A program made the translations under genes and the position numbers. This document shows, piece after piece, positions 1 to 64,000 of a stretch of 64,000 nt of DNA. Numbering within the stretch: position 1 is the stretch's first letter; each line of letters opens with the position of its first letter. This DNA comes from Candidatus Phaeomarinobacter ectocarpi (lineage in GTDB: Bacteria > Pseudomonadota > Alphaproteobacteria > CGMCC-115125), in the NCBI RefSeq assembly GCF_000689395.1, contig NZ_HG966617.1:1668127-1732126 (forward strand), read 5' to 3'. The notes under the pieces are model-generated. The model did not search any database, was not told where the DNA came from, and saw only the letters and a list, made by a program, of their open reading frames with translations.

Positions 1-19
1 ACCACTCGGCCACCTCTCC
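1..19 (-). tRNA. tRNA-Ser, 5' end only (cut by window edge)
   Basis: The reverse complement of the first bases reads GGAGAGGTGGCCGAGTGGT. This is the usual 5' end of a bacterial tRNA-Ser: a GGAGAGG acceptor strand followed by the start of the D arm. The rest, including the anticodon, lies left of the window, so the isoacceptor cannot be named. It is transcribed away from mscL, which starts about 175 bases to the right. Confidence 0.85.
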
Positions 20-194
20 ACCGCCGGGGATACGCGGGAAATCTTACGATTTCAACCACGAATTACGGTTTTCCAGCGCCGTTCCGGTACAATCCGCGCA
101 AGTGGCCATTTTCGGCCCCATACACATCAGGTGCATACTCCCAAAACCGCCCGAGTCGGCGGTGATTCTGAACACACGCCAGGGGGAGATGCAT

Positions 195-617
195 ATGTTC
201 AAGGAATTCCGGGATTTCATTGCGCGCGGCAATGTGATCGATCTGGCCGTCGGTATCGTGATCGGCAGCGCATTCACCGCCATCGTCAAATCACTCGTCA
301 ACGACGTCGTCATGCCACCCATCGGGCTGCTTTTGGCCGGCGTGGATTTTTCATCGCTCTTTGTGCCGCTTGATGGAAAGTCCTACGAGTCTCTGGCCAC
401 GGCAACCGAAGCCGGCGCCGCCACCCTCAACTACGGGCTGTTCATCAACGCCGTGATCTCATTCTTGATCGTGGCCTGGGTGGTGTTCCTCATCGTGCGC
501 TCCATCAACAAGATGAAGAAAGCCGAAGAGGAAGCCCCAAAGGAAGATCCCGCGCCGCCGCGCGAAGAAGTCCTGCTTGAGGAAATCCGAGACCTCCTCA
601 AGACACAGCGCAGCTAG
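195..617 (+). CDS. mscL: Large-conductance mechanosensitive channel MscL
   Basis: This 140-residue protein matches the MscL family in length and layout. It opens with the amphipathic helix MFKEFRDFIARGN. TM1 spans about residues 14-45 and TM2 about 80-103 (GLFINAVISFLIVAWVVF), with a periplasmic loop between them. The tail is acidic and proline-rich and ends in a short helix (EEVLLEEIRDLLK). The family forms a homopentameric inner-membrane pore that releases solutes on hypo-osmotic shock. An ATG six bases upstream (189) is possible, but the purine-rich AGGGGGAG at 181-188 is better spaced for 195. The gene converges on tesB nine bases downstream. Confidence 0.96.
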   Translation: MFKEFRDFIARGNVIDLAVGIVIGSAFTAIVKSLVNDVVMPPIGLLLAGVDFSSLFVPLDGKSYESLATATEAGAATLNYGLFINAVISFLIVAWVVFLIVRSINKMKKAEEEAPKEDPAPPREEVLLEEIRDLLKTQRS

Positions 618-626
618 CCATCACAC

Positions 627-1490
627 CTAGCGGCCGGTTGGGCGTATCAAACCTTCCTGCGTAACCGAGGCGACCAGCACGCCGTCCTGCGTGAAGATGT
701 TGCCTCGGTTAAAGCCGCGCGCGAACGACGCAGACGGCGCGTCCTGCGCATAAAGCAACCATTCGTCGGCCTTGAAGGACCGGTGAAACCACATGGCGTG
801 ATCAAGCGACGCAGACTGCACCTTGCCGTCCATCCAGCTGACCCCGTGCGGCATGATGCACGTGTCCAGAAGCGTCATGTCAGACATATAGGCGAGCACG
901 CACTGATGCTGGGCCACATCATCTCCGATTGGCGAAACAGCGCGGAACCAGACGTGGCTCACGGGCTCACGCTTCTCTGCATCAAAATAGCTGGGCGGCT
1001 CCACAAAACGCTGCTCAATCGGCCGGGGACGCAGGAACCGGTCCCGCATTGACTTGGGCACCTTGTCCACAACGGCAGCCCGCATATCAAGTTCAGATGG
1101 CAGATCATCCGGACCCGGCACATCGGGCATCGGGAATTGATGATCAAAACCTTCTTCGAACGCATGGAAAGATGCAGCCATGTTGAATATCTGCTTGCCG
1201 TGCTGAATGGCAATCACGCGCCGTGTGGTGAAGCTACGCCCGTCCCGCGAGCGATCAACCTCATAGACGATGGGAACCTTGGGATCACCAGGCCGAATGA
1301 AATATGCATGAAGAGAGTGGCAATGCCGGTCGTCTTCCACGGTGCGCTGAGCGGCCATCAGAGCCTGGCCGATAACCTGCCCACCAAAGACACGCTGCCA
1401 GGAATCCGCCGGACTGTCACCGCGAAACAAGTTGACCTCGATAGGCTCGAGATCAAGCAGGCTCAATAGGTTTTCAACTTGATCCGGCAT
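627..1490 (-). CDS. tesB: Acyl-CoA thioesterase II (TesB)
   Basis: This 287-residue double-hotdog thioesterase hydrolyses acyl-CoA to free fatty acid and CoA in the cytoplasm. Family signatures are FGGQVIGQAL near residue 35, SLHAYFIRPGDP near 65, RDGRSFTTRRV near 85, LDHAMWFHR with the catalytic Asp in the second hotdog, and a C-terminal ASVTQEGLIR with the conserved Gln. The frame is open 26 codons further upstream. The start at 1490 is chosen because GAGGAT sits about 5 bases before that ATG and MPDQVENLLSLLDLE aligns with the family N-terminus. Confidence 0.95.
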   Translation of the reverse strand: MPDQVENLLSLLDLEPIEVNLFRGDSPADSWQRVFGGQVIGQALMAAQRTVEDDRHCHSLHAYFIRPGDPKVPIVYEVDRSRDGRSFTTRRVIAIQHGKQIFNMAASFHAFEEGFDHQFPMPDVPGPDDLPSELDMRAAVVDKVPKSMRDRFLRPRPIEQRFVEPPSYFDAEKREPVSHVWFRAVSPIGDDVAQHQCVLAYMSDMTLLDTCIMPHGVSWMDGKVQSASLDHAMWFHRSFKADEWLLYAQDAPSASFARGFNRGNIFTQDGVLVASVTQEGLIRPTGR

Positions 1491-1646
1491 GGCATCCTCA
1501 CAATCGGCATTAAACACAACAACGCAGGCGAGCACAAAATGCGCAGCGCCTGCGGAGCGAAAAGACATGCCTTATGGGATGGCTAACCGTCAACAGGCGC
1601 AAATCCGCCTGCTGCCATGCTGTAAAAGATAGCTGAAATCGCGCCC

Positions 1647-1919
1647 TTAAGCGTGCGATGCCATCCATTCGCGGGCCTGACGCTGGGCCTCGGCAATTTC
1701 CGCCGCGGACATCATGTCAGACAATTCCTTGCGCTGGTCCTTGGCCTCTGCTGACCCACGAAGAGCCGCCAGATTGAACCACTTATGCGCTGTCACGAGA
1801 TCAGGCTCCACGCCTTTTCCCACTGAGAAGATCAGCCCCAGATTGTAAAGCGCTCCACTGGTGCCCTTCTCGGCTGCCAATTCAAACCGCTTCAGATCGT
1901 CAAGTTCTACGCGAGCCAT
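1647..1919 (-). CDS. Small Sel1-repeat protein
   Basis: This 90-residue protein carries about two Sel1-like (TPR-related) repeats. One reads GTSGALYNLGLIFSVGKGV, and it is followed by DLVTAHKWFNLAALRGSAEA. There is no signal peptide, so it is probably a cytoplasmic scaffold for protein contacts; the partner is unknown. The C-terminal helix resembles the end of short Sel1 proteins (EIAEAQRQAREWMASH). It stands alone on the minus strand between tesB and the GST gene. Confidence 0.75.
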   Translation of the reverse strand: MARVELDDLKRFELAAEKGTSGALYNLGLIFSVGKGVEPDLVTAHKWFNLAALRGSAEAKDQRKELSDMMSAAEIAEAQRQAREWMASHA

Positions 1920-2213
1920 GAAATCCTCCTGCCATCGCTCTTAAATCCGCAAAGCCCGACATCCATTTCTTGGACCCAGACCGGTGATGCCCCCCGGCAC
2001 CACGCGCACGACCTTTCGTACGCTTGCAGATGGAATCTGGCCTGCCTGTCTAAACAATGAGTTAAGCGATTCAAATGCGATGAAAGAGTCGGTTCTTTTT
2101 GAGACTCAGAGGCGACTCAAAAGCCACACCCTGAGATCTCAAATGCAGAATCTCGCGATTTTCAGCGAATTTCCAGCCTGTCGCACAGGCGTAGAAACAC
2201 GCGCGCAATCAGG
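1920..2213. other. Intergenic stretch, no gene seen
   Basis: About 290 bases lie between the Sel1 gene and the 3' end of the GST gene. Open frames here read as noise. The stretch contains a 10-base perfect palindrome, TGAGATCTCA (2132-2141), and a 7-bp inverted repeat, TTTTGAG/CTCAAAA (2097-2103 and 2116-2122). Neither is followed by a T-run on the minus strand, so I do not call a terminator. The promoter of the Sel1 gene should be in here. Confidence 0.5.
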
Positions 2214-2852
2214 TCAGGACTGTGCGGGAGGCACATTCATGCCCTTTTCAACGGCTGGACGCGCGGCATTGGCTGCCAGCCAGCGGCTGCAGTTCGCCCC
2301 GTCGCCGACGATGTCGGCCTTGGCTTTGCTGATGACATCGAAACCGACAGACACCCATGGGTAGATGGCCATGTCCGCAATGGAGTAGTCCCCAGCCACA
2401 AACTCATTGTCGGCCAGCTGCTTGTCCAGAATACCGATAAGCCGGGCGCTCTCGCTGAGATAGCGATCAATGGCGTAAGGGATTTGCTCAGGCGCAGAAT
2501 TCACGAAGTGGCTCGCCTGCCCCATCATCGGCCCAATGCCGCCCATCTGCCACATGAGCCACTCAAGCGCTTTCGCACGCTTCGCACCTGACGCCGGCAG
2601 GAACTGTCCGGTCTTTTCGGCCAAGTAAATGAGAATGGCACCGGATTCAAAAACCGAGACCGGCCCGCCATCACCCTTCTGATCGACAATCGCCGGAATG
2701 CGGTTGTTCGGACTGATTTTGAGAAAGTCCGGCGCGAACTGTTCGTCATTGCGGATATCCACCGGGTGCGTTGTGTACTCCAGACCGGTCTCCTCCAGCA
2801 TGATGGAAACCTTGCGGCCATTGGGCGTCGTCCAGGTGTAAAAATCGATCAT
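2214..2852 (-). CDS. Glutathione S-transferase, YfcG-like (nu-type)
   Basis: This 212-residue protein has the two-domain GST layout. The N-terminal thioredoxin fold (about 1-85) contains TPNGRKVSIMLEE, then ISPNNRIPAIVDQ with the cis-Pro and VFESGAILIYLAEKTG with the Glu-Ser glutathione contact. The all-helical C-terminal domain follows (about 95-205) and includes DYSIADMAIYPWV. The TPNG...ISPNN pattern is typical of YfcG/nu-class enzymes, which in characterised members show disulfide reductase and peroxidase activity with glutathione. Substrate is inferred from family only. It is monocistronic as far as can be seen. Confidence 0.9.
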   Translation of the reverse strand: MIDFYTWTTPNGRKVSIMLEETGLEYTTHPVDIRNDEQFAPDFLKISPNNRIPAIVDQKGDGGPVSVFESGAILIYLAEKTGQFLPASGAKRAKALEWLMWQMGGIGPMMGQASHFVNSAPEQIPYAIDRYLSESARLIGILDKQLADNEFVAGDYSIADMAIYPWVSVGFDVISKAKADIVGDGANCSRWLAANAARPAVEKGMNVPPAQS

Positions 2853-2886
2853 CGTGTCCCTCCCCTATATCTCTCGCTTACAAAAA

Positions 2887-2913
2887 AGCCCCGCTGCCTT
2901 ATGCAGCGAGGCT
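2887..2913 (-). terminator. Intrinsic terminator of the small secreted protein gene
   Basis: Read on the minus strand, an 11-bp stem (AGCCTCGCTGC paired with GCAGCGGGGCT, one G-U pair) with a 5-base loop runs directly into six T residues (A-run 2882-2887 on the plus strand). It lies about 25 bases after the stop of the gene ending at 2938. Confidence 0.85.
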
Positions 2914-2937
2914 CATATGGTTGCTGTGGGCGCAGAC

Positions 2938-3282
2938 TCAATGAGTCTTTATCAGCACCTCAATAAACTGATGGTGATGCACATCACCTTCAATATTGGG
3001 GATGACCTTGTAGCGCCCCGGATTGATCGCAAAACCCACCGCATCCTGACTGTCATCAAACGTGGCAAGTTCCGCGCCGCCAGCATCAAACAGCACAAAA
3101 CCATAGTCGCCGCCGATAACAGCAAATATCTCGCCGGGGGCATCAAGTGTGGTAACCGGTGCCTTGATCAATGGCCGCGGACGTTCGTGGTCATCATGTA
3201 GCGCCTTGATCTTTTCAATGCCCGCCAGAGCCGGCCCACTGATAAACAGGGCAGCTACCACCAATAATGCCAACTTGCGCAT
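2938..3282 (-). CDS. Small secreted protein of unknown function
   Basis: The 114-residue product begins with a clear Sec signal peptide (MRKLALLVVAALFISGPALA, cleavage after the second ALA). About 94 mature residues follow, and I do not recognise the family. The mature part is beta-rich in appearance (GDYGFVLFDAGGAELATFDD, FAINPGRYKVIPN) and ends with a His cluster, DVHHHQFIEVLIKTH, that could bind a metal. The fold would suit a small periplasmic ligand-binding or inhibitor-like domain, but that is inference. It has its own terminator and faces the same way as gatB. Confidence 0.7.
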   Translation of the reverse strand: MRKLALLVVAALFISGPALAGIEKIKALHDDHERPRPLIKAPVTTLDAPGEIFAVIGGDYGFVLFDAGGAELATFDDSQDAVGFAINPGRYKVIPNIEGDVHHHQFIEVLIKTH

Positions 3283-3293
3283 TGCTTACTCCC

Positions 3294-3355
3294 AAACAAA
3301 ACCGCCGGATCAACCAGCCCTCTTGTCACAAGAGTAGCAGGTCACACCCGGCGGT
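3294..3355 (-). terminator. Candidate branched terminator after gatB
   Basis: Downstream of gatB on the minus strand, an outer 8-bp stem ACCGCCGG/CCGGCGGT (3348-3355 with 3301-3308) encloses a perfect inner hairpin CTCTTGT-G-ACAAGAG (3320-3334). It is followed by TTTTGTTTGGG. The long outer loop makes this less certain than a simple hairpin. Confidence 0.5.
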
Positions 3356-3387
3356 CATGTCTTTTGTGCCAAAGAAAAAACCAGCCC

Positions 3388-4851
3388 CTAAAGACCCAGC
3401 TTCTCCGCCAAAATCTTGTTCACAGCAGCCGGGTTGGCTTTGCCCTGGCTGGCCTTCATGACCTGTCCGACAAACCAACCTGCGAGCTTTGGCTTCTCTT
3501 TAACTTCAGCCACTTTATCCGGGTTCTGAGCAATCACTTCATCAACGATAGCTTCAATCGCCCCCGTATCCGTGACCTGCTTGAGCCCCTTTTCCTCAAC
3601 AATCTTGCCCGGCGCATCGCCCGTCTCCAGCATGATTTCAAACACATCCTTGGCAATACGCCCGGAGATGGTGTCGTCGGAAATCAGATCAATGAGCTCG
3701 CCGAGGTCATCAGCACTGATAGGCGAATCTTCAATCTCGACGCCCAGCTTGTTGAGTGACCCAAAGAATTCACCGGTTACCCAGTTGGCCACCAGACGCG
3801 CCTCTCGCCCTTCGGCCACCTTCTCGAAAAAGTCAGAAGACGCCTTGTCCCCGGCAAGGACACCGGCGTCGTATGGCTTAAGTCCGAACTGTTCAACAAA
3901 GCGCGCCTTCTTCTGATCCGGCATTTCAGGCAGGGTCGCGCGGATGCCCTCGATGAACTCATCCGTCAGCACCAGCGGCAAAAGATCAGGATCAGGGAAA
4001 TAGCGATAGTCATGCGCTTCTTCCTTGGAGCGCATGGAGCGGGTCTCACCCGAACGCGGATCAAAAAGCCGCGTTTCCTGCACCACTTCGCCGCCGTCCT
4101 CGATGAGATCAATCTGACGACCAACCTCGTAATCGACCGCCTGTCCGACAAACCGGAAGGAGTTCACGTTCTTGATCTCGGCACGGGTACCAAGTGGCTC
4201 GCCGGGACGACGGACAGACACGTTGATGTCACCCCGCATGGAGCCCTGCTCCATATTGCCGTCACACGTCCCCAGATAGCGCACGATGGTCCGCAGCTTC
4301 TTCAGGAATGCCTGCGCTTCTTCAGCAGAGCGCATGTCCGGTTTGGAGACAATCTCCATCAGGGCCACACCTGACCGGTTCAGGTCCACAAAGGACAATG
4401 ACGGGTCCTGATCGTGAATGCTCTTGCCTGCGTCCTGCTCCAGATGCAGCCGCTCGATCCCAACAGTCCGCTGGATGCCTTCAGCAAGATCGAGAATGAC
4501 TTCGCCTTCACCCACAATCGGCAGCTCGAACTGAGATATCTGGTAGCCCTGGGGCAGGTCCGGATAAAAGTAGTTCTTCCGTGCAAAGACGGACCGCTTG
4601 TTGATCGCTGAGCCAAGCCCCAGTCCGGTACGAACGGCCTGCTCCACGCAATACTCATTGAGCACCGGCAACATGCCCGGCATTGCCGCATCCACCAGGC
4701 TCACCTGACTGTTGGGTTCAGCGCCAAATTCGGTCGCCGCACCAGAGAACAGTTTTGAGTTGGACGCCACCTGCGCATGGCACTCAATGCCGATGATGAC
4801 TTCCCAGGAGCCGGTGGCTCCCTCGATCAGTTTTGTTTCTGCTTCCGCCAT
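3388..4851 (-). CDS. gatB: Asp-tRNA(Asn)/Glu-tRNA(Gln) amidotransferase subunit B
   Basis: This 487-residue subunit B of the GatCAB transamidosome binds misacylated Glu-tRNA(Gln) or Asp-tRNA(Asn) and phosphorylates the carboxylate before amidation. The cradle/kinase-like domain occupies roughly residues 1-290 ([37 protein letters not shown]). The helical and YqeY-type tail occupies about 300-487 (ending [17 protein letters not shown]). The frame extends five codons upstream, but the ATG at 4851 shares its A with the TAA of gatA. This TAATG overlap indicates translational coupling. It is the last gene of gatC-gatA-gatB. Confidence 0.97.
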
Positions 4852-6329
4852 TACGACCTCCACCACGGGCTGGGCTTGCCTGTAAAGCCCGCGGCCTGCT
4901 CAAGCGCATACCCGCCGCGCAGGACTGTTTCTTCATCAAATGCCTTGCCAATGAGCTGCAACCCAAGCGGCAGACCGCTGGCCGACATGCCAGACGGCAC
5001 GGAGATACCCGGCAGCCCCGCAAGGCTAGCTGGCACCGTAAACACGTCGTTGAGATACATGCTCAACGGATCATCCGTCTTGGCGCCAATGCCAAAGGCA
5101 GGTTCCGGTGCCGTTGGTGTCAGAATCAGATCCACATCTGCAAAGGCATCTGCAAAATCCTGAGCAATCAGTGTACGGACTCTCTGAGCCTGCAGATAAT
5201 ACGCGTCGTAATACCCCGCTGACAGGACGTAGGTCCCAATCAGAATCCGCCGCTTCACTTCTGCACCAAAACCTGCTGCGCGGGTATTCTCATACATGCC
5301 CGTTATGTCGTCACCAGGGACACGAAGTCCGTAACGCACACCGTCATACCGTGCGAGGTTCGACGACGCTTCCGCAGGCGCAACTATGTAATAGGTCGGC
5401 AGCGCATATTTGGTGCGCTTGAGGCTGACCGTCTTGATCTCGGCACCCTGCGCCTTCAGCCACTCAATGCCCTGATGCCACAGATCTTCAATCTCCTTTG
5501 GCATCCCGTCGACACGATACTCCTCCGGCACACCGATCGTCAGACCCTTGACGCCACCTTCAAGGGCCGCCTCATAGTCGGGTACCGGCGTATCAATGCT
5601 GGTTGAGTCCTTGGGGTCATGGCCTGCCATTGCGCCGAGCATGATAGCAGCATCGCGCACCGTCCGCGTCATCGGGCCTGCCTGATCCAGTGAGGAGGCA
5701 AAGGCAATGGTCCCCCAGCGGGAGCAACGCCCATAGGTTGGCTTCATGCCCACAGTGCCGGTCAATGCAGCTGGCTGACGGATCGATCCACCTGTATCCG
5801 TCCCGGTTGCGCCGGCACACAGATTTGCCGCAACAGCGGCAGCAGACCCGCCGGACGACCCACCAGGCACGAGACCAGCGTCAGCGCCATCCAGGGTCCA
5901 GGGATTACGCACGGGGCCGTAATAGGACGTCTCGTTTGACGAGCCCATGGCGAACTCATCAAGGTTGGTTTTGCCAAGCAGGACAGCGCCCTGCCCCCAC
6001 AGATTGGCGGTTACCGTGCTTTCATAAGGAGGCGTAAACCCATCGAGGATATGGCTGGCGGCTGTCGTCAGCACGCCTTCGGTGCAGAACAGGTCTTTGA
6101 TTGCCAGCGGCACACCTTCAAGAGCACCGACGTCACCGGCCTTACGGCGGGCATCGGATTCCTTGGCCATCTCAATGGCCTTGCCCGGCAACACCGTGAT
6201 GAACGCATTCAGCGCCCTGGCCGCATCAATAGCGTCGAGATAGGCGCTTGTCAGTTCTTCAGACGAGCACTCGCCCTTGGCCAGCGCGTCACGCGCACCG
6301 GCAATATCCAAATCAGTGAGCTGGCTCAT
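4851..6329 (-). CDS. gatA: Asp-tRNA(Asn)/Glu-tRNA(Gln) amidotransferase subunit A
   Basis: This 492-residue amidase-signature subunit releases ammonia from glutamine for transfer to the misacylated tRNA on GatB. The Ser-cis-Ser-Lys machinery is visible: Lys in [11 protein letters not shown] near residue 78, the Gly/Ser-rich [15 protein letters not shown] near 153-167, and the nucleophile segment [16 protein letters not shown] near 173-188. Length is normal for the family. It overlaps gatC by 4 bases (ATGA) and gatB by 1 base, so the three subunits are coupled. The presence of GatCAB suggests that Gln-tRNA and/or Asn-tRNA is made by the indirect route. Confidence 0.98.
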
Positions 6330-6613
6330 TCCACCACCTTAGGCACGGTAAAGTGCCCCTCACGGGCGTCAGGAGCATTGTGCAATACTGCTGCTTCCTT
6401 CTGACCGTCTGTAATGGCATCGGTCCGCAGCGGCGCTGTGATGTCAGCAACGGATGTCATCGGCATGACTCCGTCCGTATCCACTTCGCCGAGCTGCTCC
6501 ACCCAGTCCAGTATCTGGTTCAACTCACCCACCAGCGGGGGTACTTCTTCGTCCGTAATGGCAATCCGCGAGAGCATCGCGATCTTGCGGACGGTAGCCG
6601 CATCGACTGACAT
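6326..6613 (-). CDS. gatC: Asp-tRNA(Asn)/Glu-tRNA(Gln) amidotransferase subunit C
   Basis: This 95-residue protein wraps around GatA and tethers it to GatB. It has the typical start [21 protein letters not shown], with the helix-forming [23 protein letters not shown]. The C-terminal belt contains [10 protein letters not shown] and ends [11 protein letters not shown]. It is the first gene of the operon. The 179-base gap to divergent ruvX should hold both promoters. Confidence 0.97.
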
Positions 6614-6792
6614 AAAACTTGGTTTCCAACTGCTTGTGACCCGGCCAATGCCGCCCGAAAAGGGACGACACGCCGACTCACCTCAAGGGGTCCTGCAAAG
6701 GAGTAAGAGTGGCGCGGAACATAGCCGTAACGTACAAGACGCTTCAACCTTAAGCCGCACCTGACTTTCAGACCTGAAAAGCGCCCGTTTCC

Positions 6793-7257
6793 GTGATCAC
6801 AGAAGACGCCATCGAGTTTGCCGCCGCCCTGCCCCCCACAGGCGGCCTGCTGGGCCTTGATCTGGGCACCAAAACCATAGGCGTCGCCACAAGTGACCCG
6901 GACCGGCGGATCGCCTCACCGGTCAAAACGCTCAAGCGAGGCAAGTTCACAGTCGGCCTCGCGGAACTCCGCGAACTCATAAATGAGCGCCAGACCGCCG
7001 GCCTTGTCATGGGCCTCCCCATCAATATGGATGGCACCTCAGGTCCCCGCGCCCAGTCCAGCCGCACTTTTGGCAGAAACCTCGCTAGGGAACTCGAGCT
7101 GCCGGTTCTCCTCTGGGACGAACGCCTGTCCACGGCAGCCGTGGAACGCGAGCTCATCAGCATCGACACCTCCCGCAAACGCCGTGCTGAAGTCATCGAT
7201 GCCATGGCCGCCAATTTCATTTTGCAGGGTGCCCTGGACCGGTTGCTGGGGATTTAG
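6793..7257 (+). CDS. ruvX: Putative Holliday-junction resolvase / pre-16S rRNA nuclease YqgF
   Basis: This 154-residue RNase H-fold protein shows the family motifs. LLGLDLGTKTIGVATSD carries the first catalytic Asp near residue 23. LVMGLPINMDGTSGPRAQ follows, then LLWDERLSTAAVERELI with the second acidic group, and DAMAANFILQGALDRL at the end. Characterised homologues process 16S rRNA 5' ends or resolve branched DNA, so the symbol is conventional. The start is GTG at 6793, and I see only a weak ribosome site. It is divergent from gatC. Confidence 0.93.
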   Translation: MITEDAIEFAAALPPTGGLLGLDLGTKTIGVATSDPDRRIASPVKTLKRGKFTVGLAELRELINERQTAGLVMGLPINMDGTSGPRAQSSRTFGRNLARELELPVLLWDERLSTAAVERELISIDTSRKRRAEVIDAMAANFILQGALDRLLGI

Positions 7258-7449
7258 GACACGGACCGCGGTGAAAAGACCGCCTGCGCCCGTCATTGTC
7301 TGGCGCATCGCTGGGATGACTCGTAGTCGGCATGGATTTCACCTATGACTGAAAGTCGAAGATGATCCCACACGGCCCCGAAAAGAGGGCCGAATCTAGG
7401 CTGCGCGCAATTCTGGCCGACAGCTTCCCAAAAAGGCTCCCGCGCGCCC

Positions 7450-8376
7450 ATGATCCAAACCATTTATGCTCTTATCCCGGTCTTCCTGGTGATTGCTCTG
7501 GGTGCCTACGTCAAGCGCATCGGTTTCCCCGGTGAAGAGTTCTGGGTTCCGCTGGACCGGGTGACGTACTTCATCCTGTTTCCGTCATTGCTGGTCCATT
7601 CTCTCGTCGCCGCCGACTTTTCCAACATTCCTGTGCCCAACATGGCTGCAGCCCTGTTTGCCGGCCTGTTCACCATGTCCCTGATCCTGATTGCCCTGCG
7701 TCCGGTCATCTCCGGCCCCATGGGGCAAAGCGGACCGGCCTTCACAAGCATCTTTCAGGGCGCGACCCGCTGGAACAGCTTCGTCGGTCTCGCGGCCAGC
7801 TTTGCCCTCTTTGGCACAGAGGGACTGGCTTTGGCTGCCGTCGGCATCGGTGTGCTCGTGCCCACCGTCAATGTCTTGTGTGTGTTCATTCTCATGCGCT
7901 ACGCAGGCGATGATCCCGCCAGCTTCCGCCTGCTGGGCAAGTTGCTTATCCGCAACCCGCTGGTCATCGCCTGTGCCGTGGGGATTTTTCTCAATGCGTC
8001 CGGCATCGGATTGTGGGCACCGGTTTTGAGTGCTGTTGATATTCTTGGCCGGGCAGCGCTGGCCCTGGGCCTGTTGGCCGTGGGCGCCGGACTGGACCTG
8101 TCGCGGCTTTCCACTCAACGGGTGCCCATTGCTTTCACCACGACCCTGCGCCTGATCGCAATGCCTTTGCTTATGGCTGGCTGGTGCTGGGTTTTTGGTG
8201 TGGATGGCGTGGCCCGCATGGTGGCCATCCTGTGTGGTGCAGTGCCTGGTGCCACAGCGTCATATGTCCTGGCGCGTCAGCTTGGTGGCGATGCCCCGCT
8301 CATGGCCAGCCTCATCACCGCGTCCACTCTGGCGGCCATGGTAACCATGCCGGCAATGATATGGCTGCTGGGTTGA
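7450..8376 (+). CDS. AEC-family (auxin efflux carrier-like) permease
   Basis: This 308-residue integral membrane protein has about ten predicted helices in two five-helix halves. Clear hydrophobic blocks begin at residue 1 (MIQTIYALIPVFLVIALGAY) and recur to the C-terminus (LITASTLAAMVTMPAMIWLL). The segment GAVPGATASYVLARQLGGDA near 270 is characteristic of the Mem_trans (PF03547) family. Bacterial members move malonate, malate or other carboxylates, so the substrate cannot be assigned here. It precedes pyrB by 58 bases on the same strand, but the two have no obvious functional tie. Confidence 0.88.
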   Translation: MIQTIYALIPVFLVIALGAYVKRIGFPGEEFWVPLDRVTYFILFPSLLVHSLVAADFSNIPVPNMAAALFAGLFTMSLILIALRPVISGPMGQSGPAFTSIFQGATRWNSFVGLAASFALFGTEGLALAAVGIGVLVPTVNVLCVFILMRYAGDDPASFRLLGKLLIRNPLVIACAVGIFLNASGIGLWAPVLSAVDILGRAALALGLLAVGAGLDLSRLSTQRVPIAFTTTLRLIAMPLLMAGWCWVFGVDGVARMVAILCGAVPGATASYVLARQLGGDAPLMASLITASTLAAMVTMPAMIWLLG

Positions 8377-8434
8377 GATCGCGCATTGCGATACTTGCAG
8401 TATCTCTCCGCAATATCTATAAACTCCGCTTTCG

Positions 8435-9406
8435 ATGAACGCGCTCCCAGATCGAAATCAAGACCGCCCCGAGGCGACCTTCCCCCACCGTCATTTGCTG
8501 GGGATACAGGGCCTATCTTTTCAAGACATAAATACACTTCTTGACCTGGCCGACGATTATGTCGACCAGAACCGTCAGGTCGACAAAAAGTCTTCAAGCC
8601 TGCGCGGCCGCACGCAAATCAATCTCTTCTTTGAAGCCTCCACCCGCACGCAGAGTTCGTTTGAACTGGCTGGCAAGCGACTGGGGGCCGACGTCATGAA
8701 CATGTCGGTCTCGACCTCCGCCATCAAAAAAGGCGAGTCGCTGATCGACACGGCGATGACGCTCAATGCCATGCGCCCTGATCTGCTGGTGGTGCGCCAT
8801 CCGGACTCCGGTGCCGTGGCGTTGCTGTCTCAAAAGGTCGGCTGCGGCGTGGTCAATGCCGGTGACGGTACCCATGAACATCCAACGCAGGCACTTCTCG
8901 ACGCCTTGACGATCCGCCGCCGCCTTGGCCGCATCGAAGGTCTGCGCATCGCTGTGTGTGGCGACATCCTTCACAGCCGCGTAGCGCGCTCCAACATTCA
9001 TCTGCTGACAGCGCTTGGCGCCAGCGTCCGGGTCATCGGACCACCTACGCTGATGCCCGGCGGGATTGAAGCTCTGGGTGCGACCGCCTTCACATCCATG
9101 CGTGAAGGTCTTGAAGGGTGTGACGTGGTGATGATGCTCCGCATTCAAATGGAGCGCATGACCGGATCGTTCATTCCCTCGACCCGCGAATACTTCCACC
9201 TCTATGGCCTCGATTACGAAAAGCTCGCCTACGCCAAGCCAGAGGCGCTGGTCATGCACCCTGGGCCAATGAACCGCGGCGTGGAGATCGATAGTCTTGT
9301 TGCAGACGACGTAGACCGCAGTCTCATTCGCGAGCAGGTGGAGATGGGTGTCGCCGTCCGCATGGCCGTGCTCGACGCCCTCTCCCGCCATTTGCCGAAC
9401 CAGTAG
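8435..9406 (+). CDS. pyrB: Aspartate carbamoyltransferase catalytic chain
   Basis: This 323-residue enzyme condenses carbamoyl phosphate with aspartate, the first committed step of pyrimidine synthesis. Carbamoyl-phosphate motifs are intact: [15 protein letters not shown] near residue 65-80, [12 protein letters not shown] with the mobile Lys, [15 protein letters not shown] near 145, and [13 protein letters not shown] near 275. No regulatory pyrI follows. Instead a dihydroorotase-like gene lies 28 bases downstream. This matches the ATCase organisation in which PyrB assembles with an inactive DHOase-like partner. Confidence 0.97.
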
Positions 9407-9434
9407 CACGAAGAAACCGGACCCGAAGAACCAC

Positions 9435-10718
9435 ATGTCCACTGCCTACATAAACGCGCGCCTGGTCGACCCTGCCTCTGGCCTTGATACCCAGGGTGCG
9501 GTGCTCGTTGAGAATGGGCACATCCTGGATTTCGGCAGCCACCTGTTCGCGCATGGCGCTCCGGCTGGCCTTGAGACAATCGATTGCGGTGGACATGTAC
9601 TGGCTCCGGGCCTCATCGACATGCGCGTCTTCACCGGTGAACCCGGCGAGGAGCATCGTGAGACGTTGGCAACAGCAAGTGGTGCCGCCGCTGCGGGGGG
9701 CGTCACAACCATGGTGGTGATGCCCAACACGAACCCTGTGGTGGACGATGCTGCCATTGTTGACTTCGTGATGCGCCGGGCCCGCGATACTGCCAGCGTC
9801 AACATCGAGATCATGGCCGCCCTGACCAAAGGTCTTGCAGGTTCAGAGATGACCGAGTTCGGCCTTCTCAAGGATGCAGGCGCCATTGCCTATACCGATG
9901 GCATCCGCCCGGTCATGGATGCGCAGTTGCTCAGACGCGCCCTCACCTATTCCAAACTGTTTGACGGTCTCATCGTTCAGCACGCCGAAGACCCGTCCCT
10001 AGCAGCATCCGGCGTCATGAATGAAGGCGAGCTATCAACCCGCCTTGGCCTAGCAGGCATTCCGGCGGAAGCTGAAACCATTATCGTGGAACGCGACCTT
10101 CGCCTCGTGGCGCTGACCGGCGGGCGCTACCACGTCAGCCAGGTATCATGCGCTGAAACTGTCGATGTGATGCGTAAGGCCAAGGCAGAAGGCTTGCCCG
10201 TCACCTGCGGTGTGAGTGCAGACCATCTGTCGCTTAACGAAACAGACATTGGCGAATATCGAACCTTCTTCAAACTCTCCCCGCCCCTGCGCGACGAAAG
10301 CGATCGTCAGGCCCTGCTTGCAGGCTTGATCGATGGCACGATTGACGTCGTGGTATCTGGCCACGATCCACAGGACACTGACGCCAAGCGACGCCCGTTT
10401 GCTGAGGCAGCGTATGGCGCCGTCGGGCTGGAAACCCTCCTACCGGTTCTGCTGGAACGGGTGCACAACGAAGAAATCTCGCTGGCGGATGCGCTGGCCA
10501 CGATCACGTCAAAGCCTGCCGACATTCTAGGTCTTCCATCCGGACATCTGAAGTCCGGTGCTGCTGCTGATATGGTATTAATCGATCTGGGCAAGCCCTG
10601 GGTTGTCGAGGCCGATGCGCTGAGATCAAAATCCAAGAACACTGCCCATGAAGATCGGCGCTTTCAGGGACGTGCCATTCGCACCATCGTCGCTGGCAAA
10701 AGCGTATTCGAGGCATAA
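9435..10718 (+). CDS. Dihydroorotase-like protein, probably catalytically inactive (PyrC')
   Basis: This 427-residue amidohydrolase-fold protein aligns along its length with class I dihydroorotase, but key residues are changed. The strand-1 metal motif, normally HxH after GLID, reads GLIDMRVFTGEPG (Arg64-Val-Phe66). The region normally ATDHAPH reads VSGHDPQ (307-313), which loses the catalytic Asp. HAED near 183 and YHVSQVS near 232 are kept. In Pseudomonas a similar inactive PyrC' is a structural partner required by PyrB, and the position just behind pyrB suggests the same role here. The frame is open 29 codons upstream inside pyrB. The ATG at 9435 is chosen from the family start (MSTAYINARLVDP). 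Confidence 0.88.
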   Translation: MSTAYINARLVDPASGLDTQGAVLVENGHILDFGSHLFAHGAPAGLETIDCGGHVLAPGLIDMRVFTGEPGEEHRETLATASGAAAAGGVTTMVVMPNTNPVVDDAAIVDFVMRRARDTASVNIEIMAALTKGLAGSEMTEFGLLKDAGAIAYTDGIRPVMDAQLLRRALTYSKLFDGLIVQHAEDPSLAASGVMNEGELSTRLGLAGIPAEAETIIVERDLRLVALTGGRYHVSQVSCAETVDVMRKAKAEGLPVTCGVSADHLSLNETDIGEYRTFFKLSPPLRDESDRQALLAGLIDGTIDVVVSGHDPQDTDAKRRPFAEAAYGAVGLETLLPVLLERVHNEEISLADALATITSKPADILGLPSGHLKSGAAADMVLIDLGKPWVVEADALRSKSKNTAHEDRRFQGRAIRTIVAGKSVFEA

Positions 10719-10760
10719 ACAAAACAGCATGCACCCGACGCATGCCAGGGGACCCGTCTG

Positions 10761-11399
10761 ATGCTTATTGACCCAATCTCCATCGAGTACTCAGCCCCCT
10801 ACTACGCCATGGCGCTGGCCTTCGGTTATCTCCTTGGATCCATTCCGTTTGGGCTGGTGTTCACCCGCATGGCCGGGTTAGGCGACATCCGGTCTGTCGG
10901 CTCGGGCAATATCGGCGCAACAAATGTTCTGCGGACCGGCAATCGCTGGGTAGCCGCGGCCACGCTTGTTGCAGATGGTGCAAAGGGTGCCATCGCAGTC
11001 CTCATTGCCCGCTATGTCGCAGGCGACACCATGGCCGTTCTGGCAGGCACAGCCGCCTTTGTCGGACACATCTTCCCCGTCTGGCTCGGCTTCAAGGGTG
11101 GCAAGGGTGTTGCCACATTCCTTGGTCTTACCCTCGCCCTTAGCTTCCCCATCGGGCTTGCGGCCTGTGCCACCTGGTTGGTCACGGCTGCTGTGACACG
11201 CATCTCTTCATTGTCCGCTCTGGTGGCTGCGGCATTGGCCCCAGCCTATTTCTGGTATGCGGATTATTGGCTGATCATCCCGTTCGCCGTCTTCTACGCC
11301 GTGCTGATTTTCATCCGCCACAAGGACAACATCCAACGCATCCTTGCCGGAGAAGAACCTCGCATAGGTGCCAAGAAGAAGACTGCAGAAGAGGCGTAA
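10761..11399 (+). CDS. plsY: Glycerol-3-phosphate acyltransferase PlsY
   Basis: This 212-residue inner-membrane enzyme transfers acyl groups from acyl-phosphate to glycerol-3-phosphate, the first step of phosphatidate synthesis. The conserved loops are LLGSIPFGLVFTR near residue 25, GSGNIGATNVLRTGN near 49-63, and VWLGFKGGKGVATFLG near 110-125, separated by about six hydrophobic helices. The cytoplasmic tail is basic (RHKDNIQRILAGEEPRIG). It stops seven bases before dprA, with which it is probably co-transcribed. Confidence 0.96.
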   Translation: MLIDPISIEYSAPYYAMALAFGYLLGSIPFGLVFTRMAGLGDIRSVGSGNIGATNVLRTGNRWVAAATLVADGAKGAIAVLIARYVAGDTMAVLAGTAAFVGHIFPVWLGFKGGKGVATFLGLTLALSFPIGLAACATWLVTAAVTRISSLSALVAAALAPAYFWYADYWLIIPFAVFYAVLIFIRHKDNIQRILAGEEPRIGAKKKTAEEA

Positions 11400-11406
11400 C
11401 GCAATC

Positions 11407-12552
11407 ATGAGCATCGGGGCACCTTGGCAGACGCCGCAGAACACCCCCGAGCTCGTTGACTGGCTGCGTTTAATCCGTTCACAGAATATTGGGGCACATA
11501 CGTTTTGGGGCCTGCTGTCCAAATACGGCAGCGCGGCAGAGGCCCTTCAGGCCCTGCCCGAGCTCGCCGGTCGTGGACGTCGGCGAACGGTAAAGCTGGC
11601 TACTGAGAGCGACGCTGCCCATGAGCTGGAACAGATTAACCGGTACGGGGCAAAACCCGTCGCTATCGGCCAGGCTGGCTACCCGCCGCTACTGGCTCAG
11701 GTGGAGTCGCCGCCTCCCTTTTTGACAGTCATGGGCGATGCCTCAATTGCCTCCCCCAGAACAATTGGCATTGTCGGGGCACGCAACGCGTCTGCATCCG
11801 GCCGAAAGATGGCAGACCTCATGGCCCAAGGCCTGGGGCGGCATGGCGTAACCATCGCGTCAGGTCTTGCGCGTGGGGTAGACACCCATGCGCACAAGGC
11901 CAGCCTGGATACCGGGACCGTCGCGGTCACGGCCGGTGGCATCAATCGGATCTATCCAAAAGAAAACACCGATCTGTACCACCAGATCTCCGAGCTCGGC
12001 GCCGTCATATCCGAAATGCCGTTCGATGCAGAGCCGATCGCGCGGTTCTTTCCTCGCCGAAACCGACTGATTTCAGGCATGTCTGCAGGGGTGGTTGTCA
12101 TAGAAGCCGCGGCAAGATCCGGCTCGCTCATCACCGCCCGCTTTGCCCTTGAACAAGGCCGAGAGGTTTTTGCTGTCCCCGGTTCCCCGCTCGACCAGCG
12201 GGCACAGGGCACCAATGGGCTGCTCCGCAACGGCGCAACGCTTGTTCAGACCCCGGAGGATGTTCTTGAAGGTATTGAATCCCAGTTCAGCGACCCTGGC
12301 AGTCCCACTTTCCCGTTTGGCAGAATTGAACAAGAACAGGCGACAAGTCCAAATACGGACGACGTCACGGACCTCGATCCGAAAACCATCTCCAGCACTG
12401 TTTTGGAATTGTTGAGTCCCACGCCAATCCAGATCGATGATCTTGCACGCCTTAGCGGCATTCACATTGCCGCTGTATCAGCCGCAGTTCTGGAATTGGA
12501 GATTAGTGGGCAAGCAACGCGCCACCCCGGAGGCGGCGTCTCAGCCAACTGA
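11407..12552 (+). CDS. dprA: DNA-processing protein DprA
   Basis: This 381-residue protein protects incoming single-stranded DNA and loads RecA during natural transformation. Layout: an N-terminal helical SAM-like part (about 1-85), then a Rossmann-like core with TIGIVGARNASASGRKMA near 118, GVTIASGLARGVDTHAHKA near 145-163 and FPRRNRLISGMSAGVVVIEA near 215-235, and a C-terminal winged-helix (IQIDDLARLSGIHIAAVSAAVLELEI). The start at 11407 follows plsY closely. The frame is open 13 codons upstream within plsY. Other competence genes are not in the window, so a transformation role is inferred. Confidence 0.95.
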   Translation: MSIGAPWQTPQNTPELVDWLRLIRSQNIGAHTFWGLLSKYGSAAEALQALPELAGRGRRRTVKLATESDAAHELEQINRYGAKPVAIGQAGYPPLLAQVESPPPFLTVMGDASIASPRTIGIVGARNASASGRKMADLMAQGLGRHGVTIASGLARGVDTHAHKASLDTGTVAVTAGGINRIYPKENTDLYHQISELGAVISEMPFDAEPIARFFPRRNRLISGMSAGVVVIEAAARSGSLITARFALEQGREVFAVPGSPLDQRAQGTNGLLRNGATLVQTPEDVLEGIESQFSDPGSPTFPFGRIEQEQATSPNTDDVTDLDPKTISSTVLELLSPTPIQIDDLARLSGIHIAAVSAAVLELEISGQATRHPGGGVSAN

Positions 12553-12566
12553 AAATAGAGTGATAT

Positions 12567-12803
12567 CTAGCGCGCAGCGCGTTTCGCACGCGGACTGGGG
12601 GCTGATTTGCCCTTTGAGTTTTTGCCCTCAGCGACGCGGGAGGCTTCGCTTCCGGCCATTTCCAGCAAATAGGCCAGGAACGTCAAATCCGTCTGCCGGG
12701 CAGCAGAACTAAGACCTATCAGCATGTCAAAGACATAGGCTGCGGTCTGCTGCTGATCGTCGCCGACACTGATTTCTGAGTTATCGTTCAAGGCTTCACC
12801 CAT
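12567..12803 (-). CDS. Small conserved-looking protein of unknown function
   Basis: This product is 78 residues long if the ATG at 12803 is used; the frame extends 22 codons further upstream with less protein-like sequence. The centre is one amphipathic helical unit (YVFDMLIGLSSAARQTDLTFLAYLLEMAGSEA), followed by a basic low-complexity tail (KNSKGKSAPSPRAKRAAR). I recall similar short helical proteins in other alphaproteobacteria but no assigned function. It converges on dprA with a 14-base gap and is divergent from topA. Confidence 0.6.
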   Translation of the reverse strand: MGEALNDNSEISVGDDQQQTAAYVFDMLIGLSSAARQTDLTFLAYLLEMAGSEASRVAEGKNSKGKSAPSPRAKRAAR

Positions 12804-13150
12804 TCTTTTTCTTAATCCTAATGGCCGCAATAAGCCAATGTCCCCCAGACCGTAGCCTGAATATCCCACTACAACCTAGGGGTATAAGTAAGGCGGTCAT
12901 ACGACATATGACAACACACGTTTAGCGTGTAGTACAGGTTATGCAACTTTTTAATGACTGTTACTACGCATATTTGCGGTTCTACCATTGTTTTTTGGTA
13001 AATGGTCCGCTTGCGTAACACCTCTATTTGACACCTCGCCACTTACAACACCATGTTGTCGCGACGAATCGGAGCCCCACATCCTAAGAGATAAGCGGGA
13101 CTCCATCCCCAATACCGGCGCATTCGCGCCGACCCGAGTTTGAGGTTTGC
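12804..13150. promoter_or_regulatory. AT-rich gap upstream of topA
   Basis: About 350 bases, clearly more AT-rich than the surroundings, lie between the divergent small gene and topA. It must carry both promoters. A perfect -35 word TTGACA is at 13028-13033, but no convincing -10 word is found at the standard distance. Short inverted repeats are present (ACACACGTTTAGCGTGT around 12913). No gene is seen. Confidence 0.4.
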
Positions 13151-15853
13151 GTGGTCAATAACGTCGTAATCGTAGAATCCCCGGCCAAGGCCAAGACCAT
13201 AAACAAGTACCTGGGCAAGGATTTCACTGTCTTGGCTTCATACGGTCATGTGCGTGATCTACCGCCCAAAGACGGCTCCGTGGACCCGGAGCACGACTTC
13301 GATATGAAGTGGGAGGTCTCTCCCAGCTCAAAGAAACAGATCCGGGCCATCGAAACCGCCGTCAAAGGCGCCGACAAGCTGATTCTGGCGACCGACCCCG
13401 ACCGCGAGGGTGAGGCCATCTCCTGGCACGTGCTTGACATGCTCAAGCAGAAAAAAGTGCTCAAGGACATGCCGGTGGAGCGCGTCGTCTTCAACGCGGT
13501 CACCAAGAAGTCGATTCTTGAAGCCATGGAAAATGGCCGTGAGCTGGATAACGACCTCGTCGAGGCTTACAAAGCCCGCCGCGCACTCGACTACCTGGTG
13601 GGCTTCAACCTGTCGCCTGTCCTGTGGCGCAAGCTGCCCGGCTCCCGATCCGCTGGACGTGTACAATCCGTGGCCCTGCGTCTGATCGTATCCCGCGAGA
13701 TGGAAATCGATCAGTTCAAGCCACAGGAATACTGGTCAATCGCCGCAGATATGATCAATGAAAGCGGTGAAGCGTTCAACGCCCGCCTGACCAACTTCAA
13801 CGGCAAGAAGCTCGACAAATTCGATCTGGCCAACGAAACGCTGGCCCGCGAAGCCGAAGCAGCTGTCAAAAACTCACTTCTTACTGTGGCCTCTGTTGAA
13901 GCCAAGCCCGCAAAGCGGAATCCGCCGGCGCCCTTCACCACATCCACGCTGCAACAAGAAGCATCCCGCAAACTGGGCTTCAATGCCTCGCGAACAATGC
14001 AGGTGGCCCAGCGGCTGTATGAAGGTGAAGACATTGGCGGCGAGACGGTTGGTCTCATTACATATATGCGAACCGACGGCGTGCAGATGACGCCGGAAGC
14101 CATCGACGATGCACGCGATGCCATCGCGGCCCAGTTCGGCGCCAACTACCTGCCCGGTAGCCCCCGTATCTACCGGACCAAGGCAAAGAACGCACAGGAG
14201 GCGCATGAGGCGATCCGCCCGACCGACCTGGCAAGGACGCCCCAAGACATCCGCACATTTGTTAGTGACGAGCAACTCAAGCTTTATGAGTTGATCTGGA
14301 AGCGCGCCATCGCCAGCCAGATGGAGAGCGCTGCCTTCCAGCGCACGACGGTGGAGATGACGAACGAAGACGGCACTGTTGGCATGCGCGCCAACGGCTC
14401 GGTCCTCACCTTTGACGGCTTCCTGACCCTTTACCAGGAAGGCGTGGATGATTCAGACGGCGACGAAGACAGCAACCGTTTGCCCAAACTGACCGAAGGC
14501 GAAAAACCAAAGACGATCGCCGTCAACGCTGACCAGCACTTCACCGAGCCCCCACCCCGCTTCACCGAAGCATCCCTGGTGCGCCGGATGGAAGAACTCG
14601 GCATTGGCCGTCCGTCTACATATGCGTCCACTCTCAGTACTCTGAGGGACCGCGAATACGTGCACATGGACCGCAATCGGTTCATTCCCGAAGACAAAGG
14701 CCGCGTTGTTACAGCGTTTCTTGAAAAGTTCTTCAATCGGTATGTCCAGTACGACTTCACAGCTGGCCTCGAACAGCAGCTCGATTCAATCTCCGCCGGC
14801 GAGCTGGACTGGCGCGAAGTCCTGAAGGATTTCTGGCGCGATTTCATAGCCGCTGTAGACGACACCAAAGAGCTGCGCATTACCGAAGTGCTCGACACGC
14901 TGAATGACGTGCTGGGACATCATGTGTTCCCAGACAAGGGCGACGGCTCGGATCCACGCCTTTGCCCCACCTGCGGTGCTGGCCAGCTGTCGATCAAGAC
15001 CGGCCGGTTCGGCGCCTTCATCGGCTGCTCCAACTATCCCGAGTGCAAGTTTACGCGGCCGATGGCCGGCGACAGTGCGCAGGATGCGGCAGGTGGCGAC
15101 AAGGAGCTCGGCACCGATCCCGAGACTGGAATGGCGGTCACGCTCAAGAGCGGCCGGTTTGGCCCCTACATTCAGCTGGGCGAGAAGACCGAAGAAAACG
15201 AAAAGCCCAAGCGCTCGGGCATCCCCAAGGGCATGGACAAGGGCGACGTCGATTTCGACTACGCGCTCAAGCTGCTGTCCCTGCCCCGCGAAGTCGGCTT
15301 GCATCCTGAGTCCGGCAAGATGATCACTGCCGGACTGGGCCGCTACGGCCCGTTCGTGCTGCACGATGGCAAATACGCGAACCTGGATAGCATCGAAGAA
15401 GTGTTCGACGTCGGCATCAACCGCGCGGTAGATGCCATCGCCCAAAAGGCCCAGCGTGGCGGTGGCCGCAACCAGGCGAAAATTCTCAAGGATCTCGGCA
15501 AGCACCCGGACGATGATGGACCAGTGCAGGTTCTCGATGGTCGTTATGGCGCCTACATCAAGCACGCCAAGATCAATGCGACGCTGCCCAAAAGCATCGA
15601 CCTTGATGACCTGACGCTTGAGCGTGCGGTCGAACTTGTGGCGGAAAAAGCTGCCAAGTCCGGCAAGAAAAAGCCCAAGGCGAAAACGAAAGCCAAGAGC
15701 AAGGCGAAAACCAAAACGAAGGCAAAGGCAAAAACCAAAGCCAAGGCAAAAACAAAGGCTAAAGCCAAAACCAAGACCAAAGCCAAAACGAAGGCCAAGA
15801 CCGCGTCACCAAAGGCTGATGAAACAGCCGATACGTCGTCAGACGATTCCTAA
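13151..15853 (+). CDS. topA: DNA topoisomerase I
   Basis: This 900-residue type IA topoisomerase relaxes negative supercoils. The Toprim domain starts at once (NVVIVESPAKAKTINKYLG; acidic triad ATDPDREGEAISWH near residue 80). The active-site Tyr305 sits in ITYMRTDGVQMTPE. A C4 zinc ribbon (CPTCGAG...GCSNYPECKF) lies near 605-635. Further topoisomerase C-terminal repeats follow (GRFGPYIQLG, GRYGPFVLHDGKYANL, GRYGAYIKH). The last 55 residues are an unusual Lys/Ala/Thr repeat tail. Start is GTG with TGAGG upstream. The stop is directly abutted by the GTG of rnr. Confidence 0.98.
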   Translation: MVNNVVIVESPAKAKTINKYLGKDFTVLASYGHVRDLPPKDGSVDPEHDFDMKWEVSPSSKKQIRAIETAVKGADKLILATDPDREGEAISWHVLDMLKQKKVLKDMPVERVVFNAVTKKSILEAMENGRELDNDLVEAYKARRALDYLVGFNLSPVLWRKLPGSRSAGRVQSVALRLIVSREMEIDQFKPQEYWSIAADMINESGEAFNARLTNFNGKKLDKFDLANETLAREAEAAVKNSLLTVASVEAKPAKRNPPAPFTTSTLQQEASRKLGFNASRTMQVAQRLYEGEDIGGETVGLITYMRTDGVQMTPEAIDDARDAIAAQFGANYLPGSPRIYRTKAKNAQEAHEAIRPTDLARTPQDIRTFVSDEQLKLYELIWKRAIASQMESAAFQRTTVEMTNEDGTVGMRANGSVLTFDGFLTLYQEGVDDSDGDEDSNRLPKLTEGEKPKTIAVNADQHFTEPPPRFTEASLVRRMEELGIGRPSTYASTLSTLRDREYVHMDRNRFIPEDKGRVVTAFLEKFFNRYVQYDFTAGLEQQLDSISAGELDWREVLKDFWRDFIAAVDDTKELRITEVLDTLNDVLGHHVFPDKGDGSDPRLCPTCGAGQLSIKTGRFGAFIGCSNYPECKFTRPMAGDSAQDAAGGDKELGTDPETGMAVTLKSGRFGPYIQLGEKTEENEKPKRSGIPKGMDKGDVDFDYALKLLSLPREVGLHPESGKMITAGLGRYGPFVLHDGKYANLDSIEEVFDVGINRAVDAIAQKAQRGGGRNQAKILKDLGKHPDDDGPVQVLDGRYGAYIKHAKINATLPKSIDLDDLTLERAVELVAEKAAKSGKKKPKAKTKAKSKAKTKTKAKAKTKAKAKTKAKAKTKTKAKTKAKTASPKADETADTSSDDS
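15661..15813 (+). repeat. Low-complexity repeat coding the basic TopA tail
   Basis: About 150 bases are built from imperfect 6-12 base units such as AAGGCAAAAACC and AAAGCCAAG. They encode a Lys-Ala-Lys-Thr run (KAKTKAKAKTKAKAKTK). The DNA strand is strongly A/C/G-biased with almost no T. Such tracts can change length by slippage. The basic tail resembles the histone-H1-like tails that increase processivity in other TopA proteins (inference). Confidence 0.85.
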
Positions 15854-18244
15854 GTGGCAAAAAAACCCAATAGCCCTCGCCCCCGGAAAAAACCTGCAAA
15901 ACGCGGCAAAGCTAAAGCTGCGTCTGCGAATTTTTTACCGACCAAGGATCAGGTCCTTGAGTTCATGGCAACCTATCAGGGAACGCCGGGCAAACGTGAA
16001 ATCGCTCGCGCCTTCCGCATTCAGGGCCCTCAGCGCGTAGCCCTGAAAGGCCTGCTGCGGCAGATGGAAGAAGAAGGCCTTCTTGAAAAAGCGTCCAACA
16101 AGAAATTCACCCGCGTGGGCGAACTTCCACCGGTTGGCGTCATCGACATTGTGGACCGTGATACCGACGGCGAGCTGACTGCAAAACCTGCCAACTGGAC
16201 CGCCGAAACCGAACCGCCAACCATTGTGCTGGCGCCCTCCGGTCACAAGGACCCCGGCAGTTTTGGTATCGGAGACCGGGTGCTCGCCCGCCTCAACAAG
16301 GCGACAGAAGACTTCGACTACGAAGCCCGCGTCATCAAGAAACTGGGTGATGGCGCAAAGACTATCATTGGTGTCCTGCGCTCCGGCCCCGGCAAGGACT
16401 GGACGCTAGAGCCTGTCGACAAGCGCGAACGCAATGACTACCGGATCGCGTCAAGTGATGTAGCAGATGCCAAACCAGAGGAACTGGTCGAAGCAGAAGT
16501 CCTGTCCGGGCGGCAATATGGTCCAAGGGCAGCCAAGGTCATCAAGTCGCTTGGCCCCCTCGAAGGCACCCACGCCATAAGTCTCATCGCGGTGCACGAA
16601 CAGGGCATCCCCATCGACTTTGACCCGGCAGCCCTTGCTGAAGCCCAGGCTGCCAAACCTGCCAATGCGCGCGGACGAACCGACCTGCGCGACATCCCGC
16701 TCATCACCATCGACCCGGCAGACGCGCGCGACCACGACGATGCGGTGTGGGCCACACCCAGCGACGACCAGAACAACAAGGGCGGCTTTGAAGTCATTGT
16801 CGCCATCGCAGACGTCGCGGGCTATGTGCGCCCAGGGTCTGCTCTTGATCGCGACGCGCAGAAACGCGGCAACTCCGCCTACTTTCCTGATCGCGTCATC
16901 CCTATGTTGCCGGAGCGCATCTCGAACAATCTGTGTTCCCTCGTTGAGGGTGAAGACCGCCCCTGCATTGCGGTTCGCATGGTGTTCGACAAGCACGGCA
17001 ACAAGAAGAACCACGAGTTCATGCGCGCCATCATGCGCTCGGCTGCCAAGCTCTCGTATCAACAGGCACAGCAGGCCTATGACGGCCTGACGTCAGATGT
17101 TGAGTCCGATGTCCCCGATGCACTGACACAAAACGTCATTGTGCCCCTCTATAACGCCTACGAAGCCATCACCCGTGCGCAGGAAAAACGAGCGCCACTC
17201 GCTCTTGATTTGCCGGAACGCAAAATTGAAATGGGCCCCGATGGCCACATCGCACAAATTCGCGAAGTGGAGCGGCTGGACAGCATGCGCCTCATTGAGG
17301 CGTTCATGATCGCTGCAAATGTCTGCGCCGCAGAAACCCTGGAGAGCAAGAAGGCACCGGTCGTCTATCGCATCCACGACGCGCCCTCGCCTGAAAAACT
17401 GACAGCGCTTGCCGAGTTTCTGCAAACCCTGGATATGTCCATTCCCCGTGGTGCTGTGATCAAGCCCGGCCATCTCAACCGCATTCTTGCAAGCGCCGCA
17501 GATACCGAAACATCAGACATGGTGAGCGAGGTGGTCCTGCGGTCCATGGCCCAGGCGGAATACAATCCGGAAAACCTGGGACACTTCGGGCTAAACCTTC
17601 AGCGCTATGCGCACTTTACATCACCCATTCGTCGGTATGCTGACCTTCTGGTCCACCGATCGCTCATACGCGCCCTTGGGCTCACACCGAATGTGGAAAA
17701 GGACGGGCTGACCGACGAAGAAGAAAAGACCCTTGCTCAAATCGCTGAACATATCTCGTCCACTGAGCGGCGCGCCATGGCAGCAGAACGCGCAAGCAAG
17801 GACCGCTATCTTGCGCAGTTCCTTTCAAACCGGGTTGGCGCTGAGTTTGAAGGCCGCATCTCCGGCGTCACCCGCTTTGGTTTGTTTGTTCGCCTGAACG
17901 AAACCGGCGCGGACGGCCTGGTGCTCATCTCCTCACTGAATGGCGATTACTACCATCACTCCGAAAGCCTTCATGCGCTCATTGGCGAGCGGACCGGCAT
18001 GATGTTCAGGCTTGGCGACGACGTGACCGTTCGCCTTGAAGAAGTAGCCCCGCTGAAAGGTGGCATGCGTTTTGAGATGATTGCCGGTGGCCGCAAGGCA
18101 GCCCCAGCTGAGCAAAAACATGCGCGCAAGGACCGACAGAATGCGCGCGCGGAAGCCGGTGGACGCCACGGTCGTTCAAATCCGTCTCGACGCCCCAAAT
18201 TGCCCCGGTCCGGCAAAAAGAAATCGTCGTCCCGCCGCAAGTAA
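15854..18244 (+). CDS. rnr: Ribonuclease R
   Basis: This 796-residue 3'-5' exoribonuclease degrades structured RNA. Order: basic N-tail, winged helix (about 30-85, KREIARAFRIQGPQRVALK), cold-shock domains (about 90-260), the RNB catalytic domain with the acidic cluster IDPADARDHDDAVW near 285 and GLNLQRYAHFTSPIRRYADL near 580, and the S1 domain (AEFEGRISGVTRFGLFV near 665). The C-tail is Lys/Arg-rich (SGKKKSSSRRK). Start is GTG immediately after the topA stop (TAAGTG), so the two are probably one transcript. Confidence 0.97.
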   Translation: MAKKPNSPRPRKKPAKRGKAKAASANFLPTKDQVLEFMATYQGTPGKREIARAFRIQGPQRVALKGLLRQMEEEGLLEKASNKKFTRVGELPPVGVIDIVDRDTDGELTAKPANWTAETEPPTIVLAPSGHKDPGSFGIGDRVLARLNKATEDFDYEARVIKKLGDGAKTIIGVLRSGPGKDWTLEPVDKRERNDYRIASSDVADAKPEELVEAEVLSGRQYGPRAAKVIKSLGPLEGTHAISLIAVHEQGIPIDFDPAALAEAQAAKPANARGRTDLRDIPLITIDPADARDHDDAVWATPSDDQNNKGGFEVIVAIADVAGYVRPGSALDRDAQKRGNSAYFPDRVIPMLPERISNNLCSLVEGEDRPCIAVRMVFDKHGNKKNHEFMRAIMRSAAKLSYQQAQQAYDGLTSDVESDVPDALTQNVIVPLYNAYEAITRAQEKRAPLALDLPERKIEMGPDGHIAQIREVERLDSMRLIEAFMIAANVCAAETLESKKAPVVYRIHDAPSPEKLTALAEFLQTLDMSIPRGAVIKPGHLNRILASAADTETSDMVSEVVLRSMAQAEYNPENLGHFGLNLQRYAHFTSPIRRYADLLVHRSLIRALGLTPNVEKDGLTDEEEKTLAQIAEHISSTERRAMAAERASKDRYLAQFLSNRVGAEFEGRISGVTRFGLFVRLNETGADGLVLISSLNGDYYHHSESLHALIGERTGMMFRLGDDVTVRLEEVAPLKGGMRFEMIAGGRKAAPAEQKHARKDRQNARAEAGGRHGRSNPSRRPKLPRSGKKKSSSRRK

Positions 18245-18319
18245 CCTGCGACCGTTTGGCAGGCTGTGCGGCAATCGGACACCTTGAGACCCAAGCCCCT
18301 ACAGATCACCTTGGGTGTC

Positions 18320-18805
18320 ATGACAGTGGAAACAACAGCCCCGATTGCATCGCCCGGCACAGACCCCACCCTGGTCACGCCAGTAACGTCTGTAGGCCCG
18401 ACAGCACGTCCCGTCTGGCCGGCGATGACGAAGGGCCTGAGACACAAATGCCCGAAATGCGGCAAAGGCGCGCTTTTTAGTGCCTATTTGAAGGTTGTTG
18501 ATTCCTGCGAGTCCTGCGGTCAGGAACTGCATCACCATCGCGCAGATGACGCGCCACCCTATTTCACCATCTTTGTGTCTGGCCACATCATCATTCCACT
18601 GATGATCCTGGTGGAACGAATCTGGGAGCCGGCCTTGTGGATCCACATGGCAATATGGCTGCCGGTAACGCTCATCATGTGCATGGCTTTGCTTCCGCCC
18701 ATCAAAGGCGCTCTGGTCGGCCTGCAATGGGCCTTTCGCATGCACGGCTTTGAATATGATGAAGAGCCAGCTGATGCCTCAGGGGTGCGCACAGGCAGCA
18801 GCTGA
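18320..18805 (+). CDS. DUF983 family membrane protein with zinc ribbon
   Basis: This 161-residue protein has a disordered N-terminus, then a CxxC-CxxC ribbon (KCPKCGKGALFSAYLK and CESCGQEL, about residues 36-63). A conserved HHHRADDAPPYFTIF follows, and two hydrophobic helices (FVSGHIIIPLMILVE and AIWLPVTLIMCMALL). This is the DUF983 layout. Members are often close to Nudix and ribonuclease genes in alphaproteobacteria, and function is not established. The frame is open 18 codons upstream; the ATG at 18320 was preferred, but its ribosome site is weak. Confidence 0.85.
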   Translation: MTVETTAPIASPGTDPTLVTPVTSVGPTARPVWPAMTKGLRHKCPKCGKGALFSAYLKVVDSCESCGQELHHHRADDAPPYFTIFVSGHIIIPLMILVERIWEPALWIHMAIWLPVTLIMCMALLPPIKGALVGLQWAFRMHGFEYDEEPADASGVRTGSS

Positions 18806-18852
18806 TTTCAAGTCCTAGACAGACCTGACAATGCGAGGCATCGTCCCTCGCC

Positions 18853-19659
18853 ATGACAAAAAATCAAAAGACACCAAAATCGACCACGCAGGCCGCACCT
18901 AAAAAGGGTGGCCCGTTCGATCCTGCCTATATGCGGCCCAGCGAGTATCGCGAAGAAAAGATGCCAGCCGTACGGCCCAAAGATGCAGCCACATTGATCC
19001 TTGTGCGCCATGACGACAACGCACCGCGCATTCTTATGGGCAAGCGTGCCGCCAGCCACAAATTCATGCCCAACAAATATGTGTTCCCCGGGGGACGCGT
19101 AGACATTGCCGACAGCCGGATCAAACCCGCCAAAGACCTGACCAGTACCGTTCAGCGTCAGCTGATGGATCGCATGCGCGGCACGCCGTCACTCGCCCGT
19201 GCCCGCTCTTATGCACTGGCTGCCGTGCGCGAGACCTTCGAAGAGACAGGCCTTGTGGTCGGTGCCCCCAATTCAGGCAGCGCCCCAAAATCACGCCACG
19301 CGGACTGGCACGCCTACTTCCAGCAGGGCGCCCTGCCCGACCTGTCGAAATTCGACATGGTCGCTCGCGCCATCACACCGCCTTACCGCAACCGTCGATT
19401 TGATACCCGCTTCTTCATGGGCGATGCCTCAACCATTCTGAGCGACATGCACGACACTGCCGGTGCATCCGGAGAGTTGCTCGACCTGCACTGGCTCACT
19501 GTTGACGAGGCCCGTGACGTGGACCTTCCCAATATCACCCGCATGGTCATTGCCGAGATTGAATCCCGCCTGCAGGCGCCAAAGGATGCAGCCAAGCGAC
19601 CTGTGCCGTTTGTCTATTTTCGCGGCGCCAAGCCCATTCAGGACAAGATCAAAGTATGA
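18853..19659 (+). CDS. Nudix hydrolase, NUDT19-like (first of a pair)
   Basis: This 268-residue Nudix protein has a long insertion ahead of its box. The core is RPKDAATLILVRHDDNAPR, then KYVFPGGRVDIAD, then the box end AAVRETFEETGLVVG near residue 125-139. The usual Glu eight residues before the RE pair is an Arg here. That pattern and the PRDAAS...MGRR start resemble the NUDT19/NUDT7 group, for which CoA or acyl-CoA diphosphatase activity is known in eukaryotes. The substrate here is inferred only. It overlaps the next Nudix gene by 4 bases. Confidence 0.88.
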   Translation: MTKNQKTPKSTTQAAPKKGGPFDPAYMRPSEYREEKMPAVRPKDAATLILVRHDDNAPRILMGKRAASHKFMPNKYVFPGGRVDIADSRIKPAKDLTSTVQRQLMDRMRGTPSLARARSYALAAVRETFEETGLVVGAPNSGSAPKSRHADWHAYFQQGALPDLSKFDMVARAITPPYRNRRFDTRFFMGDASTILSDMHDTAGASGELLDLHWLTVDEARDVDLPNITRMVIAEIESRLQAPKDAAKRPVPFVYFRGAKPIQDKIKV

Positions 19660-20288
19660 GTGCTGTTAAGCCCCGGGACGCCGCCAGCCTCGTCCTGCTG
19701 CGCGATGCATCCGATGGCCCCGAAGTCCTCATGGGCCGCCGCCATTCACGCCACGCCTTCATTCCAGATGCATTCGTCTTTCCCGGCGGCAAACTCGACG
19801 CAGACGACAAGCGCGTGACAACCGCACAATCCGTGACAAGCCAGGCATCACCCGCCAAACAGGCGCTGGAGGCTGCCGCCATCCGCGAGACCTTTGAGGA
19901 GACCGGCCTTCTTCTGGCCTGCCCCGGAGACATCGGCGTACCTGTGCAAGGTACATGGGGACAATTCCGCGATCAGGGCCTGGTACCTGACGCAAAAAAG
20001 CTTCGACTCCTCGCGCGCGCCATCACGCCCGCAGAAAGCCCCATTCGGTTTCACGCCAGGTTCTTTACAGCGCACAACGCCAATGTATCCGGAGAACTCA
20101 AAGGGTCCGGCGAGTTGCTGGATCTGGACTGGTATCCACTGAACCACGCCAAGACGCTTCCCATCATCGACGTGACGGAGTTCGTCCTGAAGGAAATCTC
20201 GGAGCGCACGGAAAAAAACAGCCTCGAAGGACCGGTCGCGTTCTGGCGCTACCGCTCAGGCACCCCCATCCTGTCATACGAGGGCTGA
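19656..20288 (+). CDS. Nudix hydrolase, NUDT19-like (second of a pair)
   Basis: This 210-residue paralogue of the upstream gene shares VKPRDAASLVLLRDA, AFVFPGGKLDADD and the box end AAIRETFEETGLLLA near residue 70-84. It also shares the downstream FHARFFTAH and SGELLDLDWYPLNHA. It lacks the 50-residue N-terminal extension of its neighbour. The ATG overlaps the TGA of the first gene (ATGA), which shows coupled translation and points to a local duplication. Two linked paralogues could act as a heterodimer or on related nucleotides. Confidence 0.88.
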   Translation: MSAVKPRDAASLVLLRDASDGPEVLMGRRHSRHAFIPDAFVFPGGKLDADDKRVTTAQSVTSQASPAKQALEAAAIRETFEETGLLLACPGDIGVPVQGTWGQFRDQGLVPDAKKLRLLARAITPAESPIRFHARFFTAHNANVSGELKGSGELLDLDWYPLNHAKTLPIIDVTEFVLKEISERTEKNSLEGPVAFWRYRSGTPILSYEG

Positions 20289-20291
20289 TCA

Positions 20292-21503
20292 TTGACGGAC
20301 GTTCAGACCAGCTCGAGCGCCACCCACAACCTGACCGACGATGAGCGCAGACGGTCCATCCTGGCCGCCCTTGGCTGCATCGGCGCTGTGGGCATTGGAC
20401 TGGGAGCGACACTGCCGCTGCTTGCCCTGCGCATGGACTCGATGGGGGCGACCGCCACCATGATCGGTCTCAACACCGCCATGGTTGGTCTCTCGCATCT
20501 CATTTTTACGCCGCTGGTACCGCGTATCCTTCGGCACATAGATATGATGCCGTTCCTGCTGTTGTGCGCCGTCGCCGCCTCAGTCGGCATTATGGGATAT
20601 GTGGCCTTTCCCAATATCTGGGTCTGGTTCCCCCTGCGCTTCCTGACATCCGCGTCACTGGCTGGCCTGTTCATCGTCAGCGAAATCTGGATCAACCAGA
20701 TTGCCGAGGACAGAACCAGAGGCCGCATCATTGGCCTCTACGCGACCGTTTTCGCCGGGTCATTCGCGTTGGGTCCTGTCATCCTGCTTGCAGTCGGCAC
20801 GGAAGGCTCCCTGCCCTTCATGATCACCGCCGGCATGACGCTCATCGCCATTCTGCCCCTGCAGCTGGCGCGCGGCCTGATGCCCAACATCCATGAAAAG
20901 CCGTCGCAGAGCTTCATGTCGTTCATTCTTGTCGCACCGGCTGCCACTTTTGCCGCCCTGGCCTATGGCGCCATCGAAACGCAGGTGTTCAACCTGCTAC
21001 CGGTCTATTCGATCCGCACCGGCGCAACAGAGACCGTGGCAGCCCTTGTGCTGAGTATCTTTGCAGCCGGGAATGTCGCCATGCAGGTGCCCATCGGGTA
21101 CCTGGCAGACCGGTTTGACCGCCGCCATGTGCTGGCGGGCTGCGCGGCAGTCGGCGTTATCGGCCCAACACTGTTGCCTCTGGCTGCCGGACAACCCTGG
21201 GTCCTTTACCCCATCCTGTTCATCTATGGAGGCGTGGTGGTTGGCATGTACACGGTGGGGCTCGCCCTTCTGGGGCAGCGCTTCACCGGCGCTGACCTCG
21301 CCGCGGCGAATGCCGCCTTCGTGGTCATGTACTCCCTCGGCGCTCTCGTGGGCCCCATCGCCGGAGGGACTGCCATGGACATCAATGACCCTAACGGCCT
21401 TACCATCTCGCTGGCCGCAATCGCCGGATTCGGTCTCGTTCTGACGCTCTGGAGACGCCGCACAGCCGGCCCCGCTTTGCCGCCAGATGCCCGCGATACG
21501 TAA
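20292..21503 (+). CDS. MFS transporter, YcaD-type
   Basis: This 403-residue major-facilitator protein has twelve predicted helices. The cytoplasmic loop 2-3 motif is degenerate, while the loop after TM8 keeps GYLADRFDRRHVLAG near residue 275. Helix 5 contains SEIWINQIAEDRTRGRIIGLY, typical of the YcaD/CynX-like branch of uncharacterised exporters. Start is TTG, chosen because GAGGG lies seven bases before it and no ATG is near. It begins three bases after the second Nudix gene and is likely co-transcribed. Substrate unknown. Confidence 0.88.
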   Translation: MTDVQTSSSATHNLTDDERRRSILAALGCIGAVGIGLGATLPLLALRMDSMGATATMIGLNTAMVGLSHLIFTPLVPRILRHIDMMPFLLLCAVAASVGIMGYVAFPNIWVWFPLRFLTSASLAGLFIVSEIWINQIAEDRTRGRIIGLYATVFAGSFALGPVILLAVGTEGSLPFMITAGMTLIAILPLQLARGLMPNIHEKPSQSFMSFILVAPAATFAALAYGAIETQVFNLLPVYSIRTGATETVAALVLSIFAAGNVAMQVPIGYLADRFDRRHVLAGCAAVGVIGPTLLPLAAGQPWVLYPILFIYGGVVVGMYTVGLALLGQRFTGADLAAANAAFVVMYSLGALVGPIAGGTAMDINDPNGLTISLAAIAGFGLVLTLWRRRTAGPALPPDARDT

Positions 21504-21532
21504 GGTTTTGGTCCACTTTCAGCGCAACAAAC

Positions 21533-21560
21533 TTGACACCAGCAGCATGATCAGTAGGTT
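21533..21560 (+). promoter_or_regulatory. Candidate sigma-70-type promoter of rpmG
   Basis: TTGACA (21533-21538) is followed after 16 bases by TAGGTT (21555-21560). It lies about 65 bases before the rpmG start. The -35 word is perfect and the -10 word is poor. Confidence 0.4.
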
Positions 21561-21623
21561 GCGCGCTTCGCCCGCCTCTTTGGAGGATTTCGGGCCCCAC
21601 AATTCTTCTGCAGGACCTGGCCA

Positions 21624-21791
21624 ATGGCTAAGCCAACAACGATCAAGATCAAGCTTCAGAGCACCGCGGACACCGGCTACTTCTACGTCGCCAAAAAGAA
21701 CGCGCGCACCATGACCGAAAAGATGGTTGTGAAAAAGTATGACCCCGTCGTGCGCAAGCACGTCGAGTTCAAGGAAGCAAAAATCAAGTAG
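21624..21791 (+). CDS. rpmG: 50S ribosomal protein L33
   Basis: This 55-codon gene reads [20 protein letters not shown] and continues [15 protein letters not shown], ending [10 protein letters not shown]. The match to L33 is complete in length. The zinc-binding cysteines present in some L33 forms are absent, so this is the C-minus (zinc-independent) type. It is a single-gene unit with its own candidate promoter and a strong terminator. Divergence from the nearby cell-cycle genes is normal for alphaproteobacteria. Confidence 0.97.
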
Positions 21792-21840
21792 TCCAAACCG
21801 CGGGACGTTTCTCCAGCGGCCGAAGACCGGAACGAACACA

Positions 21841-21874
21841 AAACGCCGTCGCGAGCAATCGCGGCGGCGTTTTT
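21841..21874 (+). terminator. Strong intrinsic terminator of rpmG
   Basis: A 13-bp stem AACGCCGTCGCGA / TCGCGGCGGCGTT (one G-U pair) with the loop GCAA is followed by a T-run at 21870-21874. It begins about 50 bases after the rpmG stop. Confidence 0.95.
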
Positions 21875-22522
21875 GTCGTTAAAATTCAAACACTTGAAGT
21901 AGGTTCCTCAGAAACCGGGCGGTCGGGGATGGTCAAAGACCTGTCCCCGACCGGTAAGTCCACCGCAAGTGCCGGACCAGATGCGGCTGGTGCCCGGCGA
22001 ATGCCACGGTGACGAGCGTTAAAGCCGATAGTGAATTTTCCGGGCCCAAAAGAGGCCTATTCAACCCCGAAAACCTACGATCCATCAGCCTTCCTGCTTC
22101 ATGTGATCTGGCGATGCGGCAGCCTGATCGAAACAGGAGCTCGGAACGGCGATCCCCTCACAAAAAAGGCAACGCCCCCCGTTTTCAGCAGCCATTTGCC
22201 GGGTTGGATATCAGATACCTGACCCTCGTCCGGCACCGGTCCTGCAAATCCCCACTCGCAGTCCCAAGGCGCTATTGCCAGCATCTCCCCCAAAAAGACA
22301 CCAGCACCAAAAACCTATCAGCCGTCCGTAAACTGGCAAGTATTTAATGGATGCTTCGGAACGAAAACTGCAAAAGTATTATGACGTTAACCATCTTTCC
22401 TCATGCAAACGCGTTGCTATCCACATTTTTTCCACACATGGGTGTGCGGAGTTGTTGAGAGGCACCTGCCACAAAAGCCGATGCATCACTGTCTGGATTA
22501 AAGGGAAGGAGAATTTGCCCGA
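21875..22522. other. Gene-free, structured region between rpmG and pleD
   Basis: About 650 bases between two convergent genes show no convincing coding sequence. Near the left end a long hairpin is seen: CGGTCGGGGA (21920-21929) pairs with TCCCCGACCG (21944-21953), and an inner GGTC-AAA-GACC sits at 21931-21941. A second stem follows (GCCGGACCAG with CTGGTGCCCGGC, about 21971-21998). Near the right end are TTAACCAT (22387-22394, like a CtrA half site) and two DnaA-box-like words, CTATCCACA (22417-22425) and TTTTCCACA (22428-22436). It could hold a small RNA gene or a protein-binding region; neither is shown. Confidence 0.5.
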
Positions 22523-23896
22523 TCAGGCAGCTTCGGAAACGACCCGGTTGCGACCTTCGCGCTTCGCACGATACAGCGCCTGGTCAGCCCGCTTGAGGAA
22601 CTGGTCAACGCTTTCTGTTGGGCTTTGAAGTGACGTCACACCGATAGACGCCGTGATATCGAGCGCCCCTACACCGCCGCCCACATTGAACGATTCGTCT
22701 GCAATGCCCTTGCGCAGGCGCTCCGCCACCGTATTGGCAAATGCCACATCCGTATCAGGCATCACGACCACGAATTCTTCCCCGCCATACCGGCAAGCAA
22801 GGTCAATTCCACGCACATTGCGCGCCAGGCGCTCACCAAACTCGCGCAGAACATCATCGCCGACATCATGACCATGGGTATCGTTCACGGCCTTGAAGAA
22901 GTCGATATCAACGATCAGCAACGAGATCGCCTTGCCCCGGTCAGCCGCCCGCTGCACAAGCGTGCTCAAATGGCTTTCCATATAGCGGCGGTTGTACAGG
23001 TTGGTCAGCGGGTCCGTGATGGCCATTTCCAGGCTCAACTGCAGGTTCTGCCTCAGCACATCCTGATACCGCTTGCGCTTGAGCTGGGTACGGACACGGG
23101 CCGTCAGTTCATTGCGATCCACCGGACGCATTAGATAATCGTTAACGCCCATATCAAGGGCACGCACCAGACGTGTCGTATCGCCATTCTCAACGATGGC
23201 GAGTATGGGGGTATTTCGTGTGCGTTCCTCAGACCGCAGATGTGAGCAGAAGCGAAGCCCGTCCGACCGCTCAAGAGAGAGGCTGACAACCACAAGGTCA
23301 TAATCCTCACCACTCACACGAACCAACGCCTCCCGGGCGTCGCTTTCAATCGTCACACGGTTTTGCTCACGCAGGCTTTCTGCAATACGGCGAGCAGATG
23401 TCTCACGATCCTCAACCACCAGAATGCGGCCCATGGCGGCGTCAGCTCTGTGCAGAGCTTCAGCCTCATCCATAAGACCCAACTGGTTACTGGTCGTTTC
23501 GCGCATACGCAGCTCATCTGTCATGAGCTTGAGCCGCACCAGGCTGCGCACCCGCGCCATCAGCGCAATATCATCAACGGGTTTTGTCAGAAAATCGTCA
23601 GCGCCAGCTTCAAGCCCCGTCACGCGATCAGCAGGCTGATCAAGCGCTGTCACCATGATAACGGGGACATGCTGGGTTTCCGGCATGGATTTGAGACGAC
23701 GGCAAACTTCAAAGCCGTCCATCTCAGGCATCATGACGTCGAGAAGAATGATGTCGGGTTTTTCAGTTGTCGCAGCTTCAAGCGCTTCGCGACCATTGAA
23801 TGCCGTTGATACGTCAAAATACTCAGCAGTCAGTTTCGCTTCGAGCAGTTTGACATTCGCAGGGATGTCATCAACCACCAGGACACGTGCCGTCAT
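22523..23896 (-). CDS. pleD: Response regulator diguanylate cyclase PleD
   Basis: This 457-residue protein has the layout REC (1-120), degenerate REC (about 155-275) and GGDEF (about 290-457). The phospho-acceptor Asp53 lies in DIILLDVMMPEMDG and the acidic pocket in VLVVDDIPAN. The second REC lacks the acceptor Asp (YDLVVVSLSLERSDG). The cyclase signature is GGEEF at 371-375. RGID lies five residues before it, forming an intact product-inhibition I-site. In Caulobacter phosphorylated PleD makes c-di-GMP to drive the swarmer-to-stalked change. It sits downstream of divK with a 25-base gap. Confidence 0.97.
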   Translation of the reverse strand: MTARVLVVDDIPANVKLLEAKLTAEYFDVSTAFNGREALEAATTEKPDIILLDVMMPEMDGFEVCRRLKSMPETQHVPVIMVTALDQPADRVTGLEAGADDFLTKPVDDIALMARVRSLVRLKLMTDELRMRETTSNQLGLMDEAEALHRADAAMGRILVVEDRETSARRIAESLREQNRVTIESDAREALVRVSGEDYDLVVVSLSLERSDGLRFCSHLRSEERTRNTPILAIVENGDTTRLVRALDMGVNDYLMRPVDRNELTARVRTQLKRKRYQDVLRQNLQLSLEMAITDPLTNLYNRRYMESHLSTLVQRAADRGKAISLLIVDIDFFKAVNDTHGHDVGDDVLREFGERLARNVRGIDLACRYGGEEFVVVMPDTDVAFANTVAERLRKGIADESFNVGGGVGALDITASIGVTSLQSPTESVDQFLKRADQALYRAKREGRNRVVSEAA

Positions 23897-23921
23897 CAGT
23901 TACTCTCCCGGTTACCGTGCC

Positions 23922-24287
23922 CTAGTTTAGGAACCGCTGTACGGTCTCCATGAACTGCGCCACCGAAATCGGCTTGGCAATGTAGGCTTCGCAGCCGCCC
24001 TGGCGGATCTTTTCCTCGTCACCCTTCATGGCAAAGGCCGTAACCGCCACCACAGGGATCTGTTTGAGGCTGTCGTCTTCCTTGAGCCACTTGGTGACCT
24101 CAAGGCCCGACACTTCCGGCAGCTGAATATCCATCAAGATGAGATCAGGGCGTTCGGAGCGCGCAATCTCCAGCGCCTCCATGCCGTCACGTGTCTGCAG
24201 GGTTTCATACCCATGGGCATCAAGCAGATCATGAAAGAGTTTCATGTTCAGCTCATTGTCCTCGACGATCAAAACGCGCTTCGACAT
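23922..24287 (-). CDS. divK: Single-domain response regulator DivK
   Basis: This 121-residue protein consists only of a receiver domain. Asp53 is in [13 protein letters not shown], with [16 protein letters not shown] at the start, the Thr switch in [11 protein letters not shown], and Lys in YIAKPISV. DivK controls the CckA-CtrA pathway and stimulates PleC and DivJ. The frame is open 21 codons upstream. The ATG at 24287 is preferred because GGGAGAG is seven bases before it and [12 protein letters not shown] matches the family. It is first gene of divK-pleD. Confidence 0.97.
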
Positions 24288-24397
24288 TCTGGTCTCTCCC
24301 GGTGCCTTAACAGGCAAAATCTGTGATTTCGGAGAATTGGCCCGCCCCAATTGGCGACACTCTTCCCCTTCAACTTTGCCGACTGTGGGCTAAAAGG

Positions 24398-24415
24398 TTT
24401 AAGGCACTGTTTAAG
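24398..24415. promoter_or_regulatory. TTTAAG direct repeat between divK and the DUF3572 gene
   Basis: TTTAAG occurs twice with a 12-base period (24398-24403 and 24410-24415). This resembles, but does not exactly match, the TTAA-N7-TTAA box of the cell-cycle regulator CtrA; the spacing here gives TTAA-N8-TTAA. It lies in the divergent promoter region of divK. Confidence 0.3.
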
Positions 24416-24467
24416 CAGGCAGGTTTCACCGAGGGATTCAGGCCCAAAAACAAGGGAATACGGCGTT

Positions 24468-24755
24468 TTGAATAGTGAAGATGCACAGATTTTGGCCCTC
24501 CATGCGCTGACCTTCCTGTTGGAGGATTCCCAGCGCATTGAAGGGTTTCTGCGGATGACGGGGATCGAGCCCCATGATTTGCGGCAAATGGTGGCTGAGA
24601 AACACGGACAGGCGGCAATTCTGGATTATCTATTGGGTAACGAAACACTCCTGCTCGCCTTTACCGCTGAAGAAGGCTGCCACGATCAGGATCCCGCCCT
24701 TGCCCGCAAGGCCCTTGGAGGCCGCGCCATGACCCAAGACTGGACGTCTGCATGA
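24468..24755 (+). CDS. DUF3572 family protein
   Basis: This protein has 95 residues if a TTG at 24468 is used. The sequence then reads NSEDAQILALHALTFLLED, followed by RIEGFLRMTGIEPHDLRQM and a helical C-terminus with ILDYLLGNETLLLAF. This matches the DUF3572 family of small all-helical alphaproteobacterial proteins usually found beside divK/pleD. Upstream codons in the same frame do not look coding, and AAGGGA lies about ten bases before the TTG. Function is not known. It overlaps the next gene by 4 bases. Confidence 0.85.
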   Translation: MNSEDAQILALHALTFLLEDSQRIEGFLRMTGIEPHDLRQMVAEKHGQAAILDYLLGNETLLLAFTAEEGCHDQDPALARKALGGRAMTQDWTSA

Positions 24756-25432
24756 CCGAACCCACGCCACTTGACCCGTTTGTCATAGAACAGATCGCCG
24801 CCCTTTCCTTGAGCAAAGACCGCCCCTTAATCGTGACGGACGCGGACGAGGTCCTGTTCCAGTTCATGGCGGGCCTGGAGAGCTATCTGGAGCGGCAGGG
24901 CTACGAGATTACGCTCAAGAGCTTTGCCATTACCGGCAATGTGAAGCATCGCGAGACCGGCATCGTCGTGGAGCCCGCTGACATGAAACAACTCCTTGGC
25001 GGCTTTTTCGAGGAAGAGACCCATCGGCTGGCACCCGTCGCCGGCGCAGCCGATGCCTTGGCTCGACTGTCAGACGAAGCCGACATTGTTGTTCTGTCAA
25101 ACGTTCCCTTTGCCCAACGCGACGCGCGCGCCAGGTCACTTGAAGACAGCGGCATGCCTTATCCGCTGGTGGCAAACAGTGGGCTGAAAGGCCCGGCGAT
25201 GTCGTCGCTGGCAAGCCTGGGAGGGCGGCCGGTTTTCTTTCTGGACGACATTCCCCACAACCTTCAGTCCGTGCATGAAGCGGTCAATGATGTCCACCTG
25301 GTACATTTCGTGGCGGACCCTCGCCTTCGCAAACTGGTGCCTTCTCCCAAAGCCGATCACATAAGCTCTGGAGACTGGGAGCATACGGCCAGCCACATCA
25401 GTGATCGAATCCGCGCGCATGTAGCTGCCTGA
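24752..25432 (+). CDS. HAD-like hydrolase of unknown substrate
   Basis: This 226-residue protein has the HAD motifs. Motif I is IVTDADEVLFQF, with Asp30 and Asp32. Motif II is the Ser in ADIVVLSNVPF. A Lys follows in NSGLKGPAMSSL, and motif IV is VFFLDDIPHN. A helical cap lies between motifs I and II. I do not recognise a specific subfamily. It is coupled to DUF3572 (ATGA overlap) and followed after ten bases by a sugar kinase. A sugar-phosphate role would fit that neighbour but is only inference. Confidence 0.75.
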   Translation: MTEPTPLDPFVIEQIAALSLSKDRPLIVTDADEVLFQFMAGLESYLERQGYEITLKSFAITGNVKHRETGIVVEPADMKQLLGGFFEEETHRLAPVAGAADALARLSDEADIVVLSNVPFAQRDARARSLEDSGMPYPLVANSGLKGPAMSSLASLGGRPVFFLDDIPHNLQSVHEAVNDVHLVHFVADPRLRKLVPSPKADHISSGDWEHTASHISDRIRAHVAA

Positions 25433-25442
25433 GGCGACACCC

Positions 25443-26360
25443 ATGCGCATTGGCATTGATCTAGGGGGCACAAAGACCGAAGCCCTGCTGATGGCGCCTG
25501 ATGGAAGCGATGTCCTGCGACTGCGCGTCCCAACACCCGCCAAGGACTATGAAGCCAATCTCGAAATGCTCTCGTCACTTGTGACGCAGCTCGATGACAA
25601 AGCCGGCCGTCCCTGTTCTGTCGGCATCGGCATGCCGGGGGCCATGTCGTTGCAAACGGGCCTTATAAAAAACGCCAACTCGACCTGGCTCATCGGTCAT
25701 CCCCTCCTCGCCGACCTTGAACAACGCTTTGGCCCACGTGTACGGCTCGCCAACGATGCCGATTGTTTTGCTTTGTCTGAAGCAAGTGACGGCGCCGGTG
25801 CCGGCCATCAGACCGTATTCGGCGTCATCCTGGGAACCGGTGTCGGCGGCGGCCTTGTTATGGATGGCAAACTGGTCTCCGGCCCCAACTCCATCGCAGG
25901 CGAATGGGGTCATACCCCTCTGGCATGGATGAATGACGCGGAACATCCAGGCCCTGCCTGCTACTGCGGCAAGCACGGATGTGTCGAAGCATGGTGCTCC
26001 GGCCCGGCACTGGCGGCTGACCATGCCCGCGAAACACACAACACGCTGGCACCCGAGCAGATTGTTGCGCAGGCAAACGCTGGCCACGCAGAAGCGCGAT
26101 CCACGCTGGAAAGACATGCAGACCGACTGGCCCGGGCACTTTCAACCGTCATCAACATTGTTGACCCCCATGCCATCGTTCTAGGCGGCGGTCTCAGCGA
26201 GCTTGATCATCTGTATGGCGCCATCGAGGAGCGCCTGCCGCATCATGTGTTCTCCGATACGGTTGTCACACCCATCCTGAAGAACCAGCACGGCGCCTCA
26301 AGTGGTATCCGCGGTGCCGCATGGCTTTGGCCAGCCGATGCTGCCATTGAGGCGCGCTAA
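25443..26360 (+). CDS. ROK-family sugar kinase
   Basis: This 305-residue ROK protein carries the phosphate loop MRIGIDLGGTKTEALL at its N-terminus. GTGVGGGLVMDGKLVSG near residue 139-155 binds sugar and ATP. The zinc-binding signature CYCGKHGCVEAWCSGPAL lies near 178-195, and VLGGGLSELDHLY near 245. It has no DNA-binding domain, so it is a kinase rather than a NagC-type repressor. Fructokinase or N-acetylglucosamine kinase are the likely activities, but sequence alone does not choose. Its TAA shares one base with the ATG of dinB. Confidence 0.9.
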   Translation: MRIGIDLGGTKTEALLMAPDGSDVLRLRVPTPAKDYEANLEMLSSLVTQLDDKAGRPCSVGIGMPGAMSLQTGLIKNANSTWLIGHPLLADLEQRFGPRVRLANDADCFALSEASDGAGAGHQTVFGVILGTGVGGGLVMDGKLVSGPNSIAGEWGHTPLAWMNDAEHPGPACYCGKHGCVEAWCSGPALAADHARETHNTLAPEQIVAQANAGHAEARSTLERHADRLARALSTVINIVDPHAIVLGGGLSELDHLYGAIEERLPHHVFSDTVVTPILKNQHGASSGIRGAAWLWPADAAIEAR

Positions 26361-27622
26361 TGCCCGCCCTGTGCAGAGACTGCTACGCACCAAACAGTGA
26401 CGACGCACGCCGTTGCACGTCGTGCGGCAAGCCGCGTCTGGCCAGACATGGCGAGCTGCTTGATCTCACAATTGCGCACATAGATTGCGATGCGTTCTAT
26501 GCGGCGATTGAAAAACGCGACAATCCGGACCTGCGCGACAAGCCACTCATCATCGGTGGCGGTCGCCGCGGCGTGGTTTCGACGGCATGCTATATCGCAC
26601 GCACCTATGGGGTGGGGTCTGCCATGCCCATGTTCAAGGCCCTCAAGGCCTGTCCCCACGCCGCGGTTGTGAAACCGCAGATGGATAAATACGCAGCCGC
26701 AGGCAAAGAAGTGCGTGCGCTCATGCGCGATGTCACACCGATGGTCGAGCCCATTTCGATTGATGAGGCCTTCCTCGATCTCACGGGCACGGAGCGCCTG
26801 CACCGCATGAGTGCGGCTGAAACGCTCATGCGGCTGGCGCAGCGCATCGAAGACGAGATCGGCATCACAGTTTCTGTGGGGCTGAGCCACAACAAATTTC
26901 TGGCCAAGCTATCGTCGGACTTCGACAAGCCCCGTGGTTTTTCGATTATCGGTCGCGAAGAAACCATGAGCACCCTCGCCGCTTTGCCGGTCGGCAAGAT
27001 ATGGGGCGTCGGCAAGGCCATGCGCCGCAAATTGGAGGCAAATGGCATCACCATGATTGCCGACCTCCAACGAGCTGATGAGCGCGACCTCATGGCCACA
27101 TATGGTCAACTGGGCCTGCGCCTCGCCCGCCTATCGAAGGGCGACGACACGCGAACCGTCAAACCTGTCCGTGAGACGAAGAGCGTCAGCGCTGAGACCA
27201 CCTTCAACGAAGACATCACGTCCTATGATGATCTGGAGCGCATTCTCTGGCGTCTCAGCGACAAGGTCGCCGGACGCTGCAAGGCATCAGACCTGGCAGG
27301 CCATACGGTGGCTTTGAAGCTCAAGTCCGCGGAGTTCAAGACCAAGACCCGCAATCTGACGCTCAGTGATCCAACGCAACTGGCAGATGTCATCTATCGG
27401 GCCGGACAAAAATTGCTGAAGCCCGAGACCGACGGAACCGCCTATCGGCTTATCGGCATTGGAGCCGCCAACCTTGTCACCGCCACCGGCGGCACGCAGA
27501 TGGGCGACCTGCTCGACCCCGAAGCAAACAGACGCGCAGCTGCTGAACGCGCCGTCGACAAAGTGCGAGAAAAGTTCGGCAAGGAAATCATTGATCGCGG
27601 ACGAGGCATAAAACCCAGCTAG
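26360..27622 (+). CDS. dinB: DNA polymerase IV with N-terminal zinc-ribbon
   Basis: This 420-residue Y-family polymerase performs error-prone synthesis past lesions. Catalytic residues are visible: IAHIDCDAFYAAIEKRDNP near residue 38 and ISIDEAFLDLTG near 135. The helix-hairpin-helix (KIWGVGKAMRRKLEANGI) and little-finger domain (about 260-375) follow. Ahead of the polymerase is a 35-residue extension with a CxxC-CxxC motif at Cys5, Cys8, Cys19 and Cys22. It is translationally coupled to the ROK gene (TAATG). I see no LexA-type box upstream, so SOS control is doubtful. Confidence 0.95.
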   Translation: MPALCRDCYAPNSDDARRCTSCGKPRLARHGELLDLTIAHIDCDAFYAAIEKRDNPDLRDKPLIIGGGRRGVVSTACYIARTYGVGSAMPMFKALKACPHAAVVKPQMDKYAAAGKEVRALMRDVTPMVEPISIDEAFLDLTGTERLHRMSAAETLMRLAQRIEDEIGITVSVGLSHNKFLAKLSSDFDKPRGFSIIGREETMSTLAALPVGKIWGVGKAMRRKLEANGITMIADLQRADERDLMATYGQLGLRLARLSKGDDTRTVKPVRETKSVSAETTFNEDITSYDDLERILWRLSDKVAGRCKASDLAGHTVALKLKSAEFKTKTRNLTLSDPTQLADVIYRAGQKLLKPETDGTAYRLIGIGAANLVTATGGTQMGDLLDPEANRRAAAERAVDKVREKFGKEIIDRGRGIKPS

Positions 27623-27632
27623 CGGCGGTGCC

Positions 27633-28454
27633 TCAACACTCAGGCTGCGGCAGCATATCCAGCGCCACCAGATCAGCACCGATCGTCAGATCTCCATAGT
27701 CCATGATCAGCCCTGTGGAGACACCGTTCTCATAGAACCGAAATGAGACCTCATAGTCCGGCAACCCGGTGACATCATTCGGATCAAAATAGCTGACCTG
27801 AACCGGCCAATAGCCAAGCGAGGACAGGCTCTTGCCTGGCTCAGCCTCATCAGCCTTGGGGGCACCGGAGCCCGCCTTGCCGATGATCGTCGTCGTATCA
27901 AAATGATGTTCCGTGTCCGACCCATCAAAGACAGGTGCCGAATGTACTTTCTTGCCCGCTTCCGCAGACGCCATCAGCGCCTTGATCTGCTCGGTGGGAA
28001 ACACAATCGAAGACGGCAATGGGATGTCACGTTTTTCAGGCTTCGAAAGCGTTACCTGCCCGCCACCATCCAGCCGCTCTGCAGATCCTTCAATTTCTTC
28101 AACCGGCGTTCCGTTCATGAAATGAGTCATGGAGAAGGTGAACTCATCACCATCTCCGCTCTCCCAGGACGTGACACGGAAGTCGCTTACAAAGTCGCTA
28201 CCCTGCTTGCTCCCCATCCGGTTCACGATGCGCTGCGTGGTGATAAACCCATCGCACGACGAGCCCTGCCATTCGAGCACCAGCCGGCCGCTCACAGAGG
28301 CAATATCCGAGCCCCCTTCACTGGCTAACATTTTCATCGAATAGACAGCACGGTGCGGCGCAAGGTTGCCGGCAGCCGCTTGTTGGGCCGGCAGCAAAAA
28401 AAACATTCCGGCCAGTGCGGCGGCGAAGGCTGTATCAGTGGGTGTCTTGAACAT
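27633..28454 (-). CDS. eipB: EipB-like periplasmic cell-envelope integrity protein (DUF1849)
   Basis: This 273-residue protein has a signal peptide (about 1-28, ending AAAG). The mature start LAPHRAVYSMKM, then SGRLVLEWQGSSCDGF and FRVTSWESGDGDEFTF, matches DUF1849. Two cysteines are present, one in SSCDGF and one as the last residue (LPQPEC). In Brucella EipB a disulfide joins the equivalent positions. EipB is a beta-spiral periplasmic protein needed for envelope integrity. It converges on dinB with ten bases between stops. Confidence 0.9.
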   Translation of the reverse strand: MFKTPTDTAFAAALAGMFFLLPAQQAAAGNLAPHRAVYSMKMLASEGGSDIASVSGRLVLEWQGSSCDGFITTQRIVNRMGSKQGSDFVSDFRVTSWESGDGDEFTFSMTHFMNGTPVEEIEGSAERLDGGGQVTLSKPEKRDIPLPSSIVFPTEQIKALMASAEAGKKVHSAPVFDGSDTEHHFDTTTIIGKAGSGAPKADEAEPGKSLSSLGYWPVQVSYFDPNDVTGLPDYEVSFRFYENGVSTGLIMDYGDLTIGADLVALDMLPQPEC

Positions 28455-28489
28455 TTCAGTAACCTAACGCGAGTGCGGGCAAATTCCTA

Positions 28490-28518
28490 ACCCGGCAAAA
28501 ACTGCCGACTTGCCGGGT
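28490..28518. promoter_or_regulatory. Perfect 9-bp inverted repeat upstream of eipB
   Basis: ACCCGGCAA (28490-28498) and TTGCCGGGT (28510-28518) form an exact inverted repeat with an 11-base spacer, 36 bases ahead of the eipB ATG. It could be an operator or a 5'-leader hairpin. The spacing of about 20 bases between arm centres is two helical turns, which suits a dimeric regulator. Confidence 0.5.
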
Positions 28519-28695
28519 GACCACGCAACTCTTGCCACCCAATGTGGTGAATCTATGGGGCCAAAAAATGAGGAAATGCCTGACAATTTTGATTAACATG
28601 AACAGGCATGCAGCTTGCTCCTTCTGCCCCAACACCTAAAGATACCTCCCAGCGATGGGGTATCGGTTGGCGCAGTGAACAGGAGTACACAAGCG

Positions 28696-29418
28696 ATGTA
28701 TCACGCATTCACACCTTCGGACGGCGTCGTGCCCATGCCAAGCATGAAGTCGGCTGACGATACCGAGAGTCTCATCAGCCGCGTTAGCAAGCCGGCCTTG
28801 CACATGACCCGCGAAACACGCGAGCTTATTGAACGCGCATTGAAATATGCAGCCGAAGCCCAGCGCACCATCACCGAGCAGCAGTCACGTATCGAGCAAC
28901 TGGAAACCCTGTCCATGACAGACGAGCTCACCGGTCTGCTCAATCGCCGGGGGTTCAAGGACGCAATCACGCGCGCCCTGGGCAACGCTCGCCGTCACGA
29001 GGAGCAGGGTTTGCTCGTCGTGATCGATCTGGATGGCTTCAAACCCATCAATGACACGCTGGGCCATGCAGCCGGCGACGCCATGCTGCAGCACGTCGCT
29101 GATTTTCTCAAAGCGCGTGTCCGCAATACGGACTATCTCGCCCGTACCGGTGGCGATGAATTTGCTATCCTCATGGTCAATGGCGATCTTGCCCCAGCCC
29201 GGCATCGTGCTGTCGAGCTGAAGGCAGAACTCAATCGTGCGACAGCCATGATCAGCCATCAGCGCATTCCCGTGAGTGCCAGTTTCGGGATTGCGCCTTA
29301 TGACAGCGATGCCTCAGCCGAGCAGATCATGCATATGGCTGACGTGGCGATGTACCACGACAAACGCCGCCGCTCGCCGCAGCCAACACAATTGCGCAGC
29401 TTCCACGCAGCCGAGTAG
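28696..29418 (+). CDS. Diguanylate cyclase (GGDEF domain)
   Basis: This 240-residue protein has a variable N-terminus (1-35), a helical or coiled-coil stretch (about 38-73, containing ELIERALKYAAEAQRTITEQ) and a single GGDEF domain (about 74-235). GGDEF at 152-156 and the RNTD I-site at 143-146 are intact, so it should make c-di-GMP and be product-inhibited. DELTGLLNRRGF, IDLDGFKPINDTLGH and MADVAMYHDKRR are typical. The ATG at 28696 has AGGAG ten bases upstream; the longer frame from a TTG is less likely. It is cytoplasmic, with no sensor domain seen. Confidence 0.92.
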   Translation: MYHAFTPSDGVVPMPSMKSADDTESLISRVSKPALHMTRETRELIERALKYAAEAQRTITEQQSRIEQLETLSMTDELTGLLNRRGFKDAITRALGNARRHEEQGLLVVIDLDGFKPINDTLGHAAGDAMLQHVADFLKARVRNTDYLARTGGDEFAILMVNGDLAPARHRAVELKAELNRATAMISHQRIPVSASFGIAPYDSDASAEQIMHMADVAMYHDKRRRSPQPTQLRSFHAAE

Positions 29419-29424
29419 CACTCG

Positions 29425-30468
29425 TTATTCTTGCACTGGGTCACCTTCTGGTTGTTGCTGTGTGATGCAGTGAATAACGCCGCCGCCGCGCGCAATATCG
29501 AGCGCAGGCACTTGAACGCATTCACGCCCGGGAAAGGCTGCACCAATAATGTTGGCTGCCTCATCATCCGCCACATCACCAAAGGCGGGAACGATGACGG
29601 CTCCGTTGGCAATATAAAAGTTGATGTATGACAGTGGCATCATCCGTCCGTCGTCATGCTGCGCCTGCTGCGGTTGAGGCACAGCGATCACGTCCAGCTC
29701 ACGACCTCCGGCATCTTTCATCTCAGCAAGCCGCTGCAGATTATCCTGCATGGCGGCATGATTGGGCTCACCGGGCTTGGGCGTGTTGAGAAGAACCCGT
29801 CCACGCCCCGCGAAACAGGCCACCATGTCCACATGGCCATCCGTTTCGTCACCTTCCAGGCCGTCCCCAAGCCACAGGACGCGACGCACACCCAGATACA
29901 TCGCCAGCATCTCGGCAATCTCACGTGGTTGGAGTTCCGGGTTCCGGTTGACGTTCAACAGGCACTGTTCCGTCGTCAGCAATGTGCCGTAGCCATCGAC
30001 GCTGAAGCTGCCACCCTCCATTACAACTGGTGCCTGATAGTTTTTCATGCCGAGCCGGGACAACACTGCCCCACCCACTTGCGCGTCTCGCTCAACATGG
30101 GCGTATTTGGCACCCCACCCATTGAACTGCCAATGGACGCCCGCCACGCCTCGGGCCGGATCCTTGACAAAGGTCGGGCCGGTGTCTCGTGCCCAGCTGT
30201 CGTCCGTTTCCAGCGCAACGACCTCAACACTCGTCCCACACGCAAACCGCGCTTCTGCCACATCTTCGGGATGCACAATCATGGTCACCGGCTCAAACCG
30301 GGAGATCGTCCGCGCGACATGGGCATAAGCCACAATGGCCTGCGGCATGTAGGGGCCCCACAGGTCACCCCTGCGCGGCCATTGCATCCAGCAACGCGCA
30401 TGCGGTTCCCACTCCGCCGGCATGAACATGCCATGGGCAACAGGTGAATTTGCAAACGGGTCAGTCAT
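29425..30468 (-). CDS. aguA: Agmatine deiminase
   Basis: This 347-residue enzyme of the guanidino-modifying (pentein) superfamily converts agmatine to N-carbamoylputrescine and ammonia. Motifs: MPAEWEPHARCWMQWP at the start, DDSWARDTGPTFV near residue 88, MEGGSFSVDGYGTLLTTEQCLLN near 147, GDETDGHVDM near 207, and the catalytic Cys334 in ARGGGVIHCITQQQPEG. The frame is open 23 codons upstream; MTDPFANSPVAHG at 30468 is chosen as start. The usual partner N-carbamoylputrescine amidase is not adjacent. It is divergent from the RidA gene. Confidence 0.95.
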   Translation of the reverse strand: MTDPFANSPVAHGMFMPAEWEPHARCWMQWPRRGDLWGPYMPQAIVAYAHVARTISRFEPVTMIVHPEDVAEARFACGTSVEVVALETDDSWARDTGPTFVKDPARGVAGVHWQFNGWGAKYAHVERDAQVGGAVLSRLGMKNYQAPVVMEGGSFSVDGYGTLLTTEQCLLNVNRNPELQPREIAEMLAMYLGVRRVLWLGDGLEGDETDGHVDMVACFAGRGRVLLNTPKPGEPNHAAMQDNLQRLAEMKDAGGRELDVIAVPQPQQAQHDDGRMMPLSYINFYIANGAVIVPAFGDVADDEAANIIGAAFPGRECVQVPALDIARGGGVIHCITQQQPEGDPVQE

Positions 30469-30563
30469 GGACTCTCGACAATTGTTCCTCGGCGCGCACT
30501 TTAACCATTTGCACGGGCATGCCAAAAAGGGTGGCAAATAAAGACATCACGGGAGACAGACAC

Positions 30564-31031
30564 ATGGCTGGAAAGATTGACAACAGGCTGAGCGAACTTG
30601 GAATCGACCTGCCGGATCCAGCTGCGCCTGCCGCCAACTACGTACCATTCGTGGTGACGGGAATTCTCGTCTTCATTTCCGGTCAGGTGCCCGTGGACGC
30701 CTCCGGTCTCCCCTACCGTGGCAAGGTCGGTGATGATGTAAGTCAGGACGACGCCGTCAAGGCTGCGCGCTTGTGCGGCATCAATATTCTCGCCGCCCTG
30801 CGGCAGGCATGTGACGGCGATCTTGATCGCGTCACGCGTTGCGTGAAACTTGGCGGCTTCGTGAACGGAACGCCTGATTTTGATCAGCACCCGGCCGTCA
30901 TCAACGGCTGCTCTGATTTGATGGTCGATGTGTTTGGCGACGCCGGGAAACATGCACGGTTTGCCCTGGGGGCAAGCAACCTCCCCTTCAATGTCGCCGT
31001 TGAAATCGATGCTGTGTTCGAGATCAGCTGA
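30564..31031 (+). CDS. RidA/YjgF-family protein
   Basis: This 155-residue Rid-family protein begins MAGKIDNRLSELGIDLP and continues with AAPAANYVPFVVTG and VFISGQVPVDASG. This is the longer Rid subgroup (YjgH-like/Rid6-7), not canonical RidA. The usual C-terminal Arg of active imine deaminases is replaced: the C-terminal part reads LGASNLPFNVAVEIDAVFEI. Members trim or bind reactive enamines, so a different ligand is possible here. The start has GGGAG nine bases upstream. GDPD begins two bases after its stop. Confidence 0.88.
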   Translation: MAGKIDNRLSELGIDLPDPAAPAANYVPFVVTGILVFISGQVPVDASGLPYRGKVGDDVSQDDAVKAARLCGINILAALRQACDGDLDRVTRCVKLGGFVNGTPDFDQHPAVINGCSDLMVDVFGDAGKHARFALGASNLPFNVAVEIDAVFEIS

Positions 31032-31032
31032 T

Positions 31033-31776
31033 ATGGCGCGCGATCTTTCCTGGCTTACATCAACTCCGGTCGCCCATCGCGGGCTGCATGGCCTTGAAGA
31101 CGGTGTGGTCGAAAACCTGCCTAAGGCATTTCAAGCCGCGATCGACGGCAAGTACGCAATTGAATGCGACCTGCAGCTGTCGGCGGACGGCGAGGCAATG
31201 GTGTTTCACGATGCCACCCTCGACCGGTTGACCGAAGAAACCGGTGCGGTGTTCAAGCGCACATCGGCTGAACTGAAAACCATCGCGTTCAAAGCCTCAT
31301 CCGACCGCATGCAGACCCTGGGTGAGTTTCTGGACCAGGTAGGCGGCAAGGTTGTGCCGGTTATCGAGCTGAAGATCAAATCAGGACATGAAGGCCCACT
31401 GGAAAAACGTACCGCCGAGGTTCTTTCGGGCTATCGCGACCATGCCGCAGTCATGTCATTCAACCCGCGCTCCATGGGATGGTTCGCTGCCAATGCGCCG
31501 GACATCACCCGGGGACAATTGTCCTACGGATACTCAAGCGGCCCGGCCCTGCAAATGCCGCCGGCCCAGAGATTTGCCCTGCGCCATATGCTCTACAATG
31601 TACAAAGCCGCCCGCACTTCATCGGCTTTGACATCAATGCGCTACCACAATGGTCCGTCGCCCTGAGACGGCGCCTGGGCCTGCCGGTCCTGACCTGGAC
31701 TGTCCGCACGGACACCCATCGGGACACGGCAGCAGCTCATGCTGACCAGATCATATTTGAAACTTTCCGCCCGTGA
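31033..31776 (+). CDS. Glycerophosphodiester phosphodiesterase family protein
   Basis: This 247-residue TIM-barrel protein has the GDPD catalytic residues. PVAHRGLHG (first His-Arg) lies near residue 13, then VENLPKAFQAAI, AIECDLQLSADGEAMVFHD (Glu-Asp metal ligands and second His), and PVIELKIKSG near 113. There is no signal peptide, so it acts in the cytoplasm, releasing glycerol-3-phosphate from deacylated phospholipids or a related diester. It is tightly linked to the RidA gene ahead and precedes a FemAB-like gene by about 50 bases. Confidence 0.92.
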   Translation: MARDLSWLTSTPVAHRGLHGLEDGVVENLPKAFQAAIDGKYAIECDLQLSADGEAMVFHDATLDRLTEETGAVFKRTSAELKTIAFKASSDRMQTLGEFLDQVGGKVVPVIELKIKSGHEGPLEKRTAEVLSGYRDHAAVMSFNPRSMGWFAANAPDITRGQLSYGYSSGPALQMPPAQRFALRHMLYNVQSRPHFIGFDINALPQWSVALRRRLGLPVLTWTVRTDTHRDTAAAHADQIIFETFRP

Positions 31777-31826
31777 GTGCTGCCCTACTTTCCTTTGTAC
31801 TCCTAGGGCAGTTAGACTGAGGTCAC

Positions 31827-33017
31827 ATGGGCGACGCCGAAAAAATCATTGCACGCGCAGCAGAAAGCATGAGCAGCATCGATGCTACTCAGTGGGACGC
31901 CTGCGCGAACCCGGGCGGCGATGTTCCGTACAATCCGTTTCTCTCACACGCATTCCTGAAGGCGCTTGAAGAGTCCGGTTCCGCCACAGCCCAGACCGGC
32001 TGGAAGCCGTATCACGTGCTGGTGGAAGACGGGCACGGCAAGATTGCTGGGTGCGCGCCTGCATACCTCAAAGGCCATTCACAGGGTGAGTTCGTATTTG
32101 ATTACGGATGGGCCGATGCATGGGAACGCGCCGGCGGCCAATATTATCCCAAGCTCCAGGTATCCGTGCCCTTCACACCCGCCACCGGTCGTCGACTGCT
32201 GGCCCGTCCTGGCCGGAACATGCAGCAAACCGAAGATCAGATTGCTGCCGCCCTTGTTGAGATAACCAATCAGCTGGATCTGTCATCATGCCACATGACG
32301 TTCCTTCCCGAAGATCAGTGGAACCACCTGGGCGACATCGGATTCCTGCAACGCACTGATCAGCAATTCCACTGGGAAGACGACGGCTATGGAGATTTCG
32401 ACGGGTTCCTCGGCGCGCTCGCGTCGCGCAAACGCAAAAACCTGAAAAAGGAACGCGCGCGAGCTGTCGAAAACGATATCGAAATTGAATGGGTCACCGG
32501 CGCAGACATTACCGAAGACCATTGGGACGCGTTCTACAGGTTCTATATGGACACAGGCAGTCGCAAATGGGGATCGCCCTATCTGACCCGCACCTGCTTC
32601 TCCATGCTTAGTGAAGCCGTGCCCGATGATCTGCTGCTCATTCTTGCCAAACGGCATGGCCAGTACATAGCTGGCGCCATGAACATGATCGGCTCAGAGA
32701 CACTGTTCGGTCGGTACTGGGGATGCACCGAGCATCATGACTTCCTGCATTTTGAGGTCTGTTACTATCAGGCAATCGACTTTGCCCTGTCGCGGGGGCT
32801 GAAGCGTGTTGAGGCGGGTGCTCAGGGGTCTCACAAACTGGCCCGTGGCTACGTGCCAAAGCTCACCTATTCAGCCCACTACATTCCCAATCCCAGCTTC
32901 CGCGATGCCGTGGACAACTATCTTACAAGCGAACGGCAACACGTCGCGGCAGATGCTGACATGCTGCTGGATCACGCGCCCTTCAAAAAGACAGATCAAA
33001 ACACTCCTCAGGACTAA
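31827..33017 (+). CDS. FemAB-like/GNAT-fold protein (PF04339, DUF482)
   Basis: This 396-residue protein matches the PF04339 family, which has a double GNAT fold like the peptidoglycan bridge-forming Fem transferases. Signature stretches: PYNPFLSHAFLKALEESG near residue 35, VEDGHGKIAGCAPAYLK, FDYGWADAWERAGGQYYPKL near 90, LASRKRKNLKKERA near 205, and GSHKLARGYVPKLTYSAHY near 345. The aminoacyl-transfer role is inferred by fold only; no substrate is known for the bacterial family. TGAGGT lies a few bases before the ATG. A HIT gene follows after ten bases. Confidence 0.88.
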   Translation: MGDAEKIIARAAESMSSIDATQWDACANPGGDVPYNPFLSHAFLKALEESGSATAQTGWKPYHVLVEDGHGKIAGCAPAYLKGHSQGEFVFDYGWADAWERAGGQYYPKLQVSVPFTPATGRRLLARPGRNMQQTEDQIAAALVEITNQLDLSSCHMTFLPEDQWNHLGDIGFLQRTDQQFHWEDDGYGDFDGFLGALASRKRKNLKKERARAVENDIEIEWVTGADITEDHWDAFYRFYMDTGSRKWGSPYLTRTCFSMLSEAVPDDLLLILAKRHGQYIAGAMNMIGSETLFGRYWGCTEHHDFLHFEVCYYQAIDFALSRGLKRVEAGAQGSHKLARGYVPKLTYSAHYIPNPSFRDAVDNYLTSERQHVAADADMLLDHAPFKKTDQNTPQD

Positions 33018-33027
33018 GGACACCGCC

Positions 33028-33459
33028 ATGAGCCTCACTAAGCCCTATGACGAGAACAACATTTTCGCCAAAATTCTGCGTGGCGAAGCACCGGCTCACA
33101 AGGTCTATGAGGATGAGCACACTTTCGCCTTCATGGACATCATGCCTATGGCCGAAGGTCACACGCTGGTGATCCCGCGCGAACCAGCAGTCAACATGTT
33201 TGATCTCAGCGAAGCCGCAGCAGAGGCAATGATCCGCACCACGCGCAAAGTGGCGCATGCCGTTCGCACCACCTTTGATCCACACGGCGTCATCTGCGCC
33301 CAGTTTTCAGGCGCACCGGCAGGCCAGACTGTGTTTCACATCCATTTCCACGTCATCCCCAGGTGGGAAGGCGTAGAAATGAACCTGCACGCCCGTACCA
33401 TGCAGGAAGCTGACATCCTCGCAGATCATGCCAGTCGCATAACCGGCAATTTGGCGTAG
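33028..33459 (+). CDS. HIT-family nucleotide hydrolase
   Basis: This 143-residue histidine-triad protein has NIFAKILRGEAPAHKVYED at the start, AFMDIMPMAEGHTLVIPR near residue 35-52, and the active triad HIHFHVIPRW near 104. HIT proteins of this HINT-like branch hydrolyse adenosine phosphoramidates or related aminoacyl-AMP. The frame is open far upstream inside the preceding gene. The ATG at 33028 has AAGGA seven bases before it and fits the family start. It is the last member of the RidA-GDPD-FemAB-HIT run. Confidence 0.95.
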   Translation: MSLTKPYDENNIFAKILRGEAPAHKVYEDEHTFAFMDIMPMAEGHTLVIPREPAVNMFDLSEAAAEAMIRTTRKVAHAVRTTFDPHGVICAQFSGAPAGQTVFHIHFHVIPRWEGVEMNLHARTMQEADILADHASRITGNLA

Positions 33460-33506
33460 ACTGTTCGACAACACCTAAGAAAAAGTCATCCGGGGGGATC
33501 CAACAC

Positions 33507-35132
33507 ATGCGCTTTTCACATATTACGGCGGCAACAACGCTTGCCTTCAGCCTTCTTGCAATGCCTGCTCATGCGGAACCAACACTTGCAGATGGCTGGA
33601 CGCTGGAGCCGCTTACCGGCCCCTCCCCCTTTCACGGTGTTCACGGCCTGACGGTCACCCCAGAAGGCAGGCTGCTGGCAGGATCGGTGGTGGGCGCGAC
33701 CCTTTATGAAATCGACCGCAAGACCGGTGCTGTGACTGTGGCCGAAGCAGCCCCGGACGGCATGGCCGACGATGTGGAACAAGGCCCCGATGGGACACTT
33801 GCCTGGACAGCTTTCCTGCAGGGAAAAGTATTTGCCCGCACACCCGCAGGTGAGCTGCTGACACTTGCCGAAGGACTGCCGGGTACCAATTCACTCGCCT
33901 GGACGGATGACGGCCGCCTGTTCATGACACAGGTCTTTGCAGGCGACGCCCTGTGGGAACTGGACCCCACCGGCAAGGAAGACCCTCGCCTCATCATGAA
34001 AGACATGGGCGGCCTCAATGGATTCGACTTTGGCCCTGACGGACATCTCTACGGCCCAATCTGGTTCAAGAGCCAGATCGCTCGGGTCAACGTGGATGCG
34101 GGCACCCTTGAAGTTATTGCCGACGGCTTCCAGACACCAGCTGCTGTCAACTTCAACTCGAAGAACGAGCTTTATGCGGTCGACACGCAGGCCGGGGAAG
34201 TCATCCGTGTGGATGTGGCATCCGGCGCCAAGACAATTGTGGCGCAGGTCAAACCCGCCATCGACAATCTGGCATTCGCGCCTGATGACACGCTCTACAT
34301 CTCCAACATGGCAGACAACGCGATTATTGAGGTGGACGTTGAAACCGGCGAAAGCACAGCACTGGTCTCAGGCCCGCTGGCAGTGGCAGCAGACATCGCC
34401 ATGGGCCCGGACGGCAGGACGCTGTATGTCGCAGATGTATTTGCCATCCGCGCCATCGATACGCAGACAGGCGACGTGACGGAAATCGCCCGCGTCTTTG
34501 CTCAGGAAATGGATTACCCCACCAGCATGGCAGTGGCGCACAACAAGTTTGCCGTGGCGGGACTGACCGCCGGCGCCGTCCAACTGTTTGACGGCCCCAC
34601 CGGCAAATCCATCGACCTCATGCACGGTTTCACAACACCCACAGAAGCCCTGCCCCTGGAAGATGGCGGCATCCTCGTAACGGAATATGCCCGCGGCGCC
34701 ATTGTGCGCGTCAATCCAGACGACCATGAAGACCGCATCACACTGGCAGACAAACTCGACGGTCCGGCCATGATGCAACAGGGACCTGACAGCGCGATCT
34801 ATTTTTCAGAAACCAAAGGCGGCCGCATCTCCCGGCTGACGGATAGCGGCGGCGTTGAAACCGTCGTTGATGATCTCGCCAATCCGGAAGGCTTCACCTT
34901 CCTGGCCAATGGCGGCATGGCGATTGTGGAGGCCGCCAAGCAGCAAATCACCATGATAATGCCGGAAGGTGACCGGGTGACGATCGCCTCCGGCCTCCCC
35001 TTCGGCGTCATTCCCGAAGAAGGCCCGGAAGTTTTCATGCCCACGGGTGTCGCTGAAGATGACAAAGGCAATCTCTACTTTTCCTCAGAGATCCTCGCGC
35101 AGGTTTTCAAACTCAGCCCGTCAAACCTCTAG
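33507..35132 (+). CDS. Secreted NHL/SMP-30-like beta-propeller protein
   Basis: This 541-residue protein has a signal peptide (1-23, ending MPAHA). It then carries about a dozen repeats of 40-45 residues of the type GPDGTLAWTAFLQGKVF, FGPDGHLYGPIWFKSQIARV and NFNSKNELYAVDTQAGEVIRV. This is the NHL/SMP-30-gluconolactonase/YncE propeller pattern, probably as two propellers given the length. Asp/Asn positions could bind a metal, but an enzymatic role is not shown. GGGGG sits eight bases before the ATG. It is probably periplasmic. Confidence 0.85.
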   Translation: MRFSHITAATTLAFSLLAMPAHAEPTLADGWTLEPLTGPSPFHGVHGLTVTPEGRLLAGSVVGATLYEIDRKTGAVTVAEAAPDGMADDVEQGPDGTLAWTAFLQGKVFARTPAGELLTLAEGLPGTNSLAWTDDGRLFMTQVFAGDALWELDPTGKEDPRLIMKDMGGLNGFDFGPDGHLYGPIWFKSQIARVNVDAGTLEVIADGFQTPAAVNFNSKNELYAVDTQAGEVIRVDVASGAKTIVAQVKPAIDNLAFAPDDTLYISNMADNAIIEVDVETGESTALVSGPLAVAADIAMGPDGRTLYVADVFAIRAIDTQTGDVTEIARVFAQEMDYPTSMAVAHNKFAVAGLTAGAVQLFDGPTGKSIDLMHGFTTPTEALPLEDGGILVTEYARGAIVRVNPDDHEDRITLADKLDGPAMMQQGPDSAIYFSETKGGRISRLTDSGGVETVVDDLANPEGFTFLANGGMAIVEAAKQQITMIMPEGDRVTIASGLPFGVIPEEGPEVFMPTGVAEDDKGNLYFSSEILAQVFKLSPSNL

Positions 35133-35163
35133 GCTGCAGTCGCGAAAACCCTCCAAATTGCAG

Positions 35164-35189
35164 CCTCCTGACACCATGCTGTCAGGAGG
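35164..35189. promoter_or_regulatory. Perfect palindrome, candidate operator of the VOC/WYL pair
   Basis: CCTCCTGACA (35164-35173) and TGTCAGGAGG (35180-35189) form an exact 10-bp inverted repeat around CCATGC, 45 bases ahead of the VOC start. No T-run follows, so it is not a simple terminator. Its place before a VOC-regulator pair suggests binding by the WYL regulator. Confidence 0.6.
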
Positions 35190-35233
35190 GGTCTGTCACT
35201 GTGTTTCTCCACACACCGAACGGAGAAGCACCC

Positions 35234-35611
35234 ATGGCACACGCACCACAGAACTTTACGGTCTGGACTGAAATCCCGGTTACCGACGTCGACCGCGCGA
35301 TCGCGTTTTACAACGACGTTTTTGGCCTTGATCTCACGGTTGACAATAGCGGTCCCAACCCGATGGCCATGTTCCCCACAGCTGATGGGACCGGTATTGC
35401 GGGACACATCTACCCCGGCACCCCCGCCAAAGCGGGTGAAGGCCCAACCGCTCACTTCACAATTCCTGACAAGCTGGAGGACGCGATGGCGCGCGCGGCT
35501 AAAGCAGGCGGCAAGGTCGTGAGCGACCCTGTCACAATTCCCGCCGGGCGGTTTGCCTACGCTATTGACCCGGATGGAAATTCCATCGGCCTATTTGAGG
35601 CAATCGGATAG
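35234..35611 (+). CDS. VOC-family (glyoxalase/bleomycin-resistance-like) protein
   Basis: This 125-residue protein contains two VOC modules. The first includes EIPVTDVDRAIAFYNDVFGLDL near residue 13-34, and the second HFTIPDKLEDAMARAAKAGG followed by GRFAYAIDPDGNSIGLFE. Metal-ligand positions cannot be assigned with confidence; VOC members include glyoxalases, dioxygenases and sequestering proteins. The ATG at 35234 has GGAG nine bases ahead. It lies 18 bases before a WYL regulator gene, a pairing common in proteobacteria. Confidence 0.9.
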   Translation: MAHAPQNFTVWTEIPVTDVDRAIAFYNDVFGLDLTVDNSGPNPMAMFPTADGTGIAGHIYPGTPAKAGEGPTAHFTIPDKLEDAMARAAKAGGKVVSDPVTIPAGRFAYAIDPDGNSIGLFEAIG

Positions 35612-35629
35612 CCACCAGCGGGTAACACC

Positions 35630-36328
35630 ATGCGCAGAGCTGACCGCCTTTTTCAGATCGTTCAACATCTCAGAGGTGGTCGGCTCACCACAGCCCGTCA
35701 ATTGTCAGAACGGCTGGAAGTATCCGAGCGCACGATCTACCGCGACATCGTTGATCTCATTGGCGCCGGCGTCCCCATTGATGGCGAGGCAGGCATTGGC
35801 TACCTGATGCGTGAAGGTTTTGACCTTCCGCCCATGATGTTTTCCAAGGAGGAAATCGTGGCTCTCGTGGCCGGAGCACGGCTAATCAGGGCCTGGGGTG
35901 GCACCGACATGGCGAAGGCCGCGCAGGAAGCTCTGGTCAAGATCGAAACGGTACTGCCGCCCTCCGCCCGCGACCATGGCCGGCAGGTTCAGATCCACGC
36001 ATTCGCACCCCCACAAATCAACGACGACTACCGCAAGCGCCTTGATGATCTCGAACGTGCTGTTGAGTTACGGACGCGACTGAGCTTCGACTATGAAGAT
36101 GCTGCGGGTGACGCAACCAGCCGCACGGTGCGCCCCCTGGGTCTTTGGTACTGGGGACGCGTCTGGACACTGGTGGGGTGGTGTGAACTGCGCAATGACT
36201 TTCGAATGTTTCGCCTCGACAGGATCAGCGCCATGAAGCCCGATGGAAAGTTTACCCACGAGCCGGGCAAGACGCTGACCGATTTCTACCGTCAGATGGA
36301 ACTCGAAGGCCGCACACGCCCCACCTGA
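35630..36328 (+). CDS. YafY-type transcriptional regulator (HTH + WYL)
   Basis: This 232-residue regulator has an N-terminal HTH_11 helix-turn-helix (about 1-58: RADRLFQIVQHLRGGRLTTA, then LEVSERTIYRDIVDLIGAGV). A C-terminal WYL ligand-sensing domain (about 135-220) contains RTVRPLGLWYWGRVWTLVG and LRNDFRMFRLDRI. Homologues of this size act as dimeric repressors or activators responding to small ligands. It is co-transcribed with the VOC gene, and the palindrome at 35164-35189 is the natural candidate target. Ligand unknown. Confidence 0.93.
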   Translation: MRRADRLFQIVQHLRGGRLTTARQLSERLEVSERTIYRDIVDLIGAGVPIDGEAGIGYLMREGFDLPPMMFSKEEIVALVAGARLIRAWGGTDMAKAAQEALVKIETVLPPSARDHGRQVQIHAFAPPQINDDYRKRLDDLERAVELRTRLSFDYEDAAGDATSRTVRPLGLWYWGRVWTLVGWCELRNDFRMFRLDRISAMKPDGKFTHEPGKTLTDFYRQMELEGRTRPT

Positions 36329-36340
36329 CGCCCAAAGAAA

Positions 36341-36366
36341 AAGGGCGTCTCCTGAAAGACGCCCTT
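36341..36366. terminator. Bidirectional terminator between the WYL regulator and clpA
   Basis: AAGGGCGTCT (36341-36350) pairs perfectly with AGACGCCCTT (36357-36366) across a CCTGAA loop. On the minus strand it runs into TTTCTTTGGG, and on the plus strand into CTCATACTTTTG. It ends two convergent transcripts. Confidence 0.88.
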
Positions 36367-36387
36367 CTCATACTTTTGCAACCTTAC

Positions 36388-38709
36388 CTACTTGGCGGCT
36401 TTCGCCGGAGCCTTCTTGCCGCCCTTCTTTCTACTGGGTGGCGGCGCTGCTGCCTCCACAGCAAAGGACAAGGCATCGTCTTTCACATCCACATGCACCA
36501 CACCACCGCGCTTGAGCTTGCCGAACAGCAGCTCCTCAGCCAGTGGTTTTTTGACGTGCTCCTGGATGATCCGGCTCAACGGACGGGCGCCAAAGTTCTC
36601 GTCGAACCCGCGTTCGCCCAGCCATTTGTTGGCAGCCTTGGAAAGCTCAATCGTCACGTTGCGGTCTGCCAACTGCACTTCAAGCTGAAGCACAAACTTC
36701 TCGACCACGCGCGCAATGATTTCTTCGGACAGGCCGGAGAATGGAATGACCGCATCCAGACGGTTGCGGAATTCCGGCGTGAAGAGCTTCTTGATCGCTT
36801 CTTCGTCTTCGCCCTCCCGCTTGGTGCGGCCAAAGCCAATCGGCGGCTTCTGCATGTCGCTGGCACCGGCATTGGTGGTCATGATGAGGATCACATTGCG
36901 GAAGTCGATCTTCTTGCCGTTGTGATCGGTCAGCGAGCCGTGATCCATCACCTGCAGCAGAATGTTGAACAGGTCCGGGTGGGCTTTTTCGATTTCATCG
37001 AGCAGCAACACGCAATGGGGGTGCTGGTCCACACCATCCGTAAGCAAGCCGCCCTGATCAAAACCAACATAACCGGGAGGCGCCCCAAGCAGCCGTGACA
37101 CCGTGTGCCGCTCCATATACTCGGACATGTCGAACCGCAGCAGCTCGACACCCATGATGGATGAGAGTTGACGTGCCACTTCGGTTTTGCCGACGCCGGT
37201 TGGACCTGAGAACAGGTAAGAGCCAATGGGCTTTTCAGGCTCACGCAACCCTGCCCGCGCCAGCTTGATGGCTGCCGACAGTGCAGTGATCGCCTCGTCC
37301 TGACCAAACACCACGCGCTTGAGGTCCTTGTCCAGACTGGAAAGCTTCTCTGTGTCCGTCTTGGTGACTGACTTGGGCGGAATGCGCGCCATGGTGGACA
37401 CCACGGCCTCAACTTCCTTCACACCAACCGTCTTCTTGCGGCGGCTTTCCGGAAGCAGCATCTGCGACGCACCGACTTCATCAATCACATCAATGGCTTT
37501 GTCCGGCAGCTTCCGGTCATGCATGTAACGCGCAGACAGCTCGACCGCCGTCTTGATGGCGTCATTGGTGTAGCGGATTTTGTGATAGTCCTCGAAATAC
37601 GGCTTGAGCCCTTTGAGTATCTTGATCGCGTCGGGAACGGATGGTTCCGCCACATCAATTTTCTGGAACCGGCGAACGAGCGCGCGGTCCTTTTCAAAAT
37701 GCTGGCGATACTCTTTGTAGGTCGTTGACCCGATGCAGCGCAGTTCACCATTCTGAAGCGCAGGCTTCAGAAGGTTGGAGGCATCCATGGCACCACCGGA
37801 TGTGGCACCTGCCCCAATGACCGTATGGATTTCGTCAATGAACATCACAGCGCCCGGGAACTCTTCAAGTTCCTTCACAACTGCCTTGAGACGTTCTTCG
37901 AAGTCACCGCGATAACGCGTCCCCGCAAGCAGCGCACCCATGTCCAACGAGAAGATGGTGGCGTCCTTCAGGACTTCCGGCACTTCCCCATTGACGATCT
38001 TGCGGGCCAGACCTTCAGCAATTGCCGTCTTGCCGACACCTGGGTCACCTACAAACAACGGATTGTTCTTGGACCGGCGGCAAAGGATCTGGATCGTTCT
38101 GTCGATTTCAGAGTCGCGACCAATGAGCGGATCGATCTTGCCGTCCATGGCCTTCTTGTTGAGATCCACGCAATAGGTCTCGAGCGCCTCGGTACCATCC
38201 TTGGCAGACCCTTCACCCGTGGGCTCTTCTTCGTTCGCACCGCGCGGTGTCCGCGTTTCACTCATCTCGCCACGCTTCGCAATGCCATGGCTGATGTAGT
38301 TCACCGCGTCATAGCGCGTCATGTCCTGCTCCTGCAGGAAGTACGCGGCATGGCTTTCGCGTTCAGCAAAGATCGCAACCAGAACATTCGCACCGGTCAC
38401 TTCTTCGCGGCCGGACGACTGTACGTGAATGACCGCGCGCTGAATGACCCGCTGGAAGCCGGCAGTTGGCTTCGAGTCCTCACCACTGGTGATGATCAGG
38501 TTCGCAAGCTCGTTGTCGATATAGGAAGACAGGTCAGTCCGCAGCTTGTCGAGATCAACAGAACACGCGCGCATGACCGCGGCGGCGTCCTGATCATCGA
38601 GCAGCGCAAGCAGCAGATGCTCTAGCGTTGCGTATTCGTGTCCCCGCTCATTGGCCAGGGCCAGTGCACGGTGGAGACCTTCTTCAAGGCTGCGTGAAAA
38701 TGATGGCAA
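36388..38709 (-). CDS. clpA: ATP-dependent Clp protease ATP-binding subunit ClpA
   Basis: This 773-residue AAA+ unfoldase feeds ClpP. It has an N-domain (1-145, [21 protein letters not shown]) and AAA1 with Walker [14 protein letters not shown] and Walker [14 protein letters not shown]2 carries [13 protein letters not shown] and [11 protein letters not shown]. The tail is Ala/Lys-rich ([18 protein letters not shown]). No ATG is near the start. Of two in-frame TTG codons, 38709 is nine bases from GAGGAG and gives the family start [15 protein letters not shown]; 38718 touches the GAGGAG. ClpP itself is outside the window. Confidence 0.97.
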
Positions 38710-38801
38710 CGCACTCAACTCCTCATAATCGCGAGGGCCGGACTCATGCCCCGCTTAGTCAGTCTGACGCCGGAATAGGCATTGCGCAATGATGTCGAGA
38801 T

Positions 38802-39182
38802 TTACTCTTTCTCCATCGTGCATTGCAGGGGGTGCTGGTGCTGACCGGCAAGGTCCATCACCTGTGTCACCTTGGTTTCCGCCACTTCAAAGGTGAACAC
38901 ACCGCAGACGCCGACGCCGTTTTGATGCACATGCAGCATCACGCGCGTGGCATCTTCGCTGCCCATGTGAAACACCCGCTCAAGAACATGAATGACAAAT
39001 TCCATGGGGGTGTAGTCGTCATTGAGCAGCAGCACTTTGTACAGCGAGGGCTTTTTGGTCTTGGGCTGCGTCTTGGTGATGACGCCCGTATCCGTGCCGC
39101 CGCGACCCGGTGGCTCATCAGGCGCACCAGGCTCTTCTGGCAACAGGACGTGGCGAATAATGCTGTGGTCAGTCGTGTTCAT
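38802..39182 (-). CDS. clpS: ClpAP adaptor ClpS
   Basis: This 126-residue adaptor delivers N-degron substrates to ClpAP. The disordered N-terminal 45 residues are followed by the core [20 protein letters not shown], then [19 protein letters not shown] and [16 protein letters not shown]. Residues lining the N-degron pocket (Asn-Asp-Asp in LLNDDYTP and the His of LHVHQNG) are kept. It lies about 90 bases upstream of clpA on the same strand, so the pair is probably one operon. Confidence 0.97.
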
Positions 39183-39327
39183 AGACTCGATTGTATCACT
39201 GGGAAGCCCTCCGCCATGGAGAACTCCCGGCAGTGTTGCGATAATATGGGTGCAAATGCGAAAATGTGAAGGATGTCAGGCTGTTTTGCCCGATTTCCTG
39301 CGAAATTCAGCCTCATGAGACCTCGTC

Positions 39328-39759
39328 TTAGCGGATAACTTCACCCTCAAGCTCTTCCAGCCAGGCTTCTATCCGGTTCTTGTTCACACCAAAATCATAA
39401 TAGCCCGTTTTAGAGCGGCTGTAGATCGCAATGGTCGCCTGTTTGGTGCCAACCGGCAAAACCCGGATGGAAATCATGTCCTTGAAGTTCAAAACCGCAG
39501 AATAGTGGACGAATTCAAAAGCCATGGCGGCCTCATCCATCCCATCCAGTTCGACTCGGGACTGGTGCGACACCACATGCATGACCGCGTCGCGCAAATC
39601 ATTCGCTGAGACGTCATAGACGTCTGCAGGCAAATGCGGGACCGCGTTTTTGCATAGGTCTTCCGGCGCCACCAGGTATTCGTTTGGCGAGCCCTTGAGC
39701 TTGAGTTTTGTGAAATCAAGCGCTGGAGTGCCTGTTTTGATTGCCTTTGATCTAGCCAT
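39328..39759 (-). CDS. DUF1499 family protein
   Basis: This 143-residue protein has no signal peptide. The DUF1499 signature is clear in the C-terminal half: VHYSAVLNFKDMISIRVLPV, and SRSKTGYYDFGVNKNRIEAW followed by LEELE. The N-terminal part contains APEDLCKNA and ADVYDVSANDLRDAV. The family is widespread and uncharacterised. This member lacks the membrane anchor often fused to DUF1499. It is divergent from the carboxypeptidase gene across a 410-base gap. Confidence 0.85.
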   Translation of the reverse strand: MARSKAIKTGTPALDFTKLKLKGSPNEYLVAPEDLCKNAVPHLPADVYDVSANDLRDAVMHVVSHQSRVELDGMDEAAMAFEFVHYSAVLNFKDMISIRVLPVGTKQATIAIYSRSKTGYYDFGVNKNRIEAWLEELEGEVIR

Positions 39760-40168
39760 TTTTCGACCCTATTACGCGCGGCTGGTTTCCCCAACCCAAA
39801 TAACCACTGATTTCCGCCTTCTTAGCGCGGCAGGGCACACCGAGATACAGGCAAACGTTAAGCTTCGTTAACCAATTTGTAACACCAAAACCGCAATCTC
39901 AGGCCACACCTTGGAAAACTCACGGAATCCCGATGTCTTTCCCATTTTTTGCGGCTTTCGCGTCCAAACCTCCGCCTGGCCCTTTGGACGCGCTGAAGAA
40001 CGTATTTGTGCCGGTTACACGCTGTGTCGCTGTTGCCCTCGGCATTGAACCTGCATACGCTAAAGACATTGTATTGGGGAGCCTTGCCGGGCCTGCGTTT
40101 CAGGCACCAAAACGAGGCATGTTCGGCACGCATTGTGCCGACAACTGTGCCATCGGGGGATGGACTGT
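39760..40168. promoter_or_regulatory. Long divergent intergenic region upstream of the D,D-carboxypeptidase gene
   Basis: About 410 bases separate DUF1499 (minus) from the carboxypeptidase gene (plus). GTTAA-GCTTCG-TTAAC at 39857-39872 gives TTAA-N6-TTAAC, close to a CtrA-type box but one base short. An exact 10-bp inverted repeat, CGCGTCCAAA / TTTGGACGCG (39959-39968 and 39983-39992), follows. An 82-codon open frame (39933-40181) runs into the downstream gene and has some protein-like character, but no family resemblance and no good ribosome site. Confidence 0.45.
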
Positions 40169-41797
40169 ATGGGCTGCGTAAGAGGGGCAATAGCCTTGGG
40201 GACAGGATCCGTTGGATCTCGTCATACACCGCACCAGACATCGCGTTTGAGCGCGCTGGTCATGGGTTGCTTTGCTGCCGTGCTGGGCCTTGCGCTCATT
40301 GCAACCACACCCGCAGTCGCCAAGCCAAAATACGCTGCTCTTGTACTCGACAAATATTCCGGCCGCGTGCTGTTCGCGCGCAATGCGGATGCGGCGCGCT
40401 ACCCCGCCTCCCTCACCAAGATCATGACCCTGTACATCGTCTTTGATGAACTGGCTCAGGAAAACATCAAACTCAACACCCCGTGGCTGGTATCGAAGAA
40501 CGCTGAAGGTCAGGCACCTTCCAAGCTGGGTCTCGATGCAGGCGATACGATTACCGTTGAAGAAGCGATCCTCGCGCTTGTCACCAAGTCTGCAAACGAT
40601 GTGGCCATGGTTGTCGCGGAAAACATTGGCGGGACACAACGCAAGTTTGCTCAAATAATGACCAAACGCGCCCGTGAGCTCGGCATGGCCCGCACGACAT
40701 TCCGTAACCCCCATGGGCTACCCGACAAGCGTCAGGTCACCACGGCGCGCGACATGGCAACGCTTGCTCAGCGCGTGATGGATGATTTCCCGCAGTACTA
40801 CGCCTACTTCGGGACTGAGAGCTTCAATTTCCGCGGTCGGATTTTCAATAACCACAACAACCTGCTGGGTGACTACGAAGGCACAAATGGCATCAAGACC
40901 GGGTACACCCGCGCCTCAGGTTTCAACCTGACCGCATCTGTCATCCGTGATGGCAAGCACCTGGTGGGTGTCGTGCTTGGTGGCAAGACACCTCGGGCCC
41001 GTGATGACCACATGGTCGACATTCTGGATGAAGCCTTTGGCCGCGTTCCGCGCCGGGGCCACATGTCCATTGCGTCAGCAGCCCCCATTCCCCGCATGCG
41101 GCCACAACAAGCCGAACCTGGACCTGTGGTCGCAACGGCCCCATCACAGGCACTGGCAAGCCTGCAGCAACCCGCCGCTGCCCCCGTAGCTGCAGCACCA
41201 TCGAACAATTTGCCCATAGACGTGGCGGCAAACATGCTGGCGGATACCGCCCCCATTCCAACACCTGCGCCGCGTCAAACAACCAGTTTCACACCACCCG
41301 CACCGCAGCTTCCTGAGCAGCGCCCGGTCTCGGTTGCGAGCGCCCCTGCAGCAGATGCCAAAGTATTTGAAGACGTCACCGCCTGGCTTGTGTCACCGGC
41401 CTATGCCCGCGAGAGCGCGCCAGGCCTGACAGGCACTCTGGGTGCTGGCGACTATACGCCGCCGACAGAGACCAACTATGCAGCTCTGTCTGAGCCTCAG
41501 CCCTATACGGCAGCGCCTGTAGGCGCGGCCTGGCGCATTCAGATCGGCGCCTACGCCGATGCCGCAGAAGCAGGGCGCCGCATTCAGGCAGCCATGTCAC
41601 GGGCACCAAGTGTACTTAAAGGCAAAGGCCCGGCCACCGTGCCCGTCAAGACAGCGTCACGAACGCTGTTCAGATCCCGCTTCACCGGCTTTACCGGCGA
41701 AGATCAGGCGCGCAACGCCTGCACCACGCTCATCCGTGAAGGCATCAGTTGCATAACGGTTCCACCAGATGACTGGTACGCGCCTTCGGCCAACTAG
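40169..41797 (+). CDS. D-alanyl-D-alanine carboxypeptidase with C-terminal SPOR domain
   Basis: This 542-residue protein has a long N-terminal signal or anchor (hydrophobic 28-50, AVA-KPKY cleavage likely). The class A low-molecular-mass PBP domain (about 53-290) carries SLTK at 81-84, SAN at 141-143 and KTG at 243-245. A Pro/Ala-rich linker (about 305-420) leads to a SPOR domain (about 453-540, WRIQIGAYADAAEAGRRIQA) that binds denuded septal glycan. It trims the terminal D-Ala of stem peptides, probably at the division site. The ATG at 40169 has GGGGATGG eight bases ahead. Confidence 0.93.
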   Translation: MGCVRGAIALGTGSVGSRHTPHQTSRLSALVMGCFAAVLGLALIATTPAVAKPKYAALVLDKYSGRVLFARNADAARYPASLTKIMTLYIVFDELAQENIKLNTPWLVSKNAEGQAPSKLGLDAGDTITVEEAILALVTKSANDVAMVVAENIGGTQRKFAQIMTKRARELGMARTTFRNPHGLPDKRQVTTARDMATLAQRVMDDFPQYYAYFGTESFNFRGRIFNNHNNLLGDYEGTNGIKTGYTRASGFNLTASVIRDGKHLVGVVLGGKTPRARDDHMVDILDEAFGRVPRRGHMSIASAAPIPRMRPQQAEPGPVVATAPSQALASLQQPAAAPVAAAPSNNLPIDVAANMLADTAPIPTPAPRQTTSFTPPAPQLPEQRPVSVASAPAADAKVFEDVTAWLVSPAYARESAPGLTGTLGAGDYTPPTETNYAALSEPQPYTAAPVGAAWRIQIGAYADAAEAGRRIQAAMSRAPSVLKGKGPATVPVKTASRTLFRSRFTGFTGEDQARNACTTLIREGISCITVPPDDWYAPSAN

Positions 41798-41842
41798 CCA
41801 GCCGGACTGTCAAAGCCAATCCTGACTGATCACTACTTTGGG

Positions 41843-42619
41843 TTATCGGGTTTTCATCCCGGCCAGCAGCATGTCCTTGGCCTGATTGAGCTTTGTTGCA
41901 AGATAAGATGATCCGCCGCGATCCGGGTGCACCTTCTGCATCAACGCACGATGGGCCAGCTTGATGTCCTCAGCGCTCGCGCCCGGCGATAGCCCCAGCA
42001 CGTCCAAGGCCTCGTCCAGGCTCATCCCTGCCCCACTGGCATTAGGACGGCCGCCGTCACCACGTGACCCTGAATGCCCACCTGAACCGGTTTTGGATTC
42101 CTCGGACGTTTCGTCACCGGCGCTTTGACCGTGAACCCGCTCTATAAAACTATCGAGTAAGCGAAGGGACTCGTCGTCGGCGATCAATTCGCTTCTGAGG
42201 TTGAGTAGATCATCAAGAGACAGCTGCTCGAGCTGTGCGCCAGAGAACGAGCCCTGCCGGACGCGGCCGCCCATCTTGCCGGAGTCATGGTCAAGCCACA
42301 TGGAGAGCCAGGCCGTCTCGATGTCGGACGTCTGGCCGCCGCTGGGTCCACCACCAAACCTGTCCGCCCCTGGGATATTCTGTGCGAACGATGCCAACCG
42401 TCCCAGATTGCCGCGGAACAATGCAAACGATGCCAGCGCAGCCGGTACCGCGAATCCCATCCGCCCGGTGAGAAGCAAAACCAATGCGACAATGCCTAGT
42501 AGACCGCCCCCGACATATCGCACGATCCGGGCGAGAGACGCAGGTGGCATGGACCCTGCGGCATAGACCAGCAAGATCGCCGCGCCCAGCAGGCAGACGA
42601 AAAGAGCGAAAAATCCCAC
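41843..42619 (-). CDS. Membrane-anchored J-domain protein
   Basis: This 258-residue protein has two or three N-terminal hydrophobic helices (about 1-65, beginning MGFFALFVCLLGAAILLVYA). A middle segment (about 95-170) contains WLSMWLDHDSGKMGGRVRQG. After a Gly/Ser linker a C-terminal J domain (about 200-258) has ALDVLGLSPGASAEDIKLAH and QKVHPDRGGSSYLA. The HPD motif is intact, so it should stimulate a DnaK-type chaperone at the membrane. The layout is like DjlA/TIM14-type proteins. Start is GTG with GAGG upstream. It follows the VWA gene by 25 bases. Confidence 0.88.
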   Translation of the reverse strand: MGFFALFVCLLGAAILLVYAAGSMPPASLARIVRYVGGGLLGIVALVLLLTGRMGFAVPAALASFALFRGNLGRLASFAQNIPGADRFGGGPSGGQTSDIETAWLSMWLDHDSGKMGGRVRQGSFSGAQLEQLSLDDLLNLRSELIADDESLRLLDSFIERVHGQSAGDETSEESKTGSGGHSGSRGDGGRPNASGAGMSLDEALDVLGLSPGASAEDIKLAHRALMQKVHPDRGGSSYLATKLNQAKDMLLAGMKTR

Positions 42620-42644
42620 TAGCAGTCCTCACTCGGATTAAGCA

Positions 42645-43364
42645 TCAGCGAACCTGATGCGTCAGTTGTTGAACGGCACGCGACGAACGGGCCGAATGGC
42701 CACTAAGTGCTTTTCGGCCCCCGGCCGCATAAACAGCAACCGCGCGCAGCAGCTCGCGCAGCTGGTTGCCGGCATTGGCATCAAATCGGGCAAAGGCCCC
42801 ACCGGTCAGACGCGCAACTTCCCGGAAGGTCATTTCGGCTTGCCGCTCATGCCCCTCCTGAAACATGAACGCGCGGGTTCCAAGCAAACCAAGTTCGCCT
42901 GCCGCCGCACATACATCATCGGCAGCCTCTTCAACACAATCTCCAACATAGACCAGAGCCTGAACCGGCTTGGACCGTGCTTCAGTGATCGCGTGGCGCA
43001 ATGCCCGACAAATCTGTGTATGGCCGCCACGGACCTGAACACCGCTCATGGCCTTGCCCAGCGTGGTTGGATCCCCGACCCAGGGTGACGCCTTGAATTC
43101 GCCCAGTCCCCGAAAATAGGCCAGTTGGACGTCCAATCCACCGATGTCAGCCGTCACATCAAACATCTGCGCCTGCAGGGAGACTGCAGCATCCCATGTG
43201 GGCTGCCGGCTCATAGTAGCGTCCATGACGAACAGCAGCCGCCCTCGCCCGTTACCATGAACGGGAACCGGCGTTGCCGATACTTTCTGGAGGAAAGCAT
43301 CAACGCCGCCGGCGGAAGGCGTTTTGCCGGTTGCCGGGCCCACTGGAGTTCGAGGTTTGGCCAC
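42645..43364 (-). CDS. VWA-like domain protein of unknown function
   Basis: This 239-residue protein has a von Willebrand A-like fold. GRLLFVMDATMSRQPTWDAA near residue 42 stands in for the DxSxS metal site, here with Asp-x-Thr-x-Ser. FRGLGEFKASPWV, RGGHTQICRALRHAI near 112 and ALVYVGDCVEEAADD near 138 follow. There is no signal peptide. I recognise similar proteins next to J-domain genes in alphaproteobacteria but know no function. Start is GTG. It lies between mipZ and the J-domain gene on one strand, which may link it to division-associated chaperoning (inference). Confidence 0.8.
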   Translation of the reverse strand: MAKPRTPVGPATGKTPSAGGVDAFLQKVSATPVPVHGNGRGRLLFVMDATMSRQPTWDAAVSLQAQMFDVTADIGGLDVQLAYFRGLGEFKASPWVGDPTTLGKAMSGVQVRGGHTQICRALRHAITEARSKPVQALVYVGDCVEEAADDVCAAAGELGLLGTRAFMFQEGHERQAEMTFREVARLTGGAFARFDANAGNQLRELLRAVAVYAAGGRKALSGHSARSSRAVQQLTHQVR

Positions 43365-43486
43365 GCTAGTGCAAAGGCTGTTGAGACATCATCATGGTAT
43401 AAAGATGGGCCGCACAGGCATTATTGCCAACCCCCGTCTTTGGAACGGGAGTAGCCTGGAAACCGCCGTAAAACGCTGAATTTGTT

Positions 43487-44335
43487 TTAGACAGCCCGCG
43501 CCGCGCGCGCGTCCTTGTCGTCATTGCTGCCGACGTCGACGCCGGGGAGCCGAAGCGCCGTCAACAGATCCCGAACTTCCTGACGCGCAGCCACATGTGA
43601 CATGGACAGCTGAACGCCTGCCTTGTCATCAATGATGTCCAGCAACGTCAGTCCCATCGGGAACATCTCGCGAAAAATCACCCGCTCACCAAAGCCGGGC
43701 GCCAGACGAAACCCGATGCGGCCGGCGAGGTTGGTCACAACCTGTTGGACCCTGCGTTTGTTCTTGGCGTCCAGATGAGACAGGCGGTTTCGCATCACGA
43801 CCCAGTCGATGGACTTGCCTTCAACCATGGCTTTGCGCTTGCGCGCTTCCCAGACCATCTCACTGTAGATGGATGGGCCCTTCACTTCGTTAGTGTCGGG
43901 ATCAACCTTGCCCAAAAGGTCAAAATCGACGAATGAGTCATTCATCGGAGTGATAAGTGTGTCAGCAGCCCGGTGCCCCACGCGGGACAGGAAAACATCC
44001 GACCCCGGACAATCAACAACCACGAAGTCGCATGTGGCACGCAGCTCGAACAGCGCCTGCTCAAATTCGGCCTCTTCTTCGCGTTGCGCCGCTTCACGGC
44101 TATCAAGGGTGGAAGGGTCAATGACTTCATGGCGCGGGAAACTCAGACGCAATCCCGTGCGATCACACAGCTGGCGACGGTTCTCGAGATAACGTGAGAT
44201 GGAGCGTTGGCGACTGTCCAGATCAATGCAACCGACCTTGAACCCGGCTTTCATCAGTCCGGCAATGAGATGCATGGCGCTCGTGGATTTGCCCGAGCCA
44301 CCCTTCTCGTTGCCAAGAACGATGACATGGCCCAT
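43487..44335 (-). CDS. mipZ: Division-plane positioning ATPase MipZ
   Basis: This 282-residue ParA/MinD-type ATPase has the deviant Walker A GNEKGGSGKSTSAMHL near residue 8-23, IDLDSRQRSISRYLENR near 37-53, and CDFVVVDCPGSD near 112. MipZ differs from ParA by IDLDxRQ and by the long Glu-rich insert (EAAQREEEAEFEQALFEL). It forms a gradient from the ParB-bound pole and blocks FtsZ assembly away from midcell. The frame is open 39 codons upstream; the ATG at 44335 gives the normal length and N-terminus (MGHVIVLGNEKGG). Confidence 0.95.
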   Translation of the reverse strand: MGHVIVLGNEKGGSGKSTSAMHLIAGLMKAGFKVGCIDLDSRQRSISRYLENRRQLCDRTGLRLSFPRHEVIDPSTLDSREAAQREEEAEFEQALFELRATCDFVVVDCPGSDVFLSRVGHRAADTLITPMNDSFVDFDLLGKVDPDTNEVKGPSIYSEMVWEARKRKAMVEGKSIDWVVMRNRLSHLDAKNKRRVQQVVTNLAGRIGFRLAPGFGERVIFREMFPMGLTLLDIIDDKAGVQLSMSHVAARQEVRDLLTALRLPGVDVGSNDDKDARAARAV

Positions 44336-44656
44336 CCGCGCCTCGGCGCTGGACCGCTTCCCTTTCGTGCGCGAACGCACGCTTATGACTTTCCCCGAAT
44401 GCACGCTACTCACCCCCAACAATGCGCAGATATTGGTCGGGCGAGGGTCCACAAGTCAACACGCAAGCCGTCTGAAATCCCGCAATGGCACACATTCTAC
44501 ACACCCAAAAACTGCATGGCTTGGAAAACAGCCATTTTCCTGCTTTGTACGGTCCAAATCCTGCGAAAGCCGTGCCAAATTCCACGTCGGTATGGTGAAC
44601 ATGCAGGCAGTAAAAAGCCCAGAATTCGGGCACTCCGTACCCGGAATATCGAGATC
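44336..44656. other. Divergent gap between mipZ and panC
   Basis: About 320 bases without a supported gene. It must carry the promoters of both flanking genes. The open frame that joins panC from upstream has non-protein-like sequence here. No clear hairpin, box or repeat was found. Confidence 0.45.
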
Positions 44657-45520
44657 ATGATCGAGACAGTCAGAACCTTAACCGAGCTTCGTGATTCCAT
44701 TTCAGCCCACCGGCAGGCTGGCCGTCGTATTGGACTGGTCCCAACCATGGGCGCATTGCACGAGGGGCACCTCGCTTTGGTGGATATTGCCGCAAGCCAT
44801 GCTGATGTTGTTGCTGTCAGCCTGTTCGTTAATCCCACCCAGTTTGCGCCAGGCGAAGACCTGGAGCGCTATCCTCGTGATGAAGACGGTGACAAGGCAA
44901 AACTGGAGAGCCGCGGCACGTCGCTCCTCTGGGCACCTGCCCCTCAGGAAATGTACCCAGAAGGATTTGCCACGTCCGTGCATGTCGACGGACCTTCACA
45001 AGGGTTGGAAACCGATCATCGTCCGCACTTTTTTGGGGGCGTGGCCACGGTTGTTACAAAGCTGCTCTTGCAGGTCATGCCGGATGTCGCTGTCTTCGGC
45101 GAGAAGGACTATCAGCAATTGCAGGTAATCCGCCGCCTGGTCCGCGATCTTGATATCCCGGTGGAGGTCATCGGCGGCCCCACCATTCGCGAAGCGGACG
45201 GCTTGGCCATGTCATCGCGGAATGCCTATCTGAGCCAGGAGCACCGAGCTGTTGCGCCCAGCATGAAGCGCATTATTGATGACGCAGGAAAACAGGTGCT
45301 TTCCGGCGGTGATCCCCAGGACACCGAGGATGCGGCCAAGGCCGCTCTGCTGGAAGCAGGATTTGAAAAAGTCGACTATGTCGCAATTCGCCAGGCCGAC
45401 AGCCTGGCAAGACTATCTCGGGCCGAGATCAAAGAGGGCTGCCCCGTTCGCATTCTTGCGGCAGCCCATCTGGGTACAACCCGCCTGATCGACAACGCCA
45501 ATCCGCGTAATAACCAGTAG
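44657..45520 (+). CDS. panC: Pantothenate synthetase
   Basis: This 287-residue enzyme joins D-pantoate and beta-alanine with ATP in vitamin B5 and CoA synthesis. The HIGH-like loop is VPTMGALHEGHLALVD near residue 28-43, followed by VSLFVNPTQFAPGEDLERYPR near 55, HFFGGVATVVTKLLLQVMPD near 128, FGEKDYQQLQVIRRLVRDL and GLAMSSRNAYL near 185 (KMSKS-like). The frame is open 150 codons upstream; MIETVRTLTELRD at 44657 matches the family start. panB is not adjacent. It converges on a secreted unknown after nine bases. Confidence 0.97.
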   Translation: MIETVRTLTELRDSISAHRQAGRRIGLVPTMGALHEGHLALVDIAASHADVVAVSLFVNPTQFAPGEDLERYPRDEDGDKAKLESRGTSLLWAPAPQEMYPEGFATSVHVDGPSQGLETDHRPHFFGGVATVVTKLLLQVMPDVAVFGEKDYQQLQVIRRLVRDLDIPVEVIGGPTIREADGLAMSSRNAYLSQEHRAVAPSMKRIIDDAGKQVLSGGDPQDTEDAAKAALLEAGFEKVDYVAIRQADSLARLSRAEIKEGCPVRILAAAHLGTTRLIDNANPRNNQ

Positions 45521-45529
45521 GCCTTGCGG

Positions 45530-46336
45530 TCAATTTGCTAACGACAGCGCCTCCACACCTGCAGGCTCAAACCTTTGAAAGGTCAAAGACTGGTCAGGGT
45601 ATGAGAGTGCAAAGAGCTCGTACCACCGAAGTGACCCGTTAACAGCCTCATGGCGCGCATAAACAAGTATGTCCATTTCGCCGTTGCCGTTGAAATCACC
45701 ACGGGCTACTTCGCCATACGTCGATGCTGAGCCCGCATAGGCGAGTTCCAGTTGTTCCGGCGAACTGCCTCTGGTCAGCACATCACCCGTTGCCACCATG
45801 CTGCCAACACTGAACTGCGCAGCTTTTAGGGTCGCAAGCGTATCTTCCGTGTCAGGCGCAAGCGCCGGCAATACATCTACCGGCAGAAGCGACAGGGTCT
45901 GAAACCCCACCTGCTCGTCATCGATGCGCGACGACGTTGCCTCACCGGATGCCGCCAGCGCCATGACAGAGCCGCAGGCGACCCGCATGAAGCCTTCAAA
46001 GTTCATGTCCATCTGCGTAGCGGCATACCACCCTTCACCAACTGCATCTGCGTAGGCGCGGCAGGTCCGTACATGGCGCTTGGCGCTATCGTCTGATGCC
46101 GTCAGTTCCACGCCCTCGAACTTGCCTGTACTGGACGACCGCGTGCCAACGGGCAACGGCGCATCCATAAGCCGCTCCAGTGTTGCCGCATCAGGGCAGC
46201 CACTTGCCGTCTCGGTTTCAAAAACCAGGGGCATGCTCAGGCACGCACCCGCCGCGTGGGCTGGCCCGGTTGGCAAAAGTGCTGCAACGGCAAGTCCAAC
46301 CCCGGCTGCGAGGGGCGCGCAAAATCGCAAGTTCAT
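45530..46336 (-). CDS. Secreted protein with an FG-GAP-like C-terminal motif, unknown function
   Basis: This 268-residue protein has a signal peptide (1-28, ending GPAHA) and a mature part with a few Cys residues (CLSMP, SGCPDA, RTCRAY, VACGS) that could form disulfides. Near residue 222 is GEVARGDFNGNGEMDILVYA, which looks like a single calcium-binding FG-GAP/dockerin-type loop (D-x-N-x-N). I do not recognise the rest. Its ATG overlaps the DUF1489 stop by 4 bases, so it belongs to the same transcript as the carboxylase genes, although their functions appear unrelated. Confidence 0.65.
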   Translation of the reverse strand: MNLRFCAPLAAGVGLAVAALLPTGPAHAAGACLSMPLVFETETASGCPDAATLERLMDAPLPVGTRSSSTGKFEGVELTASDDSAKRHVRTCRAYADAVGEGWYAATQMDMNFEGFMRVACGSVMALAASGEATSSRIDDEQVGFQTLSLLPVDVLPALAPDTEDTLATLKAAQFSVGSMVATGDVLTRGSSPEQLELAYAGSASTYGEVARGDFNGNGEMDILVYARHEAVNGSLRWYELFALSYPDQSLTFQRFEPAGVEALSLAN

Positions 46337-46770
46337 AGCAATCCGAGCTCCATGAGTTCCGCCTGCATTTCAGCTGGCATATCGTCTGCCCCCGCATTCG
46401 ACACATCAAGGTCCGCTGGCGCGTCCTTGGCTTCAAGATACCGCCAGCCCTGAAACGGACGCCGGGGCGCCGGGCGCGTCTGGATCAGCGGTGGATCAAG
46501 GACCAACCGGCAGCGTTTGATGCCTTCTGAATCCTTGTACTGCTCAATATCCAGCAGCTTCTGCCGCACCCGTATGGTGCCGGACATAACCCAATAAAGA
46601 GAGCCGCCATCAAGAAGCTCCTCGCCGCGTTTTGGCGTCATGCGGGTCGTGTGGAAAAGCTTGTCGACTTTTCCGTATCCGGTCTTGCCTGCCAGCACTC
46701 TGCTCTGCCAGTCAGCCAGATCTTCGATGGACGATGCGCCAACGCAGAGCTTTATGAGGTTAAGTGCCAT
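46333..46770 (-). CDS. DUF1489 family protein
   Basis: This 145-residue protein matches DUF1489, a family largely confined to alphaproteobacteria. It starts MALNLIKLCVGASSIEDLAD and continues with VDKLFHTTRMTPKRGEELLDG, SLYWVMSGTIRVRQKLLDI, RCRLVLDPPLI and RRPFQGWRYL. The function is unknown; the conserved His-Thr-Arg and Trp residues suggest a binding surface. It follows mccA by nine bases and overlaps the secreted gene (ATGA). Confidence 0.9.
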   Translation of the reverse strand: MALNLIKLCVGASSIEDLADWQSRVLAGKTGYGKVDKLFHTTRMTPKRGEELLDGGSLYWVMSGTIRVRQKLLDIEQYKDSEGIKRCRLVLDPPLIQTRPAPRRPFQGWRYLEAKDAPADLDVSNAGADDMPAEMQAELMELGLL

Positions 46771-46779
46771 GCGCGCAGT

Positions 46780-48792
46780 CTATTCGTCTGACGCTTCAAA
46801 CACCACGAGGGCCGCGCCGCCTTCAACCTGGTCACCGGGTGCCGCCAGGACCTCCGCTACGGTCACATCCGCTGGCGCATTCAAAGTGTGTTCCATCTTC
46901 ATGGCTTCCAGCGCAATCAATGGCGCACCGCGCTGAACACTATCTCCAGCCGTGACCCAGACTTGCGTTATCTTGCCGGTCATCGGGGCTTCGACACCTC
47001 CCAATGCGGCGGCATCCGCAGCATCAACATCCAGCGGATCAGGAACATCAAATGTCCAGGTCGCGCCATCTTTCATGACGGAGACAGTGTCATCATCAAT
47101 GTGAACACCCGCTGACAATCGCGCGCCGTTCACAACAGCCTCAATCACGCCTTCAGCCACGCGATAGGTACTAACCCGGCCCTCGGCACCCTCAAGCGAT
47201 ACTGCAATCACGTCAGCGCCATATGTCACATCGGCAGAAACCTGTGTGTCACCATCCACCAAGGTGAGTGTTTCGCTTGCAGTGCCCACCAGGCGCCATC
47301 CACCCACATCGTTCCAGGGAGAGTATGGGTCAGCATCACTGCCTCGAGCAGCGTGCAACGTCCTGTTCTGTGCCAGTGCGAGAGCTGCAAATGCCGCAAT
47401 GTCAGCAGGTGCCGCCTGTTTGCCCGGCAGCAAATCTTTCGTGTGCGCCTCGATAAAGCCCGTATCCATCTCGCCGGATGCGAAAACTGGATGGCTGACG
47501 ACATCCTTGAGAAACGCCGCATTGGTGGTCACGCCCACAACTTCAACCTCGCCCAACGCCTTGATCAATAGCTGGCGCGCCGCATCGCGCGTATCGCCCC
47601 AGGCAATGACCTTGGCGATCATGGGGTCGTAGTAGATGCTTATGTCGTCACCCAACTGAACCCCGGCATCAATCCGCACGCCGTCGCCCTCTTCCGGCAT
47701 CCAGAACTCTTTGAGTTTGCCGGTCGATGGAAAGAACTGCTTGTTGGGATCTTCCGCGTAGAGCCGCACTTCAACCGCGTGCCCGTCGAGCAGGATGTCA
47801 TCCTGCTTCAGCGGCAATTCCTCGTTCGACACAACACGCAATTGCCATTCAACAAGGTCCTGACCGGTGATCATTTCCGTCACCGGGTGTTCAACCTGCA
47901 GGCGTGTATTCATTTCCATGAAGTAGAAGCGATCTGCCCGCAGGCCTTCTGAGGTGTCCGCAATGAATTCGACTGTTCCTGCTCCGCGATAGCCGATCGC
48001 ACGGGCCGCCTCGCAGGCAGCCTTACCCATGGCATCACGCATGTCTTGCGGCATGCCTGGCGCGGGTGCTTCTTCCACCACCTTTTGGTGACGTCGTTGA
48101 ACAGAACAGTCCCGCTCGAAGAGATGCACAACATCGCCATGCGCATCTGCAAAGACCTGAACCTCAATATGCCGCGGACGGGAAACGAACTTTTCGATCA
48201 GTACGTGATCATCGCCAAAAGCTGCTTTCGCTTCGCGCTGGGCAGATGCCAACGCCTTGTCGAACTCACCGGCGGCATCAACACGGCGCATGCCCTTGCC
48301 GCCACCACCAGCAACCGCCTTGATGAGCACCGGATAGCCAATCTTTTCGGCTTCACCCGCCAGGAACGCTGGATCCTGATTGTCACCATGGTAGCCGGGA
48401 ACCACCGGCACATTGGCGTCCTGCATCAAGACTTTAGCCCGGTCCTTCAGACCCATGGCCCGGATCGCGTCAGCAGGCGGCCCGACAAAAAGCACGCCGG
48501 CCTCAGCACAGGCTTCTGCAAACTCCGCATTCTCAGACAGGAACCCGTAACCCGGATGTATGGCGTCAGCCCCGCTCCTGCGCGCGGCGTCGAGTATCTT
48601 GTCCTGCCGCAGATAACTTTCAGCGGCCGCCGCAGGCCCCAGCAGATAGGCTTCGTCAGCCATCTCCACATGCAAAGCGTTTGCGTCCGCTTCTGAATAA
48701 ACAGCAATGGTCCGCAATCCCATGGACCGAGCGGTTTCAATCACGCGGCAGGCAATTTCGCCGCGATTTGCAATAAGAACAGAAGTAATCAT
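46780..48792 (-). CDS. mccA: 3-Methylcrotonyl-CoA carboxylase, biotin-containing alpha subunit
   Basis: This 670-residue subunit contains biotin carboxylase (about 1-445: SVLIANRGEIACRVIETARS, GGGGKGMRRV near 162, EMNTRLQVEHPVTE near 288), a BT-like linker (about 480-590) and a biotinyl domain (about 595-668). The biotinyl Lys632 sits in ALEAMKMEH. With MccB it carboxylates 3-methylcrotonyl-CoA in leucine breakdown. Acetyl- or propionyl-CoA carboxylase alpha subunits are similar in layout, but the neighbour genes favour this substrate. Its ATG shares one base with the TGA of the hydratase gene. Confidence 0.93.
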   Translation of the reverse strand: MITSVLIANRGEIACRVIETARSMGLRTIAVYSEADANALHVEMADEAYLLGPAAAAESYLRQDKILDAARRSGADAIHPGYGFLSENAEFAEACAEAGVLFVGPPADAIRAMGLKDRAKVLMQDANVPVVPGYHGDNQDPAFLAGEAEKIGYPVLIKAVAGGGGKGMRRVDAAGEFDKALASAQREAKAAFGDDHVLIEKFVSRPRHIEVQVFADAHGDVVHLFERDCSVQRRHQKVVEEAPAPGMPQDMRDAMGKAACEAARAIGYRGAGTVEFIADTSEGLRADRFYFMEMNTRLQVEHPVTEMITGQDLVEWQLRVVSNEELPLKQDDILLDGHAVEVRLYAEDPNKQFFPSTGKLKEFWMPEEGDGVRIDAGVQLGDDISIYYDPMIAKVIAWGDTRDAARQLLIKALGEVEVVGVTTNAAFLKDVVSHPVFASGEMDTGFIEAHTKDLLPGKQAAPADIAAFAALALAQNRTLHAARGSDADPYSPWNDVGGWRLVGTASETLTLVDGDTQVSADVTYGADVIAVSLEGAEGRVSTYRVAEGVIEAVVNGARLSAGVHIDDDTVSVMKDGATWTFDVPDPLDVDAADAAALGGVEAPMTGKITQVWVTAGDSVQRGAPLIALEAMKMEHTLNAPADVTVAEVLAAPGDQVEGGAALVVFEASDE

Positions 48793-49586
48793 CAGGTCCG
48801 CCAGTTTGGCTCACGTTTATCGAGAAATGCCGCAATACCTTCAGCAGCTTCAGCGCCCGTTCTGTTGCGCCCCTGAGCCGCAACAGTTTCAGTCACCAGC
48901 TCATCATCAATAGGCAAGCCTGTTGCGTCGTCTATCAACGATTTGGTCGCAGCGATGGCACCTGGTGCCGCCGCAAAGATGTGGTCCACGAAATGAGCCA
49001 GCTTGGCTTTCATCGCAGCAGTGTCTTCCACAATCTCGTCGACAAGTCCGAGGCGATGCGCTTCCTCCACATCAAATGGGTCTCCAGCCAGCAGGTAGCG
49101 TCGCGCCGCTGTTATGCCGATTGCCTGAATGATGTATGGGAGGGACAGAGCCGGAACAAAGCCATGACGCACTTCTGAAAAGACAAATCGAGCAGAAGGT
49201 GTTGCCAGTACGATGTCGCAGGCGGCAATCAGACCAAGCCCATACCCTGCGGCAGGCCCCTCAACCACAGCGATGACCGGTTGAGGAAGCTCACGCACCC
49301 GAATGAGCACGTCGGCAATCGCCTGTGCGTCTTCTTCCGTTTCATCATCGGTGTAATGCGCGGTATGCGGCAGCCAATCAAAGTCTGCCAAGCCCGAAAA
49401 GACCTTTCCTTCCGCTCGAATGACCAACCCACGAACGGTGTCCGAATTGGCGCGCAGGTCTTCCAGGCACTGTTTCAGATCCTCGACAAGATCAGGATTG
49501 AACGCATTGTGCTGGTCTGGATTGTTGAGAGTAATGGTTGCAAGCCCGTCACGGGTTACGTCCATAAGAACAAAGTCATCAGCCAT
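48792..49586 (-). CDS. liuC: Enoyl-CoA hydratase/isomerase family protein, probably methylglutaconyl-CoA hydratase
   Basis: This 264-residue crotonase has TITLNNPDQHNAFNPDLVEDL near residue 15, oxyanion-loop regions IRAEGKVFSGLADFDWL near 60 and VEGPAAGYGLGLIAACD near 108, and FVFSEVRHGFVPALSLPYI near 135. Position between mccB and mccA is the liu-operon place for 3-methylglutaconyl-CoA hydratase, the next step after the carboxylase. The usual AGAD of the first loop is altered to GLAD. The frame is open 46 codons upstream; AAGGAAA before 49586 favours the shorter form. Confidence 0.88.
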   Translation of the reverse strand: MADDFVLMDVTRDGLATITLNNPDQHNAFNPDLVEDLKQCLEDLRANSDTVRGLVIRAEGKVFSGLADFDWLPHTAHYTDDETEEDAQAIADVLIRVRELPQPVIAVVEGPAAGYGLGLIAACDIVLATPSARFVFSEVRHGFVPALSLPYIIQAIGITAARRYLLAGDPFDVEEAHRLGLVDEIVEDTAAMKAKLAHFVDHIFAAAPGAIAATKSLIDDATGLPIDDELVTETVAAQGRNRTGAEAAEGIAAFLDKREPNWRT

Positions 49587-49597
49587 AATCTGTTTCC

Positions 49598-51217
49598 TTA
49601 CATTCTGAAGACGCCGAACCTGTCGGGCGCAAGAGGGTTGCGGATAGGCGCGTTCAATGAAGCGGATATGGCGAGCCCCAGCACCATGCGCGTGTCCTGA
49701 GGCGCAATGATGCCATCGTCCCAAAGGCGCGCTGTGGCGAAATACGGATGCCCCTCTTCGTCATAGGCCTCGCGAATGGGAGCCTTGAAGGCATCTTCTT
49801 CGTCGGCACTCCACGCTTCGCCGCGTGCTTCCATGCCGTCGCGTTTGACCGTTGCAAGCACACTGGCGGCCTGTTCGCCGCCCATGACGGAGATACGTGC
49901 ATTGGGCCAGGCAAACATGAACCGGGGTGAATAGGCACGACCACACATGCCGTAGTTCCCGGCCCCATAGGAGCCGCCAATAATGACCGTGAACTTTGGC
50001 ACCTGTGCTGTGGCAACAGCCGTCACCATCTTGGCGCCATCTTTGGCAATGCCGCCGGCCTCATACTGGCTACCGACCATGAAGCCGGAAATGTTCTGCA
50101 GGAAGATCAGCGGGATGCCGCGCTGGGAACACAGCTCAATAAAGTGTGCCGCTTTCTGCGCGCTTTCCGAAAACAGAATGCCGTTGTTGGCAACGATGCC
50201 GACGGGATATCCCATCAACCGCGCAAACCCGGTGACCAGGGTCGTGCCATAGAGTTTCTTGAACTCGTCAAACTCCGAGCCATCCACCAGCCGCGCGATG
50301 ACTTCGCGCACGTCATACTGGGTGGTGAGCGTTTCCGGCACCACGCCGGCAAGCTCTGCCGGATCATAGAGCGGCGCACGTGGCGCGCGCATTTCGACCT
50401 CGCAAGGTTTGCGCGTGTTCAGATTGCTCACAATCTGCCGCGCAATCGCCAGGGCGTGGGCGTCATCTTCCGCATAGTGATCCGTCACGCCGGACTTGCG
50501 TGAGTGCACATCCGCACCGCCCAGGTCTTCCGCGCTGACAACTTCACCGGTGGCAGCTTTCACAAGCGGCGGACCACCCAGAAAAATCGTGCCCTGATTG
50601 CGCACGATGATGGTCTCATCAGACATGGCCGGCACATAAGCCCCACCGGCCGTGCACGACCCCATCACAACCGCGATCTGCGCAATGCCTTCGGCCGACA
50701 TTGTTGCCTGATTGAAAAAGATGCGCCCGAAGTGTTCGCGATCCGGAAAAATGTCTGCCTGGTTGGGAAGATTGGCCCCGCCGGAATCCACGAGATAGAT
50801 GCAGGGCAACCTGTTTTCCCGCGCCACTTCCTGTGCGCGCAGATGCTTCTTCACGGTGATCGGATAGTACGTGCCGCCTTTGATTGTCGCATCATTACAT
50901 ACAATCATGCATTCGCGGCCAGAGACACGCCCAATGCCGGTGATGATCGCTGCTGCATGTATGTCATCGTCATACATGCCATTTGCGGCAAGCGGCGACA
51001 GTTCAAGAAAGGGCGTGCCGGGATCAAGCAACCGGGCAACACGGTCACGAGGCAGTAATTTGCCGCGCGAAACATGTCGGTCCCGCGAGCGTTCATTGCC
51101 GCCTAAAGAGGCCTGCGCTGTCTTGGTTTCAAGGTCAGCAATCAGGCCCTGCATGGCCGCTGCATTTTCCTTGAAACTGCTACTCTTGGTCTGGATGGAC
51201 GATTTTAGCTTCGGCAT
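49598..51217 (-). CDS. mccB: 3-Methylcrotonyl-CoA carboxylase, beta (carboxyltransferase) subunit
   Basis: This 539-residue carboxyltransferase transfers CO2 from biotin to 3-methylcrotonyl-CoA. The N-lobe includes [35 protein letters not shown] near 85 and [19 protein letters not shown] near 145. The C-lobe has [20 protein letters not shown] near 372 and [16 protein letters not shown] near 410. Length and the SGGANLPNQ segment fit the MCC group. The frame is open 69 codons upstream, but [12 protein letters not shown] at 51217 fits the family start. It is the first gene of mccB-liuC-mccA-DUF1489-secreted protein. Confidence 0.95.
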
Positions 51218-51703
51218 GGTCCCTGAAACACTTCCTGCGCCGGCGTCTGTTGAGTATGCGCCCGCTTCAAAATGCACCTGAATCTGACAGATGCGTAGGT
51301 CAAGGGAGCATAGCCCAAAACCGCAAGCAAGTGATGTGTTACATAGGAGCAATGCGCAGGAAACCGCCGGTTTTGCGTAGTTCCAAGGCCACGTCCAACT
51401 CCCCCGGACACAATAGGGGATCAACCGGAAAACCCTGCATCATTTGAACTACCAGGCCCCCGCCTCACGCGGCCGTTCGATGCCTAATCACAGGCAAATA
51501 AGGCAACCCCCGAAAGACATTGCAAAAATCGCGAAAAACGAGCATGGTCCCCGTGCCTATTCGACTTCTCTGGCCTCCTCCGACGACGTCACCCAACAAA
51601 GACGCAATCAGGACTTTCGGCAAGGGGTTGCGAATGCCCGTCCAGGCATGTTGCCAAGGACGGTACAAGATCGTGTGACGATCGGAATTGAAGGACTATC
51701 AAG
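51218..51703. promoter_or_regulatory. Divergent region between mccB and the cold-shock gene
   Basis: About 490 bases contain no supported gene. Two short hairpins are seen: AAACCG-CC-GGTTT near 51361 and GATCGT-GTG-ACGATC (51669-51683). The second ends about 20 bases before the cold-shock ATG. Cold-shock genes often have long, structured 5' leaders, and this stretch could hold one. Open frames of 60-90 codons here do not look like proteins. Confidence 0.4.
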
Positions 51704-51910
51704 ATGCAGGGAACCGTGAAGTGGTTCGACATGAAAAAGGGCTACGGTTTCGTACAGCCCGATGATGGCGGCAAAGACGCCTTCGTGCACATCACAGCTG
51801 TTCAGGCTGCCGGACTGGCAAGCCTTGACGAAGGCCAGGTCGTGGAGTTTGAACTCCAGGAAGGCCGCAACGGCAAGATGTCTGCCGAAAACCTGAAAGT
51901 TGTTGGCTAA
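51704..51910 (+). CDS. Cold-shock protein (CspA family)
   Basis: This 68-residue single cold-shock domain binds single-stranded nucleic acid. RNP1 is KKGYGFVQP near residue 11-19 and RNP2 is DAFVHITAV near 29. It starts MQGTVKWFDMKKGYGFV, with AAGGA seven bases before the ATG, and ends in a basic ENLKVVG. Alphaproteobacteria often have several copies, and which is cold-induced cannot be read here. A perfect 12-bp hairpin follows the gene. Confidence 0.97.
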   Translation: MQGTVKWFDMKKGYGFVQPDDGGKDAFVHITAVQAAGLASLDEGQVVEFELQEGRNGKMSAENLKVVG

Positions 51911-51941
51911 TTAGCCTCCACTCCAGGATTTGACGAATTCG

Positions 51942-51974
51942 CGGCCCGGACGCTTCCAGCGTCCGGGCCGTATT
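51942..51974 (+). terminator. Terminator-type hairpin after the cold-shock gene
   Basis: CGGCCCGGACGC (51942-51953) pairs perfectly with GCGTCCGGGCCG (51959-51970) over a TTCCA loop, 31 bases after the stop. It is followed by TATTCGTATCT, which is only partly T-rich, so termination may depend on the very stable stem. Confidence 0.75.
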
Positions 51975-52025
51975 CGTATCTGCTGCACAGCGGCGGCATG
52001 AACCACAACCACGCGACAGGTTCAC

Positions 52026-52994
52026 ATGGCTCTGCCCCTCTTTCCCAAAAGCGATGCATACGCCAGTGGCTTCCTCCCGCCAGAGGATGGCCACGAGATC
52101 TATTACGAAGAGTGCGGCAATCCCGCAGGCGAACCATTAATGTATCTGCATGGTGGTCCCGGCAGCGGATTTTCGACCGACATCACCCAACTCACAGACC
52201 CCGAACACTACCGGATCATCCTGGCCGATCAGCGCGGTGCCGGCCGATCGCGTCCGCATGGCAGCCTCGAGGCCAACACAACGCCTCATCTGATCCAAGA
52301 CATTGAACGGTTGCGCAACCATTTGAAGCTGGAGCGCTGGGCCTTGTTTGGCGGCTCATGGGGAGCAACCCTCGCCGTCGTCGCAGCCATGGCGCATCCC
52401 AAGCGCGTTGCCCGAATAGTCCTCTACGGATTGTTTCTGTCACGCCAAAGCGAACTCGAAGCCCTGTACTACCCAGGCGGCGTTGCTGCAGCCCTGTATC
52501 CGGATGTGTTTGCCGACTTCCTGGAACCGCTGACACCGACACAACAGCAAGACCCCATCACTGCCTATGCAGGCCTGTTTGCTGACACAAACAACGCCAA
52601 GCGCCTGGATGCCCTGCATAGATGGACGGCCCTTGAAAAAGCTGTCTCGCGGCTTGTCGTCGACACCACACGCATGTCAGCGGAACTTGCAGATCCTGAC
52701 TTCGTGCTGGCGCATTCGCTCATCGAGAACCATTACTTTCGCCATCACGGCTTTATCGACGGCGACAGCATTATCAGGCAGGCAGCAACGACACTTGCCG
52801 ACATCAAGATCGATCTGGTGACGTCGCGCTATGACATCGTATGTCCACCCCAAACGGCATTTGAATTTGCGCGCGCCGTTCCACACACAAATCTGACCGT
52901 CGTGCCCGATGCAGGTCATACATGGCGCGATCCATCCAACACACAGGCCCTTCTCACAGCCCTCAACCCGCATCTCCTGAAAGACACAACATGA
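52026..52994 (+). CDS. pip: Proline iminopeptidase (alpha/beta hydrolase)
   Basis: This 322-residue S33-family peptidase removes N-terminal proline. Signatures: LMYLHGGPGSGFSTD near residue 39 (oxyanion HGGPG), ADQRGAGRSRPHG near 67, the nucleophile in ALFGGSWGATLAVV near 107-120, and the late Asp/His residues in RYDIVCPP and DAGHTWR near 296. The C-terminal lid is somewhat divergent from E. coli-type enzymes. Its TGA overlaps the ATG of the Nudix gene (ATGA). Confidence 0.93.
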   Translation: MALPLFPKSDAYASGFLPPEDGHEIYYEECGNPAGEPLMYLHGGPGSGFSTDITQLTDPEHYRIILADQRGAGRSRPHGSLEANTTPHLIQDIERLRNHLKLERWALFGGSWGATLAVVAAMAHPKRVARIVLYGLFLSRQSELEALYYPGGVAAALYPDVFADFLEPLTPTQQQDPITAYAGLFADTNNAKRLDALHRWTALEKAVSRLVVDTTRMSAELADPDFVLAHSLIENHYFRHHGFIDGDSIIRQAATTLADIKIDLVTSRYDIVCPPQTAFEFARAVPHTNLTVVPDAGHTWRDPSNTQALLTALNPHLLKDTT

Positions 52995-53605
52995 GTTCTT
53001 CCAATTCCATCAAGCCCCCTTCCAAGCCCGGCGCATGGAAAGTCCATTCAGAAGAAATCGTTTTTGAAACGCCCTACATCCGTGCACGCCAGCAGCGTTG
53101 CGAAACCATGCGCGGTGCCATTGTGGACCCCTATCATGTCTTCGACCTGCCAAACTGGGCAGCCATGCTTGCCATCACACCGGACCACCATGCGGTGCTG
53201 GTCCGTAACTATCGCCACGGCTCCCAGCGCGTGATGCTGGAATTACCCGGCGGCATTATCGATGACGATGATCCGAACACAGAGCATGCCGTGGCCCGCG
53301 AGCTACGCGAAGAAACCGGCTACAGCGCAGACAGGATCTTCGCGTTGCCACCCATCCATCCCTACCCCGGCAGGTTCCGCCAGATGGCCTATCCGTATCT
53401 CGGCATCGGCGCCGTCAAAGCCCACGAGCAAGCGCTGGAGGATGACGAAGACCTGGAAGTCATCACCATGCCCTTGGGCGACGCCTTTCGGGTGTTTGCT
53501 GATGGCAGCACCGATATCGCCATCGCCCATGCGGGAATCATGCTGGCAGCAAGGCATCTCATCACGAGCAACCCTGATCTTTCCGAATTGCGGGCACACA
53601 TTTAG
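52991..53605 (+). CDS. Nudix hydrolase (ADP-ribose pyrophosphatase-like)
   Basis: This 204-residue Nudix protein has the ADP-ribose-pyrophosphatase style order: VLVRNYRHGSQRVMLELPGG near residue 78-97, then the box end ARELREETGYSADRIF near 110-125. A loop follows with YPGRFRQMAYPYLG and an acidic helix (EDDEDLEVITMPLGDA). There is no signal peptide. The frame extends upstream inside pip; the overlap start at 52991 is favoured. Substrate remains to be shown. Confidence 0.9.
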   Translation: MSSSNSIKPPSKPGAWKVHSEEIVFETPYIRARQQRCETMRGAIVDPYHVFDLPNWAAMLAITPDHHAVLVRNYRHGSQRVMLELPGGIIDDDDPNTEHAVARELREETGYSADRIFALPPIHPYPGRFRQMAYPYLGIGAVKAHEQALEDDEDLEVITMPLGDAFRVFADGSTDIAIAHAGIMLAARHLITSNPDLSELRAHI

Positions 53606-53743
53606 GGAGATCGCCGCTTTACGCTCCCATGTGACCAGATTTCTCCGATTTCTTCAGACCAAAAAACTCTGTTTTCCGCCGTTTTTCAGGACCACTCATA
53701 CTTTCGAGTGATTGCTAAATCCTGGGAAACCGCCACTTTCCGA

Positions 53744-53766
53744 CGGATGCACCATCGGTGCATCCG
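53744..53766 (+). promoter_or_regulatory. Perfect leader hairpin ahead of the autotransporter gene
   Basis: CGGATGCACC (53744-53753) and GGTGCATCCG (53757-53766) form an exact 10-bp stem with a 3-base loop, 24 bases before the ATG at 53791. No T-run follows. It may be an operator or a leader structure. Confidence 0.5.
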
Positions 53767-53790
53767 GGGATCAAAGTGTACAGGGCGGTC

Positions 53791-56406
53791 ATGAGTTCGA
53801 ATTCCAACAGTCAGTCATCAATCAACAGCCAACTTCGGAGCGCTTTGTTGTGTGCTGCGTTGGGGACCACGGCGCTTACTGCGCTCATGGCAGCCCCTGA
53901 TGCCGCCTATGCAGCCTGCGTAGCTGCAGGCCCAGCCAACACATTCAATGTGAACAACACTGCCTTCCCGCTCAACCTAACCGCTAACTGCCCCGCGCCA
54001 GGGGCAGCAAACACCGTAACGGTTCTACCGGGCAACACTGTTACAAACGCAGGCGGCAACGGCATCACCTCCGGCGCACTCCAATGGGACATCAACAATC
54101 AGGGGACCATCACCCCGCTAGGCGGTAACGGCATAGAATACAACGCCGCAAATGGCGTCGTGACAAATTCCGGCACCATCAATGGCAACACCTCAGTGTC
54201 GTTTTCAGGCGGTGGCAATAGCACGTTCACCAATGAAGTTGGTGGCGTTACGAACAGCAACCTCGGGACCACGGTAAATCTCGGCGGCACCGGAACAGTC
54301 ACCAACCACGGAACTATCAATTCCACTGGATTTGGAAGCGGGATCAACATCGTTGGGGCTGGCGGCGTGGTCAACAACACGGGCACCATCACCGTAGCAA
54401 ACGCCCTTGGTGTGGTGTCCTTCGGTGGCGGAACGGTCACCAACGCACAAGGTGCATCCATCACGTCGTCGACCGGCAGCGTTCAGTTCACAGGGATTAG
54501 CGGAACGTTCATCAACGCCGGCACGGTTACCAGCAACCTGACAGCGACGGCCTTCATCGGCAGTGCCGGGGGAGACACTGTCGAGCTGCAGCCAACCGGC
54601 ATTTTCAACGGCAACATTCTCGGCAACGGTGGCAATGACACATTGCGCTTCGGTGGGACCGGTGCTGGCACCTTCAACCTTGCTGAAATTGATACCGGGA
54701 CAGACACACTCAAGTACCAGTCATTCGAGACCTTCAGCGTTACGGGTGGCGAGTGGACGTTCAACAATACAACAACCGTCCCCTTCGCCATCAACGGCGG
54801 CACAGTCAAAGGCACCGGCACCTTCGGCGGCATCACCGCCAACGCAGGCGGCACGCTGGCGCCAGGCAACTCCATCGGCACCCTGAATGTGGCAGGTAAT
54901 GTCGTCTTCGCACCGGGCTCCATCTATCAGGTGGAAATCAACGAAAACGGCACGTCTGACCAGATCGTTGCAACCGGCACCGCCACGATCAACGGCGGCA
55001 CGGTCCAGCTCCTCCCTGAAGCGGGCACCTATGCCACACCGCAGACATACACAATCCTCACGGCCACCGGTGGCGTGGCTGGAGTGTTCACCAACCTGAC
55101 AGTTGCAAACAACTTTGCCTTCCTGAACCCGACCCTAGTTTACGGCGCGAACAACGTGCAGCTAACCATTGGACAGGCAGCTGCCTTTGGCACCGCAGCC
55201 TTTACGCGAAACCAGCAGCAGACGGCTGCCGTGCTAACAGGCGTCACCGGTACGGCAACAGGAACACTGCAAACAGCACTGGCCAATCTCACAATCCAGA
55301 CTGGAGTCGGTGCACGTTCGGCCTTTGAGAGCCTGAATGGCGAGATCCACGTGGCCGGTGCCTCTGCTGCCCTGCTCAACATAAACCACGTTGCGGACAC
55401 CATGCGCCGCGGCGACGGCGCACTGTCCCGGCGCGGCAACACCGCAACGGCCCGCACCGATGGATACGTACAGCTTGCGCAGGCAACATTGGGCAGCAGG
55501 GCTACCGACGCAGCAGACATCCTCATAGCCGCTGCGCCTGCAGCAGCTGCCCGCAATCTTGAAAACGAAAACAACCCGTCTCCCTGGACCTACTGGACAA
55601 CCGCTCTTGGCTCACGCGGCCAGATCGACAGCGACAGCAACGGCAACAAGACGGAACATGATCAGATTGGTGTTGCCGCAGGTGCTGAATATCGCCTGTC
55701 AGACAACAGCTCTGCCGGGTTGTCCGTTGCTTACCTTACCAACGACGCTGATCTCGGTGCTCAGGACATGGATCGCAACGCCTATCTCGTCGGCGTAACT
55801 GGTGGCCACTCCAGCCCCTTGGGTGTCGATATCGCGGTGGCAGTTGGCTATGGCTATCAGGACGTTGATACCACCCGAAACATCACTGTTGGCGCGTTCA
55901 CCGCGACCGCCAATGCTGACTACGACGCCCATTCAGCCTTCGCATCAGTTGAAGCGTCCAAGACAAAGCTGGCAGGCCATCTCGCCTTCCGCCCATTCGC
56001 TGGCGCGACCTATGTCTACACCGATGTAAGTGGCTTCTCGGAAACCGGGGCCGGCACGGCAGGCCTAGTCAATGATGGCGAAGAATACAGCTCCCTTGTG
56101 GGACGTCTGGGCGTTGAGGTCTCCACGCAGTTTGAGGTAGCAGGACGTCCGGTCGTTCCAAACGCCAGCCTCGCCTGGGCCCGCGAACTGGGTGACGTCA
56201 CCCAGTCCAGCGATTTCTCCTTCGTTGGCGGCGGCGGATCATTTGAAACATGGGCGCCAGCCCGTGGACGCGACAGCGCTGAAATCGGCGTTGGGGTTGC
56301 CGCTCTGGTCGCCGACAATGTCAGCGCACATCTTGGCTATCAGGGAACCGTGTCCAACAAGGATCAGGAAAGCGCCCTGTCTGCAGGCGTTCGCTTCAAG
56401 TGGTAA
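53791..56406 (+). CDS. Autotransporter (type Va secretion) with repeat passenger
   Basis: This 871-residue protein has a signal peptide (about 1-42, hydrophobic ALLCAALGTTALTALMAA, ending AYAA). The passenger (about 45-530) is rich in Gly, Asn and Thr, with repeats such as GVVTNSGTINGNTSVSFSG. A passenger-associated repeat GGTLAPGNSIGTLNVAGN lies near 360. The C-terminal beta-barrel (about 600-871) has alternating hydrophobic strands and ends SALSAGVRFKW with a terminal aromatic residue. The barrel anchors in the outer membrane and exports the passenger. An upstream ATG at 53758 lies inside the leader hairpin and is less likely. Binding target unknown. Confidence 0.9.
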   Translation: MSSNSNSQSSINSQLRSALLCAALGTTALTALMAAPDAAYAACVAAGPANTFNVNNTAFPLNLTANCPAPGAANTVTVLPGNTVTNAGGNGITSGALQWDINNQGTITPLGGNGIEYNAANGVVTNSGTINGNTSVSFSGGGNSTFTNEVGGVTNSNLGTTVNLGGTGTVTNHGTINSTGFGSGINIVGAGGVVNNTGTITVANALGVVSFGGGTVTNAQGASITSSTGSVQFTGISGTFINAGTVTSNLTATAFIGSAGGDTVELQPTGIFNGNILGNGGNDTLRFGGTGAGTFNLAEIDTGTDTLKYQSFETFSVTGGEWTFNNTTTVPFAINGGTVKGTGTFGGITANAGGTLAPGNSIGTLNVAGNVVFAPGSIYQVEINENGTSDQIVATGTATINGGTVQLLPEAGTYATPQTYTILTATGGVAGVFTNLTVANNFAFLNPTLVYGANNVQLTIGQAAAFGTAAFTRNQQQTAAVLTGVTGTATGTLQTALANLTIQTGVGARSAFESLNGEIHVAGASAALLNINHVADTMRRGDGALSRRGNTATARTDGYVQLAQATLGSRATDAADILIAAAPAAAARNLENENNPSPWTYWTTALGSRGQIDSDSNGNKTEHDQIGVAAGAEYRLSDNSSAGLSVAYLTNDADLGAQDMDRNAYLVGVTGGHSSPLGVDIAVAVGYGYQDVDTTRNITVGAFTATANADYDAHSAFASVEASKTKLAGHLAFRPFAGATYVYTDVSGFSETGAGTAGLVNDGEEYSSLVGRLGVEVSTQFEVAGRPVVPNASLAWARELGDVTQSSDFSFVGGGGSFETWAPARGRDSAEIGVGVAALVADNVSAHLGYQGTVSNKDQESALSAGVRFKW

Positions 56407-56413
56407 CAGCGCC

Positions 56414-57022
56414 TTAGGCAGCACCGCCTTTGACGGGTCGCCACATCGGATAGATCGGCGGGCAGCCTTCGGGCAGGCCGTCGGGCACATCACGCAACTC
56501 AAAGCCATATCGCTGGTAGATGGGTATGTTGTCGGCCTTACTGGATTCTAGATAGGTCGGCATGCCGGCCCGGTCGGCCTGCGCCAGGCCTGAGCGGAGC
56601 AACGCCCCGCCTAGCCCCTTGCCCTGCCCCGCAGGTACAACGCCAATCGTGAACAAGTAAAAATGCGGTTCGCGCGGCGTGACCTTATGCATGACGGAGC
56701 CAAAGGCACTGCTGCGGCCCAGGGCACTGGGGACACCACAGACCATCATGTCGAACAAAGCTGCCAGACTTTGAAAACCGGCAAGCTGTCCATGTCCGCC
56801 CGGGGGCATCCACATGGTCGCGCCAAGCTGATTGTCGAGATACTCAGCAAATCCATCCGGCACATAAACGTGAGTAGCCAACCGGGTCATGATCCGGGTG
56901 ATGAGTTTGGGCTTCTGGAGGATCCACAGGGAAATTGGATCATCAGCGAAGGCTTCGCCAATGAGACGTCCGACAAGGCGGGCATCTTTCGGCCCGGCAC
57001 GATGAATCACATGATCAGTCAT
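56414..57022 (-). CDS. GNAT-family N-acetyltransferase
   Basis: This 202-residue protein has a GNAT fold. The acetyl-CoA pyrophosphate loop is YLFTIGVVPAGQGKGLGGAL near residue 126-145 (motif A R/QxxGxG/A), and ADNIPIYQRYGFELRDVP near 165 is motif B. The N-terminus (IHRAGPKDARLVGRLIGEAF, DDPISLWILQ) is typical of the group that acts on small amines. The acceptor is unknown. It is the third gene of mgtE-kelch-GNAT and overlaps the kelch gene by one base (TAATG). Confidence 0.87.
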   Translation of the reverse strand: MTDHVIHRAGPKDARLVGRLIGEAFADDPISLWILQKPKLITRIMTRLATHVYVPDGFAEYLDNQLGATMWMPPGGHGQLAGFQSLAALFDMMVCGVPSALGRSSAFGSVMHKVTPREPHFYLFTIGVVPAGQGKGLGGALLRSGLAQADRAGMPTYLESSKADNIPIYQRYGFELRDVPDGLPEGCPPIYPMWRPVKGGAA

Positions 57023-57984
57023 TATGGCTTGTAGATATCGACCACATCACTTGTGGTGAAGAGGGAAAATACACCTGCACCACCAGATCCGCCGACAATG
57101 ACAAATGCCCCGCCAGAACCGGCCGATGCCGCACCGAGGCGCGGCAGAGGTAGCGGCTCAGCCGTACGCCACCCGCCACCGGACGCATCCAGCACATAAT
57201 GCTCTGAAAATGTCCTCATGGGGTCATTGGAGCGTCCACCGGCGAGGTGGATATTGCCCGCCACCACACCTACTGCAGCATCTGCACGAGGCGATGGCAG
57301 CGCTGTGCCCTGGCGCCACCGACCCGCCGCCACATCAAGCATGTGAACCTGCGCGGTCACGCCATTGCCGGTCCGTCCACCCAGTGCGTAAATGTTGCCC
57401 GCTGCGGCAACCACACCCAAATCCTTGCGGGGAGCTGGAAGGTCTGCCCCCAATTCCGACCATGCGGCCTGAAAGGTGTCATACACGAAGACCCGCGACG
57501 CATTTGGCCCCTCACCGCCGACCACGTAGAGCTTGCCGTCGAGGGACGCCATGCCATGTCGGGCGCGTCCGGCAGGCATATCCGCCATCCGCACCCATAC
57601 AGCGTTGGCCATATCGTAACGCCATAGCTCCGATGAAGGCGTGTCGAAATCTTCACCGGCATATCCACCGGCAACATAGACACCCCCATCAAGCGCGGTT
57701 GCCATACCAAAACCCTGGCGACCAATCGGCATGGTGGGCAGCGGACGCCAGATATCGCCAAGGACGTCATAAGCGGCAAAGTCCGCGACCGGTTCCTTGA
57801 GGCCCGCGCCACCGGCCACATAAATCGTCTCACCCTGCGCTGCGGCCGCGCCAAAGGCCCGCGCTTCACCAATGGGCGCCCCTTCGCTCCAACTGCCCGC
57901 CATGGCAGGTGCAACAGTGAAGATCGCGCCGAACAGGACGCTTCCAAGGAATGCGGAACGAAGCTTCGTCAAAGCAGCAACCAT
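57022..57984 (-). CDS. Secreted kelch-repeat beta-propeller protein
   Basis: This 320-residue protein has a signal peptide (about 1-29, ending PAMAG). Six kelch motifs follow, seen as GETIYVAGGAG, DGGVYVAGGYAG, DGKLYVVGGEGP, AGNIYALGGRTG, AGNIHLAGGRSN and GAFVIVGGSGGAG. Each is preceded by a P(L/M)PxxR stretch. The pattern predicts a six-bladed propeller in the periplasm or outside. N-acetylneuraminate epimerase-like proteins share the fold, but no catalytic residues were identified. It starts inside the end of mgtE with a 16-base overlap. Confidence 0.9.
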   Translation of the reverse strand: MVAALTKLRSAFLGSVLFGAIFTVAPAMAGSWSEGAPIGEARAFGAAAAQGETIYVAGGAGLKEPVADFAAYDVLGDIWRPLPTMPIGRQGFGMATALDGGVYVAGGYAGEDFDTPSSELWRYDMANAVWVRMADMPAGRARHGMASLDGKLYVVGGEGPNASRVFVYDTFQAAWSELGADLPAPRKDLGVVAAAGNIYALGGRTGNGVTAQVHMLDVAAGRWRQGTALPSPRADAAVGVVAGNIHLAGGRSNDPMRTFSEHYVLDASGGGWRTAEPLPLPRLGAASAGSGGAFVIVGGSGGAGVFSLFTTSDVVDIYKP

Positions 57985-59381
57985 GTGGCCAATCCAAGAA
58001 ATGCAAGAAATGAAACCGCGTCTGTCAGCGCGATCAGAAAAACACTGGACGAAATAGCAGGGTCAGCCCCTGCCCTGTCCAAAGCCAATGGAATGAGGAT
58101 ACCTGACAGACCGGCAAACCCCAGCGTGATGACCATGGAAACGGCGATGACACCGCTCAATTCCCAGTCGCCAAATATCACGCCCACACCCAGCCCCATA
58201 AGTACGGCAAAAATAAAGCCGTTGATGAAGGCAACAAGAACCTCGCGCGAAATCACACGACCTACATTGAAGTCCACCAGGTCCCGGGTCGCCATAGCCC
58301 GGACTGTCACGGTCATGGTTTGGGTCCCTGCATTCCCGGCAAGGGCTGCAACAACAGGCATCAGGATCGCCAGCGTCACCATCTTCTCTATGCTTACCCC
58401 GAAAGCAGAAATCACAACCGCCGCAATGGCTGCAGTAAAGAGATTTGCAAACAACCAGGGAAAGCGGCTGCGCGCCGTCTTGATCACGGTATCCGTCAGA
58501 GCCTCGTCACCAACACCGGCAAGACGGCGCAGGTCTTCACCTGCTTCTTCCTGGATGACTTCAACAACGTCATCAACAGTGACCATACCAACCAGCCGGT
58601 CGTCTTCGTCCACAACGGCAGCGGAGACCAGATTGTATTTCTCAAACTGGTGGGCGACTTCTTCCTGATCCATGTCGGCAGGAATAAGCGTCTGCTCCAC
58701 ATCCATGATGCTTTGGATTGGAACCGGGCGCTTGGTTCGCATGACCCGAGACAGCGGAACGGTGCCGATGGCGTGGTACATTTCATCGACAACAAAAATC
58801 TCGAAGAATGTTTCCGGCAGGTCGTCCGCTTCGCGCAGATGGTCAATCGCCTGACCGACATTCCAGTGCGGTGGCACCACGACAATGTCGCGCTGCATAA
58901 GACGACCGGCACTGTCTTCTTCATATTCGAGTGACCGCTCAATCTGCGCACGGTCTTCGTCCGGCATCCGTGACAGCAAGGCCTGCTGCGCCGACTCCTC
59001 CATGTCCTCGAGCAGGTAGACCGCATCATCCGTATCAAGATCAGCCAGCGCTTCGGCAACGCGACCAGGTCCGATGTAGTCCATAACCTCATCACGCAGG
59101 CCTTCGTCGAGTTCGGACAAAGCGGCTATGTCGAGATCAGGACCAAGAATCGCAACAAGAGTGCGGCGCTCATCAGGGCGCAGGAGTTCAATAAGCTCCG
59201 CAACATCTGAGGGATGAAGATCAACAGCTGCCGCGCGTACCGAGGGCGCATCGCCGGCATCAATCCGGTCGACCACCTTGCGCACGAAGTCCGGCGAGAG
59301 GCCGATCTCATCGTCCGCAATGGGGTCCGGGTCCGATGCACGGTTCAGATCTGGTGCGGTATCGTTCAGCGCCTTCTCCAC
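57969..59381 (-). CDS. mgtE: Magnesium transporter MgtE
   Basis: This 470-residue Mg2+ channel has an N-terminal superhelical domain (about 30-150: ADLHPSDVAELIELLRPDER, LADLDTDDAVYLLEDM) and a CBS pair (about 155-280: IGTVPLSRVMRTKRPVPIQS). Five membrane helices (about 300-470) include MPVVAALAGNAGTQTMTVTV and GLSGILIPLALDRAGADPA with the conserved Asp of the pore. MgtE is gated by cytoplasmic Mg2+. Start is GTG; the ribosome site is weak. It is the first gene of the mgtE-kelch-GNAT run. Confidence 0.95.
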   Translation of the reverse strand: MEKALNDTAPDLNRASDPDPIADDEIGLSPDFVRKVVDRIDAGDAPSVRAAAVDLHPSDVAELIELLRPDERRTLVAILGPDLDIAALSELDEGLRDEVMDYIGPGRVAEALADLDTDDAVYLLEDMEESAQQALLSRMPDEDRAQIERSLEYEEDSAGRLMQRDIVVVPPHWNVGQAIDHLREADDLPETFFEIFVVDEMYHAIGTVPLSRVMRTKRPVPIQSIMDVEQTLIPADMDQEEVAHQFEKYNLVSAAVVDEDDRLVGMVTVDDVVEVIQEEAGEDLRRLAGVGDEALTDTVIKTARSRFPWLFANLFTAAIAAVVISAFGVSIEKMVTLAILMPVVAALAGNAGTQTMTVTVRAMATRDLVDFNVGRVISREVLVAFINGFIFAVLMGLGVGVIFGDWELSGVIAVSMVITLGFAGLSGILIPLALDRAGADPAISSSVFLIALTDAVSFLAFLGLATWLLL

Positions 59382-59499
59382 CTTAGGGTCAGACTGTCGG
59401 GGCCAACCCGAAAGTCGCGCAGCCTATGCTTTTGCTAACTGAACCGCTGGCAAGTAACCAGCCCAAATCGGCAAATCGGGGCCAATGACACAAAGATGT

Positions 59500-59536
59500 G
59501 CAGCCATACGGCTGCTGTCCACCGGCAAAGCCGGTG
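59500..59536. other. Two adjacent perfect hairpins downstream of tRNA-Leu
   Basis: GCAGCC-ATAC-GGCTGC (59500-59515) and CACCGGC-AAA-GCCGGTG (59520-59536) are neighbouring perfect stems. On the minus strand they follow a T-rich stretch after the tRNA-Leu 3' end. They may help end or process the tRNA transcript, but no T-run follows them. Confidence 0.4.
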
Positions 59537-59567
59537 AGCAGGAAAAAATCATCAAAAAGTAGAAAAA

Positions 59568-59654
59568 TGGTGCGGTCGAGAAGACTCGAACTTCCACGGG
59601 TTTTACCCCACAGCGACCTCAACGCTGCGCGTCTACCAATTCCGCCACGACCGC
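59568..59654 (-). tRNA. tRNA-Leu, anticodon GAG
   Basis: This 87-base tRNA is complete with an encoded CCA. The acceptor strands are GCGGTCG and CGACCGC followed by the discriminator A. The D arm is TGGCGGAATTGGTAGACGC. The anticodon arm is CAGCG-TTGAGGT-CGCTG, giving anticodon GAG (reads CUC and CUU). A long variable arm follows (TGGGGTAAAACCCG), then a GTTCGAGTC T-loop. It stands alone between mgtE and cysH. Confidence 0.96.
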
Positions 59655-59797
59655 ACGGTAGAACCTGCAAATGCCGCCAGAAGCGGCCAAACAAAGCAGG
59701 GACCGCCGTGTAGCAAACTGCCGGGCGCAACACAAGGCCTTGGTCTGGCCCCGATTGGACACCTGATCAGAGGTCCAATCCGGCCCAGGCCTTGATC

Positions 59798-60595
59798 CTA
59801 GATACCGTCGCCGTCGACGAGGCCCGGCACATGAATTCCGCACTCATCCTTGTCGGTTCCAGCCCACCGGCCTGAGCGGTAATCATCGCCTTCTTTCACA
59901 CGATCCGTGCACGGCATGCAGCCGATTGAAAGGTAACCATCCTTGACCAGCGGGTGCCGTGGCAGTTTGTGATCTTCGATGTAGTTCTTGAGGTCATCGA
60001 GGTTCCAGTTCGCCAATGGATTGATCTTGAAACGTCCAGGCGTACCGTCCGCGTTCGCTTCCTGCTCAATCGTGGGCATGCTGGCGCGCGCGCCAGTCTG
60101 AAATTGTTTGCGGCCGGTGATCGAGGCCTCAAAATTCTTCAGCCCGTGCGCCAGCGGCAATACCTTGCGGAAATGGCAGCAGCCATCCGCATCCCGCGCC
60201 CACAGGTCGCCGGCGGGATCTGACACAGCTTCCACACGGGGATCCGGGCCAAGCGACCGAACATCCGTCAAGCCAAGCTTGTCCTGCAGCCGATCGCGAT
60301 AGCGAAGCGTTTCACCAAACAGCTTGCCGGTGTTGAGGAAGAGCACTGGCACTGTTGGGTTTACTTCAGACAACAGATGCAAAAGCACGACCGCTTCAGA
60401 TCCGAATGACGAAACCATGGCGATCTTTTCGGGAAACGCCTTATGCACCATCGCATCCAGCAACTCGGCACCTTCCAGGTGACCAAAATCACGACGCAAC
60501 TGCTCAAGCCGCGCAGACGTGACGGTTTCTGAATCCATTGCCTGACGTTGCACAGGTGTTGTCCGTTCTGTCGTGGTGGCCTGCAATGCGGTCAT
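59798..60595 (-). CDS. cysH: Assimilatory sulfate-reduction enzyme CysH (APS reductase type)
   Basis: This 265-residue enzyme reduces activated sulfate to sulfite. It has the PAPS-reductase fold with VSSFGSEAVVLLHLL near residue 60 and FLNTGKLFGETLRYRDRL near 88. It also has two cysteine pairs, DGCCHFRK near 137 and SIGCMPC near 224. Four cysteines bind a 4Fe-4S cluster in APS-using enzymes and are absent in PAPS-only ones, so APS is the likely substrate. The ATG at 60595 overlaps the siroheme synthase TGA (ATGA). A TTG three codons upstream is less likely. Confidence 0.93.
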   Translation of the reverse strand: MTALQATTTERTTPVQRQAMDSETVTSARLEQLRRDFGHLEGAELLDAMVHKAFPEKIAMVSSFGSEAVVLLHLLSEVNPTVPVLFLNTGKLFGETLRYRDRLQDKLGLTDVRSLGPDPRVEAVSDPAGDLWARDADGCCHFRKVLPLAHGLKNFEASITGRKQFQTGARASMPTIEQEANADGTPGRFKINPLANWNLDDLKNYIEDHKLPRHPLVKDGYLSIGCMPCTDRVKEGDDYRSGRWAGTDKDECGIHVPGLVDGDGI

Positions 60596-61152
60596 GACAG
60601 CCAACCTTTCTCATCAATAAGAGCATTGGTACGCTTGCCCAGTTCAGGCAGGGGCACCCCCTCTTCACGCCAGCGCGTTCGAGCGCTGGCAATTTCATTT
60701 ATGTGGTCTGCCCACTCTTCGCCGAATTCCTGACCCAGATGTGCTTTCAGGCGACGTGCAAGTCCCGGAGAGGCGCCGCCGGTTGAAATCGCCAGCAGGA
60801 GATCTCCCCGCCGCACCATGGCCGGGACGTGAAAATCACACAGCGGCCGAACATCCTCGGTATTGACCAGCACCTTCCTTGACCGGGCAGCCGCCGCCAG
60901 CCGTTTTTCATCCGCCTCCGCAAGGTCGGCAATGAACAAGACGTCCAATGCACCCAGATCACTGTCTTCCGGCAGACGGCGCACGAGCCGAGCGCCAGCG
61001 GCTTCCACCATCTCTGCGTCCGCATCAGGCGCGTAAACGTCGAAATCACCTGCACCTGCTTCCGTCAGCAGCCGGATACGCTGGCGGGCCGCAGCACCAC
61101 TCCCGGCAACAGCGACCGTCAACCGGTCCAAATCTAGTGAAACGGGAAACAT
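60592..61152 (-). CDS. Precorrin-2 dehydrogenase / sirohydrochlorin ferrochelatase (CysG N-domain)
   Basis: This 186-residue protein makes siroheme, the cofactor of sulfite reductase. It resembles Met8 or the N-terminal half of CysG. A Rossmann NAD site (LTVAVAGSGAAARQRIRLLT near residue 11-30) is followed by VLVNTEDVRPLCDFHVPAMV near 105 and the helical C-part AISTGGASPGLARRLKAHLG near 132. The methyltransferase half is missing, so uroporphyrinogen methylation must be done elsewhere. The frame is open 27 codons upstream; MFPVSLDLDRLTV is taken as start. It is coupled to cysH. Confidence 0.9.
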   Translation of the reverse strand: MFPVSLDLDRLTVAVAGSGAAARQRIRLLTEAGAGDFDVYAPDADAEMVEAAGARLVRRLPEDSDLGALDVLFIADLAEADEKRLAAAARSRKVLVNTEDVRPLCDFHVPAMVRRGDLLLAISTGGASPGLARRLKAHLGQEFGEEWADHINEIASARTRWREEGVPLPELGKRTNALIDEKGWLS

Positions 61153-61332
61153 GCAAAGGCTACCCAACAAAACACCTGGCGGAATGGCTGCTTTCGGCCC
61201 AATTCCATCGGGTGAGAGCGGCCTATTGACCAAGAGTTAAGGGGTAACCGCCGTTTGTTCAAGCAAAAGGCGTGAAATAGAATAAATCACACAAATTAAG
61301 CGTAATTAAAGCGGTCGCAACCGGCTTCTGGC

Positions 61333-61569
61333 TCAGAAAGTGTGTTGCTGCAGGACTTCTGTAATGGAAACGCCCACATGGTCGCCCTGAACAACGATTT
61401 CACCGCGTGCAATGGGCTGATTGTTGGCAAGCAGCCAGACTTCCTCAGTTTCACCCGCATCCAGCTCAATCACAGCCCCACGGCCCATCTTCAGGAGCTG
61501 ATGAATAGGCATGGTCGCCTTGCCGAGAACAACGGAAATCTCAACATCAACTTTTTCAATGGCGCTCAT
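61333..61569 (-). CDS. Short FliN-like (SpoA domain) protein
   Basis: This 78-residue protein consists almost only of a SpoA domain: VDVEISVVLGKATMPIHQLL, LKMGRGAVIELDAGE, ANNQPIARGEIVV and VGVSITEVL. Flagellar FliN usually has a longer N-terminal extension. SpoA proteins build the C-ring that controls motor switching. No other flagellar gene is in the window, so it could be a real FliN encoded apart, or a secretion- or CheC-like relative. It precedes lipB (divergent). Confidence 0.85.
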   Translation of the reverse strand: MSAIEKVDVEISVVLGKATMPIHQLLKMGRGAVIELDAGETEEVWLLANNQPIARGEIVVQGDHVGVSITEVLQQHTF

Positions 61570-61678
61570 GGTACGGGTCCAGACTGCATGATCAGCCCTT
61601 CATCGGGCGATCCGGTTCCCCAACCTCGCAAAACAGGGTTACCCATACGTAAACGCGAATAATGATATAGAGACCTTC

Positions 61679-62398
61679 ATGAGCGTTTCCGAAGACACAT
61701 CCGCCCGCGCGCCCGTGACCCGGCTCCATACTGATGCTGCGTACGTTGAGTGGCGTATTTCACCAGATCAGGTGCCCTACCCTGTGGCACTGGCGGAAAT
61801 GGAAGCACGTGCGGCCGCCATTGCTGCCGGAGAGGCCCCTGAACTTGTCTGGTTGCTGGAACACCCGCCCCTTTACACGGCAGGCACCAGCACCGACCCC
61901 AAGGACCTACTGACACCCGACCGGTTCCCGGTTTATGAGACCGGGCGCGGCGGCCAATACACATACCATGGGCCAGGTCAGCGCGTTGGCTATGCCATGC
62001 TCAACCTCAAGACACGCGGACAGGACGTCCGGGCATTTGTCGCAGGTCTGGAAGACTGGATCATCGGCAGCCTCGCCCACTTTCACATCAGCGGCGAAGT
62101 GCGCAACGACCGGGTGGGTGTGTGGGTCAAGCGTCCCGATCGTGGTGCCGCAACAGAAGACAAGATCGCAGCCATCGGCGTGCGGGTCCGCCGCTGGGTC
62201 ACCTTCCATGGCATCAGCATCAACGTTGACCCGGACCTCGAACATTTTTCAGGCATCATACCGTGCGGCATCCAGCAGCATGGCGTTACGAGCTTTGAAG
62301 ATCTGGGCCTGACGGCCTCCATGCCTGACCTCGACATGGCACTGCGCACTGAGTTCGAGCGTGTGTTTGGTCCAACGATTGACGAGACCCCCGAGTAA
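61679..62398 (+). CDS. lipB: Octanoyl-[acyl-carrier-protein]:protein N-octanoyltransferase
   Basis: This 239-residue enzyme moves octanoyl from ACP to lipoyl domains. Signatures: [21 protein letters not shown] near residue 58, [17 protein letters not shown] near 85 (RGG box), the Lys of [18 protein letters not shown] near 160-178, and the Cys of [17 protein letters not shown] near 197. Both Lys and Cys catalytic residues are present. lipA is not adjacent. It converges on the ATP12 gene with four bases between stops. Confidence 0.97.
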
Positions 62399-62402
62399 GG
62401 CG

Positions 62403-63164
62403 TCAGGCTAGCAAGCCCAGAACTTCAGCGGCGGCATCAAACTCTACTTTGTGAAACGCTGCGCGTTCTGCAGCTTCTTGGTCTTCGCCCCATTTGTTGA
62501 TCTGAAATGTTTCGTCCACGCGCGATGCCGCATAGGCGGCCTTGGCATCAAGGTGCCCTTTGAGCATCGCCAGGCCAATGACCGCGCTGCCTGAGATTGT
62601 CACCAATGTGTGCAGAGCCGTCAGGCTGATCGGATCAACTTCTTTCAGAAGAAGCGCCACCTGACGAAGTGCCTCGTCGTCCTGTTGCACATGAATGATG
62701 CCGCTGGTTGCTTTCAGGCGGGCTCCAGTTGCCTCTGCAAACCATTCCAGCAAGGGATCCCACGCCTGCCCCTGCAAGGCGACAAGTTCCTCCGGGTCAT
62801 CCGCCCGATAACAGACGAGATCTGTACCGGCGTAACCGACAATCTCGTCAATCGCCGGCCCGTTATCCAGCGCCACACGATCAATGGCGGTTGTCACAAT
62901 ACGTGTCCGAGGCATGGTCGAGGGATCAATATGAGACGCTTGCGCCTCCCACTCAGCGGCCACAGCCTCACCCAGTTCTGCACTGGGCACACGAACCGCC
63001 CTTCGGCCCGGCGTCTTGAGTTCTCTCTCATCAAGAGCAATGGCAAACCCGTCATCCCGTTTGGCACTCGCAGCTACCTTGTAAAACCGCTTGGAAAGCC
63101 GTGCGTCACGTTCTCCTTCAGGATCATAGGTCGCGACAAAGGTAGGTTTATCGGTGTCACTCAT
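62403..63164 (-). CDS. ATP12-family F1-ATPase assembly chaperone
   Basis: This 253-residue protein matches the ATP12 (PF07542) family. It reads RFYKVAASAKRDDGFAIALD, then RELKTPGRRAVRVPSAEL, AVAAEWEAQASHIDPSTMPR, RIVTTAIDRV, and CYRADDPEELVALQGQAWDP. In mitochondria Atp12 protects the alpha subunit of F1 before assembly, and alphaproteobacterial members are assumed to do the same. It lies two bases behind the HAD gene, the normal order RluA-HAD-ATP12 in this class. Confidence 0.93.
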   Translation of the reverse strand: MSDTDKPTFVATYDPEGERDARLSKRFYKVAASAKRDDGFAIALDERELKTPGRRAVRVPSAELGEAVAAEWEAQASHIDPSTMPRTRIVTTAIDRVALDNGPAIDEIVGYAGTDLVCYRADDPEELVALQGQAWDPLLEWFAEATGARLKATSGIIHVQQDDEALRQVALLLKEVDPISLTALHTLVTISGSAVIGLAMLKGHLDAKAAYAASRVDETFQINKWGEDQEAAERAAFHKVEFDAAAEVLGLLA

Positions 63165-63166
63165 AT

Positions 63167-63853
63167 TCAGCTTTTGCCTTCATGCATCATGCGGCGCACG
63201 TGAGCCAAAGCATGATCAAGCGCGCTGAAGTCATCAATCACAACGTGCGCGCCTGTTTGCTTCAACACATCCACGGTGTGATAGCCCCAGCTGACGCCAA
63301 CAGCACCCGCCCCCGCCGCACGCGCCATCTCCATGTCGTAGCTGGTGTCGCCAATCATGATGGTCTCATGCGGATCAGCACCCACATCGCGCATCGCAAG
63401 GTTGAGCATATGCGGATGCGGCTTCCCCGGGCCATCATCAGCTGTGCGTACACTGATGAAATGATCCCGCAACCCGTGTTCTTTGAGAACATTCTCCGCG
63501 CCGCGTCTGGATTTGCCCGTCGCCACACCAAGAAGCGCCTCAGTTCCGGCCAGACGCGTCACAGCATCATGGGCACCATCGTAGAGATACTCGCCAATGT
63601 CGCCGCTTGCGCGCATGCCGGAGAAAACATCCTTGTAGGTCTCTGCCAGCGTTCCATGAACATGCGCTCCATGATCCGGCATCAAGCGCGCAATGGCGGG
63701 TTCAAGTGAAATGCCAACCACGGACAGGATGTCATGATGTGAAGGTGGCGCATGGCCGTGCGCTTCAAAGGCCTGAACCATGGCACTGGTAATCGCGTGC
63801 TGGCTGTCCACCAATGTGCCGTCGCAATCAAAGACAATGAAACTCAGGCTCAC
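63167..63853 (-). CDS. HAD-IA phosphatase (phosphoglycolate phosphatase-like)
   Basis: This 228-residue HAD hydrolase has motif I FIVFDCDGTLVDSQHA, a helical cap (about 15-80), motif II LLGVATGKSRRGAENV near 110, Lys in GPGKPHPHML and motif IV TIMIGDTSYDMEMARAAGA near 165. It resembles Gph-type enzymes that dephosphorylate 2-phosphoglycolate, but substrate is not certain. Start is GTG (63853), overlapping the TGA of the RluA-family gene by 4 bases, so it is translationally coupled. Confidence 0.92.
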   Translation of the reverse strand: MSLSFIVFDCDGTLVDSQHAITSAMVQAFEAHGHAPPSHHDILSVVGISLEPAIARLMPDHGAHVHGTLAETYKDVFSGMRASGDIGEYLYDGAHDAVTRLAGTEALLGVATGKSRRGAENVLKEHGLRDHFISVRTADDGPGKPHPHMLNLAMRDVGADPHETIMIGDTSYDMEMARAAGAGAVGVSWGYHTVDVLKQTGAHVVIDDFSALDHALAHVRRMMHEGKS

Positions 63854-64000
63854 CCTTCCAACTCCGCAAAGGGGTCTTCGTCATCCGTCTGGCTAAGGCC
63901 GAGCAACGACCACGTGCTCTGCATGTGTTCGGGCAACGGCGCACTCACTGTCAGCATGTGTCCCTTGGGATGGCGAATTGTGAGCTCGCGGGCATGCAGA
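63850..64000 (-). CDS. RluA-family pseudouridine synthase, C-terminal end (cut by window edge)
   Basis: The last 49 codons are inside the window: LHARELTIRHPKGHMLTVSA, then PLPEHMQSTWSLLGL, ending in an acidic tail (SQTDDEDPFAELEG). The LHA...HP.G....F.APLP pattern is the C-terminal signature of RluA/RluC/RluD enzymes. The catalytic Asp lies outside, so which rRNA or tRNA site it modifies cannot be said. It is the first gene of the RluA-HAD-ATP12 operon. Confidence 0.88.
   Translation of the reverse strand, partial: LHARELTIRHPKGHMLTVSAPLPEHMQSTWSLLGLSQTDDEDPFAELEG

Follow-up and report, generated by a model that had tools for sequence, protein, structure and literature searches.

A palindrome beside VOC and WYL genes as the very probable binding site of a compact gene switch shared by many bacteria

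A palindrome precedes a VOC gene and an HTH-WYL regulator gene and very probably serves as the binding site for a compact switch of the WYL type that many bacteria share. It keeps a constant position within the promoter, which suggests that detoxification-type genes are switched on through it, along with the DNA-repair gene uvrB in some relatives of the rhizobia. Comparison of genomes shows what the operator sequence is, that it goes with WYL genes, how the promoter is laid out and how the sites at uvrB are spaced.

The VOC-WYL locus and its regulator

We analysed a stretch of 64,000 nucleotides, hereafter the window. The original prediction placed a palindrome before a VOC gene that is followed by a YafY-type HTH-WYL regulator, and this layout was borne out at 35164-35189, 35234-35611 and 35630-36328, respectively. 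The palindrome reads CCTCCTGACA-CCATGC-TGTCAGGAGG exactly in the window sequence, with perfect 10-bp arms; it begins 31 bp past the end of an upstream beta-propeller ORF, a gap of 44 bp separates it from the VOC ATG, and 18 bp lie between the VOC stop and the start of the HTH-WYL gene. The features of the locus are the following:

35165-35188, no strand: operator consensus CTNCTGACA-N6-TGTCAGNAG, the inner 24-mer of the 26-bp palindrome
35174-35179, + strand: N6 spacer CCATGC, covering -35 to -30 in the predicted promoter without being a -35 box
35194-35202, + strand: predicted extended -10, TG-t-CACTGT, with a weak hexamer at 35197-35202 and the A at 35198 as -11
35222-35225, + strand: GGAG, likely ribosome-binding site of the VOC gene, judged from sequence
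35234-35611, + strand: VOC (glyoxalase/bleomycin-resistance superfamily) gene, 125 aa, ATG start, by Pfam
35630-36328, + strand: HTH-WYL regulator gene, 232 aa, without WCX, ATG start; annotated homologues are called YafY family protein
35636-35809, + strand: winged HTH, regulator residues 3-60, by model and alignment
36041-36238, + strand: WYL domain, regulator residues 138-203, by Pfam and alignment
36341-36366, no strand: hairpin, strong in folding, likely shared terminator of the regulator gene and a convergent ClpA-like gene

A scan for T-run terminators did not detect the hairpin at 36341-36366. The beta-propeller gene directly upstream of the palindrome (33507-35132, same strand) has ScyD/ScyE and SGL family matches and encodes a hydrophobic N-terminus.

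Perfect 10-bp arms with loops of 0-20 occurred 10 times in the 64-kb window, four of these matches being nested near 51942, and four Markov simulations of the window gave 0, 7, 1 and 1 such palindromes. Taken alone, the palindrome is thus unremarkable and not clearly beyond chance in 64 kb. Its weight comes from the comparison across genomes; it was this comparison, not the palindrome itself, that led us to reject a chance find.

The VOC protein matched Glyoxalase (PF00903) with an E-value of 4.6e-14 and 53.3 bits against a cut-off of 20.6, which places it in the VOC superfamily, and the closest solved structure by sequence was Rv0577 (3oxh, E 2.7e-14). Glyoxalase I was rejected as its identity, as the NCBIfam equivalog TIGR00068 scored 25.1 bits against a cut-off of 120. 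The VOC coding sequence also contains, at 35344-35399, a 14-nt imperfect inverted repeat that is 93% complementary, its copies 28 nt apart.

The regulator matched WYL (PF13280, E 3.7e-21) and HTH_11 (PF08279, E 1.4e-14). Its AlphaFold2 model, built from a 57-sequence alignment (pLDDT 90.9), comprises an HTH, linker helices and a WYL fold, with WCX absent and one helix only (216-225) after the WYL sheet; 88 homologues range from 221 to 248 aa. An N-terminal HTH followed by WYL, and no WCX after it, are the marks of class B WYL transcription factors, an already described class of HTH-WYL proteins without WCX that makes up 15% of WYL proteins and is more than two thirds proteobacterial (PMC6789036). 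Foldseek ranked PafB/PafC (9fnd) and DriD (9pfv, 8tp8) ahead of CapW and BrxR for the model, and the best PDB match by sequence was PafBC (6sj9).

An operator that goes with WYL genes

The 3,415,905-bp genome holds two exact CTGACA-N6-TGTCAG sites and three PF13280 genes, and both sites adjoin WYL genes. The second site (C1:279290) has a second WYL gene (43% identical) on one side and, divergent from that gene, a GST gene on the other. Scanning the genome with CTNCTGACA-N6-TGTCAGNAG gave 16/16 for both sites and 14/16 for the next best. With up to three mismatches there were 14 matches, against 8 for a reversed control pattern, and the further near-sites resemble background, none of the three WYL genes being found there (ORFs were inspected at two). 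The third WYL gene (L013, C1:287600-288238) has no such site within its locus; it is of an MSRPERLF type, with orthologues at L011 and L012. The second site makes C1:277790-280807 (L001) a locus of a WYL paralogue with the same operator, that is, one operator type and two regulators in one genome.

Scanning genome contigs for exact CCTGACA-N6-TGTCAGG, we found at least 119 stretches, with 123 sites among the matches listed, and ran a WYL profile made from 35 homologues on the ORFs of the listed stretches. Among these matches, a WYL ORF lay within 2 kb of 33 of the 54 sites carrying outer CT and AG, of 6/20 sites carrying one of them and of 3/49 carrying neither. When at least 1.5 kb was available on both sides, the listed matches showed a WYL ORF at 23/30 full, 4/13 one-outer and 2/27 no-outer sites (23/30 vs 2/27, Fisher ~1e-7 with kinship ignored, several matches being from Mesorhizobium). 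Related genomes are not independent in this or any other count of sites, WYL genes or promoters given here. Full sites with a WYL ORF among the listed matches came from Alpha-, Beta- and Gammaproteobacteria, a Planctomycete, a Thermomicrobiales MAG and Paenibacillus, and overall the operator code CTNCTGACA-N6-TGTCAGNAG was seen in Pseudomonadota, Myxococcota, Bacillota, Planctomycetota and Chloroflexota.

Starting from the regulator, 69 of 385 genomes of the class had a homologue at E<=1e-40, and the 89 loci examined comprise 86 homologues at this threshold and three weaker ones of the genus. The exact core was present in the fetched stretch of 52/89 homologues; the other 37 consist of 9 with near variants and 28 with none, a few being cut by contig ends (L007 and L182 lie near them). 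Site-bearers fall in several deep groups of the tree of the 89, and 22 of the 24 rows in the window's clade have the site; the site label changes 17 times on the tree against 28.6 in shuffles, on a bootstrap not fully settled. The palindrome recurs before VOC-WYL pairs in alpha-, beta- and gammaproteobacteria and a myxobacterium. As for its possible absence from orthologous loci, the genus offers three further genomes: two carry the site (L006, L008), and in the third (L007) the contig starts 294 bp before the gene.

A protein search of a plasmid collection returned 11 matches, of which 8 were fetched, leaving out a Sandaracinus duplicate and two Vibrio matches. Five of the 8 loci had a site of 15-16/16, and an annotated VOC gene stands directly before a YafY-family gene, on the same strand and with the site, in three of these five (Klebsiella, Enterobacter and Sandaracinus); the three Vibrio loci among the 8 had no site.

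Several variants of the arrangement were also seen. Bacillus inaquosorum and B. mojavensis (L154, L157) have AAACCTGACA-N6-TGTCAGGTTT, with the core kept and the outer bases changed, 296 bp from distant WYL genes. At five loci (L197, L213, L225, L232, L234) one half-site is altered, giving CTGCTGCCA-N6-TGTCAGCAG 22-57 bp before the WYL gene, an alteration that may represent a shifted specificity. Six loci, Mesorhizobium where named (L081, L082, L085, L108, L163, L166), have two operators 900-946 bp apart, one of which is adjoined at L081 and L163 by a short gene without a Pfam match.

Arginines R34 and R38 of the recognition helix were invariant in 52/52 site-bearing homologues, and their spacing is that of the two outward arginines of PafB, R44 and R48 (PMC6789036). 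As they are common in non-bearers too (R38 in 25/25, R34 in 22/25), these residues do not account for specificity; bearers and non-bearers differ most strongly at columns 48, 5, 13 and 10, all outside the recognition helix. Across all 89 homologues, R165, P169, W184, C185, R192 and F194 were invariant, and of the WYL arginines R192 was kept in 89, R195 in 86 and R198 in 82.

Promoter geometry at VOC, uvrB and other putative targets

We aligned 60 promoters on the palindrome in the orientation of the target and dropped those with at least 70% identity, which left 53 (30 VOC and 23 WYL-adjacent). All 30 VOC promoters had A at index +33 (putative -11), accompanied by G at -14 (+30) in 22/30, T at -7 (+37) in 19/30, T at -15 (+29) in 18/30 and T at -12 (+32) in 12/30, and a complete TAnnnT stood at the expected place in just 7/30. 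We read these columns as a predicted -10 hexamer, often extended, 8 nt past the 24-mer. With the hexamer set as -12 to -7, the palindrome spans -44 to -21 and its N6 falls exactly on -35 to -30, where it bears no likeness to a -35 box (on average 0.51 of the 6 positions match TTGACA, and 30/53 promoters have no match at all). A scan of the window for consensus sigma-70 promoters found none, because there is no -35; the -10 emerged only after alignment on the palindrome.

Among the 23 WYL-adjacent sites, 15 had the TA on the side away from the WYL gene and 6 had it towards that gene. Taking the better side of each of 118 distinct sites (after removal of 17 duplicates and 2 too near an end), 63 scored at least 5/6 and 55 below, compared to 0.8% at shifted offsets. 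Since the signature had first been scored on some of the promoters that suggested it, it was rescored on 56 held-out sites, those with a first gene other than uvrB that had been called neither VOC nor WYL; 33/56 reached at least 5/6, compared to 0.9% at shifted offsets. Of the five sites from the plasmid collection one scored 5, three scored 4 and one scored 2, and one of these five (L306) had no -10 signature on either side.

By a mechanical rule for the first gene at a site, targets other than VOC included GST (L009, L142), EamA transporters (L041, L125), thioesterases (L069, L099), a Zn-dehydrogenase (L054), DinB_2 (L111) and a UvrA-like protein (L053), as well as, from Mesorhizobium, a desaturase (L046) and an HTH_3 protein (L052); 10/30 first-gene proteins scanned had no Pfam match. 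At five loci of Mesorhizobium and Nitratireductor (L046, L052, L059, L106, L146) the palindrome, often with one outer base altered, lies beside a desaturase-like gene, and at L052, L106 and L146 an HTH-regulator-like gene lies on the other side of the palindrome (the Pfam scan covered L046 and L052).

UvrB was the first gene at five sites (L057, L068, L086, L161, L162), and the first gene at L089 was UvrB-like by its start and P-loop. We then searched for uvrB in 121 genomes of the order of genome G557, itself assigned to the same class as the window's genome, of which 115 had a match, and read 30 fetched loci: the upstream region had a site of at least 14/16 in 9/30, and the other 21 reached at most 12. 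Together, 14 uvrB promoters with a site were available, six found via the palindrome and eight via uvrB, with sister pairs included and L245, a copy of L161, dropped. The distance from the 24-mer to CATATT in these 14 promoters was only ever 48, 49, 58, 59 or 69, and with a period of 10.5 the spacing gave R 0.96, a value that 0/20,000 random draws matched. If CATATT is the -10, the site centres lie at about -72.5, -82.5 and -93.5, and TTTCCA-like boxes stand 17 nt before CATATT with a mean of 3.8 of 6 matches to TTGACA. We rejected uvrB as a second target with a flanked -35, as the sites shown lack a -10 at the required position and class I spacing fits. We searched WYL homologues in 22 genomes, namely 9 with the uvrB site and 13 of the 21 without it, and an operator-bearing WYL gene (site of at least 14/16) was present in 9/9 of the former vs 3/13 of the latter (Fisher 0.0005, not corrected for kinship).

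A proposed switch with known and new features

We consider it probable that a homodimer of the WCX-less WYL regulator on the palindrome activates sigma-70 promoters, among them that of the VOC-WYL transcript, with positive autoregulation; binding, the homodimer, activation and the transcripts are what we infer. The homodimer would sit on CTCCTGACA-N6-TGTCAGGAG, its two HTHs placed to either side of position -35, and would activate a sigma-70 promoter with a -10, often of the extended kind, and no -35 box. A VOC-WYL transcript would start at about 35209, and such co-transcription would make the regulator positively autoregulated. Relatives of the regulator would drive divergently placed genes, among them those for GST, EamA transporters and thioesterases; within a single alphaproteobacterial order, they would in some genomes also drive uvrB, from class-I-like upstream positions. 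From the pairing of regulator and operator first proposed, the association of the palindrome with the neighbouring WYL family stands; simple autoregulation of the pair is not supported as a full account, since the fixed distance to the -10 and a spacer where the -35 box would be argue for activation, most -10 signatures at WYL-adjacent sites point away from the WYL gene, and GST, EamA transporters and uvrB carry the operator outside the pair.

Activation is favoured by a DriD-like geometry and a resemblance to the PafBC motif. DriD of Caulobacter crescentus is likewise a wHTH-WYL protein, a homodimer and an activator, the latter two being conjectured for the present regulator, and its DNA-binding domains flank a weak -35 at a constant distance to the -10 (PMC12340889, preprint); at the level of sequence the palindrome here does the same, flanking a poor -35 at a fixed distance to the -10. 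The two differ in that the DriD site is ATACGAC-N7-GTCGTAT, with a GAC-N7-GTC core, and the operator here has GAC-N8-GTC and other arms, and in the DriD targets named (didA, bapE, recJ and dnaG), which are unlike those found here (PMC12340889); DriD also has a WCX domain and about 330 residues, unlike the 232-aa regulator. PafBC of mycobacteria is a WYL activator that works by sigma adaptation at a -26 element and showed no promoter binding without polymerase (PMC11804915); its motif is tTGTCRgtg-8 nt-TannnT, and the uvrB transcript was lower in the deletion strain (PMC5656591). The promoter-proximal half of the present site, TGTCAGGAG-8 nt-TAnnnT, resembles this motif, with the TGTC of PafBC one base nearer the -10. 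PafBC is, however, a PafB/PafC heterodimer with WCX on a single half-site, and the present locus has one gene, a perfect palindrome and no WCX. SiwR of Mycobacterium smegmatis, a WYL activator linked to a palindrome, the -26 region, ssDNA and genotoxic stress, has some actinobacterial neighbours that are glyoxalase-like (PMC10693628). SiwR has a WCX domain, which the present regulator lacks; a context near that of SiwR is found in Paenibacillus (L111), where the palindrome, a WYL gene and a DinB_2 gene are joined.

Speculatively, and by analogy with what is reported for PafBC, DriD and SiwR, the inducing signal may be ssDNA or another nucleic acid of genotoxic stress; the uvrB targets and the kept WYL arginines lead us to favour a nucleic acid, ssDNA in particular, as the ligand. 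The invariant cysteine and a published proposal keep a second model alive, in which a small molecule (antibiotic, electrophile or oxidant) is sensed, perhaps via C185, and the regulon serves detoxification, not a DNA damage response. W184-C185 is invariant in 89/89 homologues, VOC, GST, Zn-dehydrogenase and EamA transporters are among the targets, and predicted YafY-EVE operons with VOC/EhpR or SRPBCC genes were proposed to be ligand-activated antibiotic resistance modules (PMC7641849). We nevertheless regard this model as doubtful, given that uvrB is a target in some genomes and that R192, R195 and R198 are kept in the motif of SiwR's mutated R204/R207, an equivalence by motif only (PMC10693628).

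The site overlaps the promoter core, and extended -10 promoters can function without a -35 box, so that the regulator could instead be a repressor that blocks RNA polymerase from -44 to -21 and leaves on ligand binding. The WYL proteins BrxR and CapW, which share the HTH-WYL fold, do repress phage-defence loci, with BrxR binding inverted repeats (PMC9122601, PMC10693628), yet they ranked lower among the fold matches, where activators come first. The distance to the -10 is constant, though a blocker would tolerate variation, and blocking is not expected at the uvrB sites, whose positions around -72.5, -82.5 and -93.5 share the same face of the helix; repression therefore seems unlikely to us. 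Still less probable is that the palindrome is bound by a different regulator, to whose regulon the WYL gene simply belongs: 7/30 full sites among the listed matches have no WYL ORF within 2 kb, but both sites of the own genome adjoin WYL genes, some site variants track WYL clades, and operator-bearing WYL genes accompany the uvrB site. That the palindrome acts as RNA, as a terminator or attenuator hairpin of the beta-propeller gene 31 bp upstream, is suggested by its perfect symmetry and can hardly be right, as the terminator scan found none there, the core bases are conserved next to WYL genes of either orientation and in front of a variety of genes, and the spacing to the -10 is fixed.

The pairing of YafY with VOC is already in print: YafY family HTH-WYL factors are encoded with VOC (EhpR-type) genes in predicted YafY-EVE-VOC/SRPBCC operons, which are described with an EVE-domain gene and, in the section devoted to them, without an operator or promoter (PMC7641849). 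Elsewhere, disruption of YafY raised bioleaching (PMC12041372). A literature search, whose scope took in few subscription papers, found no operator or promoter mechanism for YafY or class B regulators, and within that literature the operator and the promoter geometry are new.

If the activator reading is carried further, class B WYL regulators could form a widespread LexA-independent genotoxin response, a tentative proposal to which we give somewhat less than even chances: a nucleic-acid-sensing homodimer would take the place of the -35 contact when VOC, GST and efflux genes are transcribed and act in class I fashion at uvrB, all through one operator code. With a readable operator and promoter geometry, the targets of many unnamed "YafY family" regulators could be listed from sequence. 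The operator code itself can be tested, and two questions become testable with it, namely whether WYL activators generally flank the -35 and whether VOC proteins with no substrate assigned to them are part of a DNA-damage or genotoxin response.
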